NCBI RefSeq assembly: GCF_003752415.1
Contig: NZ_RKHG01000001.1
Span: 1,674,001 to 1,738,000 of the forward strand
Origin: Luteococcus japonicus
GTDB lineage: Bacteria; Actinomycetota; Actinomycetes; Propionibacteriales; Propionibacteriaceae
Length of the DNA stretch: 64,000 nt
Direction of reading: 5' to 3'
Part shown: positions 1 through 64,000 of the stretch, piece by piece
Layout: every line of letters starts with the position of its first letter
Numbering within the stretch: position 1 is the stretch's first letter
Program-made: the position numbers and the translations under genes
Notes under the pieces: model-generated
The model's database searches: none
Seen by the model: only the letters and a program-made list of their open reading frames with translations
Told to the model about the DNA's origin: nothing

Positions 1-771
1 CGCGCTCCGTGACGGCGGGGTGCAGCTTGAGCTTGCTCGCGGTGCCGGCCGAGCCGTTGAAGGCGACCATGTCGCGCATGTCCAGGTGGTCCAGCAGGTC
101 TCGCGCGGAGCCACTGACCAGCTGCAGGGCGCCGGCGGGCACCTTGCCGGACTCCACCATCATTCGCACGCAGGCCTCGGTGACATGGCCGGGGGGGTGG
201 CGGGCTTGACGATGGTCGGGACTCCGGCGATGAAGGCCGGGGCGAACTTCTCCAGCATTCCCCACATTGGGAAGTTGAAGGCGTTGATCTGCACCATCAA
301 GCCGTCGAGGCGGGTGTGGACGTGGCGTCCGATGAAGCTGCCGTCGCGGCTGAGCACCTCGGGAGCGCCGTCGACGATCACATGGGCATTGGGCAGTTCG
401 CGGCGGCCCTTGGAGGAGAAGGTGAACATCGTGCCGATGCCGCCGTCGATGTCGCTGGCGTGGTCCCGCTGGGTGGCCCCGGTGGCGAAGGACAGGTCGT
501 AGAGCTCCTGCTTGCGGCCGTTGAGGTAGGTGGCGATCTCCTCCAGCAGCAGAGCGCGCTCATGGATGGTGAGCTCCCCCAAGGACTTCTGGCCGACGGT
601 GCGTGCGTGCTCGACGGCGGTGGCGATGTCCAGGCCGTCGGTGCTGACCCGCGCGACGACCTCGCCGGTGCTGGCGTCGAGCACCTCGGTGGCACGGACC
701 TTGTCGGCGGGGCTCCACCACTCGCCGCAGGTGTAGCTGGGGACGATGGGCAGGTTCTGGGGCGTCGTCAT
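1..771 (-). pseudogene. paaZ: PaaZ-like aldehyde dehydrogenase domain, frameshifted and cut by the window edge
   Basis: This is the N-terminal aldehyde dehydrogenase part of the bifunctional phenylacetate-pathway enzyme PaaZ, which oxidises the ring-opened oxepin-CoA semialdehyde. The start is the ATG at 771-769, reading MTTPQNLPIVPSYTCGEWW. The reading continues through AINAFNFPMWG-type and GVPTIVKPAT motifs typical of this subfamily. At a run of seven G (191-197 on the + strand) the frame breaks, and homology (TEACVRMMVESGKVPAGALQ, then VAFNGSAGT) continues one base out of frame to base 1. One extra base in that run restores a continuous frame. It is divergent from the thioesterase gene at 841 with only 69 bp between. 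Either a recent pseudogene or a homopolymer error; the catalytic Cys lies beyond the window. Confidence 0.8.
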
Positions 772-840
772 GGGGCTGTGGCACCTCTCGCCCGCGAGAG
801 GCCGTCCCGCCACATTCCATCCACCGAACGAAAGGGCATC

Positions 841-1263
841 ATGAGCACCACGAATCCAGCCATCGGCCCCCACGAACCGTGGCGGATCGCCCTGGGCGAG
901 CTCGACGAGAAGATGGGCGTCGAGGTGGTGGAGCAGGGCGTGGAGAAGGTTGTCGTGCGAATGCCGGTCGAGGGCAACCGTCAGTCCCTGGGGCTGTTGC
1001 ACGGAGGCGCCATGTTGAGCCTCGGTGAAACCGCCGGCTCCTGGGCCGCCCTGATCCATGCCAGCACGCACGGCATGAAGTGCGTCGGGGTGGACGTGGC
1101 CGCCACCCACCTGCGCTCGGCGCACGACGGTTTCGCGACGGCCACTGCGACCCCGGTGAAGCTCGGACGCACCCTGGACTGCCATCAGGTGGACATCACC
1201 GACGAACAGGGCCGACTGCTGAGCACCTTTCGGATCACCAATATGCTCATCACCCACGAATGA
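841..1263 (+). CDS. Hotdog-fold thioesterase, PaaI/ComA2 type
   Basis: A 140-residue single hotdog-domain acyl-CoA thioesterase. The family hydrolyses aryl- or hydroxyphenylacetyl-CoA esters, releasing CoA from dead-end intermediates. The HGGAMLSLGE helix motif (about residues 52-61) holds the acidic residue that acts in catalysis in PaaI relatives, followed by GVDVAATHLRSA, which fits the thioester-binding strand. Length matches the family (about 140). The ATG at 841 follows a GAAAGGGC purine stretch. Divergent neighbour of paaZ and close to a broken 3-oxoadipyl-type thiolase, so a role in aromatic or phenylacetyl-CoA turnover is likely but not proven. It could equally be the 1,4-dihydroxy-2-naphthoyl-CoA thioesterase of menaquinone synthesis, since menB occurs at 37394-38320 and the two functions are hard to separate by sequence. 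Confidence 0.8.
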   Translation: MSTTNPAIGPHEPWRIALGELDEKMGVEVVEQGVEKVVVRMPVEGNRQSLGLLHGGAMLSLGETAGSWAALIHASTHGMKCVGVDVAATHLRSAHDGFATATATPVKLGRTLDCHQVDITDEQGRLLSTFRITNMLITHE

Positions 1264-1437
1264 AGCCCCCATGTCCCCCAAACGGGTGACACGAAAGCCC
1301 TTGTCTGGATGACCATGACACGCGATCAGGGGACATTAGAGGCCCTCTTCCTGTCCAGCACCTGAGCCTAATGGGCAGTTTCAAATCTTAAGTTGTGTTC
1401 ACTACTTAAATGCACGATTGTTGACTCATCACCGAAG

Positions 1438-1673
1438 ATCGGATCGGGGGATCCGCTCTACGGAGGGGCGAACCGTTCGGGGGGAACGGGAAGCCGACGC
1501 CAGCAGATTCGGGGGAAGACGCTGGCACCGCCCACCAACTCGGGGGACGAGATGGGCAACCCGGCCACATCGGGGGATGGGGCCGAACGCATGACCCGTG
1601 GACGGATTCGGGGGAAGACGTCCACGCAGGACCCCGGGCCCGCCAGCACCAGCTGGCGGGCCCGAGGTCTTTT
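1438..1673 (+). ncRNA. Candidate small RNA: six hairpins with identical CGGGGG loops plus terminator
   Basis: Six successive inverted repeats each present the same loop, closed by a T-A pair: T[CGGGGG]A. Loop motif starts (the T) are 1444, 1477, 1509, 1540, 1570 and 1608, about 30-38 bp apart. Stems differ: CGGAT/ATCCG (1440-1455), CCGTT/AACGG (1473-1489, loop with six G), GCCAGC/GCTGGC (1499-1526), GCCCA/TGGGC (1530-1557), CGGCC-CAT/ATG-GGCCG (1562-1585), CGTGGACG/CGTCCACG (1597-1626). Hairpins 3 and 6 also share tandem G-A mismatches between stem and loop. Unrelated stems around one fixed loop argue for selection on RNA structure. A 12-bp terminator follows on the same strand. An AT-rich stretch at 1380-1425 could hold the promoter but I cannot fix its boxes. 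No protein frame explains the region. Confidence 0.7.
1635..1673 (+). terminator. Intrinsic terminator of the six-hairpin RNA
   Basis: CGGGCCCGCCAG (1635-1646) pairs perfectly with CTGGCGGGCCCG (1653-1664) around a 6-nt loop, followed by AGGTCTTTT. The T tract lies only on the + strand side, so it ends transcription coming from the hairpin array rather than from the broken thiolase on the other strand. Confidence 0.8.
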
Positions 1674-1769
1674 CCCCCACAGGGGTCACCCAGCCTCCCC
1701 GAGCGCAGCTCCGAGCCTGCGAGGAGCGGTGCGCGCGAGGGCGCGAGGGTCCAAGGGGGGTCGTCCCCC

Positions 1770-2545
1770 GGCGAAGGCCTCGTTCAACTCAACGGCCCCG
1801 ATGCTGCCCAGTTCCCAACCGGCCCGCTCCAGCGCCTTCTGGGTGGCGGGCACGGGTCCGATGCCCATGATCGGCGCGGGCACGCCGGCTGCCGTCACCT
1901 GCACCACGCGGACGCGGGCCAACAGGTCGTACTTCTCGATGGCGGCCTTGCTGGCGACGATCACCGCGGAGGCCCCGTCTTGAGACTGGAGGCATTGCCG
2001 GCCGTCACCGCGCAACCACCCTTGACCACGGGCTTGAGCTTGCCGAGCACCTCCATGCTGGTGCCCGGGCGCGGCCCCTCGTCCGTGTTGGACATGGTGA
2101 CCCTGCCCCTGCGGTCGGCGACCGGGACGGGAACGATCTCGGGCTCGAAGCGGCCGGCCTCGATGGCGGCCAGAGACAGTTCGTGCGAGCGCACGGCGAA
2201 GGCGTCGGCCTCCTCGCGGCCGATCTCGTCGGCGCGGGCAACCTCCTCCGCGGTCTCCGGCATGGAGTAGGTCATCTTGTCCTGCGCGGTGAAGACGGGG
2301 TTCACGAAGCGCCAGCCGATGGAGGTGTCGAAGCTCTCCCCCGGCTTGGCGAAGGCCGTGGTGGGCTTTGCCGTCACCCACGGTGCGCGGGACATGGACT
2401 CGACGCCGTCGGCGACGATGACCTCGGCCTGGCCGGACTGCACAATCGCGGTGGCGAGCCCGATGGCGCTCATGCCGGAGGCGCAGCCGGTTCACGGTGA
2501 TACCGGGCTCGGTATCCGGGAAGCCCGCCAGCAGCCAGGCCACCC
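1770..2545 (-). pseudogene. Remnant of a 3-oxoadipyl-CoA/acetyl-CoA thiolase
   Basis: The middle of a thiolase (PaaJ/PcaF/FadA family) is recognisable: AWLLAGFPDTEPGITVNRL, SAIGLATAIVQSG, ADGVESMSRAP, GWRFVNPVF, SMPETAEEVA, GPVPATQKALERAG and VELNEAFA. Three lesions are visible. The catalytic CASG loop is broken near 2486-2492 by the apparent loss of two bases. The frame breaks again near 1980 by one missing base in the NASSLNDGAS region. The sequence leaves homology right after NEAFA (about 1771-1785), so the C-terminal third with the CxHPxG active-site segment is gone. The N-terminal 60 or so residues are also absent. The two end truncations mean this is a true remnant, not only a sequencing artefact. 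It fits a decaying phenylacetate locus with paaZ. Confidence 0.8.
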
Positions 2546-2569
2546 GGGCGCAGAGGTGCGGCCGAGAAT

Positions 2570-2602
2570 CTCAATTAACTTAACGAACGTACGGTAACTT
2601 AG
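2570..2602. promoter_or_regulatory. AT-rich promoter/operator candidate before the double-hotdog gene
   Basis: An AT-rich island in GC-rich surroundings carries overlapping imperfect inverted repeats centred on ACGTACGG, with TTAAC on one side and TAACTTA on the other. It sits 105-135 bp upstream of the thioesterase start at 2707. A TetR-family operator of acyl-CoA catabolism is a reasonable guess, but no regulator gene lies next to it. Confidence 0.3.
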
Positions 2603-2706
2603 CAATGAGCGGTCCGCACGAGTGGACGCCGCCTTGCCGCCCCCCGTCACACAGGAGAGACTGTGATCCACTTCACACACCCACGTGACCCGAACGGAGC
2701 CCGAGC

Positions 2707-3666
2707 ATGCCCGGCAGCCAACGCCAGACCACCCTGCGATTCCTCGCCGCACCCATGGAGGGCAACCAGAAGGGGCATGTCGAGGGCGGCACGGCTCTGG
2801 CCTGGATCGACAAGGCGGGTTATGCGGAGGCTGTGGCCTGGAGCGGGCGCTACTGCGTCACCGCCTATGTCGGGAATGTTCGCTTCACCAAGCCGGTCAG
2901 CGTCGGCGAACTCGTCGAGGTCCAGGCCCGGATCGTGCACACCGGGCGCAGCTCCATGCACATCGTGTGCACCGTCAGCTCCGGTGACCCCACCGGGGGC
3001 GAACTGGAGGTCACCTGCCAGTGCCTGATGATCTTCGTCGCCACCGACGGCAACGGGAAGTCCGTCGAGGTGCCCACCTTCACCGCCGAAACCGAATGGG
3101 AGAGGGAACAGCAGGTCATCGCCATCCGCCGGATCGACGGCCGCAAGGCCATCGAGAAGGACATGGCCGAGCAGGTCTACACGGACCAGACCGAGGCGCT
3201 CCAGCGAACCCTGCGCTTCCTCGCCAAGCCCACCGACGTCAACTGGGGCGGCAAGGTGCACGGCGGCATCGCCATGGAGTGGATCGACGAGGCCGCAAAC
3301 CTCGTCGCCGAGACCTGGCACCAGGGGCCGGCCATCGCCGTCTTCGCCGGTGGCGTCCGCTTCTACCGGCCCATCCAGATCGGCCACCTGGTTGAGGTGG
3401 AGGCACGCCTCATCCACACCGGCCACAGCTCCATGCACGTCAGCGTGCACGTGCGCTCCGGCGACCCGATGAAGGGCGAGATGGAGCTCACCACCCATTG
3501 CCTGATGGTGCTCGTCGCGCTGGACGAGACGGGCACCCGCAAGCGGCACGTGCGTTCCTGGAACCCGCGGCTGCCCGAGGACCTGGCGCTGCAGGAGCAT
3601 GCCAAGCGGTTGATCGACATCCGCCAGGGCCTCGCGCGCACCGCTCCGCGCGAAGTGCCTCACTAG
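2707..3666 (+). CDS. Double-hotdog acyl-CoA thioesterase
   Basis: A 319-residue protein made of two tandem hotdog domains. Repeat one (about 10-125) and repeat two (about 160-280) each contain a GGxAxxWIDxA helix (GGTALAWIDKAGY and GGIAMEWIDEAAN) and an IHTGxSSMH strand (IVHTGRSSMHIVC, LIHTGHSSMHVSV). This layout matches cytosolic acyl-CoA hydrolases of the YciA/BFIT/ACOT7 type, which cleave medium- to long-chain acyl-CoA to free acid and CoA. In such double-hotdog enzymes an Asp or Asn on the central helix is catalytic; both helices here keep Asp. The ATG at 2707 has a CGGAG purine stretch about 6 nt upstream. It stands alone between the broken thiolase and the Rieske gene. Confidence 0.8.
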   Translation: MPGSQRQTTLRFLAAPMEGNQKGHVEGGTALAWIDKAGYAEAVAWSGRYCVTAYVGNVRFTKPVSVGELVEVQARIVHTGRSSMHIVCTVSSGDPTGGELEVTCQCLMIFVATDGNGKSVEVPTFTAETEWEREQQVIAIRRIDGRKAIEKDMAEQVYTDQTEALQRTLRFLAKPTDVNWGGKVHGGIAMEWIDEAANLVAETWHQGPAIAVFAGGVRFYRPIQIGHLVEVEARLIHTGHSSMHVSVHVRSGDPMKGEMELTTHCLMVLVALDETGTRKRHVRSWNPRLPEDLALQEHAKRLIDIRQGLARTAPREVPH

Positions 3667-3679
3667 GAGGACTCCTCAC

Positions 3680-3685
3680 TAGACT
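3680..3685 (+). promoter_or_regulatory. TAGACT -10 box giving a leaderless transcript
   Basis: TAGACT ends 6 nt before the ATG at 3692, so transcription would begin at or next to the start codon. No ribosome binding site lies in between. The same arrangement recurs elsewhere in the window (6974, 20319, 38320, 39067, 55693). Confidence 0.5.
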
Positions 3686-3691
3686 GGCCAC

Positions 3692-4072
3692 ATGCCCTTC
3701 GAGATCACTCGCCGGCAGGCACTCGGGCTCGGCGGACTGGCCGCAGCAGCCATCGCGACGTCCGGATGCGGCTCCGGCGAGCCATCCGCACAGCTGCCGG
3801 CCAGCCTGGTCCCGGTGGGCGGCGGCTACATCATGCCCGACGCCAATTTCGTCGTCACGCAGCCAGAACCGGGCTCTTACAAGGCTTTTGACAAGCACTG
3901 CACCCATGCTGGCTGCGTGGTGAGCAAGCTCGAGGCCAGTGGCATCGTGTGCATCTGCCACAGCTCGGTCTTCTCCTTGGCCGACGGCAGTGTCCAGTCG
4001 GGCCCGGCCGAGAAGCCGTTGGCCGGAGCCAAGGTCCGCGTCGACGGGGACCAGCTGCGCGTCTGGCAGTGA
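3692..4072 (+). CDS. Tat-exported Rieske [2Fe-2S] lipoprotein
   Basis: A 126-residue Rieske-type iron-sulfur protein expected on the outer face of the membrane. Residues 1-26 form a signal with twin Arg (R7, R8, in TRRQALGLGG) and a lipobox ending at Cys26 (TSGC). Cluster ligands are C70/H72 (CTH) and C87/H90 (CICH). C75 and C89 are placed for the usual disulfide that supports Rieske clusters. It is much shorter than the QcrA Rieske subunit and lacks its transmembrane helices. It resembles the small actinobacterial Rieske (2Fe-2S) proteins found as single genes, so its redox partner is unknown. Start chosen because a TAGACT box lies 6 nt upstream (leaderless). Confidence 0.85.
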   Translation: MPFEITRRQALGLGGLAAAAIATSGCGSGEPSAQLPASLVPVGGGYIMPDANFVVTQPEPGSYKAFDKHCTHAGCVVSKLEASGIVCICHSSVFSLADGSVQSGPAEKPLAGAKVRVDGDQLRVWQ

Positions 4073-4101
4073 GGGCCCCGGGCAGGTTCACCATCATCAC
4101 G

Positions 4102-4239
4102 CGCGGTCTCTGACCGCTCCGGGAGCGCTTCGACCCCCGCAAGACCTCTTCGACCCCCTGCCTGCTGCTTCGACCCCCGTGCACGGGGGACGAAGGGACA
4201 GTTGGGGGGTCGAAGAGGCCCGTCGGCGCCCGGGCCGAC
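4102..4239 (+). other. Structured intergenic region with 20-bp-spaced CTTCGACCCCC repeats
   Basis: Three direct copies of CTTCGACCCCC begin at 4128, 4148 and 4168, exactly 20 bp apart, and one inverted copy lies at 4204-4215. Copy two extends to a perfect 14-bp stem (4145-4158 with 4205-4218). That stem encloses a second hairpin at 4168-4195 whose core CCCCCGTGCACGGGGG is a perfect palindrome. Further hairpins occur at 4102-4116 and 4222-4239. The region lies between the Rieske stop and the start at 4291, so it may be a folded 5' leader or a multi-site operator for the YczE-type gene. The 20-bp spacing (about two helical turns) favours protein binding; the nested stems favour RNA. Confidence 0.5.
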
Positions 4240-4290
4240 AGCTGCCCGGAGACTGGACCGAGTGGCGCCCGGCTGTCTGCGGCCCCGACG

Positions 4291-4974
4291 ATGGACGGCA
4301 TGGATGCCCAGAGCCCAGGCCTGTTGAACCTGTCCCCCATGCAACAGCTGCGTGCGGGGCGGATGGGTCGTCGCATCACCCAACTTTTGGTGGGGCTGGT
4401 GATCTTCGGCGTCTCCATCGCGCTGGTCTTGCGCGGCGGCCTGGGAATGTCGCCGTGGGACGTGCTGCACGTGGGCATCGCCATACATGTTCCGTTGAGC
4501 ATCGGGACCGTCTCCATCCTCGTCGGATGCCTCGTGCTGCTGCTGTGGATCCCGCTGAAGCAGTGGCCGGGGCTGGGGACGATACTGAACATCTTCGTCG
4601 TGGGCATCGCCCTCGACGCGACACTCGCCGTGGTGCACGAGCCGGCCTTGCAGGGCTGGGTCAACTGGCTGGCCCGGGCGGGTCTGCTGGTTTCCGGCAT
4701 CGTCCTGAACGGGCTCGCGGGCGCCCTCTACATCGGCAGTCAGCTCGGTCCCGGACCCCGCGACGGCCTGATGACCTCCCTGACCGGCCTGACCGGCCGC
4801 CCCATCGGCCTGATCCGTGGCCTGATCGAGGTCACCGTGTTGACCCTCGGCTGGCTGCTGGGCGGGCCCGTCGGTCTGGGAACGGTTGCCTATGCGCTGG
4901 CCATCGGGCCCCTCACCCAGCTGCTGCTGCCACTGTGCCTGGTCCGGCTCCACCCAGAACGCACCGCCCCGTAG
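4291..4974 (+). CDS. YczE/YyaS/YitT-type integral membrane protein
   Basis: A 227-residue protein with five or six predicted membrane spans. Recognisable family features are the GLGMSPWDVLHVG motif after the first span and GLGTVAYALAIGPLTQ near the C terminus. Both are typical of the YczE group, which is linked in Bacillus to surfactin production and is otherwise of unknown transport function. The N-terminal 25 residues are hydrophilic and precede LLVGLVIFGVSIALVL. An internal ATG (4300) is also possible because no strong ribosome binding site precedes 4291. It is followed by the small HTH gene at 5019 after 44 bp, so the two may be co-transcribed. Structured DNA upstream could regulate it. 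Confidence 0.75.
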   Translation: MDGMDAQSPGLLNLSPMQQLRAGRMGRRITQLLVGLVIFGVSIALVLRGGLGMSPWDVLHVGIAIHVPLSIGTVSILVGCLVLLLWIPLKQWPGLGTILNIFVVGIALDATLAVVHEPALQGWVNWLARAGLLVSGIVLNGLAGALYIGSQLGPGPRDGLMTSLTGLTGRPIGLIRGLIEVTVLTLGWLLGGPVGLGTVAYALAIGPLTQLLLPLCLVRLHPERTAP

Positions 4975-5018
4975 ACATACCCCTTCCGCCCAGCCCATCC
5001 GCGGGAGAGACTGGACGG

Positions 5019-5429
5019 GTGACCCGAACCCCTCGTCGCCGCAAGCCACGGCCGGCACACCCCGCGGATCCCCGCACGCTGGCCCGGCAGCTCGCCCGCC
5101 AGCAGGAGGTTCTGCACGTACTGCTGGCGCAGCGTGGTGAGCCGCTGGCAGTGGACGCGCTGGCCGAACGGCTTGGTGTCTCGGAACGCACCGTAGAGCG
5201 CGACCTCGAACGGCTGCGCGCCGCCCGGTTGCCGCTGCGTGGCCGGGGCGGGACGGGAGGCGGTGTCTGGCTCGACGTCTCCCGGGCACGCCAACCGCTG
5301 CGGCTCGACGACGACCAGGTGATGGCGCTGGTACTCGCGCTGGACTTCCTGGACGCGGACCTCCCCGAACGGCTGGTCCAGACCCGCGAACAGCTCCGCA
5401 ACCTGCTGGACGAACCGAGCCTGTTCTGA
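5019..5429 (+). CDS. Short HTH_11 transcriptional regulator without a WYL domain
   Basis: About 136 residues from a GTG at 5019, following GCGGGAGAG. An Arg/Pro-rich N terminus leads into a DeoR/YafY-type winged helix (EPLAVDALAERLGVSERTVE, about residues 40-60, followed by RDLERLRAARLPL). That is the N-terminal half of WYL-domain regulators. Here the protein stops after a short tail (DDDQVMALVLALDFLDADLP) where the WYL ligand-sensing domain would begin. So it is either a naturally small DNA-binding protein or the truncated head of a WYL regulator. Its neighbour upstream is the YczE-type membrane protein on the same strand. A dispersed repeat begins 8 bp after the stop codon, consistent with an old deletion endpoint. 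Confidence 0.6.
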   Translation: MTRTPRRRKPRPAHPADPRTLARQLARQQEVLHVLLAQRGEPLAVDALAERLGVSERTVERDLERLRAARLPLRGRGGTGGGVWLDVSRARQPLRLDDDQVMALVLALDFLDADLPERLVQTREQLRNLLDEPSLF

Positions 5430-5436
5430 GCGGGAT

Positions 5437-5459
5437 GGCCTCGACAGGCTCGGCCAGCG
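5437..5459. repeat. Dispersed short repeat, copy 1
   Basis: Contains CGACAGGCTCGGCCAGCG preceded by GGCCT. The identical 23 bp occurs at 50067-50089, and related half-copies at 47101-47118 (inverted) and near 18600-18616. All lie just downstream of genes, so this looks like a small intergenic interspersed repeat. Confidence 0.6.
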
Positions 5460-5493
5460 GACGCGTGGCTCGGCCGGCGGAAGCCGGAGTCGA

Positions 5494-5952
5494 TCAGCCC
5501 TCGTACAGCGAGGCCATCCGCTCCAGCGTCCGGCGCATGTTGGCCACCGTCGGCCCAGCCGCGAAACGGCTGAGCAGTGCGGCAGGGCGGGCGTGGGTGA
5601 GGTCGAAGCTCTCCTTGACCAAGGTGCTGCCGTCACCGCGGTCGGTCAGCTCGTAGCGCCACACCTGACCGCCGAGGATTCGCTTGTCCCCGCGGAAGAG
5701 ACCGGTCTGCCACGCGATCCGGCGGCCCTCCTCGAACTCGACGACGCGGTTGCTGGAGGTGTAGCTGACCGCCTTGTTCATCGTCATCCCGAAGTCGTCG
5801 CCCAGGCTGAGGCGCTCGGGGCCGGTGACGGTACTGCGCACGGTGTCGCTGCCGTCGAACTCGCAGTGTCGGGCGGGGTGGACCAACATGTCGAAGACCA
5901 CCTGGGGTGAGGCCTGCACGACGCGCTGCACGGAATGGATGAGCTGGGGCAT
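5494..5952 (-). CDS. SRPBCC (START-like) family protein
   Basis: A 152-residue polyketide-cyclase/SRPBCC-type protein. The opening HSVQRVVQASPQVVFDMLVHPARH is the signature first strand and helix, WRYELTDRGDGSTLVKESFD is the late strand pair, and a C-terminal helix (TVANMRRTLERMASLYEG) closes the lipid-binding cavity. These proteins bind hydrophobic ligands in the cytoplasm; the substrate cannot be read from sequence. The ATG has AGGAG about 8 nt upstream. It is on the minus strand and separated from the coiled-coil gene at 5985-6974 by 32 bp, so the two could share a transcript. The family has many paralogues in actinobacteria. Confidence 0.75.
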   Translation of the reverse strand: MPQLIHSVQRVVQASPQVVFDMLVHPARHCEFDGSDTVRSTVTGPERLSLGDDFGMTMNKAVSYTSSNRVVEFEEGRRIAWQTGLFRGDKRILGGQVWRYELTDRGDGSTLVKESFDLTHARPAALLSRFAAGPTVANMRRTLERMASLYEG

Positions 5953-5984
5953 GGCGAACTCCTGTGTCGAGGGTCATCGCCAGC

Positions 5985-6974
5985 CTAGTCAATGACCTCC
6001 ACGCCTTCACGAAGCGCCTGCAGGGCAGCTGCGAGCCGCTCCTGTTCCGCTGTCAGTTCCCGGAGCCCGCGCGTCGCCTCGTCGTGCCGGGCCGTCGCCT
6101 CGTCGTGCCGGGCGGCGGCCTCCTCTGCCTCCCGAGTGGCTTCCTGGAGGCACTGTTGGGCCTCCACCACCCTTCGGGCGGCGAGCTCCCGGGCAGAAGC
6201 TGCGGCCTGGGCGCGGGCCGTCGCCCCTGCTTCCTGGTCGACGGCCTCCCCCACGCGAAGCGCCACCTCAGACAACCGGTTCTCCAGTGCCTGCACGCGT
6301 TCGGCCAGGGCGTGGGCGCGCGCCCGTTGCGCCTCCCGTTCGGCCCGCTGGCGTTCCCGCTCGGCCCGGACCTTCTCGCGTTCGGCCTTGGCCTGTTCGC
6401 GTTCCTCGTCATCACGCGGCAGGGGAATCACCGGCGCAAGACCCTCGGGCGTGGGGTCCGGGCCGGGGGTGGCCGGTGCCGGCGGCATCTCGAAGAGGTC
6501 CATCGGGAAGGCCGCAGCTGTGGTGGGCGCCTTGACCAGACACCCCTGCAGCACCTGCTTCGCCGCCTCCGGATGGGACAGGGCTGCTTCCAGGCAGGTC
6601 TCGACCTCTCGGCGGACCGGCTCGGTGACCGTCTGGCCGCGAGATCGCCCCACGTCGACCGCCCGCGCGACGAGCGCAGCCACCGTGCGACGCCGCAGGA
6701 TGGTCAGCTCCCGTAGCTGCTCCGGACTACCCGCGGTGTGCATCTGGGCGAGCAGGGGGCCCAAGGAGAACAGCTCGCCGAGGTCTGCCTGCGGGTCCCG
6801 GGCCAGCTGGTTGACCAACCAGGCGCTGCGCGACGGTTTGCGCAGGCCCTCGATGCGTCTCGCAAGCTCACGGTCCTTGGCCGCGCGTGCCTGACGCGCC
6901 AGCGCGCGACGCGTCGCGACGAAGTCCTCCGGCGCCCCGCCGTAGAGCAGTTTGCGCGCCGCATCCATGTCCAC
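5985..6974 (-). CDS. Conserved actinobacterial coiled-coil protein of unknown function
   Basis: A 329-residue soluble protein. Residues 8-60 (LLYGGAPEDFVATRRALARQ, RRIEGLRKPSRSAWLVNQL) match an uncharacterised actinobacterial family I recognise only by pattern. Residues about 195-325 are a long Glu/Arg/Ala-rich coiled coil starting REQAKAEREKVRAERERQRA and containing a doubled AARHDEATARHDEATR unit. No enzymatic motif or membrane span is visible. The GTG at 6974 is preferred because a TAGGCT box (6981-6986, minus strand) ends 6 nt upstream, giving a leaderless message. It lies upstream of the SRPBCC gene on the same strand. A structural or scaffolding role is possible, but nothing here shows it. 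Confidence 0.7.
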   Translation of the reverse strand: MDMDAARKLLYGGAPEDFVATRRALARQARAAKDRELARRIEGLRKPSRSAWLVNQLARDPQADLGELFSLGPLLAQMHTAGSPEQLRELTILRRRTVAALVARAVDVGRSRGQTVTEPVRREVETCLEAALSHPEAAKQVLQGCLVKAPTTAAAFPMDLFEMPPAPATPGPDPTPEGLAPVIPLPRDDEEREQAKAEREKVRAERERQRAEREAQRARAHALAERVQALENRLSEVALRVGEAVDQEAGATARAQAAASARELAARRVVEAQQCLQEATREAEEAAARHDEATARHDEATRGLRELTAEQERLAAALQALREGVEVID

Positions 6975-7143
6975 GCCCCCAGCCTAGGGATGCCCATCCA
7001 GCGGCACGGCCACGGGCCGTGGGCATGTCTCTCAGCGAAACGTCAAGTCCCGTGTCTTGGTGTTGTGACCCAGCGGCTGAAACACTGGGTGAGGACAGGC
7101 CAGCTCCCCGATTCGTTGGCCACCCCTGCTCAGAAGGACCCCC

Positions 7144-7794
7144 GTGAACACCTCCCCCCTGCGGCTTGCTGCCCTTGACGACCACCCCGTCGTCCTTGCC
7201 GGTCTCCAGGCCATCGAGCAGGCGAGTTCCGGCGGACTGGCCATCGTGCACTCCGTGACGGAACCCGAGGAGTTCTTCCGTCGCGTGGCCGAGGAGCCGG
7301 TGGACGTGGCCCTCGTGGACCTGCAGCTCAAGGACGGACTGAGGGGCCCCGAGGTGGTGGCACAGCTGGACGAGATGGGCATTCCCAGCGTCGTCTACAC
7401 CGCCGAGCTGCGTCCGATGCCCATCCGCCGCGCCGTTGCCGCAGGTGCTCTGGGTCTGGCGCTGAAGAATGACCCGCTCGACGGGCTGATCCGCACCATC
7501 CAGAGCGCCGCCGCCCGCGAGTTCGCGGTCTCCAGCCAGCTGGCCGACGTGCTGATCAAGGGTCCCAGCCTGACCCCGCGCCTGGCTCCGCGTGAGATCG
7601 AGGCGCTGGAACTCCTGCACCAGGGCATTCCGCGCAAGTCCGTCGGGCGCCTGATGAACCCGCCCGCCTCGGACTCCACCGTCGACACCTACCTGCGACG
7701 TGTCTCCTCGAAGTACCGGATGCTCGGCCGCACCGTCCACGGCGTACCGGATGCCCTGAGCCACGCCGAGCGCGACGGCTACTTCGAGGGCTGA
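7144..7794 (+). CDS. NarL/LuxR-type response regulator, orphan
   Basis: A 216-residue two-component response regulator. The receiver domain (about 6-125) has the acidic pair D12/D13 and the phospho-acceptor Asp59 (VALVDLQL). The switch Thr (VVYTAE) and Lys (ALKND) are also present. The output region (150-205) reads LTPRLAPREIEALELLHQGI then STVDTYLRRVSSKYRMLGR, a LuxR-type HTH whose turn (RKSVGRLMNPPASD) is somewhat degenerate. No sensor kinase is adjacent, so its partner lies elsewhere. The start is preceded by AGAAGGACCCCC. The next gene on the same strand, 230 bp on, encodes a secreted CHAP amidase-like protein; whether this regulator controls it cannot be told. Confidence 0.85.
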   Translation: MNTSPLRLAALDDHPVVLAGLQAIEQASSGGLAIVHSVTEPEEFFRRVAEEPVDVALVDLQLKDGLRGPEVVAQLDEMGIPSVVYTAELRPMPIRRAVAAGALGLALKNDPLDGLIRTIQSAAAREFAVSSQLADVLIKGPSLTPRLAPREIEALELLHQGIPRKSVGRLMNPPASDSTVDTYLRRVSSKYRMLGRTVHGVPDALSHAERDGYFEG

Positions 7795-8024
7795 CCGAGC
7801 AGGGGCCCTGCACCTGGGCGCCTGTCAGGCTTTGATGGCCGACGCAGTGATGGCTCCTCGACGAGGGGACTGGCCTCACCGTCGTCCCCGGTTGAGTGGG
7901 GCCGGCAAGCCCCAGGACGATTGAGTCCCTGAAGATCTCCCAAGAGGACCCGGCATGGGCAAGGAGTCCACTACTGTGCGTCGTGGCCCGTCGGGGGATG
8001 TCAGCCACCACTACAGGAGACCCC

Positions 8025-9245
8025 ATGCCCTTGCGGACCGCAGCCCTCGGCCTGTCCACCATCCTGGCCGCGTCCTGCCTGGCCGCCCCACCGGCGCATG
8101 CGGCGGCCGGCACGCAGACTGCCTGGGCCAATGAGGGCTACCCCTATCCCAGTGCCAGTGACTGCGTCGAAACCCCCGGGGTGACGACGGGCTGCATCTA
8201 CGACCAGTGGCATGCCTACCAGGGCCAGTGCGTCAGCTGGGTGGCCCATCGCCTCAACACCGTCAGCGGCCTGCGCTATGACAACCACTCCTTCCTGGGC
8301 CAGCGTTTCGGCAGCGCCAACAATTGGGGCACTGCCGCCAGTCGGGCTGGCATCCCGGTGAACATGACGCCGGCCCGGGGCGCGGTGGCCTGGTACAACT
8401 ACCACGCCGCCTTCGTCGAGTACGTCAATCCCGATGGTTCCGTGGTGGTGAGCGAGATGAACTACGACAACCACAACGGCTTCCGGTACGTCACCATCAA
8501 GCCCGGATACCGCTGGCCGAAGGGCTTCATCCATTTCAAGGACCTGCCCAACCAGCGCCTGCAGTACCGGATCGATCCCGTCGGCGCCCTGTTTGCGGAC
8601 ACCGTCCCGGCACGCGGGGCCCTGCGTCGCGGGCCGCGGGTCGGCATCGGCTGGGAGAAGATGGGCCTGGTCACACAGCTCGACGACATCACGGGCGACC
8701 GCCTGCCGGACCTGCTGGCGCGACGCAATTCCGACGGATTGCTGTTCCTGTATCCGTCGGCCGGCGGGGGTCGATTGGGGCCGAAGCGGCAGGTTGGCAG
8801 CGGCTGGTTGTCGGTGCGTGCGCTGACCGACGCAGGTTCCATGCGAGGGAGCGGCCGTCAGGTCGTCGCGGTCTACACCAGTGGAGAGGTGCGACAGTTC
8901 TCGGTCAGCCGCAGCGGCCTGAGCGGCATGCGGCAACTGGCCCCGACAAGCCGGTGGACCACGGTCACCGGCATCGACGACGTCACCCAGGACGGCCGGA
9001 CCGATCTCCTGGTCAACACCTCCGACAAGAAGCTGCTGCGCTACCCCAGCACCGCCACGGGAGCCCTGGGCAGGCCCACGATGGTCTCATCTGACTACCG
9101 GATTGGCCAGCTGGTCTCGCACGAGCGGGGCCGGTTCACGGTGGTCACCGGCACCGGGGCTCTCGCGACCCGGACGGTGACGGCCTCACGGATCACCAAC
9201 CACACCGTGATTGCCACGGGGCTGGCGGGGCATCGTCCAGCCTGA
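8025..9245 (+). CDS. Secreted CHAP-domain protein with C-terminal repeat-like domain
   Basis: About 406 residues from the ATG at 8025, preceded by AGGAG. Residues 1-28 form a Sec signal peptide (LGLSTILAASCLAAPPAHAA). Residues about 35-165 are a CHAP domain, a cysteine peptidase/amidase fold that cuts peptidoglycan crosslinks. The likely catalytic Cys69 sits in YQGQCVSWVAHRL, and His127 in YNYHAAFVEYV. The C-terminal half has FG-GAP/VCBS-like repeats with Asp-rich loops (DDITGDRLPDLLARRN, DDVTQDGRTDLLVNT), as in exported proteins where they bind ligands or the cell surface. A role in cell-wall remodelling or lysis is likely. No immunity or secretion partner lies next to it, so a housekeeping function fits best. 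Confidence 0.85.
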   Translation: MPLRTAALGLSTILAASCLAAPPAHAAAGTQTAWANEGYPYPSASDCVETPGVTTGCIYDQWHAYQGQCVSWVAHRLNTVSGLRYDNHSFLGQRFGSANNWGTAASRAGIPVNMTPARGAVAWYNYHAAFVEYVNPDGSVVVSEMNYDNHNGFRYVTIKPGYRWPKGFIHFKDLPNQRLQYRIDPVGALFADTVPARGALRRGPRVGIGWEKMGLVTQLDDITGDRLPDLLARRNSDGLLFLYPSAGGGRLGPKRQVGSGWLSVRALTDAGSMRGSGRQVVAVYTSGEVRQFSVSRSGLSGMRQLAPTSRWTTVTGIDDVTQDGRTDLLVNTSDKKLLRYPSTATGALGRPTMVSSDYRIGQLVSHERGRFTVVTGTGALATRTVTASRITNHTVIATGLAGHRPA

Positions 9246-9364
9246 GGTCTTCACAGCTTCGCCTTGGAGTGGCGTGGCAGAATAGGGTAAGAACCACACC
9301 ACATCAAGTCCTAGCGTCGCGGCTCCCGTCGTGCGCCTGCGCGGGACGCCGGCTTCCTGGGTGA

Positions 9365-9562
9365 ATGGAGAAGCCAGTGGCACTTGTCACCACCTTGAAT
9401 CCCGCCATCCGTCGCGCCCTGATCACCAGCGGCTCGCACCTCCCGCCCATCACCACCGACGATCCCCTCGAGAGCACCGGCACCCGCCCCGAGGAAGAGG
9501 CCCACCAGCACACTCCCCTGCTGCACTCCGTCAGCCAGCTCTGGCACCGACTGACCGCCTGA
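9365..9562 (+). CDS. Small hypothetical protein
   Basis: Up to 65 residues, reading LVTTLNPAIRRALITSGSHL and ending SVSQLWHRLTA. I recognise no family. Third-position G/C is high from about codon 8 on, as expected for a real gene in this genome. It begins shortly after an AT-containing stretch (AGAATAGGGTAAG, 9279-9291) that may hold its promoter. The start is uncertain: ATG 9365, or GTG 9377. No signal peptide or membrane span is seen. It lies between the CHAP gene and the convergent bioD gene. Confidence 0.45.
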   Translation: MEKPVALVTTLNPAIRRALITSGSHLPPITTDDPLESTGTRPEEEAHQHTPLLHSVSQLWHRLTA

Positions 9563-9584
9563 TCCCCTCGACGGGGTTCGGGAG

Positions 9585-10256
9585 TCAGCCTTCGGGAAGA
9601 CTTGGCAGCCGCACCTGCAGTGCTGCCTGCGCAAAACCCTCGGGCGACAGGCCGCCAGCCCCCGCCTGTAGGCAGCCGAGCAGGGGGACGCCGGTCACGA
9701 CGGCGAATTCCGCAAGGTTGAGCTGCGTGGCCAGGTCCGGCTCGGCGGGCAGTGCGCCCCCGACCAGCCCAAGCACCTCAAGACCACGACGTCGAGCGGC
9801 CTCGACGGTGAGCTCTGCCGCATTCAGTGACCCCAGACCGGTGGAGGTCACCACCAGCAGGGGCGCCGCCAGCTCGGCGGCCAGGTCCGCGATGGTCCAC
9901 TCATCCGCCAGGCGCACCAGCAAGCCCCCGGCGCCCTCCACCAGGACGACGCGACCGGGACCGTCGAAGCTCCTCACCCACGCCACCACCTCGGCCAGCA
10001 CCGGCTGGGCCATCCCGGCCCGCCGGGCCGAGAGGTTGGGGGCAAGCGGCTCCGGGAAGCGCAGCAGGTCATGCCCGCGGACCCCGGTCAGCCTCTCCAC
10101 CGTGGTGGCATCGCCCTGCCCCACGGGCTCGCCGGTCTGCACCGGCTTGAGCGGGCGGACCTCCTTGCCCGCGGCCGCGAAGCGGCTGACCAGAGCCGCG
10201 GTGGCGATGGTCTTGCCGACGTCGGTGTTGGTGCCGGTGACGATGAGAATGGTCAT
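9585..10256 (-). CDS. bioD: ATP-dependent dethiobiotin synthetase
   Basis: A 223-residue BioD. It carboxylates 7,8-diaminopelargonic acid with CO2 and ATP to dethiobiotin, the penultimate step of biotin synthesis. The P-loop GTNTDVGKT (8-16) is diagnostic, followed by LKPVQTGEP (substrate-binding Lys), VEGAGGLLVRL (the second ATP/Mg loop) and TSTGLGSLNAAELTVEAARR (dimer and nucleotide contacts). Length matches the family (about 225). It starts 2 bp after the bioA stop codon, so the two are translationally linked. bioB and bioF are not in the window, so the last and earlier steps must be encoded elsewhere. Confidence 0.95.
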   Translation of the reverse strand: MTILIVTGTNTDVGKTIATAALVSRFAAAGKEVRPLKPVQTGEPVGQGDATTVERLTGVRGHDLLRFPEPLAPNLSARRAGMAQPVLAEVVAWVRSFDGPGRVVLVEGAGGLLVRLADEWTIADLAAELAAPLLVVTSTGLGSLNAAELTVEAARRRGLEVLGLVGGALPAEPDLATQLNLAEFAVVTGVPLLGCLQAGAGGLSPEGFAQAALQVRLPSLPEG

Positions 10257-10258
10257 GG

Positions 10259-11551
10259 TCAGGCCTTTCCGCAGGCGGTGACGGCGGCCCGGAGCCCGCG
10301 ACAGATCCGGGCCACCTGGTCCGTGGTGCTGATGAAGGGCGGCATGCAGTAGACGAGCCGCCCGAAGGGCCGCAACCACACCCCCGCTGCAAGGGCGGCC
10401 TCGGTGGCCGCCGCCATGTCACAGTCCTCACGCAGCTCGACGACGCCGATCGCGCCCAGGACGCGCACATCGGCCACATGCGGCAGGTCCGCCAGCGATG
10501 CCAGGCCGTCGCACAGTCCCCCCTCGATCCGCGGCACGCTCTCGCGCCAGTAGCCCGTCCCCACCAGGTCCAGCGAGGCCAGTGCGACGGCACAGGCCAG
10601 CGGATTGCCCATGAAGGTGGGCCCGTGCATCAGCGCACCGCCACCGGCCGGGGTGGCGATGGCCCCCGCGACCGCAGCGGTGGTCAGGGTGGCGGCCAGT
10701 GTCATGAATCCGCCGGTCAGGGCCTTCCCGACGCACAGGATGTCCGGCGTCACACCCACCGAGGAGGTCACGAAGAGCTCCCCGGTCCGGCCGAATCCGG
10801 TGGCGATCTCGTCGGCGATCAACAGCACCCCGTGGCGGTCACAGATCCGGCGCACTCCAGCCACCAGTTCCGCGTCATGGAAGCGCATCCCGCCGGCACC
10901 CTGGACGACGGGTTCGATGATGACGGCGGCCACATCCGGCCCCACCAGTGCCTCGAAGTCGGCCAGGTAGGCGTCGCGGATCTCGGCCGAGGAGCCGCGG
11001 ACCGGAGGTGGGGGCGCGAAGACCTGTTCGGCAAGCGTCCCCGACCACAGGGCGTGCATTCCGCCATCGGGATCGCAGACGCTCATCGCCGCGAAGGTGT
11101 CACCGTGGTAGCCGCTGCGCCAGGTGAGCAGCCGGGACCGTTCGGGATGGCCGGCTCCGCGCTGGTACTGCAAGGCCATCTTGATGGCCACCTCGACGCT
11201 GATGGAGCCCGAGTCCGACAGGAAGACGCGGGTGAGGGCATCGTCGGTGAGTTCGACGAGTTTCGCCGCCAGTGCGGCAGCGGGTTCGTGCGTGAGGCCT
11301 CCGAACATCACGTGACTCATCGCGTCGATCTGCTCGTGCGCGGCAGCCACCAGCAGCGGGTGACCGTGGCCGTGACAGGCCGCCCACCAGGAGCTCATGC
11401 CATCGATGAGCTGGCGCCCGTCCATGGTGTGCAGGTGGACGCCGCTGGCCCTGGCGATGGGCAGCGCCGCCATGGAGGCGGGGCTGGGGCTGTAGGGATG
11501 CCAGAGGTGCGCCCGGTCGATTGCCGCCACGTGTTCGGCTGTCATGACCAT
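10259..11551 (-). CDS. bioA: Adenosylmethionine-8-amino-7-oxononanoate aminotransferase
   Basis: A 430-residue class III PLP aminotransferase. It moves the amino group of S-adenosylmethionine to 8-amino-7-oxononanoate (KAPA), giving DAPA for BioD. BioA-specific features are HLWHPYSP near the N terminus, [46 protein letters not shown], and the PLP-lysine segment [13 protein letters not shown]. The ATG at 11551 is chosen because GGAGCAGGC lies just before it; a second in-frame ATG is at 11545. It heads the bioA-bioD operon. A TTGAAC-N3-GTTCAA palindrome at 11590-11606 overlaps its promoter region, consistent with biotin-responsive repression. Confidence 0.95.
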
Positions 11552-11589
11552 GCCTGCTCCGCCCTCGGGGTGCCCTTGCGAGCGCACGA

Positions 11590-11606
11590 ATTGAACACTG
11601 TTCAAT
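11590..11606. promoter_or_regulatory. Biotin-type operator palindrome, site 1
   Basis: ATTGAACACTGTTCAAT is a perfect inverted repeat (TTGAAC-ACT-GTTCAA with flanking A/T), 39 bp upstream of bioA. The GAAC...GTTC core matches the type of site described for the actinobacterial TetR-family biotin regulator BioQ. That assignment is inference, because no bioQ gene is in the window. Confidence 0.65.
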
Positions 11607-11659
11607 CTAGCGTCACATTCTGCTGCGCAACACCCTCCCCTGGCTGCAGGATGGACCAC

Positions 11660-13228
11660 ATGACTCATGTTGAACAGCGTTCAATCCTGGCCGGGGCCAG
11701 CGTCCAACCCCTCGCGATGCCCGCCACCGTCGGCGTGGAGATGTGGGAACGCTTCAGCTTCTACGGCATGCAGGCGATCATGGCCTACTACCTCTACCAC
11801 CAGGTCTCCCAGGGCGGGTTGGGCCTCGAGCGCTCCCAGGCAACGGCCCTGATGGGTGCCTACGGTGCCGCCGTCTACCTGTGCACGCTGGCCGGAGGCT
11901 GGGTGGCCGACTGCCTGCTCGGCGCCGAACGGACCCTGCTGGGCGGAGCACTTCTGCTGGTGGCTGGACACCTGGCGCTCGGCACCCTGCCCGGCGGCTG
12001 GGGCGTGGCGAGCGGCCTCTGCCTGGTGGCTGTCGGCTCCGGCGCCCTGAAGACGGCCGCCATCACCGTGCTGGGCCACGCCTATGGCGGGGATGCCGAC
12101 GCCCGCCGCGATGCCGGTTTCCAGCTCTTCTACCTGGGCATCAACATCGGCGCCCTCTTCGGCCCGCTGCTCACCGGCTGGCTCAGCGCCCATTACGGCT
12201 ACCGGACTGGCTTCACGGCCGCTGCCGTGCTGATGGGGATCGGACTGGCGCACTACGTCGCGCTGCGAGGCCGCTACCTGGGACACCTTGGCGAAACGGC
12301 CGCCCGGGCCATCACCCGGCCCGGAAATCCGCTGCCCGCGGCTCAGCTACTGCCCTCGATCTCGGGCGTGCTGATCGGTCTCCTGGCGCTGGCCGGTCTG
12401 CTGGCCACCGGCCAGCTGCCGCTGTCCGGCCTCGCCACGCTGCTGCTGGTGGTGACCGTCGCCGCCGCGGTCGGCCTGTTCGCACAGATGTTGACCTCGC
12501 CGCGGGTCACCGCCGACGAGCGACGCCGAGTGCTCGCCTTCATCCCGCTGTTCATCGCCTCCAGCGCCTTCTGGTCCGTCCTGAACCAGACCTACGGTGT
12601 CTTCGCCGTCTACTCCGACGTCCGGCTCGACCGCAGGATCGGCTCCTTCGAGATCCCCGCCGCGTGGACGCAGTCCTTCAACCCGGCCTACATCCTGGTG
12701 CTCAGCCTGCCGATGGCCTGGCTGTGGACGCGGCTGGGCGAACGGCGCCCCGGCTCGGCGCTGAACACGTCCGCGGTGAAGATGTGCGTGGGCGTGACGG
12801 TCTCCGGCCTGGGCCTGTTGGTCCTGCTGCCCTTCGCCGGCCAGGGCGCTTCCTCGACCCCGGTGCTGGCACTCGCGGCCGCCGTCCTGGTGATCACGCT
12901 GGGTGAACTGCTGGTGGGCCCCGTGTGCATGTCCGCGACGACGGCACATGCGCCCGCCGCCTTCCGCACCCGCTTCTCCGCGCTCTACTTCCTCACCATG
13001 GCGCTGGGAACCTCGCTGGCAGGTGTCTTGAGCGGCTGGTACGACCCGGACAGCGCCAGCGCCGAGCGTCGCTACTTCCTGGCCTGTGGCCTGGCCACCA
13101 TGGCGGTGGGTGGGCTCACGCTGTGGGCCACCCGTCAGTTCGGCGCCATCGGACGGTCATGCTCCCCGTCGGGGCCAACCAGCGCCCAGCCGACGAGCGA
13201 GGTGGCCGTCCGCCCCGCCGCACCCTGA
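11660..13228 (+). CDS. POT/PTR-family proton-dependent transporter
   Basis: About 522 residues with 12-14 membrane spans, of the proton-coupled oligopeptide transporter family. Hallmarks are [19 protein letters not shown] in helix 1 (the ExxERFxYY-type signature) and [20 protein letters not shown] (PTR2 motif region). The ATG at 11660 has AGGATGG 5 nt before it; ATG 11651 or 11717 are alternatives. It is divergent from bioA, and a second TTGAAC-N3-GTTCAA box (11670-11684) falls at its 5' end. The gene therefore looks biotin-regulated. It may import peptides such as biotinyl-peptides, or a biotin precursor; the usual substrates are di- and tripeptides. Its 3' end overlaps the convergent MpaB-type gene by 94 bp. 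Confidence 0.85.
11670..11684. promoter_or_regulatory. Biotin-type operator palindrome, site 2
   Basis: TTGAACAGCGTTCAA repeats site 1 with a different 3-bp centre, 80 bp away. If the transporter starts at 11660 the site lies in its first codons; if it starts at 11717 it lies in the leader. Both sites in one divergent region imply joint control of bioAD and the transporter. Confidence 0.6.
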
Positions 13229-14019
13229 AGCGCCACCGCCCTGCGGCCGCCGGGAAGCCCGAGCATCTCGCGGGCCCAGGGCGGCAACAGGGCCTTGCCG
13301 CCTTCGATCACCAGGCGATAACCCGGTCTGGCAATGGCCGGCAGGGGGGCGCGGTGGGTGAGGTAGTCCACCACCTCGAGGGCGTCGGGCGTGCAGGCGA
13401 GGGACGGACGGAAGGCCTCCAACTGCGCGTGCAGCTCGTCGACGCTGTTCGGCAGCCCGGTGGCACCCAACATCGCCCCACCTTCGGCCGACTGGGCCAC
13501 ATAGCGGTCGGCCTCGACGGCGCTCAGCCGGCCCCGGCCCCATCGCTGGTAGGCGGTCAGGAAGCTCCACGTCTCCGCATCATGGACCCAGCGCAACAAG
13601 TCAGGATCGCCAGCCCAGTAGGGATTGCCGAATTCATCGGTTCCACGCACCCGTTCGTGGACGGCACGCACCAGCGCGAACTGCGCCTCCACGTCGGGCA
13701 ACGGGGCATAGGTGGTGACCGCGATGTGGTTGCTGATCCGCTGCAGCCTTCCCCACGGATCGGACTGGTAGTTGTCGTGCTGTGCGACGGCCGCCATCGG
13801 GCCCGGGTGCAGGGACTGCAGGAAGAGGGCGCACACGCCGCCCGGGTACATGGCGGGGTCCAGGTTGACGCGCCAGATGACGTCCTCGGGCGCGAAGCGA
13901 CGGTTTCCGGGTGCACCCCAGATCCGCCAGGCACGTTCTGCGGCGTCGGGGCCGGCGACACGGGCGCGCAGGAAGCTGGCGAGTCGTTCGCGTGGCAGGT
14001 GGATGGCGCGGGCAGACAT
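13135..14019 (-). CDS. MpaB-type oxygenase (DUF2236)
   Basis: A 294-residue protein of the DUF2236 group, which includes the heme-dependent latex-clearing protein Lcp and the fungal oxygenase MpaB. Recognisable segments are the early Arg/Trp-rich WRVNLDPAMYPGGVCALFLQSLHP, then HDNYQSDPWGRLQRISNHIAVTTY, then RGTDEFGNPYWAGDPDLLRWVHDAETWSFLTAY; the VHD His is a candidate metal/heme ligand. A GGAG lies 4 nt before the chosen ATG. The 3' end overlaps the convergent POT transporter by 94 bp. Many actinomycetes carry several such genes with no assigned substrate, so function is open. Confidence 0.8.
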   Translation of the reverse strand: MSARAIHLPRERLASFLRARVAGPDAAERAWRIWGAPGNRRFAPEDVIWRVNLDPAMYPGGVCALFLQSLHPGPMAAVAQHDNYQSDPWGRLQRISNHIAVTTYAPLPDVEAQFALVRAVHERVRGTDEFGNPYWAGDPDLLRWVHDAETWSFLTAYQRWGRGRLSAVEADRYVAQSAEGGAMLGATGLPNSVDELHAQLEAFRPSLACTPDALEVVDYLTHRAPLPAIARPGYRLVIEGGKALLPPWAREMLGLPGGRRAVALQGAAGRTATSLVGWALVGPDGEHDRPMAPN

Positions 14020-14127
14020 GACTCCAGTGTGCGCCATCCGCAGCGGGGATGCGCTCGACACCGAGCAGCGACCTACCGGCAGGTCAGATATCCTGCACGA
14101 AGTCCCGTCAGCCACCCTGGAGCACCC

Positions 14128-15357
14128 ATGGCCACCGCCCCCACACCCAGCCTCGATGCCCGCCGCGCCAGGGGTGCCGTCGCCGCCCTCTTCTGGCTCA
14201 ACGGCGCCACGATCGCCTCGCTCGTGCCCCGCTATCCGCTGATCCGCGACAACCTGGACCTCAGCAACACCTTCTTCGGTCTCGCCATCGCGCTGGGCCC
14301 GTTGGGGGGTCTGGTGGCGGGCTTGTTCACCTCACGGGTGATGCGGGCCAGCACGTCGGCCCGGGTTGCCACCTGGGCGCAGGTCGGTCAGGTGCTGCTC
14401 TTCTGCGCCGTGCTGAACTCCCCGACGGCCTGGGCCTTCGCGGCCGCCATCGTGCTGATGAGTGCCACCGACGTCTACACCGACATCGCCATGAATGCGC
14501 ACGGCATGCGGGTGCAGCAGCTCTACGGCCGCAGCATCAACAACAGCTTCCACGCCTGGTGGAGCCTGGGTGCCGTAGGCGGCGGCCTGCTCGGTTCCTT
14601 CTTCGCCGGGATCCACCTGTCCCTGGCGAAGCACGCGCTGGTCAGCGCGGTCATCATGCTCACCATCAACCTGGGGTTGCGCCGCTTCCTGCTCACGGGG
14701 CCGGATCCGGAGGTCACCGAGGATGCCCCGGCCGGAAAGGTGCGCATCCCCCGCAACCTCCTCCTGCACCTGGTCGCCCTGGGCCTGGTGGGCGCCTTCG
14801 CCGCCAGCATCGAGGACTCCGGCTTCACGTGGAGCGCCATCTACCTGCGCGAGGGCCTGGACGCCTCCCCCGGCCCGGCGGGCCTGGGCGTGGTCTTCCT
14901 GGTGGGAGCCCAGACCGTGGGCCGCTTCACCGGCGACCGCCTGGTGGACCGCCTCGGGGACCGCGGCGCCGCCCGGCTCGGCTGCGGGGTGGCCACCGTG
15001 GGCATGGCTCTGGCCCTGGCCTTCCCGTCGGTGCCCCTGACGCTGTTCGGCTTCGCCTGTGCCGGCTGGGGCGTCGCGACGATCGTCCCGGCGGTCTACT
15101 ACACGGCCCACCACATGCCGGGCCTGCCTTCGGGCGCGGGCCTGACCATCGTGAACTGGCTGCTGCGCCTGGCCTTCTTCGTCGGCCCGCCCCTGGTGGG
15201 GCGCCTGTCCGACGTGGTCAACTTCCGCGTCGCCCTGCTGGTGATGCCGCTGGCGACGGCAGCCGTCGTCGCCCTGAGCGGGGCGCTGGCCGCCCACCGC
15301 GACACCACGCAGGACGTCCCTGACCCGGAGCCGATCTCACCCAGCCTGGGGCTGTGA
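14128..15357 (+). CDS. MFS transporter
   Basis: A 409-residue major facilitator with about 12 helices. The first helix follows RRARGAVAALFWLNGATIASLVPRYP and the loop SRVMRASTSARVATW fits the position of the A-motif loop. NSFHAWWSLGAVGGGLLGS in helix 5 and GRFTGDRLVDRLGDRGAARLG (second-half loop 8-9) resemble fucose-permease/YbjJ-like MFS proteins. Substrate unknown. CTGGAG lies 5 nt before the ATG. It is divergent from the MpaB-type gene (108 bp between) and convergent with marC. Despite proximity, no biotin box lies before it, so I do not include it in the biotin regulon. Confidence 0.8.
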   Translation: MATAPTPSLDARRARGAVAALFWLNGATIASLVPRYPLIRDNLDLSNTFFGLAIALGPLGGLVAGLFTSRVMRASTSARVATWAQVGQVLLFCAVLNSPTAWAFAAAIVLMSATDVYTDIAMNAHGMRVQQLYGRSINNSFHAWWSLGAVGGGLLGSFFAGIHLSLAKHALVSAVIMLTINLGLRRFLLTGPDPEVTEDAPAGKVRIPRNLLLHLVALGLVGAFAASIEDSGFTWSAIYLREGLDASPGPAGLGVVFLVGAQTVGRFTGDRLVDRLGDRGAARLGCGVATVGMALALAFPSVPLTLFGFACAGWGVATIVPAVYYTAHHMPGLPSGAGLTIVNWLLRLAFFVGPPLVGRLSDVVNFRVALLVMPLATAAVVALSGALAAHRDTTQDVPDPEPISPSLGL

Positions 15358-15394
15358 CGGCCGGGGCGACCGGGGGTCGACGACTCCTTGGCGC

Positions 15395-15988
15395 TCAGGG
15401 CAGCCCGAAGAACTCCTGGATGCCGGTGAAGATCATCTGCGTGCTGATCAGCACCAGGATCATGCCCATCAACCGCTCCAGCGCCAACAGCACACGCTCC
15501 CCCAGGATCCGCTCCAGGTAGCCGGAGGCGAACAGGATCACCGCAGACAGCGACCACGCGATCAGCACCGCCGCCAGCCACACCTTCCAGCGAGCCGGAT
15601 CCTGGCTCATCAGCAGGATCTCGGTGGCCAGCAAGGAGGGGCCTGCGGTGTAGGGGATGGCCAGCGGCACGATGAAGGGTTCCGCCGCCAGGCTCACCTC
15701 CTCCAAGGTGGTTTCCGGCGTCGGGAAGACCATCCGCACCGCGATCAGCATCAGGATGATCCCGCCGGCCGCCGTGAGGGCTTCCCGGCTGACCTGGAGG
15801 ACGCCGAGCAGACCCTGACCGGCGAACAGGAAGACCACCATGATCAGCAGCGCGATCAACAACTCCCGGGCAATGACCCACTGGCGCCGATGCGGGGCGA
15901 CCTTCTTCAGCGAGGTCATGAAGAAGGGGATGTTCCCCAGGGGGTCCATGACCAGGAAGAGCAAGGTGGTGGCTTGCATCAGGGTCAT
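15395..15988 (-). CDS. MarC-family (UPF0056) integral membrane protein
   Basis: A 197-residue protein with six membrane helices. FLVMDPLGNIPFFMTSLKKV is the signature of the MarC/YhgN family, followed by GGIILMLIAVRMV and a second-half LAIPYTAGPSLLATEILL repeat of the same motif type. The family was once tied to multiple antibiotic resistance, a link later withdrawn, and its transport role is unknown. Start at 15988 fits the family N terminus; AAGGA lies 10 nt upstream. A possible promoter (TTGATT, 18 bp, TTCTAT on the minus strand near 16000-16040) precedes it. Divergent from the binding-protein gene at 16171. Confidence 0.85.
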   Translation of the reverse strand: MTLMQATTLLFLVMDPLGNIPFFMTSLKKVAPHRRQWVIARELLIALLIMVVFLFAGQGLLGVLQVSREALTAAGGIILMLIAVRMVFPTPETTLEEVSLAAEPFIVPLAIPYTAGPSLLATEILLMSQDPARWKVWLAAVLIAWSLSAVILFASGYLERILGERVLLALERLMGMILVLISTQMIFTGIQEFFGLP

Positions 15989-16170
15989 GGACTGGCATTC
16001 CTTCGATAGAATTTCGCGCTTGCTTGGCGAATCAACACTAAACGAATCGTTCAACTCCTTCAATCTGAAACATGTTGTACCCCACGAGCGTCCGCTGGCT
16101 TCCGGGCCCACCCGGCCCGCGCGGTGACCTGCCCGCGTGCCACCATGCCGTGGTGGATGATGGTCCGACG

Positions 16171-17556
16171 ATGTCTGCCACCAAGATCACCCGACGTGCC
16201 CTGTTCGGCGCCCTCGGCGCCTGCTCGCTCGCTGCCTGCCACGCGCCGGGCCAGGACCCGAGCCCGTCGCCATCCCCGGGTGGGAGCACTCCCGCCCCGT
16301 CCGCCAGCGGCTCACCAGCTGAGGTACCGGGCGGTGCCTCCCTGGAATTGTGGGCCGATGACAGCCGGTACCCGTCCGACTGGACGGCCGCCCTGTCCCG
16401 GCTGGCCGCGCAGCAGGCCCCACCGCTGCAGGTCCAGGTGAACACCACCAACCAGTTGGCCGCCTCCCTGCTGGAACGCTTCGCCGCCGGTGATCCACCG
16501 GCCGTCGTGGCCAATGGGGGTTCCGACCAACTCGGCGTCGGCCTGTTGGCGGAGCAGCTGGCGGACCTGTCCCCCATCCTGACCTCGACCACACCCGATG
16601 GCGCCATGCTGGGCCGCGTGCTGCGCCCCGGAACCACCGACGCCGGCATGGTGGGCGGCGTCCTGCGGCAGTTGCCCTATCTGTTCACCGTGCACGGGCT
16701 GTGGTACTCCTCGTCCCTGTTCGAGCAGCACCACTGGAGCGCACCGAGCACCTGGCCGGAACTCCTGGCCCTGGGCGAAAAGGCCGCCCGGGAGGAGATC
16801 CACCTCTTCTGCTGGGGGCGCGAGACCGCCACGGCCTACCTGCGCATGTGTCTGGCCAGCGCCGTCAAGCAGGGCGGCGACGAGGTCCGGCGTGCGTTGG
16901 ACCAGTTGGAGCCCAAGGCATGGAGCCAGCCAGAGGTCCAGTCGAGCCTGAAGGCCATGCATGAAGCCGTACGCGCGGGCCATGTGAAGCCCGGTGGCTC
17001 CCAGCGTTCCTGGGCCTCCGCGCTGCCGGCCTGGACCCAGGACCGCAGCGTTCTGATGGTGTCCAGCGGCTCCTGGCTGACGGCCCAGGCGGCCCCGGCG
17101 CCGGACTTCGGCCTGAGCCTCGTGCCCGATCCGTCTGTGGATGCCACACCGGCCCTGGGTCACTCTGCCCTGCACGCCATGCCGGAGGAGAACTACCTGG
17201 TGGCCCGGCAGTCCGATGACCCCGCGGCGGGCCGGGCCCTGGTGCTGGACGCCTTCGACCGTTCGGCCGCCCTGCGTTTCGCCCAGACGAACCAGGTGAT
17301 CCCCACCCGCACGGATGCCCTGCCTCCGGCACCGGGCCCGGTGCTGACCCGCCAGCTGGCGCTGGTCAAGGCAGCAGGCAAGGCCGTCTTCGGCTGGCGC
17401 TTCATTGACCACCACGGCACCAACCACGACCATCAAGCGCTGTGGAATGCCTTCCTGGAGGGCCGGATGGACGTCGCGACGCTCACCCGGGAATCGCAAC
17501 GGATCAGCGACCTCGTGGCCAGCGATCCGCAGCAGAGCCGCTATCCGGTTCGCTGA
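16171..17556 (+). CDS. Extracellular solute-binding lipoprotein (family 1 type)
   Basis: About 461 residues. The N terminus (TRRALFGALGACSLAACHA) combines a twin-Arg motif and a lipobox ending in Cys, followed by a Ser/Pro linker typical of exported lipoproteins. The body fits an ABC sugar-binding protein: VNTTNQLAASLLERFAAGDPPAVV, then LPYLFTVHGLWYSSSLFEQH and a later SVLMVSSGSWLTAQAAP. No permease or ATPase gene is adjacent, unusual for this family. It may act with transporters encoded elsewhere, such as via a shared ATPase. The upstream start is uncertain because no clear ribosome binding site is seen. Probable substrate is a carbohydrate, from family membership only. Confidence 0.75.
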   Translation: MSATKITRRALFGALGACSLAACHAPGQDPSPSPSPGGSTPAPSASGSPAEVPGGASLELWADDSRYPSDWTAALSRLAAQQAPPLQVQVNTTNQLAASLLERFAAGDPPAVVANGGSDQLGVGLLAEQLADLSPILTSTTPDGAMLGRVLRPGTTDAGMVGGVLRQLPYLFTVHGLWYSSSLFEQHHWSAPSTWPELLALGEKAAREEIHLFCWGRETATAYLRMCLASAVKQGGDEVRRALDQLEPKAWSQPEVQSSLKAMHEAVRAGHVKPGGSQRSWASALPAWTQDRSVLMVSSGSWLTAQAAPAPDFGLSLVPDPSVDATPALGHSALHAMPEENYLVARQSDDPAAGRALVLDAFDRSAALRFAQTNQVIPTRTDALPPAPGPVLTRQLALVKAAGKAVFGWRFIDHHGTNHDHQALWNAFLEGRMDVATLTRESQRISDLVASDPQQSRYPVR

Positions 17557-17566
17557 CTGGCTACCG

Positions 17567-17599
17567 GGAGAGATTGCCCACAGGTCTCTCTTTTCCCTG
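17567..17599 (+). terminator. Probable intrinsic terminator after the binding-protein gene
   Basis: An AGAGA/TCTCT stem with an 11-nt loop is followed by CTTTTCCC on the + strand, just after the stop at 17556. The stem is short, so confidence is moderate. Confidence 0.45.
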
Positions 17600-17667
17600 C
17601 GTCACTAGGTAGCATGCAAGTGAGGGCGTTGCCCCGAGCACGCCCCGGGCGCAAAGGAGCGTGCGTG

Positions 17668-18582
17668 ATGAGCACTGTTGACTACAGCGACCGCGTGGTC
17701 GTGGGTGTGGACGGCTCCGGCCAGTCCGCCATCGCCACCGAATGGGCCGCCCAGCGGGCCGAGCGCCTCGGCGTCGGGCTCACGATGCTGCTGGCGACGC
17801 CACCGCTGGTCGTTCCCACCAGCCGGGGCCACATGATGCGCGAGGGCGTCGAGCAGTTCGCCAAGCGCGTCGGCTCCGCGGCGCGTGAACGCCTGGACCA
17901 GGCGGCCGATGAGGCGGCTGCCAAGCATCCCGGTCTGGACATCGTCGCCCTCCTGCTGGAGGACTCCGAACCGGCGCTGGCCCTGGTGGAGGCCACCCGC
18001 ACCGCCCGCCTCACCGTGGTGGGCACCCGGGGCCTGGGCACCATCAAGGCGATGGCACTGGGAGCCGTGTCCCGCCACCTCATCTCCCACGCCCATGGCC
18101 CCGTCGTCGTGGTTCCCGAGACGGGCGTGGCCCGCGACGCACGGGCCGAGGGCACGGTGGCGGTCGGCGTCGACGACGAGGCCCACTCGTCGCAGACCCT
18201 GCAGGCCGCCATCAACGAGGCACAACTGCTGGGCGGCAAGCTGCTGGTGCTGCACTCCTGGGAGTACAGCCCGGTCAGCGTCGAGGGCATGCCGACGATG
18301 GACACCGAACTGTTCGCGAGCGTCCAGTCCACCTATGAGCAGGACCTGGCCGTCCTGGTGGCCGAGCAGGTGGGCTCGGACCACGCCTTCGAGGTCGAGG
18401 TCCGGGTCACCCTGGGTCACGCCGGCGAGGTGCTGACCCAGGCCTCCCATGAGGCGGAGTTGCTGGTGGTCGGGTCCCGCGGCCGCAGCGGCCTGGGTGG
18501 TCTGTTGCTGGGTTCGACGGCGGCACACGTGGCCCGCTCGTCGATCTGCCCGGTGCTGGTGGTCCCCAACCAGAAGAAGTAG
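17668..18582 (+). CDS. Tandem-domain universal stress protein
   Basis: A 304-residue cytoplasmic protein with two UspA domains (about 8-150 and 160-303). Each ends with the ATP-binding loop GxxG-x9-G(S/T): GTRGLGTIKAMALGAVS and GSRGRSGLGGLLLGST. The first strand of domain one reads VVVGVDGSGQSAIATEWA. Two-domain Usp proteins are common in actinobacteria and respond to hypoxia, nitric oxide or stationary phase. AAAGGAG sits 8 nt before the ATG at 17668; the GTG at 17665 is possible. It is convergent with the HerA-type gene, with a hairpin between. Confidence 0.9.
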   Translation: MSTVDYSDRVVVGVDGSGQSAIATEWAAQRAERLGVGLTMLLATPPLVVPTSRGHMMREGVEQFAKRVGSAARERLDQAADEAAAKHPGLDIVALLLEDSEPALALVEATRTARLTVVGTRGLGTIKAMALGAVSRHLISHAHGPVVVVPETGVARDARAEGTVAVGVDDEAHSSQTLQAAINEAQLLGGKLLVLHSWEYSPVSVEGMPTMDTELFASVQSTYEQDLAVLVAEQVGSDHAFEVEVRVTLGHAGEVLTQASHEAELLVVGSRGRSGLGGLLLGSTAAHVARSSICPVLVVPNQKK

Positions 18583-18590
18583 TTCCACAC

Positions 18591-18625
18591 GCTTCCCCAA
18601 GCCTGTCAAGGGGCTCGGGGGAAGG
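18591..18625. terminator. Hairpin between convergent usp and HerA-type genes
   Basis: CTTCCCC (18592-18598) pairs with GGGGAAG (18618-18624). The loop contains a degenerate copy of the dispersed CCTGTC-GAGG repeat seen at 47101. There is no T tract, so termination is likely but not certain. Confidence 0.4.
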
Positions 18626-18636
18626 CGTGCCCAGGA

Positions 18637-20211
18637 TCAGCGCCGGCCGGTCTTGAACAGGCCGCGCACGATTTCCCGGCCTGCCGAGCGAGCGAACTGC
18701 TTGAAGACGCTGGACCCGACGACCTGCTCCACGATGCCCTTCTCCTCGCGAGCTCGCCCGCGGGGGGCTGCGGCGCGCTCGGCGGCCGCCTGGGCCTTGT
18801 CCAGCTTGGCCTGCTCCTTGGCGGCGGCCTCTGCTGCAGCTGCGTCGGACGCGGCGGTGATCTTGGCGGACAGGATCTCGGTGGCGGACTCACGGTTCAC
18901 TGCGGTGCCGTACTTGGTCTGCAGTGGGCTGGAGGCGATGGCCGCCGTGACCTGGTCCGCGGGGGTGGGCGCCATCAGGCTCTGCGGGGCGCGCATCCGG
19001 GTCCAGGCGACGGGGGTCGGGGCGCCGTCGGGGTCCATCACGGTCACGATGGCCTCGCCGATCCCCAGCTGCTGCAGGGTCTCGGCCAGGTCGTAGTGGC
19101 TCTTGGGGAAGGTGGCGACGGTCTGCTTGAGCGCCTTGGCATCGTTGGGGGTGTGGGCCCGCAGCTGGTGCTGCACGCGGGAACCCAGCTGGGCCAGCAC
19201 CTCTTCGGGCACGTCCTTGGGGGTCTGGGTGACGAAGAAGACGCCCACTCCCTTGGACCGGATCAGCCGCACCGTCTGGGCGATGGCATCCAGGAAGGCA
19301 TCGCTGGCGCCGTCGAAGAGCAGGTGCGCCTCGTCGAAGAAGAAGACCAGCTTGGGCTTGTCGACGTCGCCCACCTCGGGCAGGTCGTGGAAGAGGTCCG
19401 CCAGCAGCCACATCAGGAAGGTGCTGAACAGCGCCGGCCGGTCCACCAGGTTCGGCAGTTCCAGCAGCGAGATGACGCCCCGGCCGTCGGGTGCCACGCG
19501 CAGCAGGTCATTGGAGTCGAACTCCGGCTCGCCGAAGAAGGTGTCGGCCCCCTGGCTGGACAGGGTGATGATCTCGCGCAGGATGACGCCGACGGTGGCG
19601 GCGGACAGTCCGCCGATGCCCTTCAGCTCGGCCTTGCCCTCGTCGCTGGTGAGCCAGGTGAGCAGCGTCTGCAGGTCCTCCAGGTCCAGCAGGCCCAGTC
19701 CCTTGGTGTCGGCGTAGTGGAAGACCAGGCCCAGCGAGCTCTCCTGGGTGTCGTTGAGGCCCAGCACCTTGCTCAGCAGGATGGGACCGAAGCTGTTGAC
19801 GGTGGCGCGCAGCGGGACACCCTGCCCCTGGCCGCCGAGGGCGTAGAACTCGACGGGATTGGCCGCGCCCACCCACTCCTGGCCGATGACCTGGGTCCGG
19901 AACAGCAGCTTGTCCGAACTCTGGCCGGCGCTGGCCAGGCCGGACAGGTCACCCTTGATGTCCGCCGCGAAGACCGGGACGCCGGCATTGCTGATCTGTT
20001 CCGCCATCAGCTGCAGGGTCTTGGTCTTGCCGGTGCCGGTGGCGCCGGCCACCAGGCCATGGCGGTTCAGCATGCTCAGCGGGATGCGGATCTTTGCGTC
20101 GGGGACCGGGATACCGTCGTCGGCCAGGACGCCGAGTTCGATCGCGGCCTCCTCGAAGGTGTAGCCCTTGGTGATGGTCTCGACGGGATTGCCGGATGCT
20201 GCGTCAGTCAT
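18637..20211 (-). CDS. HerA/DUF853-type ATPase (helicase-like)
   Basis: A 524-residue P-loop ATPase of the DUF853 (YjgR) group related to HerA/FtsK translocases. Walker A is GATGTGKT (56-63), Walker B lies in KLVFFFDEAHLLFDGA, and an Arg-finger region reads VRLIRSKGVGVFFVTQTPKDVPEEVLAQLGSR. A Lys/Ala/Glu-rich C-terminal segment (about 450-500) is likely a coiled coil. Family members occur alone in many bacteria without the NurA nuclease. None is adjacent here either, so a role in DNA transport or repair is inferred only from the fold. Start at 20211 has a TTGGAGC box 1-2 nt upstream, which is close; an upstream alternative (20229) has none. Confidence 0.85.
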   Translation of the reverse strand: MTDAASGNPVETITKGYTFEEAAIELGVLADDGIPVPDAKIRIPLSMLNRHGLVAGATGTGKTKTLQLMAEQISNAGVPVFAADIKGDLSGLASAGQSSDKLLFRTQVIGQEWVGAANPVEFYALGGQGQGVPLRATVNSFGPILLSKVLGLNDTQESSLGLVFHYADTKGLGLLDLEDLQTLLTWLTSDEGKAELKGIGGLSAATVGVILREIITLSSQGADTFFGEPEFDSNDLLRVAPDGRGVISLLELPNLVDRPALFSTFLMWLLADLFHDLPEVGDVDKPKLVFFFDEAHLLFDGASDAFLDAIAQTVRLIRSKGVGVFFVTQTPKDVPEEVLAQLGSRVQHQLRAHTPNDAKALKQTVATFPKSHYDLAETLQQLGIGEAIVTVMDPDGAPTPVAWTRMRAPQSLMAPTPADQVTAAIASSPLQTKYGTAVNRESATEILSAKITAASDAAAAEAAAKEQAKLDKAQAAAERAAAPRGRAREEKGIVEQVVGSSVFKQFARSAGREIVRGLFKTGRR

Positions 20212-20306
20212 GCTCCAAGCGTGGCACACGGCGGGGACAGTTTCGGTTCACGACGGCTGATTGACTTCTGGGGTGGTCGGTCCTGTCCGCGCGGGCCGGG
20301 TGCCGG

Positions 20307-20312
20307 TAGGCT
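20307..20312 (+). promoter_or_regulatory. TAGGCT -10 box before a leaderless gene
   Basis: TAGGCT ends 6 nt before the GTG at 20319. There is no ribosome binding site between, which supports leaderless translation from that GTG rather than from the ATG at 20316. Confidence 0.45.
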
Positions 20313-20318
20313 CGAATG

Positions 20319-20612
20319 GTGATCTTCAAGCGAGTTGGCGAGTCCCGTCCCTACCCGGACCATGGCTACGTGCAGAAGCAGTGGGCTGCCATCGCCCCGC
20401 ACCAGGTGCGGCTGGACGAGCTGGTGACCACCAAGCGCACCCTGGACCTCGAGGCCCTGCTCGAGGATGACTCCACCTTCTACGGGGACCTGTTCGCGCA
20501 CGTCGTGAGCTACCGCGGCGAACTCTACCTGGAGGACGGCCTGCACCGGGCACTGCGAGCCGCACTCCAGCAGCGCCAGACGATGCACGCCCGCGTGCTC
20601 GAACTGAAGTAG
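20319..20612 (+). CDS. Small conserved actinobacterial protein
   Basis: About 97 residues, starting (V/M)IFKRVGESRPYPDHGYV and containing QVRLDELVTTKRTLDLEALL then LYLEDGLHRALRAALQQR. I recognise this as a short protein conserved in actinobacteria, with a ParB/sulfiredoxin-like feel (the ...DGLHRALRA... segment resembles the GxHR box of ParB-like nuclease folds). No function is known to me. It is divergent from the HerA-type gene and 62 bp upstream of the LytR_C gene on the same strand. GTG 20319 is chosen over ATG 20316 because of the -10 position and because homologues, as I recall them, begin MIFK. Confidence 0.65.
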   Translation: MIFKRVGESRPYPDHGYVQKQWAAIAPHQVRLDELVTTKRTLDLEALLEDDSTFYGDLFAHVVSYRGELYLEDGLHRALRAALQQRQTMHARVLELK

Positions 20613-20674
20613 CGCCGCGTCTGAAGTAACATCATCCATCAGGCGGCAACCCCACTTCGACGTCAGGAGCAACA

Positions 20675-21181
20675 GTGCAGCGGTACGTGCGTCTGTTCGG
20701 CACACCCATCACACTGTTGGTGCTGATCGGCATCCTCATCTTCGGGGCTCGGTGGGGCTACAAGAATGTCGTCGCTCCCGCGCCGCCGCCGCCGCTGGTG
20801 CCCTGCACCAACCAGAACGTCGGCAAGGCCCTGAAGGTCAGCCAGGTGACGGTCAAGGTCTACAACGGCGGCACCAAGGCCGGTCTGGCCTCCACCGTCG
20901 CGGCCCAGCTGCGCGCGGTCGGCTTCAATGTCTCCAAGACCGGCAACACCGAGGTCGAGGTGAACCAGACCCAGATCATCGGCGCCGACGCCGACAATCC
21001 CGAGGTCAAGCTGGTGGCCGGCTTCTTCAAGGGCGCACAGGTCAAGGGCGACGGCCGCGTGGACCACTCCGTCGAGGTGCTCGTGGGCAACAAGGTGACC
21101 GGTTTCAACCGCTCCGCCCCGACGAGCATCCAGGTGAACAACCCGACGGTCTGCCTCCCCGCCCCCGTCGCCACCCCCTGA
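20675..21181 (+). CDS. Membrane-anchored LytR_C-domain protein
   Basis: A 168-residue protein with one N-terminal membrane anchor (TPITLLVLIGILIFGARWGY) and an outside LytR_C domain (about 50-145): VTVKVYNGGTKAGLASTVAAQLRAVGF, then KTGNTEVEVNQTQI and VEVLVGNKVTGF. LytR_C is usually fused to LCP enzymes, which attach teichoic or arabinogalactan polymers to peptidoglycan. Stand-alone versions like this are common in actinobacteria. A separate LCP protein lacking this domain is encoded at 50402-52033, so the two could work together at the wall; that is inference. The GTG start has CAGGAG 7 nt before it. Confidence 0.85.
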   Translation: MQRYVRLFGTPITLLVLIGILIFGARWGYKNVVAPAPPPPLVPCTNQNVGKALKVSQVTVKVYNGGTKAGLASTVAAQLRAVGFNVSKTGNTEVEVNQTQIIGADADNPEVKLVAGFFKGAQVKGDGRVDHSVEVLVGNKVTGFNRSAPTSIQVNNPTVCLPAPVATP

Positions 21182-21383
21182 CCTCTTCCCCGCCGCACCC
21201 GGCACGCACCGTTACCCGCGCCGATCCGAGTGGTGGGACTGTGGAGGTTTCCCGCCCAAAACCGAGAGCCGAAACCGGGATTTGAACCTTCACATCCCAT
21301 CAGGGGCAGCTCTGGGCTCTCAGTCTTCCCACACCCACCCAGACCGACGGGATGGCCCAGCGGGGCCCGACGCGTCCAGTGGC

Positions 21384-22880
21384 TCAGCTCCCGACGCCGT
21401 ACCAGCCGGCCAGACGCCCGCCGCGGCCGATCGCCGTCATCCGGCGCTCCACCTCCGGGCGGTGCTTCTCCGGTGTGACGATCAACAACTCGTCGCCGGT
21501 GCGCAGCCGGGTGTCTCCGTGTGGGGCGAAGGAATGCTGCCCGCGGATCAACAGCGAGACGACGGCATTGCGCGGTAGCCGAAGCTCACGCACCTGGACC
21601 CCGCCCAGTTGGGAGCCCTCGGGAATCTTGATCTGCAGGAGCTCGGCGGCGATCTTGTCCAGCGGTGCGGCCTCGATGTCGACGTCGCGCGCGGCATTCG
21701 GGTCGGCCAGCCCCAGCTTGCGGCCCACCCAGGGCAGGGTCGGGCCCTGCAGGCTGGTGAAGACGATCACGAAGACCAGGACGATGTCGAAGAGCATGTC
21801 CGCATGCGGCACCCGCGCCGACATCGGCACCGTCGCCAGGATGATCGGGACGGCACCGCGCAGACCCGCCCAGGAGACGAAGACCTGCTCGTTCCACGGC
21901 ACCCGGAACCAGACCAGGCACGCCATCACCGAGGCCGGACGGGCGACGAAGGTCAGGAAGAGGCCCGCCATGATCCCCGCCCAGGTGGCATGCCAGGTGA
22001 TGCGCCCCGGATTCGCCAGCAGGCCCAGCATCACGAACAGCCCGATCTGGGCGATCCACCCGATGCCCTCCGCGAAGGACCGGGTGGCGTGCCGGTGCGG
22101 CAGCTTGCCATTGCCCAGCACGACGGCACACACGTAGACCGCAGCGAAGCCGGAGACGTGCAGGGCCACGCCGGCACCGTAGGTGGCCACCGCCCATGCC
22201 ATGGAGGCCAGCGGATACAGGCCAGAGGAAGGCAGTGCGATGTGCCGCAGCACCGCGACGCCCAGGAAGCCCAGCGCGATGCCCATCAGCACGCCCCCGG
22301 CGAGCTCGCCCGCCACCAGGGCAAAAAGGCCCCAGGCGCCGCCGTGCGGGCTGTGTCCGAGCGCCAGCTGGGAAGCGGCGGCCACCAGTAGCACCGTGGG
22401 GGCGTCGTTCAGGCCGGACTCGGCCTCCAGGATGGCGCGCACCCGGCTTGGCAGCGGCACCCCGCGCAGCACGGCGAAGACGGCGGCAGAGTCCGTCGGC
22501 GCGGTCACGGCACCGAGCAGCAGGGCGACCGCCCAGGGCAGGTCCAGCACGAAGTGACCGAAGGCCGCCATCAGCACGATTCCGACGCCAATCCCCAGCG
22601 TCGCCAGGAGACCTGCCGCACCGATGGCGGGACGGATGTTGTCCCACTTCGTCGTGAAACCGCCCTCGGCCAGGATCAGCACCAGGGCAGCGAAACCCAG
22701 GCCGTGCGCCAGGTCCGCGTCGTTGAAGACAATCCCCAGCCCGTCTTTGCCCATGGCCATGCCGAGGAAGAGGAAGAGCAGCAAGGCGGGCAGCCCGAGC
22801 CGGGAACCCAGACGCGCCGCGAAGATGGCCACCAGTGAAACACCCGCCCCCATGAACAGGGCGAGGTCGATGGGTGCCAT
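21384..22880 (-). CDS. CPA1-type K+(Na+)/H+ antiporter with TrkA_C domain
   Basis: A 498-residue antiporter. About 12 helices (residues 5-390) contain the CPA motifs GAVTAPTDSAAVFAVLRGV and ESGLNDAPTVLLV, whose Asp residues bind the cation, and WAGLRGAVPIILAT. The C-terminal 100 residues hold a TrkA_C/RCK_C regulatory domain (LGGVQVRELRLPRNAVVSLL, TRLRTGDELLIVTPEKHRPE). This is the CvrA/NhaP2 layout, which expels K+ or Na+ under osmotic or alkaline stress. It is minus strand and divergent from the flippase gene with 259 bp between. Confidence 0.9.
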   Translation of the reverse strand: MAPIDLALFMGAGVSLVAIFAARLGSRLGLPALLLFLFLGMAMGKDGLGIVFNDADLAHGLGFAALVLILAEGGFTTKWDNIRPAIGAAGLLATLGIGVGIVLMAAFGHFVLDLPWAVALLLGAVTAPTDSAAVFAVLRGVPLPSRVRAILEAESGLNDAPTVLLVAAASQLALGHSPHGGAWGLFALVAGELAGGVLMGIALGFLGVAVLRHIALPSSGLYPLASMAWAVATYGAGVALHVSGFAAVYVCAVVLGNGKLPHRHATRSFAEGIGWIAQIGLFVMLGLLANPGRITWHATWAGIMAGLFLTFVARPASVMACLVWFRVPWNEQVFVSWAGLRGAVPIILATVPMSARVPHADMLFDIVLVFVIVFTSLQGPTLPWVGRKLGLADPNAARDVDIEAAPLDKIAAELLQIKIPEGSQLGGVQVRELRLPRNAVVSLLIRGQHSFAPHGDTRLRTGDELLIVTPEKHRPEVERRMTAIGRGGRLAGWYGVGS

Positions 22881-23139
22881 GGGGTCATTCTTTCAGACCC
22901 GGACAATGCCTGACCTTTTCTGGACATCAGCTGGAGGTTGGGCGAATCCACAGGATCGGCTTGGGCCGATCAGCACCGCTTCACGCATACTGAAGATTGC
23001 TGTGCGCCTCATCGGGGGGCGTGAGGGCAGTCATGGACGACGGGGACTCCACGGGAGCATGCACGCCCAGATTCCCTGTGCAGCCGCCTTTTTCGGGTGG
23101 CCGGGCATGACGCACGGGACGCTCGGGGAGGAAGTTGAC

Positions 23140-24810
23140 GTGGTTGATGGGGAGAATCTGGGGACAGTCACGCCGCGACGCGGCCAGCCGGACCCCGACG
23201 CGTTGGACCTGCCGTCTGAGAGCCAGTTCGACGTCGACGCCACCGCAGGTGCTCCCCGCGCAGCCGTCCCGGACCTCACCGACGGCACCGTGAGCACCCC
23301 CGAGAGGACCACCGCGGGTGATCCGGCCGAGGGCGAGAACCTCGGCGCCAAGGTGGCCTCCGGCGCCAAGTGGAGCATGCTCGGCAACATCATCACCCGC
23401 GCCGGGTCCCTGGTGATCGGCATCGTCGTCGCCAACATGGTGGGTGCGGAAGGCATCGGCGTCTTCGCCATTGCGATGACCGTGGGCCAGATGCTGCTCA
23501 CCTTCATCGACATGGGCCTGGGCACGGACCTCGTGCGTGGCACCGAGGAGGAGATGGAGCGCAAGGCGCCCACCATCGCCACCCTCGGCATGACCTTCTG
23601 CACGGCCGGCGCCGTCGCCCTCTTCCTCGGGGCCGGAGCCATCGCCAATGCCCTCGGCACCCCGGGCGCCACCGCCCTGCTGAAGGTCTACTCGCTGATG
23701 GTCTTCATCGGAGGCCTGGCGATCGTGCCGCAGGGCGTCCTGACCCGACGGATCGACCAGAAGAGCCTGGCCTTCGCCATCATGGCCAACTTCATCGTCG
23801 GCAATGCGCTGACCCTGGGCCTGCTCTTCGCCACCAGCATCGGCGTGCTGGCGCTGCCGATCGGTGCCGTGACCGGCATGGCCATCGAGGTGGCCCTGTT
23901 CTACGTCTTCGCCAAGCGCGGCCTGCGTTTCGGATGGGACCGCACCGTGATGCGCTCGGCGCTGGGCTTCGGCGCCCCGGTGGCCGGCTCCAATGTCCTG
24001 CAGGTGCTGCTGGGCAATGTGGACAAGCTGGTGGTGGCACCCATCCTGGGCCCCATGCGCCTGGGTCACTACACGATGGCCGCGAACATCTCGAACTGGC
24101 CGGTGAGCGTCTTCGGGCTGGTGGTGCGCTCCGTCGCAATGCCCGCCTTCGCGCACACCAAGCCCAAGGACCGGGACCCGGTGCTCACCCTGGGCTGCCA
24201 GCTGACCTGGCTGATCGCCTTCCCCATCGGCCTGATGCTCGCCTTGTTCGCGCACGACGTCATCCTGTTCGTGTACAACCCGGAGTTCGAGAAGTCGATC
24301 CCGTTGTTGGCCATCCTGGGCATCTACGGCGCCATCCGCGTCATGTTCGACACGCTGACCGGCTACCTGTACGCCCGCGGCAATTCCCGCGCGGTGCTGC
24401 AGGCCAATGTCGCCTGGGTGATCGTGCTCTTCGCCGCGACGTGGGTTGCCGCCCGCACCTGGGGAACCGAGGGCGCCGCCCTGGCCCAGGTCTTCACCGT
24501 GGTGGTCGTCGCGCTGCCCATCTTCCTGTGGTCAGCCCAGAAGACCGGCGCGAGCATCGTCGACATCCTCAAGAGCCTGCTGCCCGCCACCGTCGCGTGC
24601 ATCCCCGCAGCCGTGGTGAGCGTGCTGCTCTCTCGCTGGGTGGATTCTTTCCACTTCACCGGGAACCTGCGGCTCGACTCGATGATCGGCCTGGCCGTGG
24701 GTGGCCTGAGCTTCCTGGCGATCTACATCCCGCTGGTCCACAAGAAGGTGCGTGCGAGCATCGCGGCCATGCGCGCCCCCGTCGAGGAGCCGGAACCCGT
24801 CCTGCCCTGA
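23140..24810 (+). CDS. Polysaccharide flippase (Wzx/MOP superfamily)
   Basis: About 556 residues. The GTG at 23140 is chosen because GGGGAGGAAG lies 6 nt upstream. The first 75 residues are acidic and soluble, an unusually long cytoplasmic tail. From about residue 85 the protein has 12-14 helices (SGAKWSMLGNIITRAGSLVIGIVVANMVGAEGIGVFA) matching the Wzx/PST family that flips lipid-linked oligosaccharides. GNVDKLVVAPILGPMRLGHYTMAANI is a typical mid-protein segment. No glycosyltransferase genes are adjacent, so the substrate (exopolysaccharide or wall glycan) is unknown. It is followed directly by a short tandem repeat and a terminator. Confidence 0.8.
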   Translation: MVDGENLGTVTPRRGQPDPDALDLPSESQFDVDATAGAPRAAVPDLTDGTVSTPERTTAGDPAEGENLGAKVASGAKWSMLGNIITRAGSLVIGIVVANMVGAEGIGVFAIAMTVGQMLLTFIDMGLGTDLVRGTEEEMERKAPTIATLGMTFCTAGAVALFLGAGAIANALGTPGATALLKVYSLMVFIGGLAIVPQGVLTRRIDQKSLAFAIMANFIVGNALTLGLLFATSIGVLALPIGAVTGMAIEVALFYVFAKRGLRFGWDRTVMRSALGFGAPVAGSNVLQVLLGNVDKLVVAPILGPMRLGHYTMAANISNWPVSVFGLVVRSVAMPAFAHTKPKDRDPVLTLGCQLTWLIAFPIGLMLALFAHDVILFVYNPEFEKSIPLLAILGIYGAIRVMFDTLTGYLYARGNSRAVLQANVAWVIVLFAATWVAARTWGTEGAALAQVFTVVVVALPIFLWSAQKTGASIVDILKSLLPATVACIPAAVVSVLLSRWVDSFHFTGNLRLDSMIGLAVGGLSFLAIYIPLVHKKVRASIAAMRAPVEEPEPVLP

Positions 24811-24850
24811 ATGACACCGCAAAGAATGACACCGCAAAGAATGACACCGC
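24811..24850. repeat. 15-bp tandem repeat after the flippase stop codon
   Basis: ATGACACCGCAAAGA occurs twice in full (24811-24825, 24826-24840) and a third time in part (24841-24850). It begins at the base after the stop codon, so copy-number change would not alter the protein. Confidence 0.8.
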
Positions 24851-24861
24851 ACGGAAGAGAA

Positions 24862-24891
24862 GAAGGGCCCCGGAATGTTCCGAGGCCCTTC
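24862..24891. terminator. Bidirectional terminator between flippase and tRNA-Ser
   Basis: GAAGGGCC (24862-24869) pairs with GGCCCTTC (24884-24891) with an inner CGGAA/TTCCG. On the minus strand it is followed by TTCTTCTCTT, so it mainly serves the tRNA-Ser transcript, but it can also end the flippase message. Confidence 0.7.
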
Positions 24892-24896
24892 CATGA

Positions 24897-24984
24897 TGGC
24901 GGTGACGGAGGGATTTGAACCCTCGGTGGCTTTCACCACACTCGCTTTCGAGGCGAGCTCTTTCGGCCGCTCAGACACGTCACC
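24897..24984 (-). tRNA. tRNA-Ser(CGA)
   Basis: An 88-nt class II tRNA with a long variable arm. Acceptor GGTGACG pairs with CGTCACC, then G discriminator and an encoded CCA. Anticodon loop CTCGAAA gives CGA, which reads UCG codons. The T-arm contains GGTTCAAATCC. Confidence 0.95.
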
Positions 24985-25128
24985 GCGAAAAAGTGTGCCA
25001 CAGTTCACCGCGTGTTCGCCAATCGAGACGGAGCGACATTCGTCAGGCGGATCCCCCGATGCAGATTCGCGTGGGGTCTGGTGAGCGCGCCCACATCGCG
25101 CCAGTGCGTGCACGTCTCTCTGCCGGGT

Positions 25129-25143
25129 GCACCTCGCGACAGG
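25129..25143. repeat. Target-site duplication, left copy
   Basis: GCACCTCGCGACAGG lies directly before the left end of the insertion sequence and is repeated exactly at 26542-26556. Fifteen bp is within the range seen for IS481-family elements. Confidence 0.85.
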
Positions 25144-26541
25144 TGTCATGTCTCATCACTTCTGGGACTCCCAGATGTCATGACATCTGGGACAGTTTGT
25201 AGGCGCGGCTGCGGCGGTCGATGACGGGGACCAGCCGGTGGGGTGGTTGGGTGACCGAGACGTATTTGGTGGGTGATGGCCAGGGGATGCTGGCGTGGAG
25301 TTCACCGTTGTCGTCGAAGATGTCGAGCTGGCCGTCGGTTTCGACGAGGTGGACCAGTTGGTGGGCCATGTCAGGGCCGAAACCGATGCTGGTGCCCTTC
25401 CACGCGGTGCGCAGGTTCCCGCCGATAGTGCGGTCCTCGATCCGGTTCTTTGCGGGCTGGGTGGGCTGCCGCAAGGACTGGCTGTAGAGCAGGTCGAGCG
25501 GAATCGCTCGGGGCTCGGGTCCGGCCTTGGAGGCTACTTGCCAGACGGCCATGGGCGTCAGGTGATGCCCCAGGCCTTGGTGTTGGCGTTCGTGGTTGTA
25601 CCAGTTCCGGTAGCCGTCCAGGGCCTGGGTGAGGTCCTGCAGGGTGGTCGGTGTGCGGGCATGGAGCCAGCGTTGCAGTGGCTGGTGAGAGCGTTCGACC
25701 TTGCCTTGGGTTTGTGGGTGGCTGACCCGCCCCGAGATCGGCCGGATCCCAAGCCCGGCTAGCCAGACCTCAGTCGCGGACAAGCGTCCGCGTCGGTGCT
25801 GGTTGAACGCCGCGCCGTTGTCGGACAACACGCTCTGAGGCGGGCCGAACGCGTCGATCCCGGATTGGAGGGCCTGCCGGGCGCCGGCCGTGGACTCGCC
25901 ACCTGCCGCGGCGATCAGGGCTGGGCAGAGGCGGGAATGGTCGTCGACGACGTGGTAGATGGTGACCAGCCCGATCTCAGGCAGGTGCCATTCCATGCCG
26001 TCGAGTTGCCACAGTTCGTTGGCCCTGGCTCGTCGGAAGCGACGGTACGAGGCGCGGGGACGTTTGCGGGGTGAGGGCGCTGACAGGCCTTCGCTGCGCA
26101 GGATCCGGGCGATCGTGGACCGAGACGGCAGCGGGTCCGCCTCCCGTTGAAACAGGCGCCACTCGACCGACCACGGGCCACAGTCCTTGCCCTCGGCCAC
26201 CAGTTCCGCGTGGGTCACGCGTACCAGGAGACGAGTCCAGTCCGTGTAGATGGTGGCGGGATGCTTGGGCGCCCGTGACTCGGGGACCAACGCAGCGGCC
26301 AGCCCGCGTTCGGTGGCCTTGTCTCGGACTCGGTAGAACGAGGATGTCGAGATCCCCGCCCGTCGGCAGAACTCGCTGACCGAGACCTGCTCCACGTCGG
26401 GATCGAACCGGACGATCTGCTCACGAACCCGTGGCGACAATGCGCTTCCCATTCCCCCAGCGAACTGCCCCAGAAGTCATGACACCCGACCGTCCCAGAA
26501 GTCATGACACCCCGGTGTCCCAGAAGTGTTGCTACATGACA
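25144..26541 (-). mobile_element. IS481-family insertion sequence, 1.4 kb
   Basis: A complete element bounded by imperfect inverted repeats. The left end reads TGTCATGT and then CACTTCTGGGAC at 25157; the right end, read inward, gives TGTCATGT and CACTTCTGGGAC at the same offset. It encodes one transposase on the minus strand. The subterminal regions hold further copies of TGTCATGAC-ATCTGGGAC (left) and two of GTCATGACTTCTGGGAC (right, read inward), probably extra transposase binding sites. The perfect 15-bp target duplication and an intact transposase frame point to a recent insertion. It landed between tRNA-Ser(CGA) and tadA in a short palindrome, apparently harming no gene. Confidence 0.9.
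25178..26452 (-). CDS. IS481-type DDE transposase
   Basis: A 424-residue transposase. An N-terminal HTH (VSVSEFCRRAGISTSSFYRV, about 23-42) binds the ends. The integrase core carries the DDE triad: Asp in LWQLDGMEWHL, Asp in SVLSDNGAAF, Glu in GKVERSHQPLQRWL. RNWYNHERQHQGLGHHLTP is the typical segment after the last catalytic residue. A C-terminal tail (about 320-424) may contact the long subterminal repeats. The start ATG follows GGGGGA. The frame is undamaged, so the element may still be mobile. Confidence 0.9.
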   Translation of the reverse strand: MGSALSPRVREQIVRFDPDVEQVSVSEFCRRAGISTSSFYRVRDKATERGLAAALVPESRAPKHPATIYTDWTRLLVRVTHAELVAEGKDCGPWSVEWRLFQREADPLPSRSTIARILRSEGLSAPSPRKRPRASYRRFRRARANELWQLDGMEWHLPEIGLVTIYHVVDDHSRLCPALIAAAGGESTAGARQALQSGIDAFGPPQSVLSDNGAAFNQHRRGRLSATEVWLAGLGIRPISGRVSHPQTQGKVERSHQPLQRWLHARTPTTLQDLTQALDGYRNWYNHERQHQGLGHHLTPMAVWQVASKAGPEPRAIPLDLLYSQSLRQPTQPAKNRIEDRTIGGNLRTAWKGTSIGFGPDMAHQLVHLVETDGQLDIFDDNGELHASIPWPSPTKYVSVTQPPHRLVPVIDRRSRAYKLSQMS

Positions 26542-26556
26542 GCACCTCGCGACAGG
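26542..26556. repeat. Target-site duplication, right copy
   Basis: Exact copy of 25129-25143. Together with the following TGT the undisturbed target would have read CACCT-N6-AGGTG, a small palindrome, suggesting the element prefers hairpin-like targets. Confidence 0.85.
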
Positions 26557-26626
26557 TGTGCGGTGCGCCAGGTGCAGCAGACGGCGCAGCGTCCAGGAAG
26601 CGGCACGCTGGCCGGGAGGAAGCGGG

Positions 26627-27076
26627 TCAGCGGCCGAAGAAGTCCCGGAGGAGGGCGCCGCATTCGTCGGCCATGATCCCGCCGCGAACCTCGGGGCGGT
26701 GGTTCAGCCGGGGATCGCGCACCACGTCGAAGAGCGACGCGACCGCACCGGCCTTCTCGTCGTACGCGCCGAATACCAGCGTCTGGATGCGGGACAGCAC
26801 GATGGCCCCCGCGCACATGGTGCACGGCTCCAGGGTGACCACCAGGGTGCAGCCCTCCAGCCGCCACTCGCCGACCTTCTCGGCGGCCCGACGCAACGCC
26901 AGCACCTCCGCATGGCCCGTGGGATCCCCGGTCAGCTCACGCTCATTGCCCGCCGTCGCCAAGACCTCGCCGGAAGGCCCCAGCACCACGGCGCCGATCG
27001 GGATGTCGCCGTGACCGGCGGCCTCACGGGCGGCGTGCAGCGCCAGCTCCATCGCCTCGTCCCAGCGGCTCGGCAC
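26627..27076 (-). CDS. tadA: tRNA-specific adenosine deaminase
   Basis: A 149-residue TadA. It converts the wobble adenosine of tRNA-Arg(ACG) to inosine, allowing one tRNA to read CGU, CGC and CGA. The substrate tRNA-Arg(ACG) is itself encoded at 44810-44882. Zinc site: H55-A-E57 (GHAEVLALRRA) and P84-C85-x2-C88 (EPCTMCAG). The GTG at 27076 is chosen because it lies 1 nt after the stop of the upstream acidic protein (TGAGGTG), giving coupled translation. An upstream GTG (27112) would overlap that gene by 35 bp. Ends at the family-typical LLRDFF segment. Confidence 0.93.
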   Translation of the reverse strand: MPSRWDEAMELALHAAREAAGHGDIPIGAVVLGPSGEVLATAGNERELTGDPTGHAEVLALRRAAEKVGEWRLEGCTLVVTLEPCTMCAGAIVLSRIQTLVFGAYDEKAGAVASLFDVVRDPRLNHRPEVRGGIMADECGALLRDFFGR

Positions 27077-27077
27077 C

Positions 27078-27809
27078 TCAGTGGAGGCGGCCGCCCTGGG
27101 CAGCCAGGGCACGCTCGAACTGCGGCAAGAACTTCATCCGCTTCGCGATGCCACGCAGCAGCTCGTCGGCATCATCGTCGACGTTGTCGCAGATGGCTTC
27201 CATGTCGAACTCGCTGACGCCCTGATCCGCGAGCAGCCCCAGGTCACCCAGCGGATCGGAGTCGTCGTCGGGATCCGGGATGTCCTCACCCAGGTAGTCC
27301 GCGACGTCGCGGGCAATCGGCCAGTCATTGGCCGCCACGCCGTCACTGAGCAGCACCTGCACGGTGCGGCCCCGCACCCGGCACAGCACGAAGAACTCGC
27401 CGGCAATGGAGACCATGCCCACCGCTCCGCCGTCGCCGGGGATGCGGCGCAACTGCGTCATGAATTCGTCCAGGTCATTGGCCAGATCGCTGGCCATGGT
27501 CACCGCGACGGGCTGGGAGTCCTCGCGGTAGAGGGCCATCACCAGGTCGATCTCGTCCTCGGTGGCGTCGTCGAGATCGTCGTCGTCGAGGTCGTCGTCT
27601 TCATCGTCGTCATCTGCGTCGTCGCTGTCTGCGTCGTCGTCCTCGGTGGCGTCGTCGAGATCGTCATCGTCGTCGTCGTCGTCGTCGTCGAGATCGTCGT
27701 CATCTTCGACGGGCGAATCGTCAAATGAATCGAGGTCCTCGTCAAGATAGGGAGAAGGCGTCTTCTCACCAGCTTCGAAGGGGTCCACCTCATCGTCGAA
27801 CGGGGTCAT
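27078..27809 (-). CDS. tRNA adenosine deaminase-associated protein with hyper-acidic N terminus
   Basis: A 243-residue protein. Residues about 15-85 are almost pure Asp/Glu/Ser ([12 protein letters not shown] and similar), encoded by GTC/GAC-type triplet repeats at 27560-27720. The C-terminal 150 residues form a domain always found next to tadA in actinobacteria ([52 protein letters not shown]-type end). GGAGG sits 5 nt before the ATG. Conserved pairing with tadA suggests a partner or regulator of the deaminase, but no activity is known. The acidic tract is longer and more repetitive than I would expect and could vary by slippage in whole codons. Confidence 0.8.
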
Positions 27810-27953
27810 GGTTCCTCCTGGGCCGCTGAACTGCTCTTCCATCCTCGCAGACCAGTCAACCTCAATTCCCGACGCTTCGCAGCCACCCTCAAGCAGCGCT
27901 GGACCCATGACCCCGCGCTGCCGGCCATGCAGGGGATGTGGGACAATGAGGGC

Positions 27954-28595
27954 GTGGAACTGCGCGTACTCGACCATCCCCTGGTGACTCACAAGCTCAC
28001 CCTCCTGCGGGACAAGGAAACCGACTCTCCGACCTTCCGTGCCCTCGTGGAGGAACTGGTCACCCTGCTGAGCTATGAGGCCACCCGCGAGGTGCGCGTC
28101 AACGAGGTCACCGTCCAGACCCCCGTCTCCGAGACCAAGGGCCTGGCGCTGAGCAGCCCCAAGCCGCTGGTGGTGCCCATCCTGCGCGCCGGGCTGGGCA
28201 TGCTCGAGGGCATGATGCACATGATGCCGACCGCCGAGGTGGGTTTCGTGGGCATGGTGCGAAATGAGGAGACCCTGCAGCCCGTCACCTACGCGGAGCG
28301 CCTCCCGCAGGACCTGTCGGCCCGCCAGTGCTACGTGCTGGACCCGATGCTGGCCACCGGCGGCTCGCTGGGTGGTTGCGTGAAGTTCCTCGTCGACCGC
28401 GGCGCGGACCACATCACCTGCATCTGCATCCTCGCCGCCCCCGAGGGCATCGAGAACTTCCGCAAGCTGGTCGAAGACCTCGACGTGCCCTGCACGCTGG
28501 TCGTCGCCGCCGTCGACGACAAGCTCAACGAGCACGGCTACATCGTCCCCGGCCTGGGCGACGCTGGCGACCGCCTCTACGGCCTGGCCAACTGA
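27954..28595 (+). CDS. upp: Uracil phosphoribosyltransferase
   Basis: A 213-residue pyrimidine salvage enzyme. It joins uracil and PRPP to UMP. The PRPP loop is [10 protein letters not shown], the uracil-binding end is [16 protein letters not shown], and [16 protein letters not shown] is the conserved flexible-loop region. The GTG at 27954 (reading [16 protein letters not shown]) matches the family N terminus; an ATG at 27933 would add seven extra residues (MWDNEG and V). Divergent from the acidic protein gene. A strong terminator follows at once. Confidence 0.95.
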
Positions 28596-28605
28596 CACTG
28601 ACAAT

Positions 28606-28646
28606 GCGAAGGACCCCACGGACATGATGTCCGTGGGGTCCTTCGC
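28606..28646. terminator. Terminator between convergent upp and ndh
   Basis: An 18-bp perfect stem (28606-28623 with 28629-28646) around a 5-nt loop, starting GCGAAGGACCCCACGGAC. No long T tract, but its strength and position between convergent genes fit a bidirectional terminator. Confidence 0.75.
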
Positions 28647-28668
28647 TGCTTCTGGCCGGGTGCGGAAA

Positions 28669-30051
28669 TCAGCCGATGGTGGGTTCCGCCTTGTCCTCCA
28701 CCTTCTTCGGCTGCTGGGTCCCGGTGACCGTCGGGCGGAAGTCCTCCCCCAGCTGCTGCACCGCCAGGCGCGCCACCATCTGCTGACGGGTGGTGATCCG
28801 CTCCGAGCGAGCTCCCCCGACGAAGGCGATCGCCCAGTGCACCAACGTCGTGAACTGCGCCTTGAAGCCGACGATGTAGAGCAGGTGCAGCGCCAACCAC
28901 GCCACCCAGGCCGGGAAGCCGGTCAGCTCCACCTTGCCCGCCTTCATCACCGCGCCGAACTTGCTGATCACCGCCATGGATCCCTTGTCGTGGTAGCGGA
29001 AGGGACGAGTGACCGGCTTGCCCGTCACGTCGCCGATGATCCGGTCCGCCGCGTACTGGCCGGTCTGGATGGCCACCTGCGCGACGCCCGGCAGCTTGTC
29101 CAGGCTCATCATGTCCCCGACGACGTAGACCTCCGGGTGACCGGGAACGGTGCAGTCCTTGTTGACCTGCAGGCGCCCAGCCCGGTCCACCTCGGCCTCT
29201 GACTGCTCCGCGATCATCCGGCCCAACGGGCTGGCCTGGACACCCGCGGCCCACACCTTGCAGCCGCCCTCGATGCGTTCGGTGCGCTCGTCGGAGTACT
29301 TGAGGTCCAGGCCGTTCTCGTCGACGCCGGTGACCATGGCCCCCAGCTTCACCTCGACACCGATCGCCTCCAACTTCTCCTTCGCCTTGCCGGACAGACG
29401 CTCACCGAAGGGCGGCAGCACCCGGTCTGCCGCATCCAGCAGCAGGACGCGAGCCTTGGAGGGGTCGATTCTGCGGTATTCGCCCTTGACCGTCTGGCTG
29501 GTCAATTCCCGGATCTGACCGGCCATCTCGACACCCGTCGGGCCGGCACCCACCACGACGAAGGTCAGCAGCCGCTCACGCTCCTGCTCGTCCTCGGTGA
29601 GCTCCGCCACTTCCAGGGCGCCGAAGATCCGGGCGCGCAGCTCCAGCGCGTCGTCGATGCTCTTCATGCCGGGGGCATAGACGGCGAAGTGGTCATTGCC
29701 GAAGTAGCTCTGGCCAGCACCCGCGGCGACGATCAGGTGGTCATAGCTGAGTTCGGTGGTGGTTCCCAGAGCCTCTGCCCTGATGGTGCGGGCCTCGAGG
29801 TCCATCCCCGTGACCTCGCTGAGCAGGACCCGGACGTTCTCCTGCTCCTTGAGGATCTCCCGGGTAGCGGGCGCGATCTCACCGGGCGACAGGATCCCCG
29901 TCGCCACCTGGTAGAGCAGCGGCTGGAAGAGGTGGTGGGTGGTCTTGGCCACCAAGGTGATGTCGACGTCTGCCCCTGCGAGCCGCTTGGCGGCGAACAG
30001 GCCTCCGAAGCCGGAACCGATGATGACGACGTGGGGACGGGAGTTGTTCAT
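28669..30051 (-). CDS. ndh: Type II NADH:quinone oxidoreductase
   Basis: A 460-residue FAD enzyme at the inner face of the membrane, passing electrons from NADH to menaquinone without pumping protons. FAD site: VVIIGSGFGGLFAAKRL near the N terminus. NADH site: FVVVGAGPTGVEMAGQIREL. Late FAD contact: VYVVGDMMSLDKLPGVAQVAIQTGQYAA. C-terminal AWVAWLALHLLYIVGFKAQF is the amphipathic membrane-binding helix pair. GGAGA lies 4 nt before the ATG at 30051. menB (37394-38320), needed for menaquinone, is in the same window, consistent with menaquinone as acceptor. Confidence 0.93.
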   Translation of the reverse strand: MNNSRPHVVIIGSGFGGLFAAKRLAGADVDITLVAKTTHHLFQPLLYQVATGILSPGEIAPATREILKEQENVRVLLSEVTGMDLEARTIRAEALGTTTELSYDHLIVAAGAGQSYFGNDHFAVYAPGMKSIDDALELRARIFGALEVAELTEDEQERERLLTFVVVGAGPTGVEMAGQIRELTSQTVKGEYRRIDPSKARVLLLDAADRVLPPFGERLSGKAKEKLEAIGVEVKLGAMVTGVDENGLDLKYSDERTERIEGGCKVWAAGVQASPLGRMIAEQSEAEVDRAGRLQVNKDCTVPGHPEVYVVGDMMSLDKLPGVAQVAIQTGQYAADRIIGDVTGKPVTRPFRYHDKGSMAVISKFGAVMKAGKVELTGFPAWVAWLALHLLYIVGFKAQFTTLVHWAIAFVGGARSERITTRQQMVARLAVQQLGEDFRPTVTGTQQPKKVEDKAEPTIG

Positions 30052-30209
30052 GGTTCTCCTGCACAGGCCTCGCCGAGAGGCATTGAATGGGACGCGGGAG
30101 AGGTTAGCCTCCCCTTCCAAAGAGGAACAATCCTCCGGGGCGCACCCACCTGCGCCGCGGCATCTCGAGGAACCGCAAGGCCCGCGATGACACTTCTAGG
30201 ATCAAGGTC

Positions 30210-30749
30210 ATGGACACGACCGAAACAGCACCTTCCCCAAACATCGAGGCCGCGCTCACCCGAAGGGAATACCTCCGCCGTCGATACCTGAGCCTGGGAA
30301 CCGGGGAACTGGTGGCTGCAGTGACCTTCGCGGGTGTCTTCGGGCTCTACACCTCCTCGAGCAGCTCGCTGCGGCCCGCAGCCCTCACCCTCTGGCTGTC
30401 CTTCCTCCCACTTGAGTTCATCCTCATCCAAGGCGGGATCTACTGGCTGGCCGCCAGGGACTGGGTGAAGCGATCATGCATGCCGCCTGTGCTGGCATGC
30501 TCGTTTGCGGTCCTGACGTGGGTCAATCCGCTGCTCCTGCTGGCGGCCACCGGCATGCTTGTCTGGCAACGGCCAGCCGGGTCCGCCGCGGCCCTGGCCG
30601 TGGGTTGCGTCGTCTTCGGAGCGATCGAATACGTCAACTACTTCTGGATTCGCCTGTCCTATCCGTGGAAGTCCTGGGCACGACACGTGACACAGTGGCG
30701 ACGCTCGCGTCTCCGGCATGATCTGGCGACAGCCCGCACCTCCAGGTGA
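30210..30749 (+). CDS. Small membrane protein of unknown function
   Basis: A 179-residue protein with about four membrane helices: GELVAAVTFAGVFGLYTS, LTLWLSFLPLEFILIQGGIY, LACSFAVLTWVNPLLLLAAT and AAALAVGCVVFGAIEYVNYF. The N terminus is charged (RREYLRRRYLS) and the C terminus is Arg-rich (QWRRSRLRHDLATARTSR). No family recognised. The start codon at 30210 follows GGATCAAGGTC. It is divergent from ndh (158 bp) and in the same direction as the Nudix gene, 67 bp downstream. Possible partner of neither; function open. Confidence 0.6.
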   Translation: MDTTETAPSPNIEAALTRREYLRRRYLSLGTGELVAAVTFAGVFGLYTSSSSSLRPAALTLWLSFLPLEFILIQGGIYWLAARDWVKRSCMPPVLACSFAVLTWVNPLLLLAATGMLVWQRPAGSAAALAVGCVVFGAIEYVNYFWIRLSYPWKSWARHVTQWRRSRLRHDLATARTSR

Positions 30750-30816
30750 GTCGCAGCAGGGGAGCCCTCACGTCCACGCGGCTGGCCAGATGTGCGCGGA
30801 ACCCCTCAGGGAGAGC

Positions 30817-31314
30817 ATGCTTGTCCACGTGGCCCAGCACCAGACCTCTCGCCCTGCCCAACTGCCGACGGTTCCCATCTCCTGCGGTGCGATCCTGCTC
30901 GACGGTCAGGGCAAGCTGCTGATCGTCAAGCCCACCTACAAGAGCGGCTGGAGCATCCCCGGCGGTTCGATGGAGAGCGACGGGGAGTCGCCGTGGCAGG
31001 CCTGCCAGCGCGAGGTGCGCGAGGAGGTGGGCCTGGCCGTGCGCCGAGGACGCCTGGTGGTGGTGGACACCCGCCCCCACGAAGGGCGCCAGATGGGTCT
31101 GCGCTTCCTCTTCCACTGCGGCACCGTGGCGCCCGCCGACGCCGCTCGGATCCGGATCGACCGGCACGAGATCGGTGAACACCGCTTCGCCCCACTCACC
31201 GAGGCCCTGGAGCTCTTGCGCCCCGCCATCTCCCGCCGAGTCGCCGTCGGGATGCAGGCCCGTTCGTGCGTCTACCTGGAGGATGGGCGTCGCAACCCTG
31301 CCGTGATCGGCTGA
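30817..31314 (+). CDS. Nudix hydrolase
   Basis: A 165-residue Nudix hydrolase that cleaves a nucleoside diphosphate linked to some other group. The Nudix box is complete: GSMESDGESPWQACQREV, then REEVGL. Upstream SCGAILLDGQGKLLIVKPTYKSGWSIPGG is the typical first half. The metal-binding Glu residues of REVREEVG are all present. The ATG at 30817 is preceded by AGGGAGA. Substrate cannot be assigned; such proteins range from 8-oxo-dGTP to NDP-sugar hydrolases. Confidence 0.85.
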   Translation: MLVHVAQHQTSRPAQLPTVPISCGAILLDGQGKLLIVKPTYKSGWSIPGGSMESDGESPWQACQREVREEVGLAVRRGRLVVVDTRPHEGRQMGLRFLFHCGTVAPADAARIRIDRHEIGEHRFAPLTEALELLRPAISRRVAVGMQARSCVYLEDGRRNPAVIG

Positions 31315-31473
31315 CCTCCGCCCCACGTCGCGCCGCGTCCCGCCCCCTGCGCCACGGAATGCTCGTGGCACCCCGGACACAGGTCGCCGGGAGAAGCAGC
31401 CGGCGCGGCGTGGGCACGCGCTACGCCAGGAAATAGGGGTGCGTCGCCGGGGCACCTGCGGTTCACTGTCAGC

Positions 31474-32124
31474 ATGGACATCGAGGAGATCTTCCCGCCC
31501 TTCGGGCTGCGCATCACCTGCGGACCGCTGGAGCTGCGGTGCGTGCGGGAGGGCGACATCCAGGAGGTCTCCGAGCTGATCGTCTCGGGCATCTACGACC
31601 CCGACGAGTACCTTCCCTTCCTGCGCCGCTGGGCCGAGAACCCGCCCGAGCTCATCCCCGCCAACACGATGCGCTTCTACTGGGGCACCTTCGCCACCTT
31701 CCAACCCGACGACTGGCACCTGGTACTGGCCGTGCGGGAGCACGGGCGGATCGTGGGGGTGCAGGACCTCACCGCCAAGGACTTCCCCATCACCCGCAGC
31801 ATCGAGACGGGCTCCTGGCTGGGGAGGGGCTTCTAGGGCCGAGGCCTGGGGACGTTGATGCGCCAGGCAGTGTGCGCCTTCGGTTTCGACGAGCCGGGGG
31901 CAGCGCAGATGACGTCGGCCTACCTCGACGAGAACCAGCGCTCCGCGGGAGTGAGCCGCAAGGTCGGCTACCAGTTCAACGGGCGGGTCCGCATGGTCCA
32001 CCCCGACGGGGAGCGGGTCCGCGTCGAGGAGAAGGTGGTCCTGCTCCCCGAGAACTTCACCAGGCCGCCCCACCCCGTCCGGGTGGACGGTGCCGACGCC
32101 TTCCGGACCTTCATCGGGCTCTGA
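31474..32124 (+). pseudogene. GNAT acetyltransferase with internal amber stop
   Basis: A GNAT-fold N-acetyltransferase of the RimJ/RimL type, 216 codons if read through. N-terminal part: LRITCGPLELRCVREGDIQE, then YWGTFATFQPDDWHLVLAVR and GRIVGVQDLTAKDFPITRSIETGSWLGRGF. A TAG at 31834-31836 interrupts it, then the same frame goes on as GRGLGTLMRQAVCAFGFDEP. The TAG replaces the Gln of the (Q/R)GxGxG acetyl-CoA loop (one C to T change from CAG). So this is a single nonsense mutation, not a frameshift. The downstream half cannot bind acetyl-CoA alone. Ends 5 bp before a REP-like palindrome. Confidence 0.8.
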
Positions 32125-32129
32125 GTTCG

Positions 32130-32179
32130 ATCCTGGTCACCGTTTGCCATCCCTAGGAGTGGCAAACGGTGACCAGGAT
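32130..32179. repeat. REP-like palindrome, copy 1
   Basis: A 50-bp element: 20-bp perfect arms (core CCTGGTCACCGTTTGCCA) around a 10-bp centre TCCCTAGGAG. Near-identical copies lie at 36236-36282 and 37336-37381, all in the same orientation. It sits between the convergent GNAT and kinase genes, and its right arm supplies the last codons and stop of the kinase-like frame. Confidence 0.85.
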
Positions 32180-34006
32180 GCTTGCCTGGCGGCCCCGGCG
32201 AGCCGGCACACCAGCCACGCACTGGTTCCCACCAGCAGGGCATCGGAGACCGGGAACTCCCCCGCCCTGTGTGCCCACCACCACAGACCGGCAATGGGCA
32301 CGAGGGTGAGCACGAGCCCCAGGGTGCGGTCCACGCGCCGCCCCAGCCGCCCGCAGGCCACCGCTCCCGCACTGGCCACGGACCAGCCAAGCAAGAAGAA
32401 GGGCAACCACTGCCACGTCGGACGGGAGAAGAGCTCCGAGTCATTGGCGAAGTAGAGCTGCCCGGAGATCGCCACCGACGAGAGGAGTAGCACCAGGCCT
32501 TGCAGCGCGGCCAACGGTGATGCCTCCTCCAGGACGCCCCGCAGCGGACGGCGTCCCTCACGGGGCTGTTCCGTCGGGGGCACCGTGCCCGCCGCCGCAG
32601 GGTCCGCGAGGGTTGCCACGAAGCTCCCCCGGCTCCCAACTCGAGGTCACCACCGTGCAGCCGGCAGGTCTCCCGCGCCAGCGAGAGCCCCAATCCGCGG
32701 CCGCCCTCGTGCCGGGCACCATCACCGCGCACGAAGCGGTCGAAGACCACCTCCCGCAGGTCGCCCGGGACGCCAGGTCCCGCATCCTGCACCTCGATCC
32801 GTGCCCCGGCATCCTGCGGGGAGACCGTCACGACCACCGGCTCCGCACCGTGCTGTAGGGCGTTGCCCACGAGGTTGCGCACCACCAGCCGGACGCGGTG
32901 CGGATCCAGGTTCGCCCTGAACTCCTCCCCCTCCACGTGCACGTCACGCCCCGCGGCCACCTCGTCGACGGCGTGCCGTACCAGCGCGACCACCTCCACC
33001 TCGTGGGCATCCACGCGCTGGGCTCCCTCGTCGAAGCGGTTCAGCGCGAGCAGGTCCTCGGTGAGCCCGGCCAGCCGCCCCACCTGCGGCACCATCAGGT
33101 CCAGCACCTCGTCATGGGAGCAGTGAGGTCCAGGGCGGAACTGCTGGCCAGCAGCGCGGCCGTGGGGGTGCGCAGCTCGTGGGAGGTGTCGGCGACGAAG
33201 CGTCGCTGCGACGCCAGCGTCGCCTGCACCCGGTCTGCCATCGCGTTGAAGTCCCGCCCCAGCCGGGCCACCTCCGCCGGCCCGGACGCGGCGGCCCGCG
33301 CGGAACCACCACCATCACCGAAGGCACGCACCGCCCGGCCCAGGCGCTCGATGGGACGGCTCGTGAGCCCGGCCAGCACCCAGGCCAGCGCGGCACCCAC
33401 CAGGCTGATCAGGATGCCGAGCCGAAGGGCTTCCCGTCGTTGATAGTCGACGCGGAAGCGCGCATCGGTGGTGTCGATCGTCTCCACGACGACCAACGTC
33501 TTCCCATTGGTCATGGGCAACGTGCTGGATCCCGCGAAGTCATGTTCCAGTGACGACAGACTGACGGGCCAGAAGGCGGGCGTTGCCTCCTTCGGGAAGA
33601 CCGAAGGGTCCCCCGAGATCTCCCCTGCACCCTGACCGGAGGTCACCAGGGGGTTCTCGCCGGCGGACCAGACCGGTTGCACCGGGTTGGCCATGTCCAC
33701 CGACGTCGCATTGCTCGGCACCTCCCAGATCCAGAGCGGGGGGTCCGCGGTGTGGTCCCATTCACTGCCATCCGGGTACTTCGCCGGCCGGTAGGAGGCG
33801 ACGAATCCCTCCGGCGTCTTGTCCTTCGCCCGCTGCCAGGCCAGCACCTGCCCCGTCCCGACGGACTGTGACTCCTGCCAGAGCAGGTCCCACGTCGCGG
33901 CCTCGGTCATCCGGACGGCGAACCGCCCGCAGATCGCGGTACTGGCGACGATCGCCAACCACACCAGCAGAGCGATCTGGAAACGCACGGACACGCGTCG
34001 CATCAT
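32137..34006 (-). pseudogene. Sensor histidine kinase, two frame breaks, extra C-terminal membrane domain
   Basis: Partner kinase of the response regulator at 34003-34680, overlapping its stop by ATGA. Visible parts: membrane helix 1 (VRFQIALLVWLAIVASTAI), a long outside sensor loop, helix 2 (LGILISLVGAALAWVLAGL), HAMP, H-box FVADTSHELRTPTAALL, N-box LVRNLVGNALQHG, G-boxes DAGPGVP and GGRGLGLSLA. One base is missing near 33117-33119 (a GGG run, between LTAP and the H-box helix end) and another in the C5 run at 32626-32630. If repaired, the frame continues past the usual end (FVATLAD) into a 130-residue tail with about four helices. Either pseudogene or sequencing error; the tail is unusual. 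Confidence 0.75.
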
Positions 34007-34680
34007 CGGTCCAATCGGTAGCCCACGCCGCGCACGGTGTGGATGTGGGTGGGGTGCGCCGGATCCGGCTCGATCCGGGCGCGCAGCCGTTGCAGGGTGC
34101 TGTCCACCAGCCGCGAGTCGCCCCCGTACTTGTAGTCCCAGACGCGATCCAGCAGCACTGCGCGGGTGAGCACCTGCCCGGCATTGCGCAGCAGGACCTC
34201 GAGCAACCTGAACTCCATCGGGGTCAATCCCAAGTCCACGCCGTCGCGGGTCACGCGCATGGCGGCCATGTCCACGACGAGCTCCCCCAGCCGCGCGACC
34301 GGCGCCTCGTCGGAGCGGGCACCGCGACGCAACAGCGCCTTGATCCGCGCGTCGAGCACCCGCGGTGAGACGGGCTTGACCACGTAGTCGTCGGCTCCAC
34401 ACTCCAGACCGGCCACGACGTCGGTGTCGTCACCTCGCGCCGTGAGCATCACGATGGGCAGGCCGTTGGTCACTCGGATCCGCCGGCAGGTCTCGAAGCC
34501 GTTGATGCCGGGCATCATCACGTCCAGCAGCACCACGTCGCACCGGTGCCCGGGTGCCAGGGCGGCCAGGGCGGCGAGTCCGTCCTCGACGGCGGTCACC
34601 TCATGGCCTAGGCGGCGCAACGCCACGGCCATGGACTCGCGTACCGCACGGTCGTCGTCGACGAGGAGGACTTCAGCCAT
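34003..34680 (-). CDS. OmpR/PhoB-type response regulator
   Basis: A 225-residue two-component regulator. The receiver domain (1-118) has acidic DDD at 8-10, phospho-acceptor Asp53 (VVLLDVMMPGINGFE), Thr in VMLTARG and Lys in VVKPVS. The winged-helix output (about 130-225) reads LGLTPMEFRLLEVLLRNAGQVLTRAVLLDRVW and STLQRLRARIEPDPAHPTHIHTVRGVGYRLD. It forms an operon with the histidine kinase at 32137-34006, sharing ATGA. If the kinase is truly broken this regulator would be unpaired. Signal and target genes cannot be read from sequence. Confidence 0.92.
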   Translation of the reverse strand: MAEVLLVDDDRAVRESMAVALRRLGHEVTAVEDGLAALAALAPGHRCDVVLLDVMMPGINGFETCRRIRVTNGLPIVMLTARGDDTDVVAGLECGADDYVVKPVSPRVLDARIKALLRRGARSDEAPVARLGELVVDMAAMRVTRDGVDLGLTPMEFRLLEVLLRNAGQVLTRAVLLDRVWDYKYGGDSRLVDSTLQRLRARIEPDPAHPTHIHTVRGVGYRLDR

Positions 34681-34724
34681 GGCCCCATGCTGGCAGGCGC
34701 TCGTCACAGCAGTGTCACAACCTG

Positions 34725-36157
34725 TCAGCGGGTGAGCACCACGAAACCGTCCCGGTCGTGGACGGTGCGCCATCCCTCGCGGTGGAAGTGGTCCAGGGCC
34801 TGGGGTAGCCAGTGCTCCGCGCCGCCATGACTGGCAGAGTTCCGGTCGAGCACCAGCCAGCGTGCCGCCAGCGGGCGGCCGATGTCATCCCGGTAGTCCG
34901 CCCTTCCGGGCGGCCACGCGGGCCGGACCTGTTGGGTTGCGGGATGCTCTCGGGTGAGGTGCGGGGTGAGGAAGACATCGGCCGCCAGCGGGCGGCCGGA
35001 GGGACGACTCCGAGGGCCTCGCGGGCCGCGTCCACACGGCCGGGGTCGACGTGGTCCCGCAGGCGCAGTCCGACCGCACCGTAACGGGCGCTGCACATCA
35101 CGGCCATGACCAGCAGTGCCGTAGCCCTCTGCCGAGCCCGCGGTGCGAACCGTCGCATCCCGTCCAGGGTGGCGAAGGCCAGCACGACGCTGGGCAGCAG
35201 GTTGTAGTGGTAGGTGATTCCCCAGTAGGCCGGATTGCCACTGATCAACCGGGCGGCCAGCGAGGGAAGCAGCGCCAACGGAAGTGGTGAGCGCAACGCC
35301 ACCAGCCCCGTGGCCAACAGCATCACCGCCACCGTGCCGGTGAGCAGTCCGGGTGACAGGAGCGCCTGCGACACATGGTGCAGGCTGGCCCGCGGCCCGC
35401 CGACGGCGCCGCGGTAGAGCCACTGGCCCGTGGGTGACAGCGCGGGGATGATGACGACCAGCACCAAACCTGTCCAGGCCATCGCCACGGCGGCCAGGGT
35501 CGCGCCCAGTCGGCGTCGTCCCATCAGGAAGACCACCCCACCCAACCCGGCCACCAGGAGTCCGGCGTCCTCCTTCACCAGCAGCACGGCCAGCGACCAC
35601 GCGGTGAAGGCGCACCAACGCTCCTCCCGCAGGGCGGCAAGCGAGAGCGCCAGCAGGGGCACACCGAAGGCCACCTCGTGGACGTCGAAGACCATCGCCC
35701 ACTGTGTCCCGGGCGCCGCCGCCAGCCCCAGCCCCAACAGCACCGCCACCGGCACTGGGCCGCGGCCGGGCACCAGGCGCTGGGCCGTCCGGACCAGGAC
35801 CGCGCACCCCACCCCCAGCGCCATCGCCTGGGCAATGAGCAGCATCCGTGGGTCGTCCCACAGCCAGTACAGCGGTGCGGCCAGCACGATCACGGGGTGG
35901 AAGTGGTCACCACACAGGTTCATCCCGGCCGACTTCATGGCGCTGGTGGGCCAGTGCCCCTGGCTGAGGGAGCGCACGCCCTGGTCGAAGATCGCCAGGT
36001 CCATGCCACAGCCCAGGTGGCTGTAGATCCGCAGTGAGACCGCGGCATGACCAGCGGCCACGAGCAGGCCGACCAGGACCGGGCACCAGACGTCGCGAGG
36101 ACCGGGCGATGTGGGATGACGGAGCGCCGGCGCAGGGGAAGGGAGCAACAGGTCCAT
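34725..36157 (-). pseudogene. DUF2079 membrane protein with a frameshift
   Basis: A DUF2079-type polytopic protein with about ten helices. The fold is related to GT-C glycosyltransferases; family members are of unknown function. The opening after helix 1 reads CGMDLAIFDQGVRSLSQGHW, with later CGDHFHPVIVLAAPLYWLW (the conserved HFxP motif) and VKEDAGLLVAGLGGVVFLMG. The frame is good until about 34990-34992, where one base is missing in a GGG run. The remaining C terminus (LAADVFLTPHLTREHP then HDRDGFVVLTR) is out of frame and ends at 34725. A one-base repair gives about 478 residues. Start 36157 or 36178. Confidence 0.75.
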
Positions 36158-36235
36158 GGCCCTGACCCCACCGGACATGGGTCACGGCACCGTCACCGGA
36201 CATGTGGTGTCGGGTCACAAGGGCAGGGCTGGCTT

Positions 36236-36282
36236 CTTGGCCACCCTTTGACATCCCTAGGAGTGGCAAACGGTGACCAAGG
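36236..36282. repeat. REP-like palindrome, copy 2 (left arm decayed)
   Basis: Shares the centre CATCCCTAGGAG and the right arm TGGCAAACGGTGACCA with copies 1 and 3, but the left arm (CTTGGCCACCCTTTGACA) has several mismatches. Same orientation as the others. Confidence 0.8.
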
Positions 36283-36294
36283 CCGTTCGCCCCG

Positions 36295-37242
36295 TCAGCA
36301 GCTGCGGTCCAGGAGGGCCTCGGACTCGATGCAGCCGCGCCCACAGGGGTTCCAGTCCACCACTGTTCCGAGCATCCTCAGCGCGGCAGCCACCATGGCG
36401 GCGCAGGCGCACGGCCGGGTGTCCGCGTCATGGAAGCCGAAGTGCATGGTTGATTCGCCCTGCAGGAGGTGCACGTTGTCCCGGTCCATGTCCCTGAAGG
36501 CATCCGACCCCTCGTGCCCCAGCCGGCCGTCCAGTTCCACCAGCAGCCTGCCGTAACGGATGTCCCGGAAGCCCATCCGGCTGGTGGTCTGGCGCTCACC
36601 CGGTGGAAGGCCGTGCGCGCGCTCCACGTCCCGCAGCCACATCACCTCGAGCACGCTCAACGCACCCTCCCCGATGTCACCCAGCAGGCCACGAACCACA
36701 TCCCGGCGCGGAAAACTCTTGAACCTTGCCAACTCCTTGAGCAGGTGTTCGGGCTTCGTCTTCCTGGAGTTCACGGCATCGGTGAGGATCGATGTGGCAC
36801 GCATCGGGTTGGCCCGCACCATGTCCAGGGCGGTCCGCTCCACCGTGGTCTGGGGCGGACTGCCCTTGGTCCTGAAGCCCAGACGGGTCGCGTGAGTGGT
36901 CCAGAAGCCTGCTTGTACCTTCCTCTGTGCCCACGGCACCACCACGTGGACTTCCTTGGTGGGCTTGCCCCAGCCCTGGAGCGCCGCAGCCGTCTCCAGC
37001 CCCAGGGCGGCCCCGTCGCCGGCCGCCAGGATCGCCAGCCAGTGACGGGTGCCCCGGCTCCACTCCAGGCAGTGGGTCACGTACAAGCCACGTCCGGCCC
37101 GCACCCACGCACCATCGGCCACCATCCGCGCCACGGCATTGCGCGTGAAGCCCGCCATCAGGCACTGCTCCACCGTCAACGCACCGGACTGGGCCTTGGC
37201 GAGGGCGAGGAGGGCCTGGGGCACGGTGAGACGCGTGGACAT
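36295..37242 (-). CDS. AbiEi-like antitoxin-type regulator with DUF559-like C terminus
   Basis: A 315-residue protein. The N-terminal region (ALLALAKAQSGALTVEQCLMAGFTRNAVARMVADGAWVRAGRGLYVT) is the winged HTH of type IV antitoxin AbiEi proteins. The centre (ERTALDMVRANPMRATSILTDA) follows the family. The C-terminal part (GFRDIRYGRLLVELDGRLGHEGSDAFRDMDRDN) resembles the DUF559/Vsr-like endonuclease-fold domain with an E/D-x-D-x-R pattern. No AbiEii toxin gene is adjacent, so abortive infection is unproven; many such proteins occur alone in actinobacteria. It is flanked by two direct copies of the REP-like palindrome. Confidence 0.7.
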   Translation of the reverse strand: MSTRLTVPQALLALAKAQSGALTVEQCLMAGFTRNAVARMVADGAWVRAGRGLYVTHCLEWSRGTRHWLAILAAGDGAALGLETAAALQGWGKPTKEVHVVVPWAQRKVQAGFWTTHATRLGFRTKGSPPQTTVERTALDMVRANPMRATSILTDAVNSRKTKPEHLLKELARFKSFPRRDVVRGLLGDIGEGALSVLEVMWLRDVERAHGLPPGERQTTSRMGFRDIRYGRLLVELDGRLGHEGSDAFRDMDRDNVHLLQGESTMHFGFHDADTRPCACAAMVAAALRMLGTVVDWNPCGRGCIESEALLDRSC

Positions 37243-37335
37243 GCCCCGATCCTGCGCGCCTGTGCGGCCTTGCGGAAGGCACACGAGGCCCCGGACAACA
37301 ACCGGACAACACCTGCCCAAGCGCCCACCCACGAC

Positions 37336-37381
37336 CCTGGTCACCGTTTGCCATCCCTAGGAGTGGCAAACGGTGACCAGG
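37336..37381. repeat. REP-like palindrome, copy 3
   Basis: Perfect 18-bp arms (CCTGGTCACCGTTTGCCA and its complement) around a 10-bp centre TCCCTAGGAG, as in copy 1. It lies between the AbiEi-like start and the menB stop. With copy 2 it brackets the AbiEi-like gene in direct orientation. Confidence 0.85.
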
Positions 37382-37393
37382 ATCGCTACCGGC

Positions 37394-38320
37394 TCAGTAG
37401 TAGTAGGGGAACTCGGACCAGTCGGGGTCACGCTTCTCCAGGAAGGAGTCACGTCCCTCGACGGCCTCGTCGGTCATGTAGGCCAGACGGGTGGTCTCGC
37501 CGGCGAAGATCTGCTGGCCCACCAGGCCGTCGTCGACGGCGTTGAAGGCGTACTTGAGCATGCGCTGGGCCGTCGGCGACTTGCCGCAGATGATCCGCGC
37601 CCATTCCAGCCCCTCGTCCTCGAGCTGGGAGTGCGGGACCACCTTGTTGACGGTGCCCATCTCGTAGGCGCGCTGGGCGTCGTAGGTCTGGCCCAGGAAG
37701 AAGATCTCGCGCGCCACCTTCTGCCCCACCTGACGGGCCAAGTAGGCCGAGCCGTAGCCGGCGTCGAAGGAGCCGACGTCGGCGTCGGTCTGCTTGAACC
37801 TGGCGTGCTCGGCGCTGGCCAGGCTCATGTCGCTGACCACGTGAAGCGAATGTCCGCCGCCGGCCGCCCAGCCGTTGACTAGGGCGATGACCGGCTTGGG
37901 CATGAACCGGATCAGACGCTGCACCTCCAGGATGTGGAGGCGGCCCAGCTTGGCCTGGTCGATCGGCGAGGGCTTGGCGGAGCCATCATTCGCGCCACTG
38001 CCGGCATCGGCCTCCGCCATGTAGCCGGCCTTGCCACGGATCCTCTGGTCGCCACCCGAACAGAAGGCCCAGCCGCCATCCTTGGCGCTGGGGCCGTTGC
38101 CGGTGAGCAACACACAGCCGATGTCGGCGCTGGTCCGGGCGTGCTCCAGGGCGGTGTACAGCTCGTCGACGGTGTGCGGCCGGAAGGCATTGCGCACCTC
38201 GGGCCGGTTGATGGCCACGCGTACGGCGGGCACGTGCTTGGCGCGGTGGTAGGTGATGTCGGTGAAGTCGAAGCCGGGAATCTCGTCCCACAGCTCGGGC
38301 TTGAAAGGATTGTCGACCAT
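37394..38320 (-). CDS. menB: 1,4-dihydroxy-2-naphthoyl-CoA synthase
   Basis: A 308-residue crotonase-fold enzyme. It closes the naphthalene ring of menaquinone by converting o-succinylbenzoyl-CoA. MenB-specific features are WAFCSGGDQRIRGKAGY (oxyanion hole), VNGWAAGGGHSLHVVSDMSLAS, DADVGSFDAGYGSAYLARQVG (catalytic Asp/Tyr region) and the C-terminal FLEKRDPDWSEFPYYY. A TAGGCT box on the minus strand ends 7 nt before the ATG, so the gene is probably leaderless. It is followed upstream by nothing else of the men pathway in this window. It would supply menaquinone for the Ndh at 28669. Confidence 0.95.
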   Translation of the reverse strand: MVDNPFKPELWDEIPGFDFTDITYHRAKHVPAVRVAINRPEVRNAFRPHTVDELYTALEHARTSADIGCVLLTGNGPSAKDGGWAFCSGGDQRIRGKAGYMAEADAGSGANDGSAKPSPIDQAKLGRLHILEVQRLIRFMPKPVIALVNGWAAGGGHSLHVVSDMSLASAEHARFKQTDADVGSFDAGYGSAYLARQVGQKVAREIFFLGQTYDAQRAYEMGTVNKVVPHSQLEDEGLEWARIICGKSPTAQRMLKYAFNAVDDGLVGQQIFAGETTRLAYMTDEAVEGRDSFLEKRDPDWSEFPYYY

Positions 38321-38344
38321 GCACCGGAGCCTATCGGCCCCGGC

Positions 38345-39067
38345 TCAGGACAGTTCGGCTCGCACCTGGAGGGCCAGCTCCACCTCGTCGGTGATCACGG
38401 CATCGACGCCCCGGCGGAACATCTGCTCCAGGTCCGCGCGCCGGTTCACCGTCCAGGCATTCACGGCAATTCCCTTGTCATTCAGGCGTTCCAGCAGCCT
38501 CGGTTCGGACAGGGTGCGGAAGTCCGGATGCACCGCGGCGGCACCGAAGGCGGCCGCGTACTCCTCGACGGCCCACAGCGGCTCGACGTAGAGCAGCCCC
38601 AACGGCAGACCAAGCTCCGTGGAACCGGCGAACTGGACATGGTTGAAGGAGCTGAGGATGACCCGGTCAGTCATCCCGGCGGCGCGCACGGCCTCGGCCA
38701 CTTGGAGGTCCATGCCCGGGTAGTGCTCCACCCCGTCCTTCAGCTCCACGTTGAGCACCATCTGGGTGGGGGCAAGCAGTTCCAGCACCTCCTCCAGCAG
38801 GCACAGGCGCTCTCCGTCGAAGGCGGGGTCACCGGCGCTGGCATCCACCTCGCGGATGTCGTCCCAGACGGCCTCCACCACACGCCCCGAACCGCTCGTG
38901 GTGCGGTCCAGGGTCTCGTCATGGATGACGACGAGCTTGCCGTCGGCGGTGCGCTGGACGTCCAGTTCGATGCCGTCGGCACCCAGCTCCACGGCGCGAC
39001 GGAAGGCGCTCATGGTGTTCTCGGGTGCGACGGCGCTGGCTCCGCGGTGGGCCCAGATGCTTGTCAT
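38345..39067 (-). CDS. Glycerophosphodiester phosphodiesterase
   Basis: A 240-residue GDPD of the UgpQ type, cytoplasmic (no signal peptide). It hydrolyses deacylated phospholipid head groups to sn-glycerol-3-phosphate and an alcohol. Active-site pieces: WAHRGASAVAPENTMSAFRRAVELGADGIELDVQ (His, Arg, Glu and metal-binding E-x-D), VVIHDETLDRTT (second His), LNVELKDG (Glu, Lys) and NAWTVNRRADLEQMFRRGVDAVITDE. ATG 39067 is chosen because a TAGCGT box ends 7 nt upstream on the minus strand; GTG 39076 would lie inside that box. Confidence 0.92.
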   Translation of the reverse strand: MTSIWAHRGASAVAPENTMSAFRRAVELGADGIELDVQRTADGKLVVIHDETLDRTTSGSGRVVEAVWDDIREVDASAGDPAFDGERLCLLEEVLELLAPTQMVLNVELKDGVEHYPGMDLQVAEAVRAAGMTDRVILSSFNHVQFAGSTELGLPLGLLYVEPLWAVEEYAAAFGAAAVHPDFRTLSEPRLLERLNDKGIAVNAWTVNRRADLEQMFRRGVDAVITDEVELALQVRAELS

Positions 39068-39104
39068 GTTGCTCACGCTAGGACACCCGGGTGAACACCG
39101 GATG

Positions 39105-40475
39105 TCATGCCTGGCGACGCTCCAGCCAGTCCATCACGAGACCGGACAATGCGCCGTGAACCAGCACGGACAGGATGATGGTGAAGGCCGCCGTCGCCCA
39201 CAGGGCCTCCTGGTCCGCGAAGGTCTGATGTCTGGTGGCGTAGGCGAGGTAGTAGATGGTGCCGATGCCGCGCACGCCGAAGAAGCTCATCACCGCCATG
39301 TCCGCCCTGGTGAGGCGCACTCCCGCGGAATGCTCATTGGCGCTGCGCAGGGACAGCGACAGCGACAGCCAGCCGGCCAGCGGCCTGACCACGAAGACCA
39401 GCAGCAGCCCCGCGGCCATCCCGGCCGGCGTGAGTGCCTCCATCAGGCCATTGGTGGGGCTCAGTCCCAGCATCAGCAGGAGCAACAGGGTGAGCAGGGT
39501 CTCCATCCGCTCGGTGACCTCGTGCATGGACTGGTGGTACTCGTGCTCCGGCTCCCAGCCACCACAGTGTCACCGCCGAGACGAAGACGGCCAGGAAGCC
39601 GTACCCGTGCAGGGCTTCGGCCGTGCCGCAGGCCAGCGCGAGGCAGGCGAGCGCAAGGATGGGTTCCCCGGTCAGCACTCGGCGCAGCGCGGCCTTCGGC
39701 GGATGGAAGGCCAGCCACCCCAGCACCCAGCCGACGACGATGCCGCAGACCACGCCAATCAGCACCCGGGCCACCAGGTCCCACCAGACCCAGTGCCAGA
39801 CCCACCCGCCGAGCTGACCGGCTCCGGCCCAGGCGATGGCGAGGTAGACGAAGGGGAAGGCAAGACCGTCGTTGAGGCCGGCCTCCGCCGTGAGACCGAA
39901 ACGGACCTCGTCATGCTCGTCAAGATCGGCCTGGCTTCCCCCGGTGGTGGGACCTGCCACCTGGACGTCGCTGGCCAGAACCGGGTCCGTGGGAGCCAGC
40001 GCGGCCCCCAGGAGCAGCGCCGAGGCAGGTGCAAGACCCATCAATCCCCAGCCGGCAACGGCGACGCCCGCGATGGTCAGCGGCATCGCCACCAGCAGCA
40101 GCCGCCAGGAGGCAGACCAGGCTCGCAGGGTGTGGAGCCGAAGCAGACTGATCCGACGATCCAGCGACAACCCGACGCCCATCAACGCCACCAGCCCATC
40201 AACGCCACCAGCCCATCAACGCCACCAGCCCATCAACGCCACCAGCCCATCAACGCCACCAAGATGCACAGCTCCGTGAGGTGCTCGGTGACCGCCTGGT
40301 GCGCAGTCGGGTCGACCCACCAGTCGGGCAGACCGGGAAGCAGCCCCAGGACGAGACCAACCAGCACCAGCACCATGGGCGCGGAGAGGGGCAGGCGCCG
40401 CAGCGCGGCGGGCAGGACGACGGCAAGGAGAAGGGCCGCGCCCACCACCAGGTAACACAGATCAGCGACGGCCAC
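39105..40475 (-). pseudogene. Cation:proton antiporter (CPA family) broken by a 17-bp tandem repeat and a frameshift
   Basis: An NhaP-type antiporter of about 450 residues if intact. The N terminus (VADLCYLVVGAALLLAVVLPA, then LVLVGLVLGLLPGLPDWW) is separated from the rest (VGLSLDRRISLLRLHTLRAW, LGAALAPTDPVLASDVQ, GLTAEAGLNDGLAFPFVYLA) by five copies of a 17-bp unit at 40177-40261. Reading into copy two meets a stop (MGWWR*). With a single copy the frame is continuous. A second break near 39545, between VTLWWLGA and EHEYHQSMHEV, shifts the frame again; the C terminus then continues to SFFGVRGIGTIYYLAYA. Two independent lesions make a functional product unlikely unless the second is an assembly error. 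Confidence 0.8.
40177..40261. repeat. 17-bp tandem repeat, five copies (VNTR)
   Basis: The unit GCCCATCAACGCCACCA occurs five times without mismatch (40177, 40194, 40211, 40228, 40245). It lies inside the antiporter gene and encodes part of a membrane helix there (VALMG) in a single copy. Confidence 0.95.
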
Positions 40476-40569
40476 GGGCCACTTCTAGCGCACCCCGCGC
40501 CGCCGTCGGGCATCGACGGGCTTCCTCACCCCCGCAGGGGTGGGCCGAGGACCGCGCCTTCCAGCGGGC

Positions 40570-41148
40570 TCAGTGCTCCTCCAGGGAGCCGGTGAACCCG
40601 TCGACTCGCAACGAGTCCGTCAGGGCCGTCCACTTCTTCTCCACCATCTTTGCCTTCGGGCAGCCGTAGACCAGCTGGTAGCCCTGCAGGGATTCATTGC
40701 TCAGCCGGCCCGCGGCCCGCAGGGCATCGGTGCTCGTCGCACCGCTGGCGGTGAGAGTGGGCACTGGCCCCGGATCGCCGGGGACCATCAACCCATTGGC
40801 CTGGAAGGTGGAAATGCCGGAGACCTTCATGATGGCGCCGAGCATGTTGTAGGTGGCGTCCTGATCCTCGGTGCCGTCACCTTTGTCGATCAGCAGCCGC
40901 ACCACGCGCAACTGGCACCCGTCGGAACTGCGGAAGAGCTTCACCTCGGACCGGACACCGCCACTTGGCGTGCTGGCGGGAAGTGAGACCTCGGTCATGT
41001 CCGCCGGAGGCGTGTAGCTGAGCGTCACGTACTGGGGCGGGGTGGGGGTGTTCGGGGCCTGCGCGTCGTCCTTGCCGGAGCATCCGCTGGTGACCAGCAG
41101 TGCGCCCGCCACCAGGACAGTCAGGGGACGACGTCCCGCCGTGGTCAC
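40570..41148 (-). CDS. Lipoprotein of unknown function
   Basis: A 192-residue exported lipoprotein. The signal peptide (PLTVLVAGALLVTSGCSG) ends in a lipobox with Cys near residue 23, followed by a Pro/Thr-rich linker (QAPNTPTPPQYVTLSYTPP). No known domain is recognised in the remainder, which has two Cys (DGCQLRVVRLLID, YGCPKAK) that may form a disulfide. Its start overlaps the stop of the phosphotransferase gene upstream by 4 bp (ATGA), so they are translated together. That link suggests a shared role at the membrane. Confidence 0.7.
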   Translation of the reverse strand: MTTAGRRPLTVLVAGALLVTSGCSGKDDAQAPNTPTPPQYVTLSYTPPADMTEVSLPASTPSGGVRSEVKLFRSSDGCQLRVVRLLIDKGDGTEDQDATYNMLGAIMKVSGISTFQANGLMVPGDPGPVPTLTASGATSTDALRAAGRLSNESLQGYQLVYGCPKAKMVEKKWTALTDSLRVDGFTGSLEEH

Positions 41149-43790
41149 AACAGCTTCCTCAACGCGAGGGCGGCTGCAGCCGCCGCGCCGAACGCAAACT
41201 TGTAGGGAACCCGGGGCTTGAACCCACTCTCGACGGGTGCCTCGCCCTCCGGCATGGTCACCTGTCCACGATCAGCATCCACAGTGATCAGCATGCCATT
41301 GCGGATGCGACGTGTGGCGATGCCGGTCCCGAGCACGGCGGGAATTCCGTACTCACGCGCGACGATGGAACTGTGGGACAGAGGGCCACCGACGTCGGTG
41401 ACCACCGCGGCTGCCATCGCGAACAGCGGCGTCCAGTCGGGCGTCATGATCGGCGAGACCAAGACCTCCCCCGGCAACATCTGGTCGAAGTCCTCCGGCC
41501 CCCTGATCACCCGCGCCGGGCCCGTGATCCGCCCCTGACTGACACCCAGCCCCTTGATCACCGGGCCCTCCTGCTGGGTCTCCATGGCGGGCATGAAGCG
41601 GTGGAACATCTTGTACCAGGCATTGTGGGGCAACAGCTGCGGCGGCGTGGCGGCACGCTGCCCGCGCCAGGCGATGCGACGGGCCTCGACAAGCTCGGCC
41701 ATCGTGGCTGTCTGCTCGGCCATTGTCGCTGTCTGCTCGGCTGCCCCGTCGTCCAGTTGATCGCAGAAGGCTGTCAGCTCGTCGCGGCGCAACCAGAAGA
41801 TGTCGTCGGCTTCGCCCACGACGCCGAGGTCGACCAGACGCCCACCCAGGCTGCGCAGCATGCGACGCATCAGGGGCCAGGCCAGGCCGACGTCGGCCAA
41901 CGCGTCCTCGCGCACCGGCGCCAGGTGCTGCGCCTTGACCAGCAGCGGCTGCAGGATGGCCTTGCGGGCGGGGTCCAGGCGTGAGAAGAGTTCCGCCTCC
42001 GCCGCCTCGCGCCGGGCGGTCTGCTGGTTGAGCCGCTCGTCGGGGTTGAGGCCCTTGGCACCCATGTACCAGCGCAGGGTCTCCATCACCGGCGTGGGAT
42101 CATCGGCAGGCACGGGCACCATGAAGTCCAGGGTCTGGACCGTGTGGCCGAAACGGTCCAGGTGTTCTGCCAGCCGCCGCTGGAAGTCCGCCGCCTCCGC
42201 AATCCCGCCCAGGGGCCGGTCCGCCAGCAGCGCGTCGGCCAGGCCCGGCCGCTCACGACACCACTGCGCCAGGGACCACAGCGACCGCTCGGCCTCGATC
42301 GGCAGGGAGGCGAAGCCCTGCAGGAAGACCGATGCGGGCGGCCCGCCGGCCTGCTTCGCGAGGCTGGTGTACAGGCGGGTGAAGGGGAGCTCGGCGCTGG
42401 CCGCCAGAGGAATGACGGCCTGCACCGTGGCGTAGTACTCACACGCGGCGTCCAGCAGGGACTGCACGCCCACCAACAACTGCCGGCTGGGCAGGCCCTC
42501 CAGGTCCTGTTCACCCCAGTTGGCCACCACCTGTTGGTAGGCGGGATGCGCGCTCTCCCACAGCTTCTCGCCGTTGAGCTGGCTTCGCCCACCCAGTGCC
42601 GCCACCGCCTGCGGGCTCTGCTTGAGCAACCGCAGCATGCCGTCGCGGCCGTAGTAGTAGTACGCGTAACCGTTGATCGTCGGGAAGTCCAGGTCCCCCG
42701 GCCGCAGGCTGCGGTCATCGAAGTAGCGGCGCAGCACGGTACGCAGCCCCTGCACGACGGCGGGACGGACCATGTCCGCGAACAAGGGGCTGAGCGGATC
42801 GGGCATCTGCTCGATGATCGAGGCGCGCACGTACATGGCCTTGTCATCGGGCACGGACCAGTCTTCGGGAATGTCGCCGACGGTCTGGGACAGGGCGGTG
42901 ATGGGCCGGGCCTGCACCAGCACCAGTGCGCCGTCGGGCGCCAGCACCCACTCGATGTCCTGGGGGGCCTGGAAGATCTCCTCGACGCGGTGCCCCAGCT
43001 CCGCCAGGTGGACAGCCTGTGCGTCGGTCAGGGCGCTGGCATGGCGATCCTGTGGGGCGACGGCCAGGTCCACCGTCCCGCTGCCCTCGGTGGAGGACTG
43101 GATGCGTACCCGCTTGTCCACGGTGCTGCGCTGCTCAACGGTGCCGGCACGCACGACGACGGTGTCCGCCGCGCCGCCCTGCACCGCCTGCTCGCCCAGC
43201 CCGAAGGTCGCGCTGACCAGCGTCTCGTCGCGACGACCGTTGACCGGGTTGGCGGTGAACATCACGCCTGCGGATTGTGCCTCCACCATCTTCTGCACGA
43301 CCACGGCCAGGGCCACCCGGTGCTGGTCCACGCCATGGCGGGTGCGGTAGGCAACGGCCCGCTCATTCCACAGGGAGGCGAAACAGCGTCGCACGGCGTC
43401 GACGAGCACATCGGCCCCGCGGATGTTGAGGTAGCTGTCCTGCTGGCCGGCGAAGCTCGCACCGGTGAGGTCCTCGGCCGTACCGGAGCTGCGCACGGCC
43501 ACGGCACCGCCTCCCAGATCCCGCCAGGCCGTCACCACATCGTGGGCCAGGTCCACTGGCAGGGGCGTCGTGAAGAGTTCGCGGATGCCTGCCTCGTCGC
43601 CGGAGTCCACCAGGTGCGGCAGGTGTCCCTGCGGATCAGCCGCCTCCAGGTAGCGGCGGTAGGCGTCGGTGGTGACCACGAAGCCATTGGGCACGGGAAG
43701 GCCGGCCCGCAGCATCCGGGACAGGTTGGCGCCCTTGCCTCCGACGAGTACCGCCCCACGGTCCTGGTCGAGCCAGCCGATGTTCTCCAT
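41145..43790 (-). CDS. Rifampicin-phosphotransferase-like PEP-utilising enzyme with C-terminal membrane tail
   Basis: An 881-residue enzyme. Domain order is ATP-grasp (1-320: LVGGKGANLSRMLRAGLPVPNGFVVTT, AVRSSGTAEDLTGASFAGQQDS, ADGALVLVQARPIT-type end), a long middle domain (330-740), then a swivelling phospho-His domain at the C terminus (VVTDVGGPLSHSSIVAREYGIP, His806). This ATP-middle-His order is that of rifamycin phosphotransferase (RPH), not of PEP synthase, which has a TIM barrel after the His domain. The last 20 residues (KFAFGAAAAAALALRKLL) look like a membrane tail anchor. A 21-bp direct repeat encodes EQTATMA twice. AAGGAGA precedes the ATG. It could phosphorylate rifampicin or another alcohol; the true substrate is open. 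Confidence 0.8.
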   Translation of the reverse strand: MENIGWLDQDRGAVLVGGKGANLSRMLRAGLPVPNGFVVTTDAYRRYLEAADPQGHLPHLVDSGDEAGIRELFTTPLPVDLAHDVVTAWRDLGGGAVAVRSSGTAEDLTGASFAGQQDSYLNIRGADVLVDAVRRCFASLWNERAVAYRTRHGVDQHRVALAVVVQKMVEAQSAGVMFTANPVNGRRDETLVSATFGLGEQAVQGGAADTVVVRAGTVEQRSTVDKRVRIQSSTEGSGTVDLAVAPQDRHASALTDAQAVHLAELGHRVEEIFQAPQDIEWVLAPDGALVLVQARPITALSQTVGDIPEDWSVPDDKAMYVRASIIEQMPDPLSPLFADMVRPAVVQGLRTVLRRYFDDRSLRPGDLDFPTINGYAYYYYGRDGMLRLLKQSPQAVAALGGRSQLNGEKLWESAHPAYQQVVANWGEQDLEGLPSRQLLVGVQSLLDAACEYYATVQAVIPLAASAELPFTRLYTSLAKQAGGPPASVFLQGFASLPIEAERSLWSLAQWCRERPGLADALLADRPLGGIAEAADFQRRLAEHLDRFGHTVQTLDFMVPVPADDPTPVMETLRWYMGAKGLNPDERLNQQTARREAAEAELFSRLDPARKAILQPLLVKAQHLAPVREDALADVGLAWPLMRRMLRSLGGRLVDLGVVGEADDIFWLRRDELTAFCDQLDDGAAEQTATMAEQTATMAELVEARRIAWRGQRAATPPQLLPHNAWYKMFHRFMPAMETQQEGPVIKGLGVSQGRITGPARVIRGPEDFDQMLPGEVLVSPIMTPDWTPLFAMAAAVVTDVGGPLSHSSIVAREYGIPAVLGTGIATRRIRNGMLITVDADRGQVTMPEGEAPVESGFKPRVPYKFAFGAAAAAALALRKLL

Positions 43791-43819
43791 CTGGAATCTC
43801 CTTCGCCTGCCCTGAGCCG

Positions 43820-44380
43820 TCAACGAGTTCCACGCACCGCGCGGGTTCCGGAATCACCGCGGGCCGGCTCCAGTCTAGGCGCGCGACGCCCACGGGGTGC
43901 CTCCTGACGGGCCAGCAGCAGCGGCCTGATCCGGTAGCCGACCACCTCACGCAGGAAGACGCTGGTGGAGGTTCGCAGGATCCCGGGACACAGCCGGATC
44001 TCCTCGCTGACGCGGTAGAGGTCGTCGGGATTGCGGGCGACGACGCGGCACAGGAGGTCCGTCCCGCCAGCCGGCGCGAAGCACTCGAGCACCTCTGGGA
44101 TCTGACGCAGTGCTGTGACCGCATCCTCCAACTGGTGCTGGTCCAGCTCGACGGAGACGGTCGCCGCCAACCCACAACCCAGGGCCGAGGGTGGGATGCG
44201 GGTGCTGGCCAGGCGCAACAGGCCCAGTTCGCGGTAGCGCTCGAGACGGGACTGGACGGTGCCACGGGCCAGCTTCGTCTTCTGCGCCAGCAGGAGCACC
44301 GGCATCCGCGGGTCCTCGTCGAGGACCGCCAGGATGCGACGGTCCGTCTCGTCGAGCTGGTAGTCGGCCTCGGCTGCCAT
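43820..44380 (-). CDS. Lrp/AsnC-family transcriptional regulator
   Basis: A 186-residue regulator. N-terminal HTH: LDETDRRILAVLDEDPRMPVLLLAQKTKLARGTVQSRLERYRELG. C-terminal AsnC/RAM ligand domain: VELDQHQLEDAVTALRQIPEVLECFAPAGGTDLLCRVVARNPDDLYRV. A 30-residue Arg/Pro-rich tail follows. GAGGAGG lies 5 nt before the ATG. A perfect TTGATCA-GAT-TGATCAA palindrome 64 bp upstream is a likely autoregulatory site. The phosphotransferase gene begins 30 bp downstream on the same strand, so it is probably in this operon and under this regulator, perhaps in response to an amino acid. Confidence 0.88.
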   Translation of the reverse strand: MAAEADYQLDETDRRILAVLDEDPRMPVLLLAQKTKLARGTVQSRLERYRELGLLRLASTRIPPSALGCGLAATVSVELDQHQLEDAVTALRQIPEVLECFAPAGGTDLLCRVVARNPDDLYRVSEEIRLCPGILRTSTSVFLREVVGYRIRPLLLARQEAPRGRRAPRLEPARGDSGTRAVRGTR

Positions 44381-44443
44381 GGCGCCTCCTCGTTGGCTTC
44401 ACTGGGTGATCTGCCCAAGAATGACCACAGCCTATCGCCGTCT

Positions 44444-44460
44444 TTGATCAGATTGATCAA
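44444..44460. promoter_or_regulatory. Palindromic operator upstream of the Lrp gene
   Basis: TTGATCAGATTGATCAA is a perfect inverted repeat (7-3-7) in an AT-rich stretch, followed by TCTTTCATCA. Position and symmetry fit an Lrp-type autoregulatory site. Confidence 0.6.
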
Positions 44461-44475
44461 TCTTTCATCAGCCTG

Positions 44476-44771
44476 TTGTGCAATCTGGCGTCGAAGCGGC
44501 ACATTGGTGTCACCGAGCAGCCCACGAAGCAGCCCGGAGCGGACACCCCGAAGAGGCCCACAAGGCAGCCAGGGGCAGGGATGGAGCCAGTACCCGGCAA
44601 CCCGAGTCATCACATGAACCGCGCCCCCAGCAGGGCTCCAGACCATCTGGAACCTCGCTGGGGGCGCGGTTCGGTTTCGTCCAGACTCGGACGGGTCCAC
44701 AGAGCGAAACGCGATGCGTGTGGTCAATTTCACATTCAATGGCCATCGCCGTGAGGACCATCGGACACGAC
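44476..44771 (+). other. Gene-poor stretch with a long hairpin and a doubtful small ORF
   Basis: A perfect 16-bp stem (GAACCGCGCCCCCAGC at 44616-44631 with its complement at 44657-44672) encloses a 25-nt loop that itself folds (TCCAGA/TCTGGA). It is followed by GGTTTCGTCC. Upstream, a frame from about 44476 reads SKRHIGVTEQPTKQPGADTP with high third-position GC but has no good ribosome binding site, and it runs through the hairpin. The hairpin could be a terminator of that short transcript or a separate structured RNA. I see no other feature between the Lrp promoter and the tRNA terminator. Confidence 0.4.
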
Positions 44772-44772
44772 A

Positions 44773-44800
44773 AAGGCCCCGGTCCTGGGACCGGGGCCTT
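44773..44800 (-). terminator. Terminator of the tRNA-Arg transcript
   Basis: AAGGCCCCGGTC pairs with GACCGGGGCCTT around CTGG. On the minus strand TTTGTCG follows. Confidence 0.7.
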
Positions 44801-44809
44801 CGCCTCCTG

Positions 44810-44882
44810 CGCACTCGGAGGGACTCGAACCCCCAACCTTCTGATCCGTAGTCAGATGCTCTATCCATTGAGCCACGAGTGC
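44810..44882 (-). tRNA. tRNA-Arg(ACG)
   Basis: A 73-nt tRNA without encoded CCA. Acceptor GCACTCG pairs with CGAGTGC, discriminator G. The anticodon stem-loop CTGACTACGGATCAG gives anticodon ACG, whose A34 becomes inosine by TadA (26627-27076). T-arm GGGGGTTCGAGTCCC. Confidence 0.95.
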
Positions 44883-45089
44883 ATGCCCTTGCGGGCGAGA
44901 AGAAACATTACCGCGAGATGACGCCCAAGCCAAATCGAGCACTTTGCCGACCTGCGAGACAGGCGCCAGACCAAGTGGACAACGTTCCCGAGCCTGGGCG
45001 ATGATACAACTCATCCCGGTGGTCTGTTTTCAGACCAGTGCCCCCACTGGTCTTCACCCATTGAGTACACCGACGTACAGGAGCACAGC

Positions 45090-47000
45090 ATGCAGGTTCC
45101 CAATCCCGATCCGGTCAACCCGCTCGACGACGAGCCCCAGAAGGACTTCGAGCGCAAGAACGTCAAGGACATCCCGGTGGAGGGCAAGCTGCCCGAGCTC
45201 CAGTCCGTCGTCGACTGGGTGAACGAGGTCGCCGCCCTGACCCAGCCCGACAAGATCCGCTACTGCGACGGATCGGATGCGGAGTGGGACGAGCTGGTGG
45301 ACCTGCTGGTGAAGTCCGGCACGGCCATCAAGCTCAACGAAGAGAAGATGCCGAACTCGATCTACTGCAAGTCCGATCCCGACGACGTGGCGCGCGTGGA
45401 GGACCAGACCTTCATCTGCTCCAAGAACGAGGCCGACGCCGGCCCCACGAACAACTGGATGCACCCGGATGAGATGAAGGGCATCATGAACGGCCTGTTC
45501 GATGGGGCCATGCGTGGGCGCACCATGTACGTCATCCCCTTCTGCATGGGCCCCTTGGACTCGGAGGACTCGAAGTTCGGCGTCGAGATCACCGACTCCG
45601 CCTACGTCGTGCTCAGCATGAAGATCATGGCCCGCATGGGTCAGGCTGCCCTGGACGAGATGACCAAGCGCAACGCCCCCTTCGTGCCCTGCCTGCACTC
45701 CGTCGGCTACCCGCTGGAGCCCGGCCAGAAGGACGTCCCGTGGCCGTGCAGCGAGATCAAGTACATCGTGCACTTCCCGGAGGAGCGCGCCATCTGGAGC
45801 TACGGCTCCGGCTACGGCGGCAATGCCCTGCTGGGCAAGAAGTGCTACGCGCTGCGCATCGCCTCGGTGATGGGCCGCGACGAGGGCTGGATGGCCGAGC
45901 ACATGCTGATCCTGAAGCTCACCAGTCCGGAGGGCAAGGCCTACCATCTGGCCGCCGCCTTCCCGTCGGCCTGCGGCAAGACCAACCTGGCCATGCTGGA
46001 CCCGACCATCTCCGGCTGGAAGGTGGAGACCCTGGGCGACGACATCGCCTGGATCCGGATCGGCAAGGACGGCCGGATGTACGCCACCAACCCGGAGAAC
46101 GGTTTCTTCGGCGTGGCCCCCGGCACTGGCGCTGCCACCAACCCGAATGCCATGCGCACCATCGAGAAGGGCAACTCGATCTTCACCAATGTGGCCGTGA
46201 CCGACCACGGTGGCGTCTGGTGGGAGGGCATGACCGCGGTCAAGCCCCCGCACCTGACGGACTGGAAGGGCCGTAGCTGGACCCCCGAGGAGGGCCCCGA
46301 GGGTGGCCGCGCCAACGAGAAGGCCGCGCACCCGAACAGTCGCTTCTGCACCCCGATCGAGCAGTGCCCCATCCTGTCCGAGGACTTCAACAATCCCGAG
46401 GGTGTCCCGCTGGACATCATCATCTTCGGGGGCCGTCGCGAGAACACCATTCCGCTGGTCACCCAGGCCCGGGACTGGAACCACGGTGTGTACATGGGCG
46501 CCACCTGCTCCTCGGAGACCACGGCCGCCGCGAAGGGTGCCGTCGGCGTCCTGCGTCGCGACCCGATGGCCATGCTGCCCTTCATCGGCTACCACGTCGG
46601 TGACTACCTGCAGCACTGGGTGGACATGGGCAACAAGACCACCGAGGACAAGCTGCCGAAGATCTTCTACACCAACTGGTTCCGCAAGGGTGCCGATGGC
46701 AAGTTCGTCTGGCCCGGCTTCGGTGACAACAGCCGCGTGCTGAAGTGGATGATCGACCGCCTCGAGGGCAAGGCCGAGGGCCAGGAGACGCCCGTGGGCA
46801 TCGTTCCCGCCGCCGGAGAGCTCGACGTCGAGGGCCTGGACATGACCCCCGAGGCCGTCGAGGAGTGCACCCGCTACGTCGCCCACGAGTGGGCCGACGA
46901 GCTGCCGCGCCTGGAGAGCTGGCTGGAGAGCTTCGGCTCCAAGCTGCCTCCGTCGATCTCCGCGGAGCTCGACAAGGTGCGCGAGGGCGTCAAGAAGTAG
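45090..47000 (+). CDS. pckG: Phosphoenolpyruvate carboxykinase (GTP)
   Basis: A 636-residue GTP-dependent PEPCK interconverting oxaloacetate and PEP. Motifs: [12 protein letters not shown] (kinase-1a P-loop with the mobile Cys), GDDIAWIR (metal-binding kinase-2), [13 protein letters not shown] and [14 protein letters not shown]. Length is family-typical (about 610-635). GGAGCACAGC precedes the ATG. In propionic-type actinobacteria this enzyme feeds or drains the C4 acids around fumarase; fumC is at 54226. Stands alone with its own strong terminator. Confidence 0.97.
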
Positions 47001-47019
47001 TCCCCGCCTGAGCTGACGA

Positions 47020-47056
47020 GAGGGCCCGGTAGTCCATCACGGACTACCGGGCCCTC
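47020..47056 (+). terminator. Terminator after pckG
   Basis: A 16-bp perfect stem (GAGGGCCCGGTAGTCC at 47020-47035 with 47041-47056) around ATCAC, 20 bp after the stop. Tail CTCCTGTCC is not T-rich, but the stem is strong; it also faces the convergent EIIA gene. Confidence 0.75.
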
Positions 47057-47100
47057 CTCCTGTCCCGTGCAGCTGGTACCCGATCCTGAACATCCCGGCC

Positions 47101-47118
47101 CCCGAGCCTGTCGAGGGC
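47101..47118. repeat. Dispersed short repeat, inverted partial copy
   Basis: CCCGAGCCTGTCGAGGGC is the inverse of the left half of the 5437 and 50067 repeats (GCCTCGACAGGCTCGG-type). Placed between pckG and EIIA. Confidence 0.5.
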
Positions 47119-47123
47119 CCGGT

Positions 47124-47570
47124 TCAGACGGTGGCGAAGAGCTCCGAGCCCTGCTCAATGGGCACGTCCGCCTCGGCCGGGACGATCGAGCCGGGGGCGG
47201 TGTCCATCTGGCAGACCAGCACGACGGTGTCCATGCCGGCCTCGAGGGCCACCTGGGGATCCCATTCGACGATCGGCTGGCCGGCCTCCACGACGCCCTT
47301 CTCCTGCGCGAGGACGGTGAAGCCGTCGCCCTTGAGCCTGACGGTGTTGATCCCCAGGTGCACCAGCACGCCGATGCTGCCGTCGTGCACCACGAAGGCG
47401 TGCGGGTGCACCTTGAGCAGCTTGCCCGCGATCGGTGAGACGACGCTCTGCGGGCCCTCGGCCGGCTCAATGGCCACGCCGGAACCCACCATCTCCGCGG
47501 CAAAGACGGGGTCACTGACGCCGGACAGCCCGCGGACCGTTCCGGCAACGGGCGCCAGGACGCTGGTCAC
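47124..47570 (-). CDS. PTS glucose-family EIIA component
   Basis: A 148-residue IIA(Glc)-type protein. It accepts phosphate from HPr and passes it to EIIB. The active His71 lies in VLVHLGINTV, and the supporting His57 in HPHAFVV. LAPVAGTVRGLSGVSDPVFAAEMVGSGVAIEP is the family N terminus. It begins at a GTG that overlaps the EIIB stop (GTGA), so EIIB and EIIA are translated together. The separate EIIC is encoded divergently at 48784, so this permease is split in three polypeptides. Likely sugar is N-acetylglucosamine or glucose; the dre-like operator favours GlcNAc. Confidence 0.93.
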   Translation of the reverse strand: MTSVLAPVAGTVRGLSGVSDPVFAAEMVGSGVAIEPAEGPQSVVSPIAGKLLKVHPHAFVVHDGSIGVLVHLGINTVRLKGDGFTVLAQEKGVVEAGQPIVEWDPQVALEAGMDTVVLVCQMDTAPGSIVPAEADVPIEQGSELFATV

Positions 47571-47797
47571 ATCAGGTCCTGGATGTCTTCGCTCAGGGTG
47601 TCCGCCTCGGGGCCGACGATGACCTGCACCACGGTCCCGGTCCGCATCACGCCGTGTGCGCCGGCCGCCTTGAGAGCGGCCTCGTCCACCAGCGACGGGT
47701 CGCTGACCTCGGTGCGCAGCCGGGTGATGCACGGCTCCATCTCGACGATGTTGCCGGCGCCGCCGAGGCCCGCCAGGATCTGCTCTGCCTTGCTCAT
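47567..47797 (-). CDS. PTS glucose/GlcNAc-family EIIB component
   Basis: A 76-residue IIB protein carrying the phospho-Cys at position 23 (EMEPCITRLRTEV). The rest (VDEAALKAAGAHGVMRTG, VVQVIVGPEADTLSEDI) matches the free-standing IIB of the GlcNAc system of streptomycetes. AAAGGA precedes the ATG. First gene of the EIIB-EIIA operon, divergent from the GntR regulator with the dre-like site between. Confidence 0.93.
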   Translation of the reverse strand: MSKAEQILAGLGGAGNIVEMEPCITRLRTEVSDPSLVDEAALKAAGAHGVMRTGTVVQVIVGPEADTLSEDIQDLM

Positions 47798-47915
47798 CGT
47801 GGTCCTTTCGTCCGGCGCCATGGCGCCTTTGCCTTGTCATTCGAGCCTACCGACCCGGGCCCTGCGCGGCGGTGTTGACTTCGTCGTCACGCCGAGGCAG
47901 AGTCCTCTGGTACAT

Positions 47916-47931
47916 ACTGGACCGTACCAGT
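47916..47931. promoter_or_regulatory. dre-like operator of the GntR regulator
   Basis: ACTGGACCGTACCAGT has ACTGG...CCAGT arms identical to the DasR/NagR-type responsive element (ACTGG-N6-CCAGT). It lies midway between the divergent EIIB and gntR starts, with extra TGGTAC/GTACCA half-sites around it. Confidence 0.7.
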
Positions 47932-47989
47932 TGGTACCGGCGGCAATGAAGCCGCCGTCTCCCGGAACAGCCGCCCGTCAGGAGGCACC

Positions 47990-48775
47990 GTGCAGCCCGC
48001 ACCGCAGGAGTCCATCCGCGTCGTCACCGAAAGTGCTGTGCCGAAGCACGTCCAGCTGCGGGAACTGTTGCTGCACACGATCCGCGACGAGCTCTCGCCC
48101 GGTGATGCACTCACCTCGGAGCGGGAGCTGATGGCGCGTCACTGTGTCTCGCGCGCCACCGTCCGGCGCGCCGTCGGCGAGCTGGTGGCCAACGGCGTCC
48201 TGGTGCGCACCCCGGGCAAGGGCACCTTCGTGGCACGCAGCAGCGTCGAGTCCCGGTTGCACCTGGCCTCCTTCACCGACGACATGCGCCGTCGCGGCTA
48301 CCGGCCGAGCACCGTGGTGCTGGACTGCTCCCTCACCCCCGCCCCCACCGAGGTCAGCCGCTTCCTGGGCACGGGGCTGGACGGCCGCCACTGGCGGCTG
48401 GAACGCCTCAGACTGGCCGACGAGCTGCCGATGGCCGTCGAGACCGGCTGGTACAACGCGGAACTGTTGCCCGGCTTCGGCGACGAGGACCACTCGTCGC
48501 TCTACCAACTCCTCCGCGACCGGCACGGGCTGGTGATCGACCGTGCGGAACAGGTGGCCACCTCACAACTGGCCGACGAGCGCACCTGCCGCCTGCTGCG
48601 GGTGCAGCCGCCCGCCGCCGTGATGACCTTCCTGCGCCGCTCCGCGGCCGGAGAAGAGCCCGTCGAATGCGTCCGCAGTGACTACCGCGGTGACCGCTAC
48701 AGCCTCGGGATGGCCCTCGACGGGTCCATGCCCTCCGAATCCACCCTCAGCCAATCCTTCCCCAACCACCATTGA
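47990..48775 (+). CDS. GntR-family regulator, HutC/DasR-like
   Basis: A 261-residue repressor. The N-terminal winged HTH (VQLRELLLHTIRDELSPGDALTSERELMARHCVSRATVRRAVGELVANGVLVRTPGKGTFVA) is classic GntR. The C-terminal UTRA domain (about 95-250) binds a small effector; for DasR/NagR that is glucosamine-6-phosphate or GlcNAc-6-phosphate. The GTG start follows GGAGG. It is 8 bp upstream of the EIIC gene and divergent from EIIB-EIIA. A dre-like site at 47916-47931 supports local autoregulation and control of both PTS operons. No nagA or nagB is in the window. Confidence 0.9.
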   Translation: MQPAPQESIRVVTESAVPKHVQLRELLLHTIRDELSPGDALTSERELMARHCVSRATVRRAVGELVANGVLVRTPGKGTFVARSSVESRLHLASFTDDMRRRGYRPSTVVLDCSLTPAPTEVSRFLGTGLDGRHWRLERLRLADELPMAVETGWYNAELLPGFGDEDHSSLYQLLRDRHGLVIDRAEQVATSQLADERTCRLLRVQPPAAVMTFLRRSAAGEEPVECVRSDYRGDRYSLGMALDGSMPSESTLSQSFPNHH

Positions 48776-48783
48776 GAGGAATC

Positions 48784-50031
<1,248 letters not shown>

Positions 50032-50066
50032 AACCCGTTCCGCTACCCCTCCATGAGCCCGTCGAG

Positions 50067-50089
50067 GGCCTCGACAGGCTCGGCCAGCG
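50067..50089. repeat. Dispersed short repeat, copy 2
   Basis: Identical over 23 bp to 5437-5459 (core CGACAGGCTCGGCCAGCG). It is preceded by GAGCCCGTCGAGG, which makes a small inverted repeat with it. Located 35 bp after the EIIC stop. Confidence 0.6.
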
Positions 50090-50096
50090 AAAGAAG

Positions 50097-50128
50097 GAAG
50101 GCCCCCGGGATCTCTCCCGGGGGCCTTC
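50097..50128. terminator. Terminator between EIIC and tRNA-Ser(GCT)
   Basis: A 14-bp stem (GAAGGCCCCCGGGA with its complement) around TCTC. On the minus strand it is followed by CTTCTTTCG, so it serves the tRNA, and from the other side the EIIC message. Confidence 0.75.
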
Positions 50129-50132
50129 TGGT

Positions 50133-50226
50133 TGGCGGAGGTGGCGAGATTTGAACTCGCGATGGGGTTTTAGCCCCAAACCCGCTTAGCAGGCGGGCGC
50201 CATAGACCGGACTAGGCGACACCTCC
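50133..50226 (-). tRNA. tRNA-Ser(GCT)
   Basis: A 94-nt class II tRNA with encoded CCA. Acceptor GGAGGTG/CACCTCC, discriminator G. The loop CTGCTAA gives anticodon GCT for AGC/AGU codons. Long variable arm TTTGGGGCTAAAACCCCAT-type. Confidence 0.95.
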
Positions 50227-50401
50227 AACGAGGGACAACAGTATCGGGTGGCTGGCGCTCGGGCAAAGTCACGCCGGAAATCCTTGCCACACTCGGCGCC
50301 TCGGCAACCCTCGAGGTGGCCTCAAGCAAGCCACAGCCCCCACCTTGGGTCCTGCCCCTGCGGGGCCATAGCATCGAGCGACAGATTCGAGAAGGACATC
50401 C

Positions 50402-52033
50402 ATGCCTCCAGCCCGACGTGCGCGCAGCGCTGCCGACGACGCCCCCAGAACGCCACGCCCCCGACGAGCCCGGACCAGCTCCGAAGACACCGGGGTGAAT
50501 CCGGCGATCCCTTCTCCGGGTCCGGGGACCATCCACGAGGGCTCACGGACCGGGGCCTTCCGGCGCGCGCTGGGGTGGACCACCCTCGCCGCCATCGCCC
50601 CCGGGCTGGGCCTGCTGCCCACCAGGCGACGCGGAATCGGCCTCGGCATCTTCGGGGCGTGGGTGATCGGCCTGGCCTCTGTCTCGCTGTTGTTGTGGAC
50701 CAATCTGTCAGGTCTCGCGTCGGTGGCGGTGCGCCCCGGGATGCTGCGCATCGTCGGCATCGGCGCGGTGGCCGCGGCCCTGTTCCTGTCCTCGCTGATC
50801 GCCGCGACACACACCCTGACTCGGCCCTCGCGGCCGAGTACCCTGCAGCGCAGCCTGGGCGCCGTGTGGGTGGCCGTCCTCAGCTTCGCGGTCAGTGCGC
50901 CACTGGTCGTCGGCGCCGGCTATGCGCGCAACCAGGCATCCCTGGTCGACGGCGTCTTCCGGACCGACAGCCGCTCCCAGACCCGCCCCGACACTGCCCT
51001 GTTCCAGGACAAGCCACGGCTCAACATCCTTCTCCTGGGCGCGGACTCCACCGCCATCCGCAACGAACACGGCGACGGGGTCCGCACCGACACGATCATG
51101 GTGGCCAGCATAGACACCGCCACCGGTGACACGTCGCTCTTCCAGATCCCCCGCAACATGGCCCGGATGCCCTTCCCGGAGGGGAGCCCGCTCGCCGGGG
51201 CCTATCCCGACGGCTTCTACGGCGGCAATGCGGACAATGCCGAGTACTTCGCCAATGCCGTCTACCAGAACGTTCCCGCACAGCATCCGGAACTGTTCAC
51301 CGGAACCGACTACCCGGGCGCGGATGCGCTGAAGCTCGGCGTCGGCGCGGCCCTCGGCCTGGAGATCGACTACTTCATGATGGTCAACATCGACGGCCTG
51401 ACGAAGCTGATCGATGCCATGGGTGGAGTCCACCTGAACGTGAACTCCCGGATCCCAGTGGCCGGCGACTCCGAGGGCCGCGCGTCGACGGGGTGGATCG
51501 AGCCAGGCCCGGACAAGCTGCTCAACGGCTATTACGCCATGTGGTACGCCCGCAGCCGCAAGGGCTCCACGGACTACAACCGGATGGGCCGCCAGACCTG
51601 CGTCGTGAAGGCCGTGATCGACCAGGCGGATCCCGCCACCATGCTCACCCGCTACGAGGCGATCGCACGGGCGTCCAAGGACATGATCATGACCGACATT
51701 CCCCAGGACGTCCTGTCCCCCCTGGTGGCGCTGACCCTGCGGGTCAAGGAAGGGCATGTGCGACGGGTGCTCTTCGTCCATGGCAAGGACGGTTTCGAGA
51801 CCACGGATCCGGACTTCATGATGATGCGACAGCGCGTCCAGAAGACACTGGAGGAGGCGAAGGCGGCCCCTGCACCGAAGAAGAAGACCGCGCCGGCCAC
51901 CACTCCGTCATCGGCCGCACCCAGCAGCCAGGAACCCACCCAGCAGGCCAGCACCCCGTCCGCGGCGCCCAGCACCCAGAGCGAGGACGTCAGCGATGCC
52001 TGCGCCTACAACCCGGGACCCGAACAGCCCTGA
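50402..52033 (+). CDS. LCP (LytR-CpsA-Psr) family wall-polymer transferase
   Basis: A 543-residue enzyme that attaches teichoic-acid-like or arabinan-type polymers to peptidoglycan outside the membrane. The N-terminal 45 residues are Arg/Pro-rich, followed by four predicted helices (about 58-185), more than the single anchor of classical LCP proteins. The catalytic LCP domain (about 205-440) has LNILLLGADS, GVRTDTIMVASID (Asp/Arg phosphate site), IPRNMARMPFPEG and WYARSRKGSTDYNRMGRQ (the conserved RxRxxDxxRxxRQ). The Ala/Pro/Thr-rich C terminus is likely outside. AAGGACATCC precedes the ATG. No LytR_C domain; a free one is encoded at 20675. Confidence 0.9.
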   Translation: MPPARRARSAADDAPRTPRPRRARTSSEDTGVNPAIPSPGPGTIHEGSRTGAFRRALGWTTLAAIAPGLGLLPTRRRGIGLGIFGAWVIGLASVSLLLWTNLSGLASVAVRPGMLRIVGIGAVAAALFLSSLIAATHTLTRPSRPSTLQRSLGAVWVAVLSFAVSAPLVVGAGYARNQASLVDGVFRTDSRSQTRPDTALFQDKPRLNILLLGADSTAIRNEHGDGVRTDTIMVASIDTATGDTSLFQIPRNMARMPFPEGSPLAGAYPDGFYGGNADNAEYFANAVYQNVPAQHPELFTGTDYPGADALKLGVGAALGLEIDYFMMVNIDGLTKLIDAMGGVHLNVNSRIPVAGDSEGRASTGWIEPGPDKLLNGYYAMWYARSRKGSTDYNRMGRQTCVVKAVIDQADPATMLTRYEAIARASKDMIMTDIPQDVLSPLVALTLRVKEGHVRRVLFVHGKDGFETTDPDFMMMRQRVQKTLEEAKAAPAPKKKTAPATTPSSAAPSSQEPTQQASTPSAAPSTQSEDVSDACAYNPGPEQP

Positions 52034-52070
52034 GGGCCTCGGACACTGGCGCTGACCATGCCGCCGGGGT

Positions 52071-52595
52071 TCAGCCGTGGCTGACGACGTCGGGGTCCTG
52101 CGGCTCGTGGGGGTTGATCAGCGGGACGTTGATGGTCTCGCCATAGCCACGGTCGGCGTCGAGGTGCGCGGCGACATCCGCCACCAGCGCCTTCATCTCC
52201 GGGTCATCGCCGCCCCCCGGGCACAGGATGTGGGTGCGGCCCACCTGCCCGTGGTACAGCGTCAGGTGCGAGCCGTGGGCGCTGGTGGTCACCTTGGTGA
52301 CATCACCCCAGCTACCGGCCTTGTCCACACCGGGCCCGACGATCCGGTAGCCCTCGGCGTCCAGGTCCACGAAGGTACGCATGGTGTGCATGGACCAGCC
52401 GGCCATGCCCGCCAGCGCCAGGCCGGCCAGCAGCAGCACGACGGCCAGCGCGGTCCACACCGCACCGGAGACCGCGGCCAGCAGCAGGGCCCCCAGCAGG
52501 ACGAGCACTGCGGCAATCACGAAGGCACGAACCGGTGGCCTGGGCTTCAGGACGTGGCGAGCCGGTTCCGGACGAGGGCTGGGTGCGGCGGTCAC
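52071..52595 (-). CDS. Membrane protein of unknown function with PH-like segment
   Basis: A 174-residue protein from a GTG at 52595 preceded by GGAG. Two helices (RAFVIAAVLVLLGALLLAAVSG and ALAVVLLLAGLALAGMAGWS) are followed by a soluble region (TFVDLDAEGYRIVGPGVDKAGSWGDVTKVTTSAHGSHLTLYH) that resembles the bPH/PH-like domain of small actinobacterial membrane proteins. The gene is on the minus strand, 36 bp downstream of tRNA-Ser(TGA) and convergent with the LCP gene. Function unknown. Confidence 0.65.
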   Translation of the reverse strand: MTAAPSPRPEPARHVLKPRPPVRAFVIAAVLVLLGALLLAAVSGAVWTALAVVLLLAGLALAGMAGWSMHTMRTFVDLDAEGYRIVGPGVDKAGSWGDVTKVTTSAHGSHLTLYHGQVGRTHILCPGGGDDPEMKALVADVAAHLDADRGYGETINVPLINPHEPQDPDVVSHG

Positions 52596-52630
52596 GGGGG
52601 ACTCCTGTTCGTGGTGATCGAACGTTGATC

Positions 52631-52718
52631 TGGCGGCGAGGGTGGGATTCGAACCCACGGAGAGTTGCCCCTCGGTCGCTTTCAAGGCGACTGCACTAGT
52701 CCACTATGCGACCTCGCC
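52631..52718 (-). tRNA. tRNA-Ser(TGA)
   Basis: An 88-nt class II tRNA with encoded CCA. Acceptor GGCGAGG/CCTCGCC, discriminator G. The loop CTTGAAA gives anticodon TGA. It is upstream of, and may be co-transcribed with, the gene at 52071-52595. Confidence 0.95.
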
Positions 52719-52784
52719 GTGACGCCCGGAACATGTCCTGACGTCGTCGGCCATCGTACTCGACGCTGTGGCAGGCTGGATGCC

Positions 52785-53756
52785 ATGCGCGCAATCACCG
52801 TGACCGAGCCCGGCGGACCCCAGCAGCTGCAGTGGTCCGAAGTCCCCACCCCCTCCCCCGCGGAGGGTGAGGTGCTGGTGAAGACCATCGCCGTCGGCGT
52901 CAACCGCGCCGACCTCCTGCAACGCCAGGGCCACTACCCGCCGCCCCGCGGCATCAGCGACGTGATGGGCCTGGAGGCCACCGGCACGGTGGCCGAACTC
53001 GGCAAGGGCGTCACCGGCATGTCCGTCGGCGACGAGGTGGTCTGCCTGCTGGCAGGCGGCGCCTACGCGGAGTACTTCGTCGTCCCCACAGGCCAGTGCA
53101 TTGCCGTGCCACAGGGCGTCGACGTCGTCACCGCCGCGGGCCTGGTGGAGGTGGCGGCCACCGTGGTCAGCAACATGGACGGCGTGGGCCTCGAGGCCGG
53201 CGAGACCCTGCTGGTGCACGGCGGCGCGGGGGGCATCGGGACCTTCGCCATCCAGTACGCCAAGGCGCTGGGGTGCCGGGTGCTCACCACGGCCGGTTCG
53301 AAGGCCAAGTTGGAGCACTGCCGCGCCATGGGCGCCGACGTCGCGATCGACTACCACGATGACTGGGTGGCCGCCGTCAAGGAGGCCACCGACGGCCAGG
53401 GTGCCGACGTGATCCTGGACGTGATGGGCGCCAAGTACCTGGAGCTGAACGTCGATGCCCTGGCCACCGCCGGCCGGCTGGTCATCATCGGCATGCAGGG
53501 CGGTGTCAAGGGCACCCTGAACATCGGCAAGCTCCTCTCCAAGCGCGCGCTGGTGACGGCGACGAGCCTGCGCTTCCGGCCCGTCGAGGAGAAGGTGGCC
53601 ATCTGCCAGCGGGTCGCCGAGGTGGTGTGGCCGATGATCGCCGACGGCAGGATCAAGCCCGCCCCCGAGACCCGGATCCCGCTCAAGGAGGCGCGCCGCG
53701 CCCACGAGCAGCTGGCCGGCGGCGAGAACATCGGCAAGATCATCCTCGTCGCCTGA
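52785..53756 (+). CDS. NAD(P)H quinone oxidoreductase, zeta-crystallin/PIG3 type
   Basis: A 323-residue zinc-free medium-chain dehydrogenase/reductase. It reduces quinones with NADPH in this family. Motifs: VGVNRADLLQRQGHYPPPRG (PIG3-type loop), GLEATGTVAELG, VHGGAGGIGTFAIQYAKALG (nucleotide-binding AxxGGxG) and RFRPVEEKVAICQRVAEVVWP. No Cys/His zinc ligands are present. The ATG at 52785 has no ribosome binding site but a CAGGCT box lies 7 nt upstream, again suggesting a leaderless message. Single gene. Confidence 0.9.
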   Translation: MRAITVTEPGGPQQLQWSEVPTPSPAEGEVLVKTIAVGVNRADLLQRQGHYPPPRGISDVMGLEATGTVAELGKGVTGMSVGDEVVCLLAGGAYAEYFVVPTGQCIAVPQGVDVVTAAGLVEVAATVVSNMDGVGLEAGETLLVHGGAGGIGTFAIQYAKALGCRVLTTAGSKAKLEHCRAMGADVAIDYHDDWVAAVKEATDGQGADVILDVMGAKYLELNVDALATAGRLVIIGMQGGVKGTLNIGKLLSKRALVTATSLRFRPVEEKVAICQRVAEVVWPMIADGRIKPAPETRIPLKEARRAHEQLAGGENIGKIILVA

Positions 53757-53776
53757 CGGGCGCGGGTGGGCGCCCC

Positions 53777-54169
53777 TCAGGTCAGCAGGAAGGCCCAGGC
53801 GAACCAGAAGAGCCAGACCGCAGCCAGCAGACCCAGCACCGCCGGGATGGTGATCCGCCACTCCTTGCCTGGCACCGCATCTGGCTCGTCGGAGACCTCG
53901 CCACGCATCCCGGGGATCGCCGGAAGGGCGTAGTGGACGTCGAGGGCGCCAGCCTCGGGCACGTGCACCTCGGCGGCCGCGCGCCCCGTACGGCCCCAGC
54001 TCACCCGGCCAACGAATTCCAGTTCGTGCTCACCCGCCGCGACGGGGATCTCGTGGATGACGGCGGGGCTTCCCGCCTCCAGCCAGTGCTCCTGGCCGTC
54101 GACGCGCACCTCCACCGGCCCCCGGGCATTGAGGGCCAACAGATGAAGACGGAGCACGGGCTCGGACAC
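53777..54169 (-). CDS. Small protein with one C-terminal membrane helix
   Basis: About 130 residues from a GTG at 54169. The soluble part (LRLHLLALNARGPVEVRVDGQEHWLEAGSPAVIHEIPVAAGEHELEFVG) looks like a beta-sandwich. The C-terminal end (ITIPAVLGLLAAVWLFWFAWAFL) is a tail anchor, so the protein probably faces the cytoplasm. No family recognised. It is divergent from fumC and convergent with the quinone oxidoreductase. The start is uncertain. Confidence 0.55.
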   Translation of the reverse strand: MSEPVLRLHLLALNARGPVEVRVDGQEHWLEAGSPAVIHEIPVAAGEHELEFVGRVSWGRTGRAAAEVHVPEAGALDVHYALPAIPGMRGEVSDEPDAVPGKEWRITIPAVLGLLAAVWLFWFAWAFLLT

Positions 54170-54225
54170 CGCCCCAGTCTTCCAGACACACCCGCGCCGC
54201 CGCATGGCATGCCTAAGCTGGAGCC

Positions 54226-55623
54226 ATGACTCGCATCGAGACCGACAGCATGGGCGCCGTCGAGGTGCCCGCCGAGCACTACTGGGGCGCACAGACGCAG
54301 CGCAGCCTGCACCACTTCGACATCGGACGCAGCACCTTCGTCTGGCAGCGTCCGATGATCCGGGCGCTGGGCGTGCTGAAGAAGGCCGCGGCCCAGGCCA
54401 ATGGCGAGTTGGGTGAACTGCCCGCCGAGATCAGCGATCTGGTCGTGCGCGCCGCCGACGAGGTGATCGACGGCAGCCGGGACGCGGACTTCCCGCTGGT
54501 GGTCTTCCAGACCGGCTCCGGCACCCAGTCCAACATGAATGCCAATGAGGTGATCAGCAACCGGGCCATCGAGCTGGCCGGGGGCAAGTTGGGCAGCAAG
54601 GAGCCGGTACATCCCAATGACCACGTCAACCGCGGCCAGTCGTCGAATGACACCTTCCCCACCGCGATGCACATCGCCGTGGTCTGCGAGCTGCAGCGCA
54701 CCCTCTATCCCGGCGTCGAGCAACTGCGCGAGACGCTGGCCGGGCTGGCGGAGCGATTCGACGACGTGGTGATGGTGGGGCGCACGCACCTGCAGGACGC
54801 CACTCCGGTGCGGCTGGGTCAGGTCATCGGCGGCTGGGTGGCGCAGCTGGACGAGGCCCTGGTGGCAGTCCACCATGCCGACGAGCAGGCCCGGGGACTG
54901 GCCATCGGCGGCACCGCGGTGGGAACCGGGCTCAATTCGCATCCAGACTTCGGGCCGCTGGCCGCGCGTCGGATCAGCGAGGAGACGGGGATCGACTTCC
55001 GACAGGCCGACAACCTGTTCGCTGCCCTCAGCGCCCACGACTCCCTGGTCACCGTGAGCGCGGCGCTGCGCACCCTGGCCGGCGCCCTGATGAAGATCGC
55101 CAATGACGTGCGCTGGTATGCCTCTGGGCCCCGCGACGGCATCGGTGAACTGGTGATCCCGGAGAACGAACCGGGCAGCTCGATCATGCCCGGCAAGGTG
55201 AATCCCACCCAGTGCGAGGCCCTGACCATGGTCTCCGCCAAGGTCTTCGGCAATGACGCAACCGTCGCCTTCGCCGGCAGCCAGGGCAATTTCCAGCTCA
55301 ATGTCTTCAAGCCCGTGATGGCCTGGAGCGTGTTGGAGTCCATCCAGTTGATCGGTGAGGCGTGTGTCAGCTTCGACCTCCACTGCGCCCGGGGCATCGA
55401 GCCGAACACGGCGGTGATCGAGCAGCACCTGCAGAGCAACCTGATGCTGGTCACCGCGCTGAACCGTCACATCGGCTATGACAAGGCCGCGAAGATCGCC
55501 AAGACCGCCCACCGGGAGGACAAGACACTGCGTCAGGTGGCGGTCGAACTGGGCCTGGTCAGCGAAGAGGACTTCGACCGCTGGGTGCTTCCCCAGGACA
55601 TGACGCGCCCCAGCACGTCCTGA
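54226..55623 (+). CDS. fumC: Class II fumarase
   Basis: A 465-residue iron-independent fumarate hydratase (fumarate + water to malate). The superfamily signature [15 protein letters not shown] with the catalytic Ser is intact, as are [35 protein letters not shown] and [15 protein letters not shown] (catalytic His region). These distinguish it from aspartase (which has a different GSSIMPAKVNP motif). Length matches (about 465). The ATG is preceded both by GGAG (3 nt) and by a TAAGCT box 7 nt upstream, so it may be leaderless. Followed by argG, whose reaction yields fumarate after ArgH. Confidence 0.96.
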
Positions 55624-55653
55624 GCACACAGCCGGAACGAGGCTTGGAATATT

Positions 55654-55671
55654 TATTCGACGTGTCGAATA
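55654..55671. promoter_or_regulatory. Perfect palindrome over the argG promoter
   Basis: TATTCGACGTGTCGAATA is a perfect inverted repeat (8-2-8) placed where the -35 element would be, upstream of TAGACT at 55681-55686. It does not match the ArgR box consensus well, so the binding protein is unknown. Confidence 0.6.
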
Positions 55672-55680
55672 GGTATGCGC

Positions 55681-57111
<1,431 letters not shown>

Positions 57112-57152
57112 TCCCACGACGCCTCACCCGGCGCCTGTCCACGTGACCTGCT

Positions 57153-57181
57153 GTGCCCCCGGCCGAATTGGCCGGGGGCAC
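57153..57181 (+). terminator. Hairpin after argG
   Basis: GTGCCCCCGGCC (57153-57164) pairs with GGCCGGGGGCAC (57170-57181) around GAATT, 41 bp after the stop. No T tract. Confidence 0.65.
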
Positions 57182-57258
57182 TGCCCTGCCCAACCCAGCG
57201 GGTCTCGCGAACCGAATCACCGGTGCCATGGAGTCTGGTGCGCTGCTAGTTTCCACCC

Positions 57259-58452
57259 ATGAAGCAGTCCACCGAACGCATCCTGACCACCCACGTCGGC
57301 AGCCTGCCACGCACCGAGTCGCTGCTCGCCGCCAACCAGAAGCGGGACAGCGATCCCGAGGCCTTCGCCGCCGAGCTCACCCGCGCCGTTGACGACGTGG
57401 TCGCGCGCCAGCGGGAAGTGGGCATCGACGTCGTCAACGACGGCGAGTACGGCCACGCCACCACCAAGAGCCAGGACTTCGGCTCCTGGTGGACCTACTC
57501 CTTCGACCGCACCAGCGGCCTGGAGCTGAACCCGGAGAACGTCTGGGACACCCGGATCGCGAAGTCCACGCCGGGCCAGGTCGTGCTCACCGGCATGAAC
57601 GATCGCCGGGACCGGCAGCTCTTCCGCGCGGTCTACGACGATGCCGCCGCGGTGCATCCGACCACGCGCCAGCGCCCGCAGGCCGTCGCACCCTTGGGCT
57701 ACATCGGCCAGGAGGCCGTCGCCGCCGACACCGGCAACCTGACCGCCGCGATGGCCGCCCACGGCGCCGACGAGGGCTTCATCTGCGCCATCGCCCCGGG
57801 CGCCGCCTCCCGCATCGGCAGCGCCGTGCACGCGGATGACGAGGCCTACATGGACGACTGGGCACAGGTTCTGCACCAGGAGTACAAGGCGATCACCGAT
57901 GCCGGGCTGATCGTGCAGATCGACGACCCGTCCATCGCGGAGAACTTCGACCAGATCGACCCCGAGCCCAGCGTCGCCGACTACCTCGCCTTCACCCAGA
58001 AGCGCGTCGACGCCCTCAACAAGGCCCTGGAGGGGATCCCGGCAGAGCAGGTGCGCTTCCACCTGTGCTGGGGTTCGTGGAATGGCCCGCACACCACGGA
58101 CTTCCCGATGTCCGAGCTGGTGGAGCTGATGCTCACCATCAACGCGCAGGCCTACACATTCGAGGCCGCAGGGTCTCGCCACGAGCACGAGTGGGAGGTG
58201 TGGAAGGACGTCGAACTACCCGACGGCAAGCTGATCCTGCCCGGCGTGGTCACCCACCACACCAACATCGTCGAGCACCCCCGCCTGGTGGCGCAGCGGA
58301 TCGAGCGCTTCGCCGACGCGGTGGGCCGCGAGAAGGTCATCGCCTCCACCGACTGTGGCCTGGGCGGACGCATCCACCCGGACATCGCGTGGGCCAAGCT
58401 GGGCGCCCTCGTCGAAGGCGCCCAGCTGGCCAGCGAGAAGCTCTGGGCCTGA
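57259..58452 (+). CDS. MetE C-terminal-type (cobalamin-independent methionine synthase-like) protein
   Basis: A 397-residue zinc enzyme of the UROD/MetE superfamily. It has the MetE catalytic-half layout without the N-terminal MetE domain. Start: ILTTHVGSLPRTESLL. Zinc ligands are expected in FHLCWGSWNGPH (His, Cys) and STDCGLGGR (Cys). NDGEYGHATTKSQDFGSW is a substrate-loop segment of the stand-alone group. Members of this group act in methyl or alkyl transfer to thiols (methionine synthesis from a small methyl donor, or epoxyalkane:CoM-type reactions). The exact substrate is unclear. It is 147 bp after argG, with the hairpin between, and convergent with the aldolase gene. Confidence 0.8.
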   Translation: MKQSTERILTTHVGSLPRTESLLAANQKRDSDPEAFAAELTRAVDDVVARQREVGIDVVNDGEYGHATTKSQDFGSWWTYSFDRTSGLELNPENVWDTRIAKSTPGQVVLTGMNDRRDRQLFRAVYDDAAAVHPTTRQRPQAVAPLGYIGQEAVAADTGNLTAAMAAHGADEGFICAIAPGAASRIGSAVHADDEAYMDDWAQVLHQEYKAITDAGLIVQIDDPSIAENFDQIDPEPSVADYLAFTQKRVDALNKALEGIPAEQVRFHLCWGSWNGPHTTDFPMSELVELMLTINAQAYTFEAAGSRHEHEWEVWKDVELPDGKLILPGVVTHHTNIVEHPRLVAQRIERFADAVGREKVIASTDCGLGGRIHPDIAWAKLGALVEGAQLASEKLWA

Positions 58453-58488
58453 GCCCGCTCAGCCGCGGGGGTTCAATCAGTCGAAGCA

Positions 58489-59130
58489 TCATTGCTTGGG
58501 CTGGCCATATCCCTTCAGCGCTTCGACGGTGTAGCTCACCTGTTCTTGTGTGAGCAGCTTGACGGGGGCGCCCGTGGCCATGGCCTTCAGCTGCACCTCG
58601 CAGACGTACTCGAGATATGGGAGGAGCCCGAAGGCCTTGTCCAAGGTGGCTCCAACGGTGACCGCGCCATGGTTTGCCATCAGTGCGCCATGTCGCCCCT
58701 CGAGCGCGGTGCAGACATTCTTCGCCAGCTCGTCAGTTCCGAAGTGCGCGTAGGGCGCCACCCGGATCGGACCGTTGAACATCGACGAGTAGTAGTGCGA
58801 CACGGGCACCTCGTCACAAACCAACCCGACGGCTGTCGAAGCTGGAGCATGGTTGTGCGTGATGGCCCCGGCATCGGTACCTCGGTAGACGGCCAGATGA
58901 AGCGGCAGCTCGCTCGAGGGCTTCAGAGACGCCTCGACGGGAGCCCCCGACATGTCATGCACCCCAACCATCTCAGGCGTAAGTTCCTCGTAGGCCACAC
59001 CGGAAGGCGAGATCACCACAAGATCGCCGAGCCGCACCGAGACGTTGCCGGCAGTGCCCACCACCAATCCCTGCCCTTGCATCTCCTGACAGGTGTGGAC
59101 GACGGCCCTTCGGGCCTGTTCATGCAACAT
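58489..59130 (-). CDS. Class II aldolase (AraD/FucA family)
   Basis: A 213-residue zinc aldolase/epimerase. Zinc His residues: THNHAP (two His) and VSHYYSS; the catalytic acid is in KPSSELPLHLAVYRGTD. GTAGNVSVRLGDLVVISPSG is the phosphate-binding N terminus. FucA-type enzymes cleave ketose-1-phosphates into DHAP and an aldehyde; AraD-type epimerise pentulose-5-phosphates. Next to a Zn dehydrogenase and a galactitol-type PTS under a shared operator, a retro-aldol on a ketose-1-phosphate is the best inference. Divergent from the dehydrogenase with two TTGCC-N8-GGCAA sites between. Confidence 0.88.
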   Translation of the reverse strand: MLHEQARRAVVHTCQEMQGQGLVVGTAGNVSVRLGDLVVISPSGVAYEELTPEMVGVHDMSGAPVEASLKPSSELPLHLAVYRGTDAGAITHNHAPASTAVGLVCDEVPVSHYYSSMFNGPIRVAPYAHFGTDELAKNVCTALEGRHGALMANHGAVTVGATLDKAFGLLPYLEYVCEVQLKAMATGAPVKLLTQEQVSYTVEALKGYGQPKQ

Positions 59131-59214
59131 TGGATGTGTCCTCTCGACTCGCGGGGAGCAGCCCCGTTCTTGGCTTCATTGAACTGTTGCGTCCCGGAAC
59201 GGGCCATCCAGCCA

Positions 59215-59232
59215 TTGCCCAGCAGTAGGCAA
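59215..59232. promoter_or_regulatory. Polyol-regulon operator, site 1
   Basis: TTGCCCAGCAGTAGGCAA, an 18-bp TTGCC-N8-GGCAA site, 85 bp upstream of the aldolase start. Four such sites occur in the window, all in this cluster. Confidence 0.7.
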
Positions 59233-59251
59233 TCCCCCCCCCGCCTCCTCG

Positions 59252-59269
59252 TTGCCCCCGCGGTGGCAA
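59252..59269. promoter_or_regulatory. Polyol-regulon operator, site 2
   Basis: TTGCCCCCGCGGTGGCAA, 91 bp upstream of the dehydrogenase start and 37 bp from site 1. Confidence 0.75.
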
Positions 59270-59359
59270 TTCACGAATGGTTTCCAGCAGGCATCCGGGC
59301 AAGTCTGGTCCCCGGGGCCCTCGACGACGTTGGCCCCGGCCAGAGCGAGGAGGAGTCAG

Positions 59360-60403
59360 ATGACGACGATGAAGGCCGCTGTCATGCACGGCCCCGGGGA
59401 CATCCGCTTCGAGGATGTCGCGGCACCCAGCTGCCCGAGCGGTGGTTTCGTGGTGAAGGTGGAGGCCGTTGGGCTGTGCGGATCCGACATCCGCAACCTT
59501 TCCACCGACTCCCGAAAGGGAAAATACCCCCACATCTACGGCCATGAGGTGGTGGGTACAGTCGTCGAATCCGACGCGGACTCCGAACGCGTCACCACGG
59601 GACAACGCATCTATCTCTACCCCCTGGCGCACTGCTTGGCCTGTGAATTCTGCCGCGCCGGCCACCACGAACAGTGCACCGACGTGGAGGAGTACACCGA
59701 GAGCCCCGGAGGTTTCGCCCAGTACATCTCCTACTCCGCCCGACGGGTGGATCGCGGAGCCTTCTTTCCCGTTCCTGACGGTGTGAGTCCGGAACGCGCG
59801 TCGCTCGCCGAGCCGCTGTCTTCGTGCTACGCCTGCCTGGACAACATCGACGTTCGGATCGGGGACAGCGTCGCCATCCTGGGGGCTGGCCCGATCGGAA
59901 TCTTCCTGGCGATCCTGGCCCGGATGCGGGGTGCCAGCCAGGTCTTCCTCATCGACGTCAACCAGGAGCGCCTGGACAAGGCCTCACGCTTCGGCATCGG
60001 CTTCCGCGTCGACTCCTCCCGGACCGACGCTGTCGACTTCGTGAAGCAGCACACCGGAGGCTTGGGCGCCCACAAGGTCATCTCGGCCAACCCGACAACG
60101 GCCGGCCAGCAGCAGGCTCTTCTCATGGCCCGTCGCTGTGGCACCGTCGTCTTCTTCGGGGGCGTACCCAAGGGCACCCTCACGGAGATCGACAGCAACC
60201 ACATCCACTACAGCAGCCTGTGGATCTACGGCCACTACGGCGCGAACTCCATGCAAGTGCAGAAGGCGTTCGAGATCGCGATCGACCCCGCCTTCCCGGC
60301 CGACGACGTCATCACGCATGTGCTGCCGCTCAGCGAGATCCAGCAGGCCATCGACCTGACCCGTTCCGGGGAGGCCCTCAAGGTGGTCCTGCAACCGAAC
60401 TGA
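59360..60403 (+). CDS. Zinc-dependent polyol-phosphate dehydrogenase, GatD-like
   Basis: A 347-residue medium-chain alcohol dehydrogenase. Catalytic zinc: Cys40 (GLCGSD) and the His-Glu of GHEVVG. Structural zinc: the four Cys of HCLACEFCRAGHHEQC. NAD-binding: ILGAGPIGIFLAILARMRG then VFLIDVNQERLDKA (Asp after the second strand favours NAD+ over NADP+). It resembles galactitol-1-phosphate and sorbitol dehydrogenases. GAGGAGGAG precedes the ATG. It should oxidise the polyol phosphate delivered by the adjacent PTS. Convergent with EIIA; the shared terminator lies between. Confidence 0.88.
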   Translation: MTTMKAAVMHGPGDIRFEDVAAPSCPSGGFVVKVEAVGLCGSDIRNLSTDSRKGKYPHIYGHEVVGTVVESDADSERVTTGQRIYLYPLAHCLACEFCRAGHHEQCTDVEEYTESPGGFAQYISYSARRVDRGAFFPVPDGVSPERASLAEPLSSCYACLDNIDVRIGDSVAILGAGPIGIFLAILARMRGASQVFLIDVNQERLDKASRFGIGFRVDSSRTDAVDFVKQHTGGLGAHKVISANPTTAGQQQALLMARRCGTVVFFGGVPKGTLTEIDSNHIHYSSLWIYGHYGANSMQVQKAFEIAIDPAFPADDVITHVLPLSEIQQAIDLTRSGEALKVVLQPN

Positions 60404-60430
60404 CTCGTGGGGCCACTGCTCGCCACACCA

Positions 60431-60480
60431 CACGAGGAGCGGGGTCCTGCACCAACCGGTGCAGGACCCCGCGCCTCGTG
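60431..60480. terminator. Bidirectional terminator between dehydrogenase and EIIA
   Basis: A 15-bp stem (GCGGGGTCCTGCACC at 60439-60453 with its complement at 60458-60472) is extended by an outer CACGAGG/CCTCGTG pair. It lies between convergent genes. Confidence 0.75.
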
Positions 60481-60501
60481 GGCCTTCCCTTCAACCAACC
60501 C

Positions 60502-60963
60502 TCACGCCGTCAATCGTTCTGTGACGCGCTCCGCAATCTCCTCCCGCGACGTGAGCTCCCGCAGACCCGCCATGAAGTCCGTGTCCTGGAAGCTCCTCAC
60601 CAAGGTTTTGAGGAGCTTGACGTGCGCGGCGCCGTCGGAAAAGACGAGCAGAAAGATGCAGCTCACCTCGACGGTGGAGTCGACCCCTCCCCCCATCTCG
60701 CCAGCGGTGACGGGCTTCGACAAGGTGGCCACGGAGACTGCGTCGGCCACGACATGCTCGGGGTCCGTGTGCGGCATGGCGACACCACCGTTGAGGGGAA
60801 GGCCCGTAGGGAACTGCCTCTCTCGTTCGACGACGGCGGCCTCGAAGCTCGGCCTGACCCGCCCCGCTTGCAGCAGCGGCTGCGCCATGAGCTGCAGGGC
60901 TTCTTGGTAGCTCTCGGCGGCCAGGCGTACGTGCACGAATTCGGGCTCGATGAGCTGACGCAT
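60502..60963 (-). CDS. PTS EIIA, fructose/galactitol family
   Basis: A 153-residue IIA(Fru/Gat)-type protein. Phosphorylated His65 is in NGGVAMPHTDPEHV. VVERERQFPTGLPL is the family segment before it. It transfers phosphate from HPr to the EIIB at 62351. AGAGGAATC lies about 9 nt before the ATG. Third gene of the EIIB-EIIC-EIIA operon, 79 bp after EIIC. Confidence 0.93.
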   Translation of the reverse strand: MRQLIEPEFVHVRLAAESYQEALQLMAQPLLQAGRVRPSFEAAVVERERQFPTGLPLNGGVAMPHTDPEHVVADAVSVATLSKPVTAGEMGGGVDSTVEVSCIFLLVFSDGAAHVKLLKTLVRSFQDTDFMAGLRELTSREEIAERVTERLTA

Positions 60964-61042
60964 GGAAGTGATTCCTCTCGGAGGCTGTGGTGTGAAAAAG
61001 GGTGGGGCGGGGCGCCACGGCCAGGTGACGCCCCCGCTCCGT

Positions 61043-62305
61043 TCAGCCCATGATGTGGTTCAGAAGCCCGATGATGACATTGGGGAGGTTGTAACCGAAG
61101 AAGGTGTCGGTCACCGTCCCGTCCACGGGAACCCCCGTCGCCTTCATCATCATGGTCGCCTCAGGGGCGAGCAGGTGCGTCATCCACTCGACGAACAGGA
61201 GGAAGAAGGAACCGGCCACCAGTGTGCGGAAGAGATTGCCACGGCAGCCCAGGGCGATCAGCGGAACCATGTAGACAATGCCAGTGAGCATGCCCACCGG
61301 GAAGTAGGTCATCCCGGGGATCAGGAAGGCGAACAGGATCGCCATTGGAATCAGCAGCACCGTCGCGGTGACGGCCGTCGGATCACCCAGGCCGAGGGCG
61401 ATGTCCATGCCGATGACCAGCTCGCGTCCCTTGCCGTCCTTGCTCTTGAGGTGCTTCTTCATGAAGGCCTGGGCGCCGGCACCAACGGCCGTCAGGCCCT
61501 CCATCATCACCGAGACCATGCGCGGCAGCAGGACCAGGACCGTGGCGATGCCCATGCCCATGCTGAGCACGCCCTGCCAGGGCTGGCGGGTCAGCAGGCC
61601 AAGGAAGACGCCGACGATCAGGCCGATGAAGGCGGGGTCGCCGAAGAATCCCAGCTTGTCGGAGATCTTCTCCATGGACAGGTCGATCTTGCGGAGGCCG
61701 GGGATCCGATCGATGAGCCAGTTGAAGGCAACGCCCACGGGCCACGCGAAGGAGATGTAGGACAAGGTGGAACAGGTGGTGCCCTCAATGCCGTAGTACT
61801 CCTGCCAGCTGGGGGCCACCTTCTGTGCGATGAACAGGTTGACCACCGACAGCCCGAGCACGACGAGCAGGCCGATCCAGGCCTTGCCCGTGAGGGCATA
61901 GGCCAAGGTCCCGGGGATCAGGAAGTGGATGAAGTTCCAGATGTCCACGTTGAGGACATTGGTCCAGCCCAGCACGATCATTACAATGTTGATCAACACG
62001 ATGCCGAGAATGGCCGGTGCGGCGAAGGGCGCCGCCCAGGACGCGGCACCGACGGCGGCCCATCCCACGTCGACCGTGGTGAATCCACCGCCCTGGATCC
62101 CCTTGTAGTACTCGATGGCCGGTGAGACGGCGGCCATCATGGCACCGATCACCAGCACCAGACCGGCGAAGCCGATGCCGATCATCAGGCCAGCCTTGAT
62201 GGACTTGCCAAGTGACATGCGGAAGACGAGGCACAGGATCGTCATCACGACGGGTAGCAGCACTGCCGCGCCTACATCCATGATGCTCTTGAGGAAATCA
62301 ACCAT
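61043..62305 (-). CDS. PTS EIIC, galactitol family (GatC/SgcC type)
   Basis: A 420-residue polytopic permease with about ten helices. FLKSIMDVGAAVLLPVVMTILCLVFRMSLGKSIKAGL is the typical GatC N terminus, and GWTNVLNVDIWNFIHFLIPGTLAYALTG and ELVIGMDIALGLGDPTAVTATVLLIPMAILFAFLIPG follow the family. It belongs to the ascorbate-galactitol superfamily and not to the glucose superfamily of the other PTS in the window. GGAG lies 6 nt before the ATG. Substrate is probably a polyol (galactitol, arabitol or a deoxyhexitol), by context. Confidence 0.93.
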   Translation of the reverse strand: MVDFLKSIMDVGAAVLLPVVMTILCLVFRMSLGKSIKAGLMIGIGFAGLVLVIGAMMAAVSPAIEYYKGIQGGGFTTVDVGWAAVGAASWAAPFAAPAILGIVLINIVMIVLGWTNVLNVDIWNFIHFLIPGTLAYALTGKAWIGLLVVLGLSVVNLFIAQKVAPSWQEYYGIEGTTCSTLSYISFAWPVGVAFNWLIDRIPGLRKIDLSMEKISDKLGFFGDPAFIGLIVGVFLGLLTRQPWQGVLSMGMGIATVLVLLPRMVSVMMEGLTAVGAGAQAFMKKHLKSKDGKGRELVIGMDIALGLGDPTAVTATVLLIPMAILFAFLIPGMTYFPVGMLTGIVYMVPLIALGCRGNLFRTLVAGSFFLLFVEWMTHLLAPEATMMMKATGVPVDGTVTDTFFGYNLPNVIIGLLNHIMG

Positions 62306-62350
62306 TGGGATTCTCCAGTCGGGAGTCGTTGAGGATCAGGGGCAGCAGGA

Positions 62351-62656
62351 TCAGGAGCACTGTCCGAGGACCTTGCGCGCTTCGTCGACGATCTGCTGGG
62401 CGACGGCATCCTCGTTGATCCCCGAGATCAACCCGAAGACCTGGATCACCGGCTTGTCGATCTGCTTGGCGTACCGCGCAGTGACCATGATGATGTCGAC
62501 GCTGTCGGCCATTGCCGGCACCTGCGAGACAGTGCCCTTGGAGATCTTCGCCGGGATCTTGGCATCCGCCAGGATCTGCTTGACCTTCTCCTGGGCCACC
62601 GTCGACGTGGCGATGCCGCTGCCGCAGGCGATGAAGATGCGAACCTCGTTGCTCAT
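62351..62656 (-). CDS. PTS EIIB, galactitol family
   Basis: A 101-residue IIB with phospho-Cys11 in IFIACGSGIATSTVAQEKV, the P-loop-like pattern of IIB(Gat). The rest (DIIMVTARYAKQIDKPVIQVFGLISGIN) matches the family. AAAGGAGAG precedes the ATG. First gene of the operon; divergent from the MtlR/BglG-type activator gene with two operators between. Confidence 0.93.
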   Translation of the reverse strand: MSNEVRIFIACGSGIATSTVAQEKVKQILADAKIPAKISKGTVSQVPAMADSVDIIMVTARYAKQIDKPVIQVFGLISGINEDAVAQQIVDEARKVLGQCS

Positions 62657-62782
62657 GTGACTCTCCTTTGGGTCGTTCTGACCCCATGCTCGATCCGGGT
62701 CAGGGTGCCTCCGGCGCAAGAAGTGTGGCCAGCAAGGCACACCGAGACTGCTCCTTCGGCCTGGCTCCCGTCACTTGTCCCA

Positions 62783-62800
62783 TTGCCGCCGTGGTGGCAA
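62783..62800. promoter_or_regulatory. Polyol-regulon operator, site 3
   Basis: TTGCCGCCGTGGTGGCAA, 127 bp upstream of EIIB and 85 bp upstream of the regulator start. Confidence 0.75.
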
Positions 62801-62807
62801 CCACCCG

Positions 62808-62825
62808 TTGCCGCCACGGCGGCAA
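62808..62825. promoter_or_regulatory. Polyol-regulon operator, site 4
   Basis: TTGCCGCCACGGCGGCAA, a perfect 18-bp palindrome, 25 bp from site 3 and 60 bp before the regulator start. Confidence 0.8.
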
Positions 62826-62884
62826 CGGCGCGGGAGTTCTTCCTAGTGAGAGCAAAGTAGGCTGTACGGGAGAGAAGGTGGACC

Positions 62885-64000
62885 ATGATTTCCTTCACAG
62901 AACGCCAGAGACTTCTGGTCCAGCTCCTGGGAGAACTGGAGGGCGCCATCTCGGGCGCCGATCTGGCGGCGCTGCTCGGCGTCAGTGTCCGGACAGTGCG
63001 TTACGACGTGCAGCGCATCAATCGGGGTGCGCGCACCGAGCTCGTGGTGGCAGACAATTCCGGCTACCGCCTGGCCCGCGTCGCCTTTCGTGACTACCTG
63101 GCACAGGCCAGCGAGGTCAGGGCCCCCATCAGCAATGCTGAACGCATCCTGCTCTACCTCACGACCCATCCCGTCACGGATGTCTACGATGTGATGCGCG
63201 ATTGCTACGTGAGTGAGACGGTGGCCCGTAGTGAGCTGGCGCGGATCTCCTCCGAACTCACGGGCAAGGGCCTTTCGCTGAGTGTGACTGGGGCTCGGGT
63301 CCAACTCGCGGGGAGCGAGTTGGCCCTGCGCAAGCTGATCGGTCAGATGGTGCGTCAGGCGATGGACACCGTCGTCGGCCGCAACCAACGCATAGCCGTT
63401 CATTTCCCCGATATCGATGTCACGAGCGTGCATGGCACCGTTGCGAAGGTGCTGGCCAAGAGCCGGATCGAGCCGAACGACATCCACCTCGAGAATGCCG
63501 TCATTACCCTCGCCATCTGTCTGCAGCGCAGGAACTCGCCCCTAACCCAAGGCGAATACAGCCCCAGCCGCTGGTCCCCCTCCGTTGACAAGATCACCCT
63601 CGAGGTCCTTGAGGCGCTGGTCGACCTGTACCCCGACCGACCCTTGGCAGCCGTCGACCGAGCCTACGCACGAGACGTCTTGGCAGTGACGCTCAGCGGG
63701 CACCTCCAGATCGATGAGGTTCCCTCCGAGGTGGACCAACAGCTCGAGAATGCCGTCCGGCAGGCTCTCACCCTCACCATCGAGAAGTTCAACCTGCCGA
63801 TCCCCGCGGACAAGCAGGCCAAGCTCTTCCGCGGTCTGTCGGAACACACCGCTAGACTCGTGGCCCGCAACAAGCTGATGCCCTACTTCCACAATGGGCT
63901 CAGGGAATCGTTGAAGTCACGCTCCCCGCTCATCTACGATGCCGCCGTCTACATGGCTGACAGGCTCTTCCGGGGTCTTGGCCTGCCCCTCCCCGACGAC
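62885..64000 (+). CDS. PRD-containing transcriptional activator, MtlR/BglG type (3' end outside window)
   Basis: Open frame of at least 372 codons from the ATG at 62885 to the window end. N-terminal HTH_11 (MISFTERQRLLVQLLGELEG, SGADLAALLGVSVRTVRYDV), a second winged region (about 85-150, LTTHPVTDVYDVMRDCYVSE), then PRD domains (one about 190-290, NDIHLENAVITLAICLQRR; a second from about 305, QALTLTIEKFNLPIPADKQAKLF with the conserved His of LSEHTARLV). PRD His residues are phosphorylated by PTS proteins to tune activity. The EIIA/EIIB domains often found at the C terminus would lie past the window. Divergent from EIIB; it is the obvious regulator of sites 1-4. Confidence 0.88.
   Translation, partial: MISFTERQRLLVQLLGELEGAISGADLAALLGVSVRTVRYDVQRINRGARTELVVADNSGYRLARVAFRDYLAQASEVRAPISNAERILLYLTTHPVTDVYDVMRDCYVSETVARSELARISSELTGKGLSLSVTGARVQLAGSELALRKLIGQMVRQAMDTVVGRNQRIAVHFPDIDVTSVHGTVAKVLAKSRIEPNDIHLENAVITLAICLQRRNSPLTQGEYSPSRWSPSVDKITLEVLEALVDLYPDRPLAAVDRAYARDVLAVTLSGHLQIDEVPSEVDQQLENAVRQALTLTIEKFNLPIPADKQAKLFRGLSEHTARLVARNKLMPYFHNGLRESLKSRSPLIYDAAVYMADRLFRGLGLPLPDD

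What the first reader, a model, noticed from the sequence alone, without database searches (positions are those of the whole stretch)
58489..64000. Self-contained polyol regulon defined by four TTGCC-N8-GGCAA operators
Seen: the 18-bp palindrome occurs at 59215, 59252, 62783 and 62808, two in each divergent intergenic region of one cluster, and I found it nowhere else in the window. Genes: class II aldolase, GatD-like Zn dehydrogenase, galactitol-family EIIABC and a PRD activator. Known: MtlR-type activators bind TTGnC...GnCAA palindromes. Inference: polyol is imported as polyol-1-phosphate, oxidised to a ketose-1-phosphate, and split by the FucA-like aldolase to DHAP plus an aldehyde. This differs from the classical galactitol route, which needs tagatose-6-phosphate kinase. 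Candidate substrates: L-fucitol, D-arabitol or another polyol.
Basis: partly seen in the sequence, partly recalled or inferred. Interest (0 to 1): 0.78.

Follow-up and report, generated by a model that had tools for sequence, protein, structure and literature searches.

The report
Polyol uptake-and-split gene switch
A small, self-contained set of bacterial genes, probably switched by its own sugar-sensing activator through a conserved DNA site, that probably imports a sugar alcohol, oxidises it and splits it in two by a route for which I found no description.

Summary
In detail: four exact TTGCC-N8-GGCAA palindromes lie at the stated places; the 3.45-Mb genome holds one other, inside a 991-codon frame. 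Eleven other Propionibacteriaceae genomes carry the activator, and all 11 have a site with at most one mismatch beside it (consensus YTGCC-N8-GGCAR), usually within a 25-bp tandem. It is very probably that activator's operator. The window's layout looks like a rearranged single divergon.

The proposed pathway (phosphotransferase uptake, oxidation, class II aldolase split) gains support. Of 28 loci with a related transporter, 23 have the dehydrogenase; all 23 also have a class II aldolase gene, of several types, while none was detected in the other 5. This suggests a polyol-1-phosphate 2-dehydrogenase feeding a dihydroxyacetone-phosphate aldolase; neither activity is tested.

The substrate is open. 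D-arabitol through D-ribulose-1-phosphate is my first choice (about 0.3); sorbitol, erythritol, ribitol, L-fucitol and rare hexitols are not excluded. The dehydrogenase is not GatD by curated score. A literature lead ties propionibacterial erythritol use to L-erythrulose-1-phosphate, but P. freudenreichii ferments erythritol and its type-strain genome lacks this transporter.

The parts
58489..59130 (-). FucA-like class II (Aldolase_II, PF00596) aldolase, 213 aa
   Evidence: 8.2e-49; Glu74, His92, His94, His154, Tyr113 and Tyr208 kept against E. coli FucA (residue roles recalled)
59215..59232 (.). operator 1, TTGCCCAGCAGTAGGCAA
59252..59269 (.). operator 2, TTGCCCCCGCGGTGGCAA (37 bp from operator 1)
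59360..60403 (+). zinc-dependent medium-chain alcohol dehydrogenase, 347 aa; proposed polyol-1-phosphate 2-dehydrogenase
60431..60480 (.). 23-nt inverted repeat with 4-nt loop between the convergent dehydrogenase and EIIA genes; possible bidirectional terminator (inference)
   Evidence: the consensus terminator scan did not list it
60502..60963 (-). PTS EIIA (Gat-type), 153 aa
61043..62305 (-). PTS EIIC of the EIIC-GAT family, 420 aa
   Evidence: 1.7e-67; below the galactitol-specific cut-off
62351..62656 (-). PTS EIIB, 101 aa (start ATG at 62656 chosen by me; the mechanical ORF starts at 62740)
62783..62800 (.). operator 3, TTGCCGCCGTGGTGGCAA
62808..62825 (.). operator 4, TTGCCGCCACGGCGGCAA (25 bp from operator 3; ends 59 bp before the regulator gene)
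62885..64000 (+). PRD-type transcription regulator (probable activator), 635 aa in full; the gene continues to position 64792 outside the window
   Evidence: His321, Cys401 and His553 invariant in the 8 aligned sequences

Best explanation
An inducible polyol regulon. A PRD activator (HTH, PRD, EIIA-like and probably EIIB-like parts) senses the phosphorylation state of its own Gat-type PTS and binds tandem YTGCC-N8-GGCAR operators in both divergent promoters, switching on the aldolase, the dehydrogenase, EIIABC and probably itself. The PTS imports a polyol as its 1-phosphate. The zinc dehydrogenase oxidises it at C2 to a ketose-1-phosphate. The FucA-like class II aldolase cleaves that to dihydroxyacetone phosphate (DHAP) plus a short aldehyde. 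Shown by computation: gene content, operator conservation, co-occurrence of dehydrogenase and aldolase, conserved active-site residues. Inferred: activation, the position of oxidation, cleavage, substrate. My most likely substrate is D-arabitol (D-arabitol-1-phosphate to D-ribulose-1-phosphate to DHAP plus glycolaldehyde), at about 0.3. The confidence below is for the general mechanism.
For: Operators: 4 exact sites against 0.07 expected; 4 of 5 genome sites in this cluster; in 13 regulator- or cluster-linked intergenic regions (2 own, 11 relatives) 21 sites with at most 1 mismatch against a mean of 0.16 (most 3) in 1000 first-order resamplings, and 5 in 219 kb of flank; 9 of 13 regions show a 25-bp tandem when sites with up to 2 mismatches are counted. 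Regulator: HTH, PRD and EIIA domains; invariant His321, Cys401, His553. Pathway: of 11 relatives 10 have the cognate EIIC (62-74%), 8 the dehydrogenase (64-73%), 7 the same aldolase (69-74%). Of 28 EIIC loci from titled genome records (6 of them the same contigs as among the 11) 23 have the dehydrogenase; 23 of 23 have a class II aldolase gene, and none of the other 5 matched any of four aldolase queries. The aldolase type differs along the EIIC tree while the dehydrogenase stays, and all 12 aligned aldolases keep the His triad and the Glu. A PTS enzyme I N-terminal domain occurs twice in the genome.
Against: No binding, expression or enzyme data exist. None of the families listed for these proteins is over its NCBIfam cut-off. 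The other class II aldolases of the comparison are only 27-35% like the window's and 7 of the 12 aligned rows show what is kept, but the six non-FucA rows (aldA, aldB) lack the FucA tyrosines, so their cleavage is less certain. Acidipropionibacterium genome G002 has no regulator or aldolase match at the cut-offs used (its EIIC was not searched); it may be A. jensenii (3.0 Mb fits, identity not established), which is D-arabitol positive, and that would break the D-arabitol link. Sorbitol follows the cluster equally well in the same table, and better if G002 is A. jensenii. Enterococcus innesii, whose strain GAL7 has a related locus with a frameshifted dehydrogenase (L038), is negative for D-arabitol, erythritol and adonitol and variable for sorbitol (PMC8744253, passages seen). 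Acidipropionibacterium has a second aldolase cluster with FGGY kinases that could explain its phenotypes. Deep forks of the EIIC tree are unsupported, and 5 of the 28 loci have the PTS without dehydrogenase or aldolase.
Confidence: 0.72

Rival explanations
1. Erythritol (or D-threitol) regulon: erythritol phosphate is oxidised to erythrulose-1-phosphate and split to DHAP and formaldehyde, the PTS counterpart of the route reported for Propionibacterium pentosaceum.
For: A 1968 paper titled on the role of L-erythrulose 1-phosphate in P. pentosaceum is cited in PMC4437456 and PMC10733421 (passages seen; the 1968 paper itself not seen). E. coli FucA joins DHAP and formaldehyde (PMC10733421). The strains of the Acidipropionibacterium table are erythritol positive.
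Against: P. freudenreichii ferments erythritol in 21 of 21 strains but its type-strain genome has no cognate EIIC. FucA gives the D, not the L, erythrulose phosphate. The P. pentosaceum route starts with a kinase (recalled), not a PTS.
Confidence: 0.12
2. Sorbitol or another hexitol (galactitol, allitol, altritol) regulon, cleaving a hexulose-1-phosphate to DHAP plus glyceraldehyde.
For: Sorbitol is positive in A. virtanenii, A. acidipropionici and A. thoenii and negative in three A. jensenii strains and in P. freudenreichii; it is variable in E. innesii. The dehydrogenase matches sorbitol dehydrogenases in the PDB (1.6e-32; the best match, 4.2e-33, is an unassigned dehydrogenase). The EIIC relative on a Klebsiella plasmid sits with genes annotated rpe and hxlB. 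L-tagatose-1-phosphate (from galactitol) and D-allulose-1-phosphate (from allitol) fit FucA stereochemistry (recalled).
Against: Ketoses from sorbitol have the wrong stereochemistry for a FucA-type aldolase (recalled). Dulcitol (galactitol) is negative in P. freudenreichii and is not named in the Acidipropionibacterium passages seen. Other sorbitol loci were not searched for.
Confidence: 0.25
3. L-fucitol or another deoxypolyol regulon, made into L-fuculose-1-phosphate and split to DHAP plus L-lactaldehyde.
For: The aldolase is FucA-like and L-fucitol has one primary alcohol to phosphorylate.
Against: The FucA Phe206 position is Leu, Ile or Met in the five aligned members of the window's subfamily, two of them from kinase clusters; the curated FucA model TIGR01086 scores 138 bits against 400. 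I made no search for L-fucitol phenotypes.
Confidence: 0.08
4. The palindromes bind another regulator and the PRD protein acts elsewhere.
For: No direct binding evidence; the two natural MtlR boxes shown in PMC10992428 are TTGTCA/TGCCAA pairs of 19 and 21 bp, not this 18-bp form.
Against: A site lies beside this regulator gene in all 11 relatives examined, with mostly fixed spacing and distance, also beside a paralogous PTS cluster that carries the same regulator family (L028), and both window divergons of this cluster carry them.
Confidence: 0.08

Closest known systems
MtlR of Bacillus (PRD activator of the mannitol PTS operon)
   Same: PRD activator with PTS-like domains serving its own PTS genes; palindromic sites with TTG...CAA ends upstream of -35; the activator also drives its own promoter (PMC3217849, passages; PMC10992428, passages).
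   Different: Half sites and spacing differ: TTGCC-N8-GGCAA, 18 bp, mostly in 25-bp tandems, against TTGTCA-N7 or N9-TGCCAA. Regulation here is not tested.
Galactitol gat system of E. coli (GatABC, GatD, GatYZ)
   Same: EIIABC of the Gat family and a zinc alcohol dehydrogenase.
   Different: EIIA, EIIB, EIIC and dehydrogenase are below the curated galactitol cut-offs; a FucA-type aldolase is in the cluster (GatYZ recalled for E. coli); one PF01116 and no PF01791 gene in the genome.
D-arabitol PTS of Bacillus methanolicus (AtlABCD) and Listeria
   Same: PTS uptake, then an arabitol phosphate dehydrogenase (PMC6685057, passages).
   Different: There the product is a pentose phosphate (xylulose 5-phosphate was assayed); no aldolase step appears in the passages seen.
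Ribulose-1-phosphate aldolase of haloarchaea (NF053831)
   Same: Best NCBIfam match of the aldolase, 162.8 bits.
   Different: Below its 300-bit cut-off; no PTS in that pathway (recalled).
FGGY-kinase clusters of Propionibacteriaceae
   Same: Same aldolase subfamily (59-70% identity) next to a zinc dehydrogenase.
   Different: FGGY kinase instead of PTS and a different, about 30% identical dehydrogenase.

Membership tests
[quoted passage not shown]
   (residue roles recalled)
[quoted passage not shown]
   TIGR01086 137.9 against 400.25; PRK08087 152.6 against 264
ribulose-1-phosphate aldolase NF053831 | score above cut-off | tested here: not met
   162.8 against 300
galactitol-1-phosphate 5-dehydrogenase (GatD) | score above cut-off | tested here: not met
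   91.4 against 550
galactitol-specific EIIC (TIGR00827) | score above cut-off | tested here: not met
   277.4 against 542.2; passes the broader Pfam EIIC-GAT cut-off
PRD-type PTS-controlled activator (MtlR/LicR-like architecture) | HTH plus PRD plus EIIA-like domain, with candidate phosphorylatable His and Cys | tested here: met
   Pfam HTH_11, PRD, PTS_EIIA_2; one PRD found by Pfam; His321, Cys401, His553 invariant in 8 sequences
PRD-type PTS-controlled activator (MtlR/LicR-like architecture) | binds the operator and activates in response to the PTS substrate | not testable with these tools
   only comparative evidence
classical galactitol pathway | tagatose-bisphosphate aldolase of GatY/KbaY or LacD type | tested here: inconclusive
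   one PF01116 gene, not subtyped, and no PF01791 gene in the genome
classical galactitol pathway | tagatose-6-phosphate kinase and GatZ | not tested
   not searched

The most novel reading that the evidence does not exclude
This is one member of an undescribed, widespread class of PTS polyol pathways (Propionibacteriaceae, Firmicutes, a Coriobacteriaceae and a Synergistaceae genome) in which a new polyol-1-phosphate 2-dehydrogenase is fixed and the class II aldolase is repeatedly swapped, giving DHAP plus a C1-C3 aldehyde and by-passing the pentose phosphate pathway; for D-arabitol it would create a D-ribulose-1-phosphate route.
Probability: 0.35. Interest if true: 0.66.

Novelty: new variant of a known kind. 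Interest (0 to 1): 0.5.

Why it matters
It joins a conserved, testable operator to a probable polyol route with an unassigned substrate, in a family where several polyol pathways (erythritol, adonitol and xylitol in P. freudenreichii) were reported as unresolved (PMC4437456, passages seen). If the exchange of the aldolase while dehydrogenase and transporter stay is real, aldol cleavage is the step that selection keeps, and a new enzyme activity is predicted.

Tried and rejected
Relaxing the motif: with 2 mismatches in the window or YTGCC-N8-GGCAR in the genome (36 sites, backwards control 62) no excess is seen. I checked 21 of the 32 sites of the relaxed pattern outside the cluster against frames called by my own script: 19 fall inside a predicted frame, 2 do not (genome 3170760, about 80 bp before a 760-codon frame, and 695526); these two were not followed, and 11 sites were not checked.

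Plasmid search with the dehydrogenase: no match at 1e-60. The best plasmid EIIC (48%, Klebsiella) lies in a cluster with genes annotated rpe, SDR and hxlB and no annotated class II aldolase. I first read rpe as a pentitol sign, then dropped that, since RPE-like enzymes also act on hexulose phosphates (recalled).

P. freudenreichii as carrier: rejected, no cognate EIIC in the type-strain genome. Erythritol as first choice: considered because of the 1968 lead, put down because that species uses erythritol without the transporter.

A promoter scan of 58400-63000 found no sigma-70-like site (0 found, 0.4 expected). Bombilactobacillus mellifer and Pectinatus phenotypes gave nothing usable. The metabolic reconstruction PMC7650540 holds none of the six polyol terms searched. 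No structure prediction was run.

Papers: PMC4437456, PMC10733421, PMC6920887, PMC8744253, PMC4156108, PMC10491768, PMC6685057, PMC3217849, PMC10992428, PMC6201924: passages seen; PMC6256612: whole text; PMC7650540: a term search without hits; others only in search listings. That I found no description of this route rests only on searches of an open-licence library.
Full report
OBSERVATION. The pattern TTGCC-N8-GGCAA occurs four times in the window, at exactly the coordinates given, and 100 shuffles never gave more than one. The window is bases 1674001-1738000 of a single-contig genome of 3,452,849 bases, an unnamed member of the family that holds Acidipropionibacterium, Cutibacterium and Propionibacterium. 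Genome-wide there are five exact sites; the fifth lies inside a 991-codon frame. So four of five exact sites, and all those outside a predicted frame, belong to this cluster.

GENES. In order: aldolase (minus), dehydrogenase (plus), EIIA, EIIC, EIIB (minus), PRD regulator (plus, running beyond the window to 64792). A 23-nt inverted repeat separates the convergent dehydrogenase and EIIA genes. None of the NCBIfam families listed for these proteins is over its cut-off. The aldolase aligns over residues 6-209 with E. coli FucA and keeps the zinc histidines, the catalytic Glu and two Tyr; the Phe206 position is Leu here (residue roles recalled). The dehydrogenase is a zinc medium-chain enzyme; Asp199, invariant in the 9 aligned sequences, lies where NAD-specific enzymes of this fold carry an acid (recalled), so NAD is my inference.

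COMPARATIVE OPERATOR EVIDENCE. Regulator orthologues were found in 12 of 198 family genomes at 1e-60 or better, the window's own included. I took the intergenic stretch beside the regulator in all 11 others, plus the window's two regions, with ends set by me from tblastn matches. The 13 stretches (3,252 bp) hold 21 sites with at most one mismatch, 17 of them in the relatives, against a mean of 0.16 in resampled sequence; 5 occur in 219 kb of flank. Every relative has at least one. In 9 of 13 stretches two sites (up to 2 mismatches allowed) lie exactly 25 bp apart, and the nearest site ends 57-59 bp before the regulator start in 8 of the 12 regulator-facing stretches. The spacing exceptions are the window's aldolase-dehydrogenase region (37 bp apart), L027 (34), L028 (one site) and L030 (84). 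The consensus is YTGCC-N8-GGCAR. This is strong evidence that the palindrome is the regulator's operator, but it is comparative, not biochemical, and the relatives share ancestry.

LAYOUT. In the seven relatives with all six genes the order is aldolase and regulator one way, dehydrogenase-EIIB-EIIC-EIIA the other way, from one shared promoter region. The window has two divergons, each with its own operator pair; I read this as a rearrangement. Among the other four relatives: L029 has the PTS but no dehydrogenase or aldolase, and its regulator match comes in two pieces; L028 carries a paralogous PTS (EIIC 31%) under the same regulator family; L030 has a different class II aldolase; and L025, an unnamed Cutibacterium genome (G060; its size suggests C. 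acnes, recalled), is decaying, with a stop in the regulator frame, an internally deleted dehydrogenase and no aldolase.

PATHWAY EVIDENCE. A scan of titled genome records with the EIIC alignment gave 28 loci; six of them (L031-L036) are contigs of the 11 relatives, so the two sets overlap. The same dehydrogenase (49-73% identity) is in 23; in L038 it is frameshifted. All 23 carry a class II aldolase gene, and the other 5 (L031, L039, L045, L048, L057) matched none of four aldolase queries; several loci are cut by contig ends. The aldolases are of different kinds: FucA-like in four titled Propionibacteriaceae, another FucA type in a Synergistaceae genome, one further type in 14 loci (Firmicutes and one Coriobacteriaceae) and another in 4 (three Firmicutes and a Propionibacteriaceae MAG). 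On the EIIC tree the window type lies inside the group that carries the 4-locus type, with support, while deeper forks are open. I read this as non-orthologous replacement under selection for the same step, which supports PTS, dehydrogenase, aldol cleavage. It also implies oxidation at C2, next to the phosphate, because a DHAP aldolase needs a ketose-1-phosphate; GatD by contrast oxidises C5 (its name). In 11 of the 28 loci a glycerol-1-phosphate-dehydrogenase-like gene is also near.

SUBSTRATE. If the aldolase keeps FucA stereochemistry (3R,4R; recalled), the possible polyols are erythritol or D-threitol, ribitol or D-arabitol, L-fucitol, galactitol, allitol or D-altritol; sorbitol, mannitol, xylitol and L-arabitol would not fit. 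The table is said to be positive for erythritol, adonitol, D-arabitol and L-arabitol in all strains tested, and shows sorbitol positive in these three; the A. thoenii column is quoted from another paper. P. freudenreichii DSM 20271 (contig 2,649,166) lacks the EIIC, and 21 of 21 P. freudenreichii strains (DSM 20271 not necessarily among them) ferment erythritol and adonitol but not D-arabitol, sorbitol or dulcitol. So erythritol and ribitol do not need this cluster there, while D-arabitol and sorbitol follow it. D-arabitol fits both the stereochemistry and these four genomes. Against it: G002, a fifth Acidipropionibacterium-genus genome without regulator or aldolase match (EIIC not searched), could be A. 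jensenii, which is D-arabitol positive and sorbitol negative. I therefore give D-arabitol only about 0.3.

RELATED CLUSTERS. The same aldolase subfamily (59-70% identity) sits beside FGGY kinases and about 30%-identical dehydrogenases in further Propionibacteriaceae, including a second cluster in Acidipropionibacterium. These are likely kinase-based cousins and could account for erythritol use there; this was not tested.

VERDICT. The operator finding is confirmed and strengthened; the three-step route is likely; the substrate is open. It is a new variant of a known kind (PRD-controlled PTS polyol operon).

Noticed in passing
L025:8078-10600 (unnamed Cutibacterium genome G060): Decaying copy of the cluster: stop codon in the regulator frame, internally deleted dehydrogenase, aldolase not found.
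   Followed up: partly
L089:5489-13101 and L094:3573-11079: Second Acidipropionibacterium cluster: two FGGY kinases, FucA-like aldolase 68-69% identical to the window's, DhnA-type class I aldolase, zinc dehydrogenase; a possible seat of a kinase-type polyol pathway.
   Followed up: partly
L125, L127-L129, L131-L135: Propionibacteriaceae loci with the same aldolase subfamily beside an FGGY kinase and a zinc dehydrogenase; a GpsA-like frame, named by eye only, is also seen in L125, L129 and L134.
   Followed up: partly
L028:4854-9121 (G142): Paralogous Gat-type PTS cluster under the same regulator family, with an exact TTGCC-N8-GGCAA site.
   Followed up: no
L041, L042, L043, L045, L046, L051-L055, L057: Glycerol-1-phosphate-dehydrogenase-like gene near the PTS cluster in 11 of 28 loci; in L041, L046, L051, L053 and L054 also an HAD phosphatase gene. 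The pair recalls AraM and AraL of Bacillus (recalled).
   Followed up: partly
genome G000:C1:3170760 and 695526: Two relaxed operator-like sites not inside a frame predicted by my script, one about 80 bp before a 760-codon frame.
   Followed up: no
L038:8570-9606 (Enterococcus innesii GAL7): The dehydrogenase orthologue is split over two frames in this assembly; the species is negative for pentitols and erythritol and variable for sorbitol.
   Followed up: no
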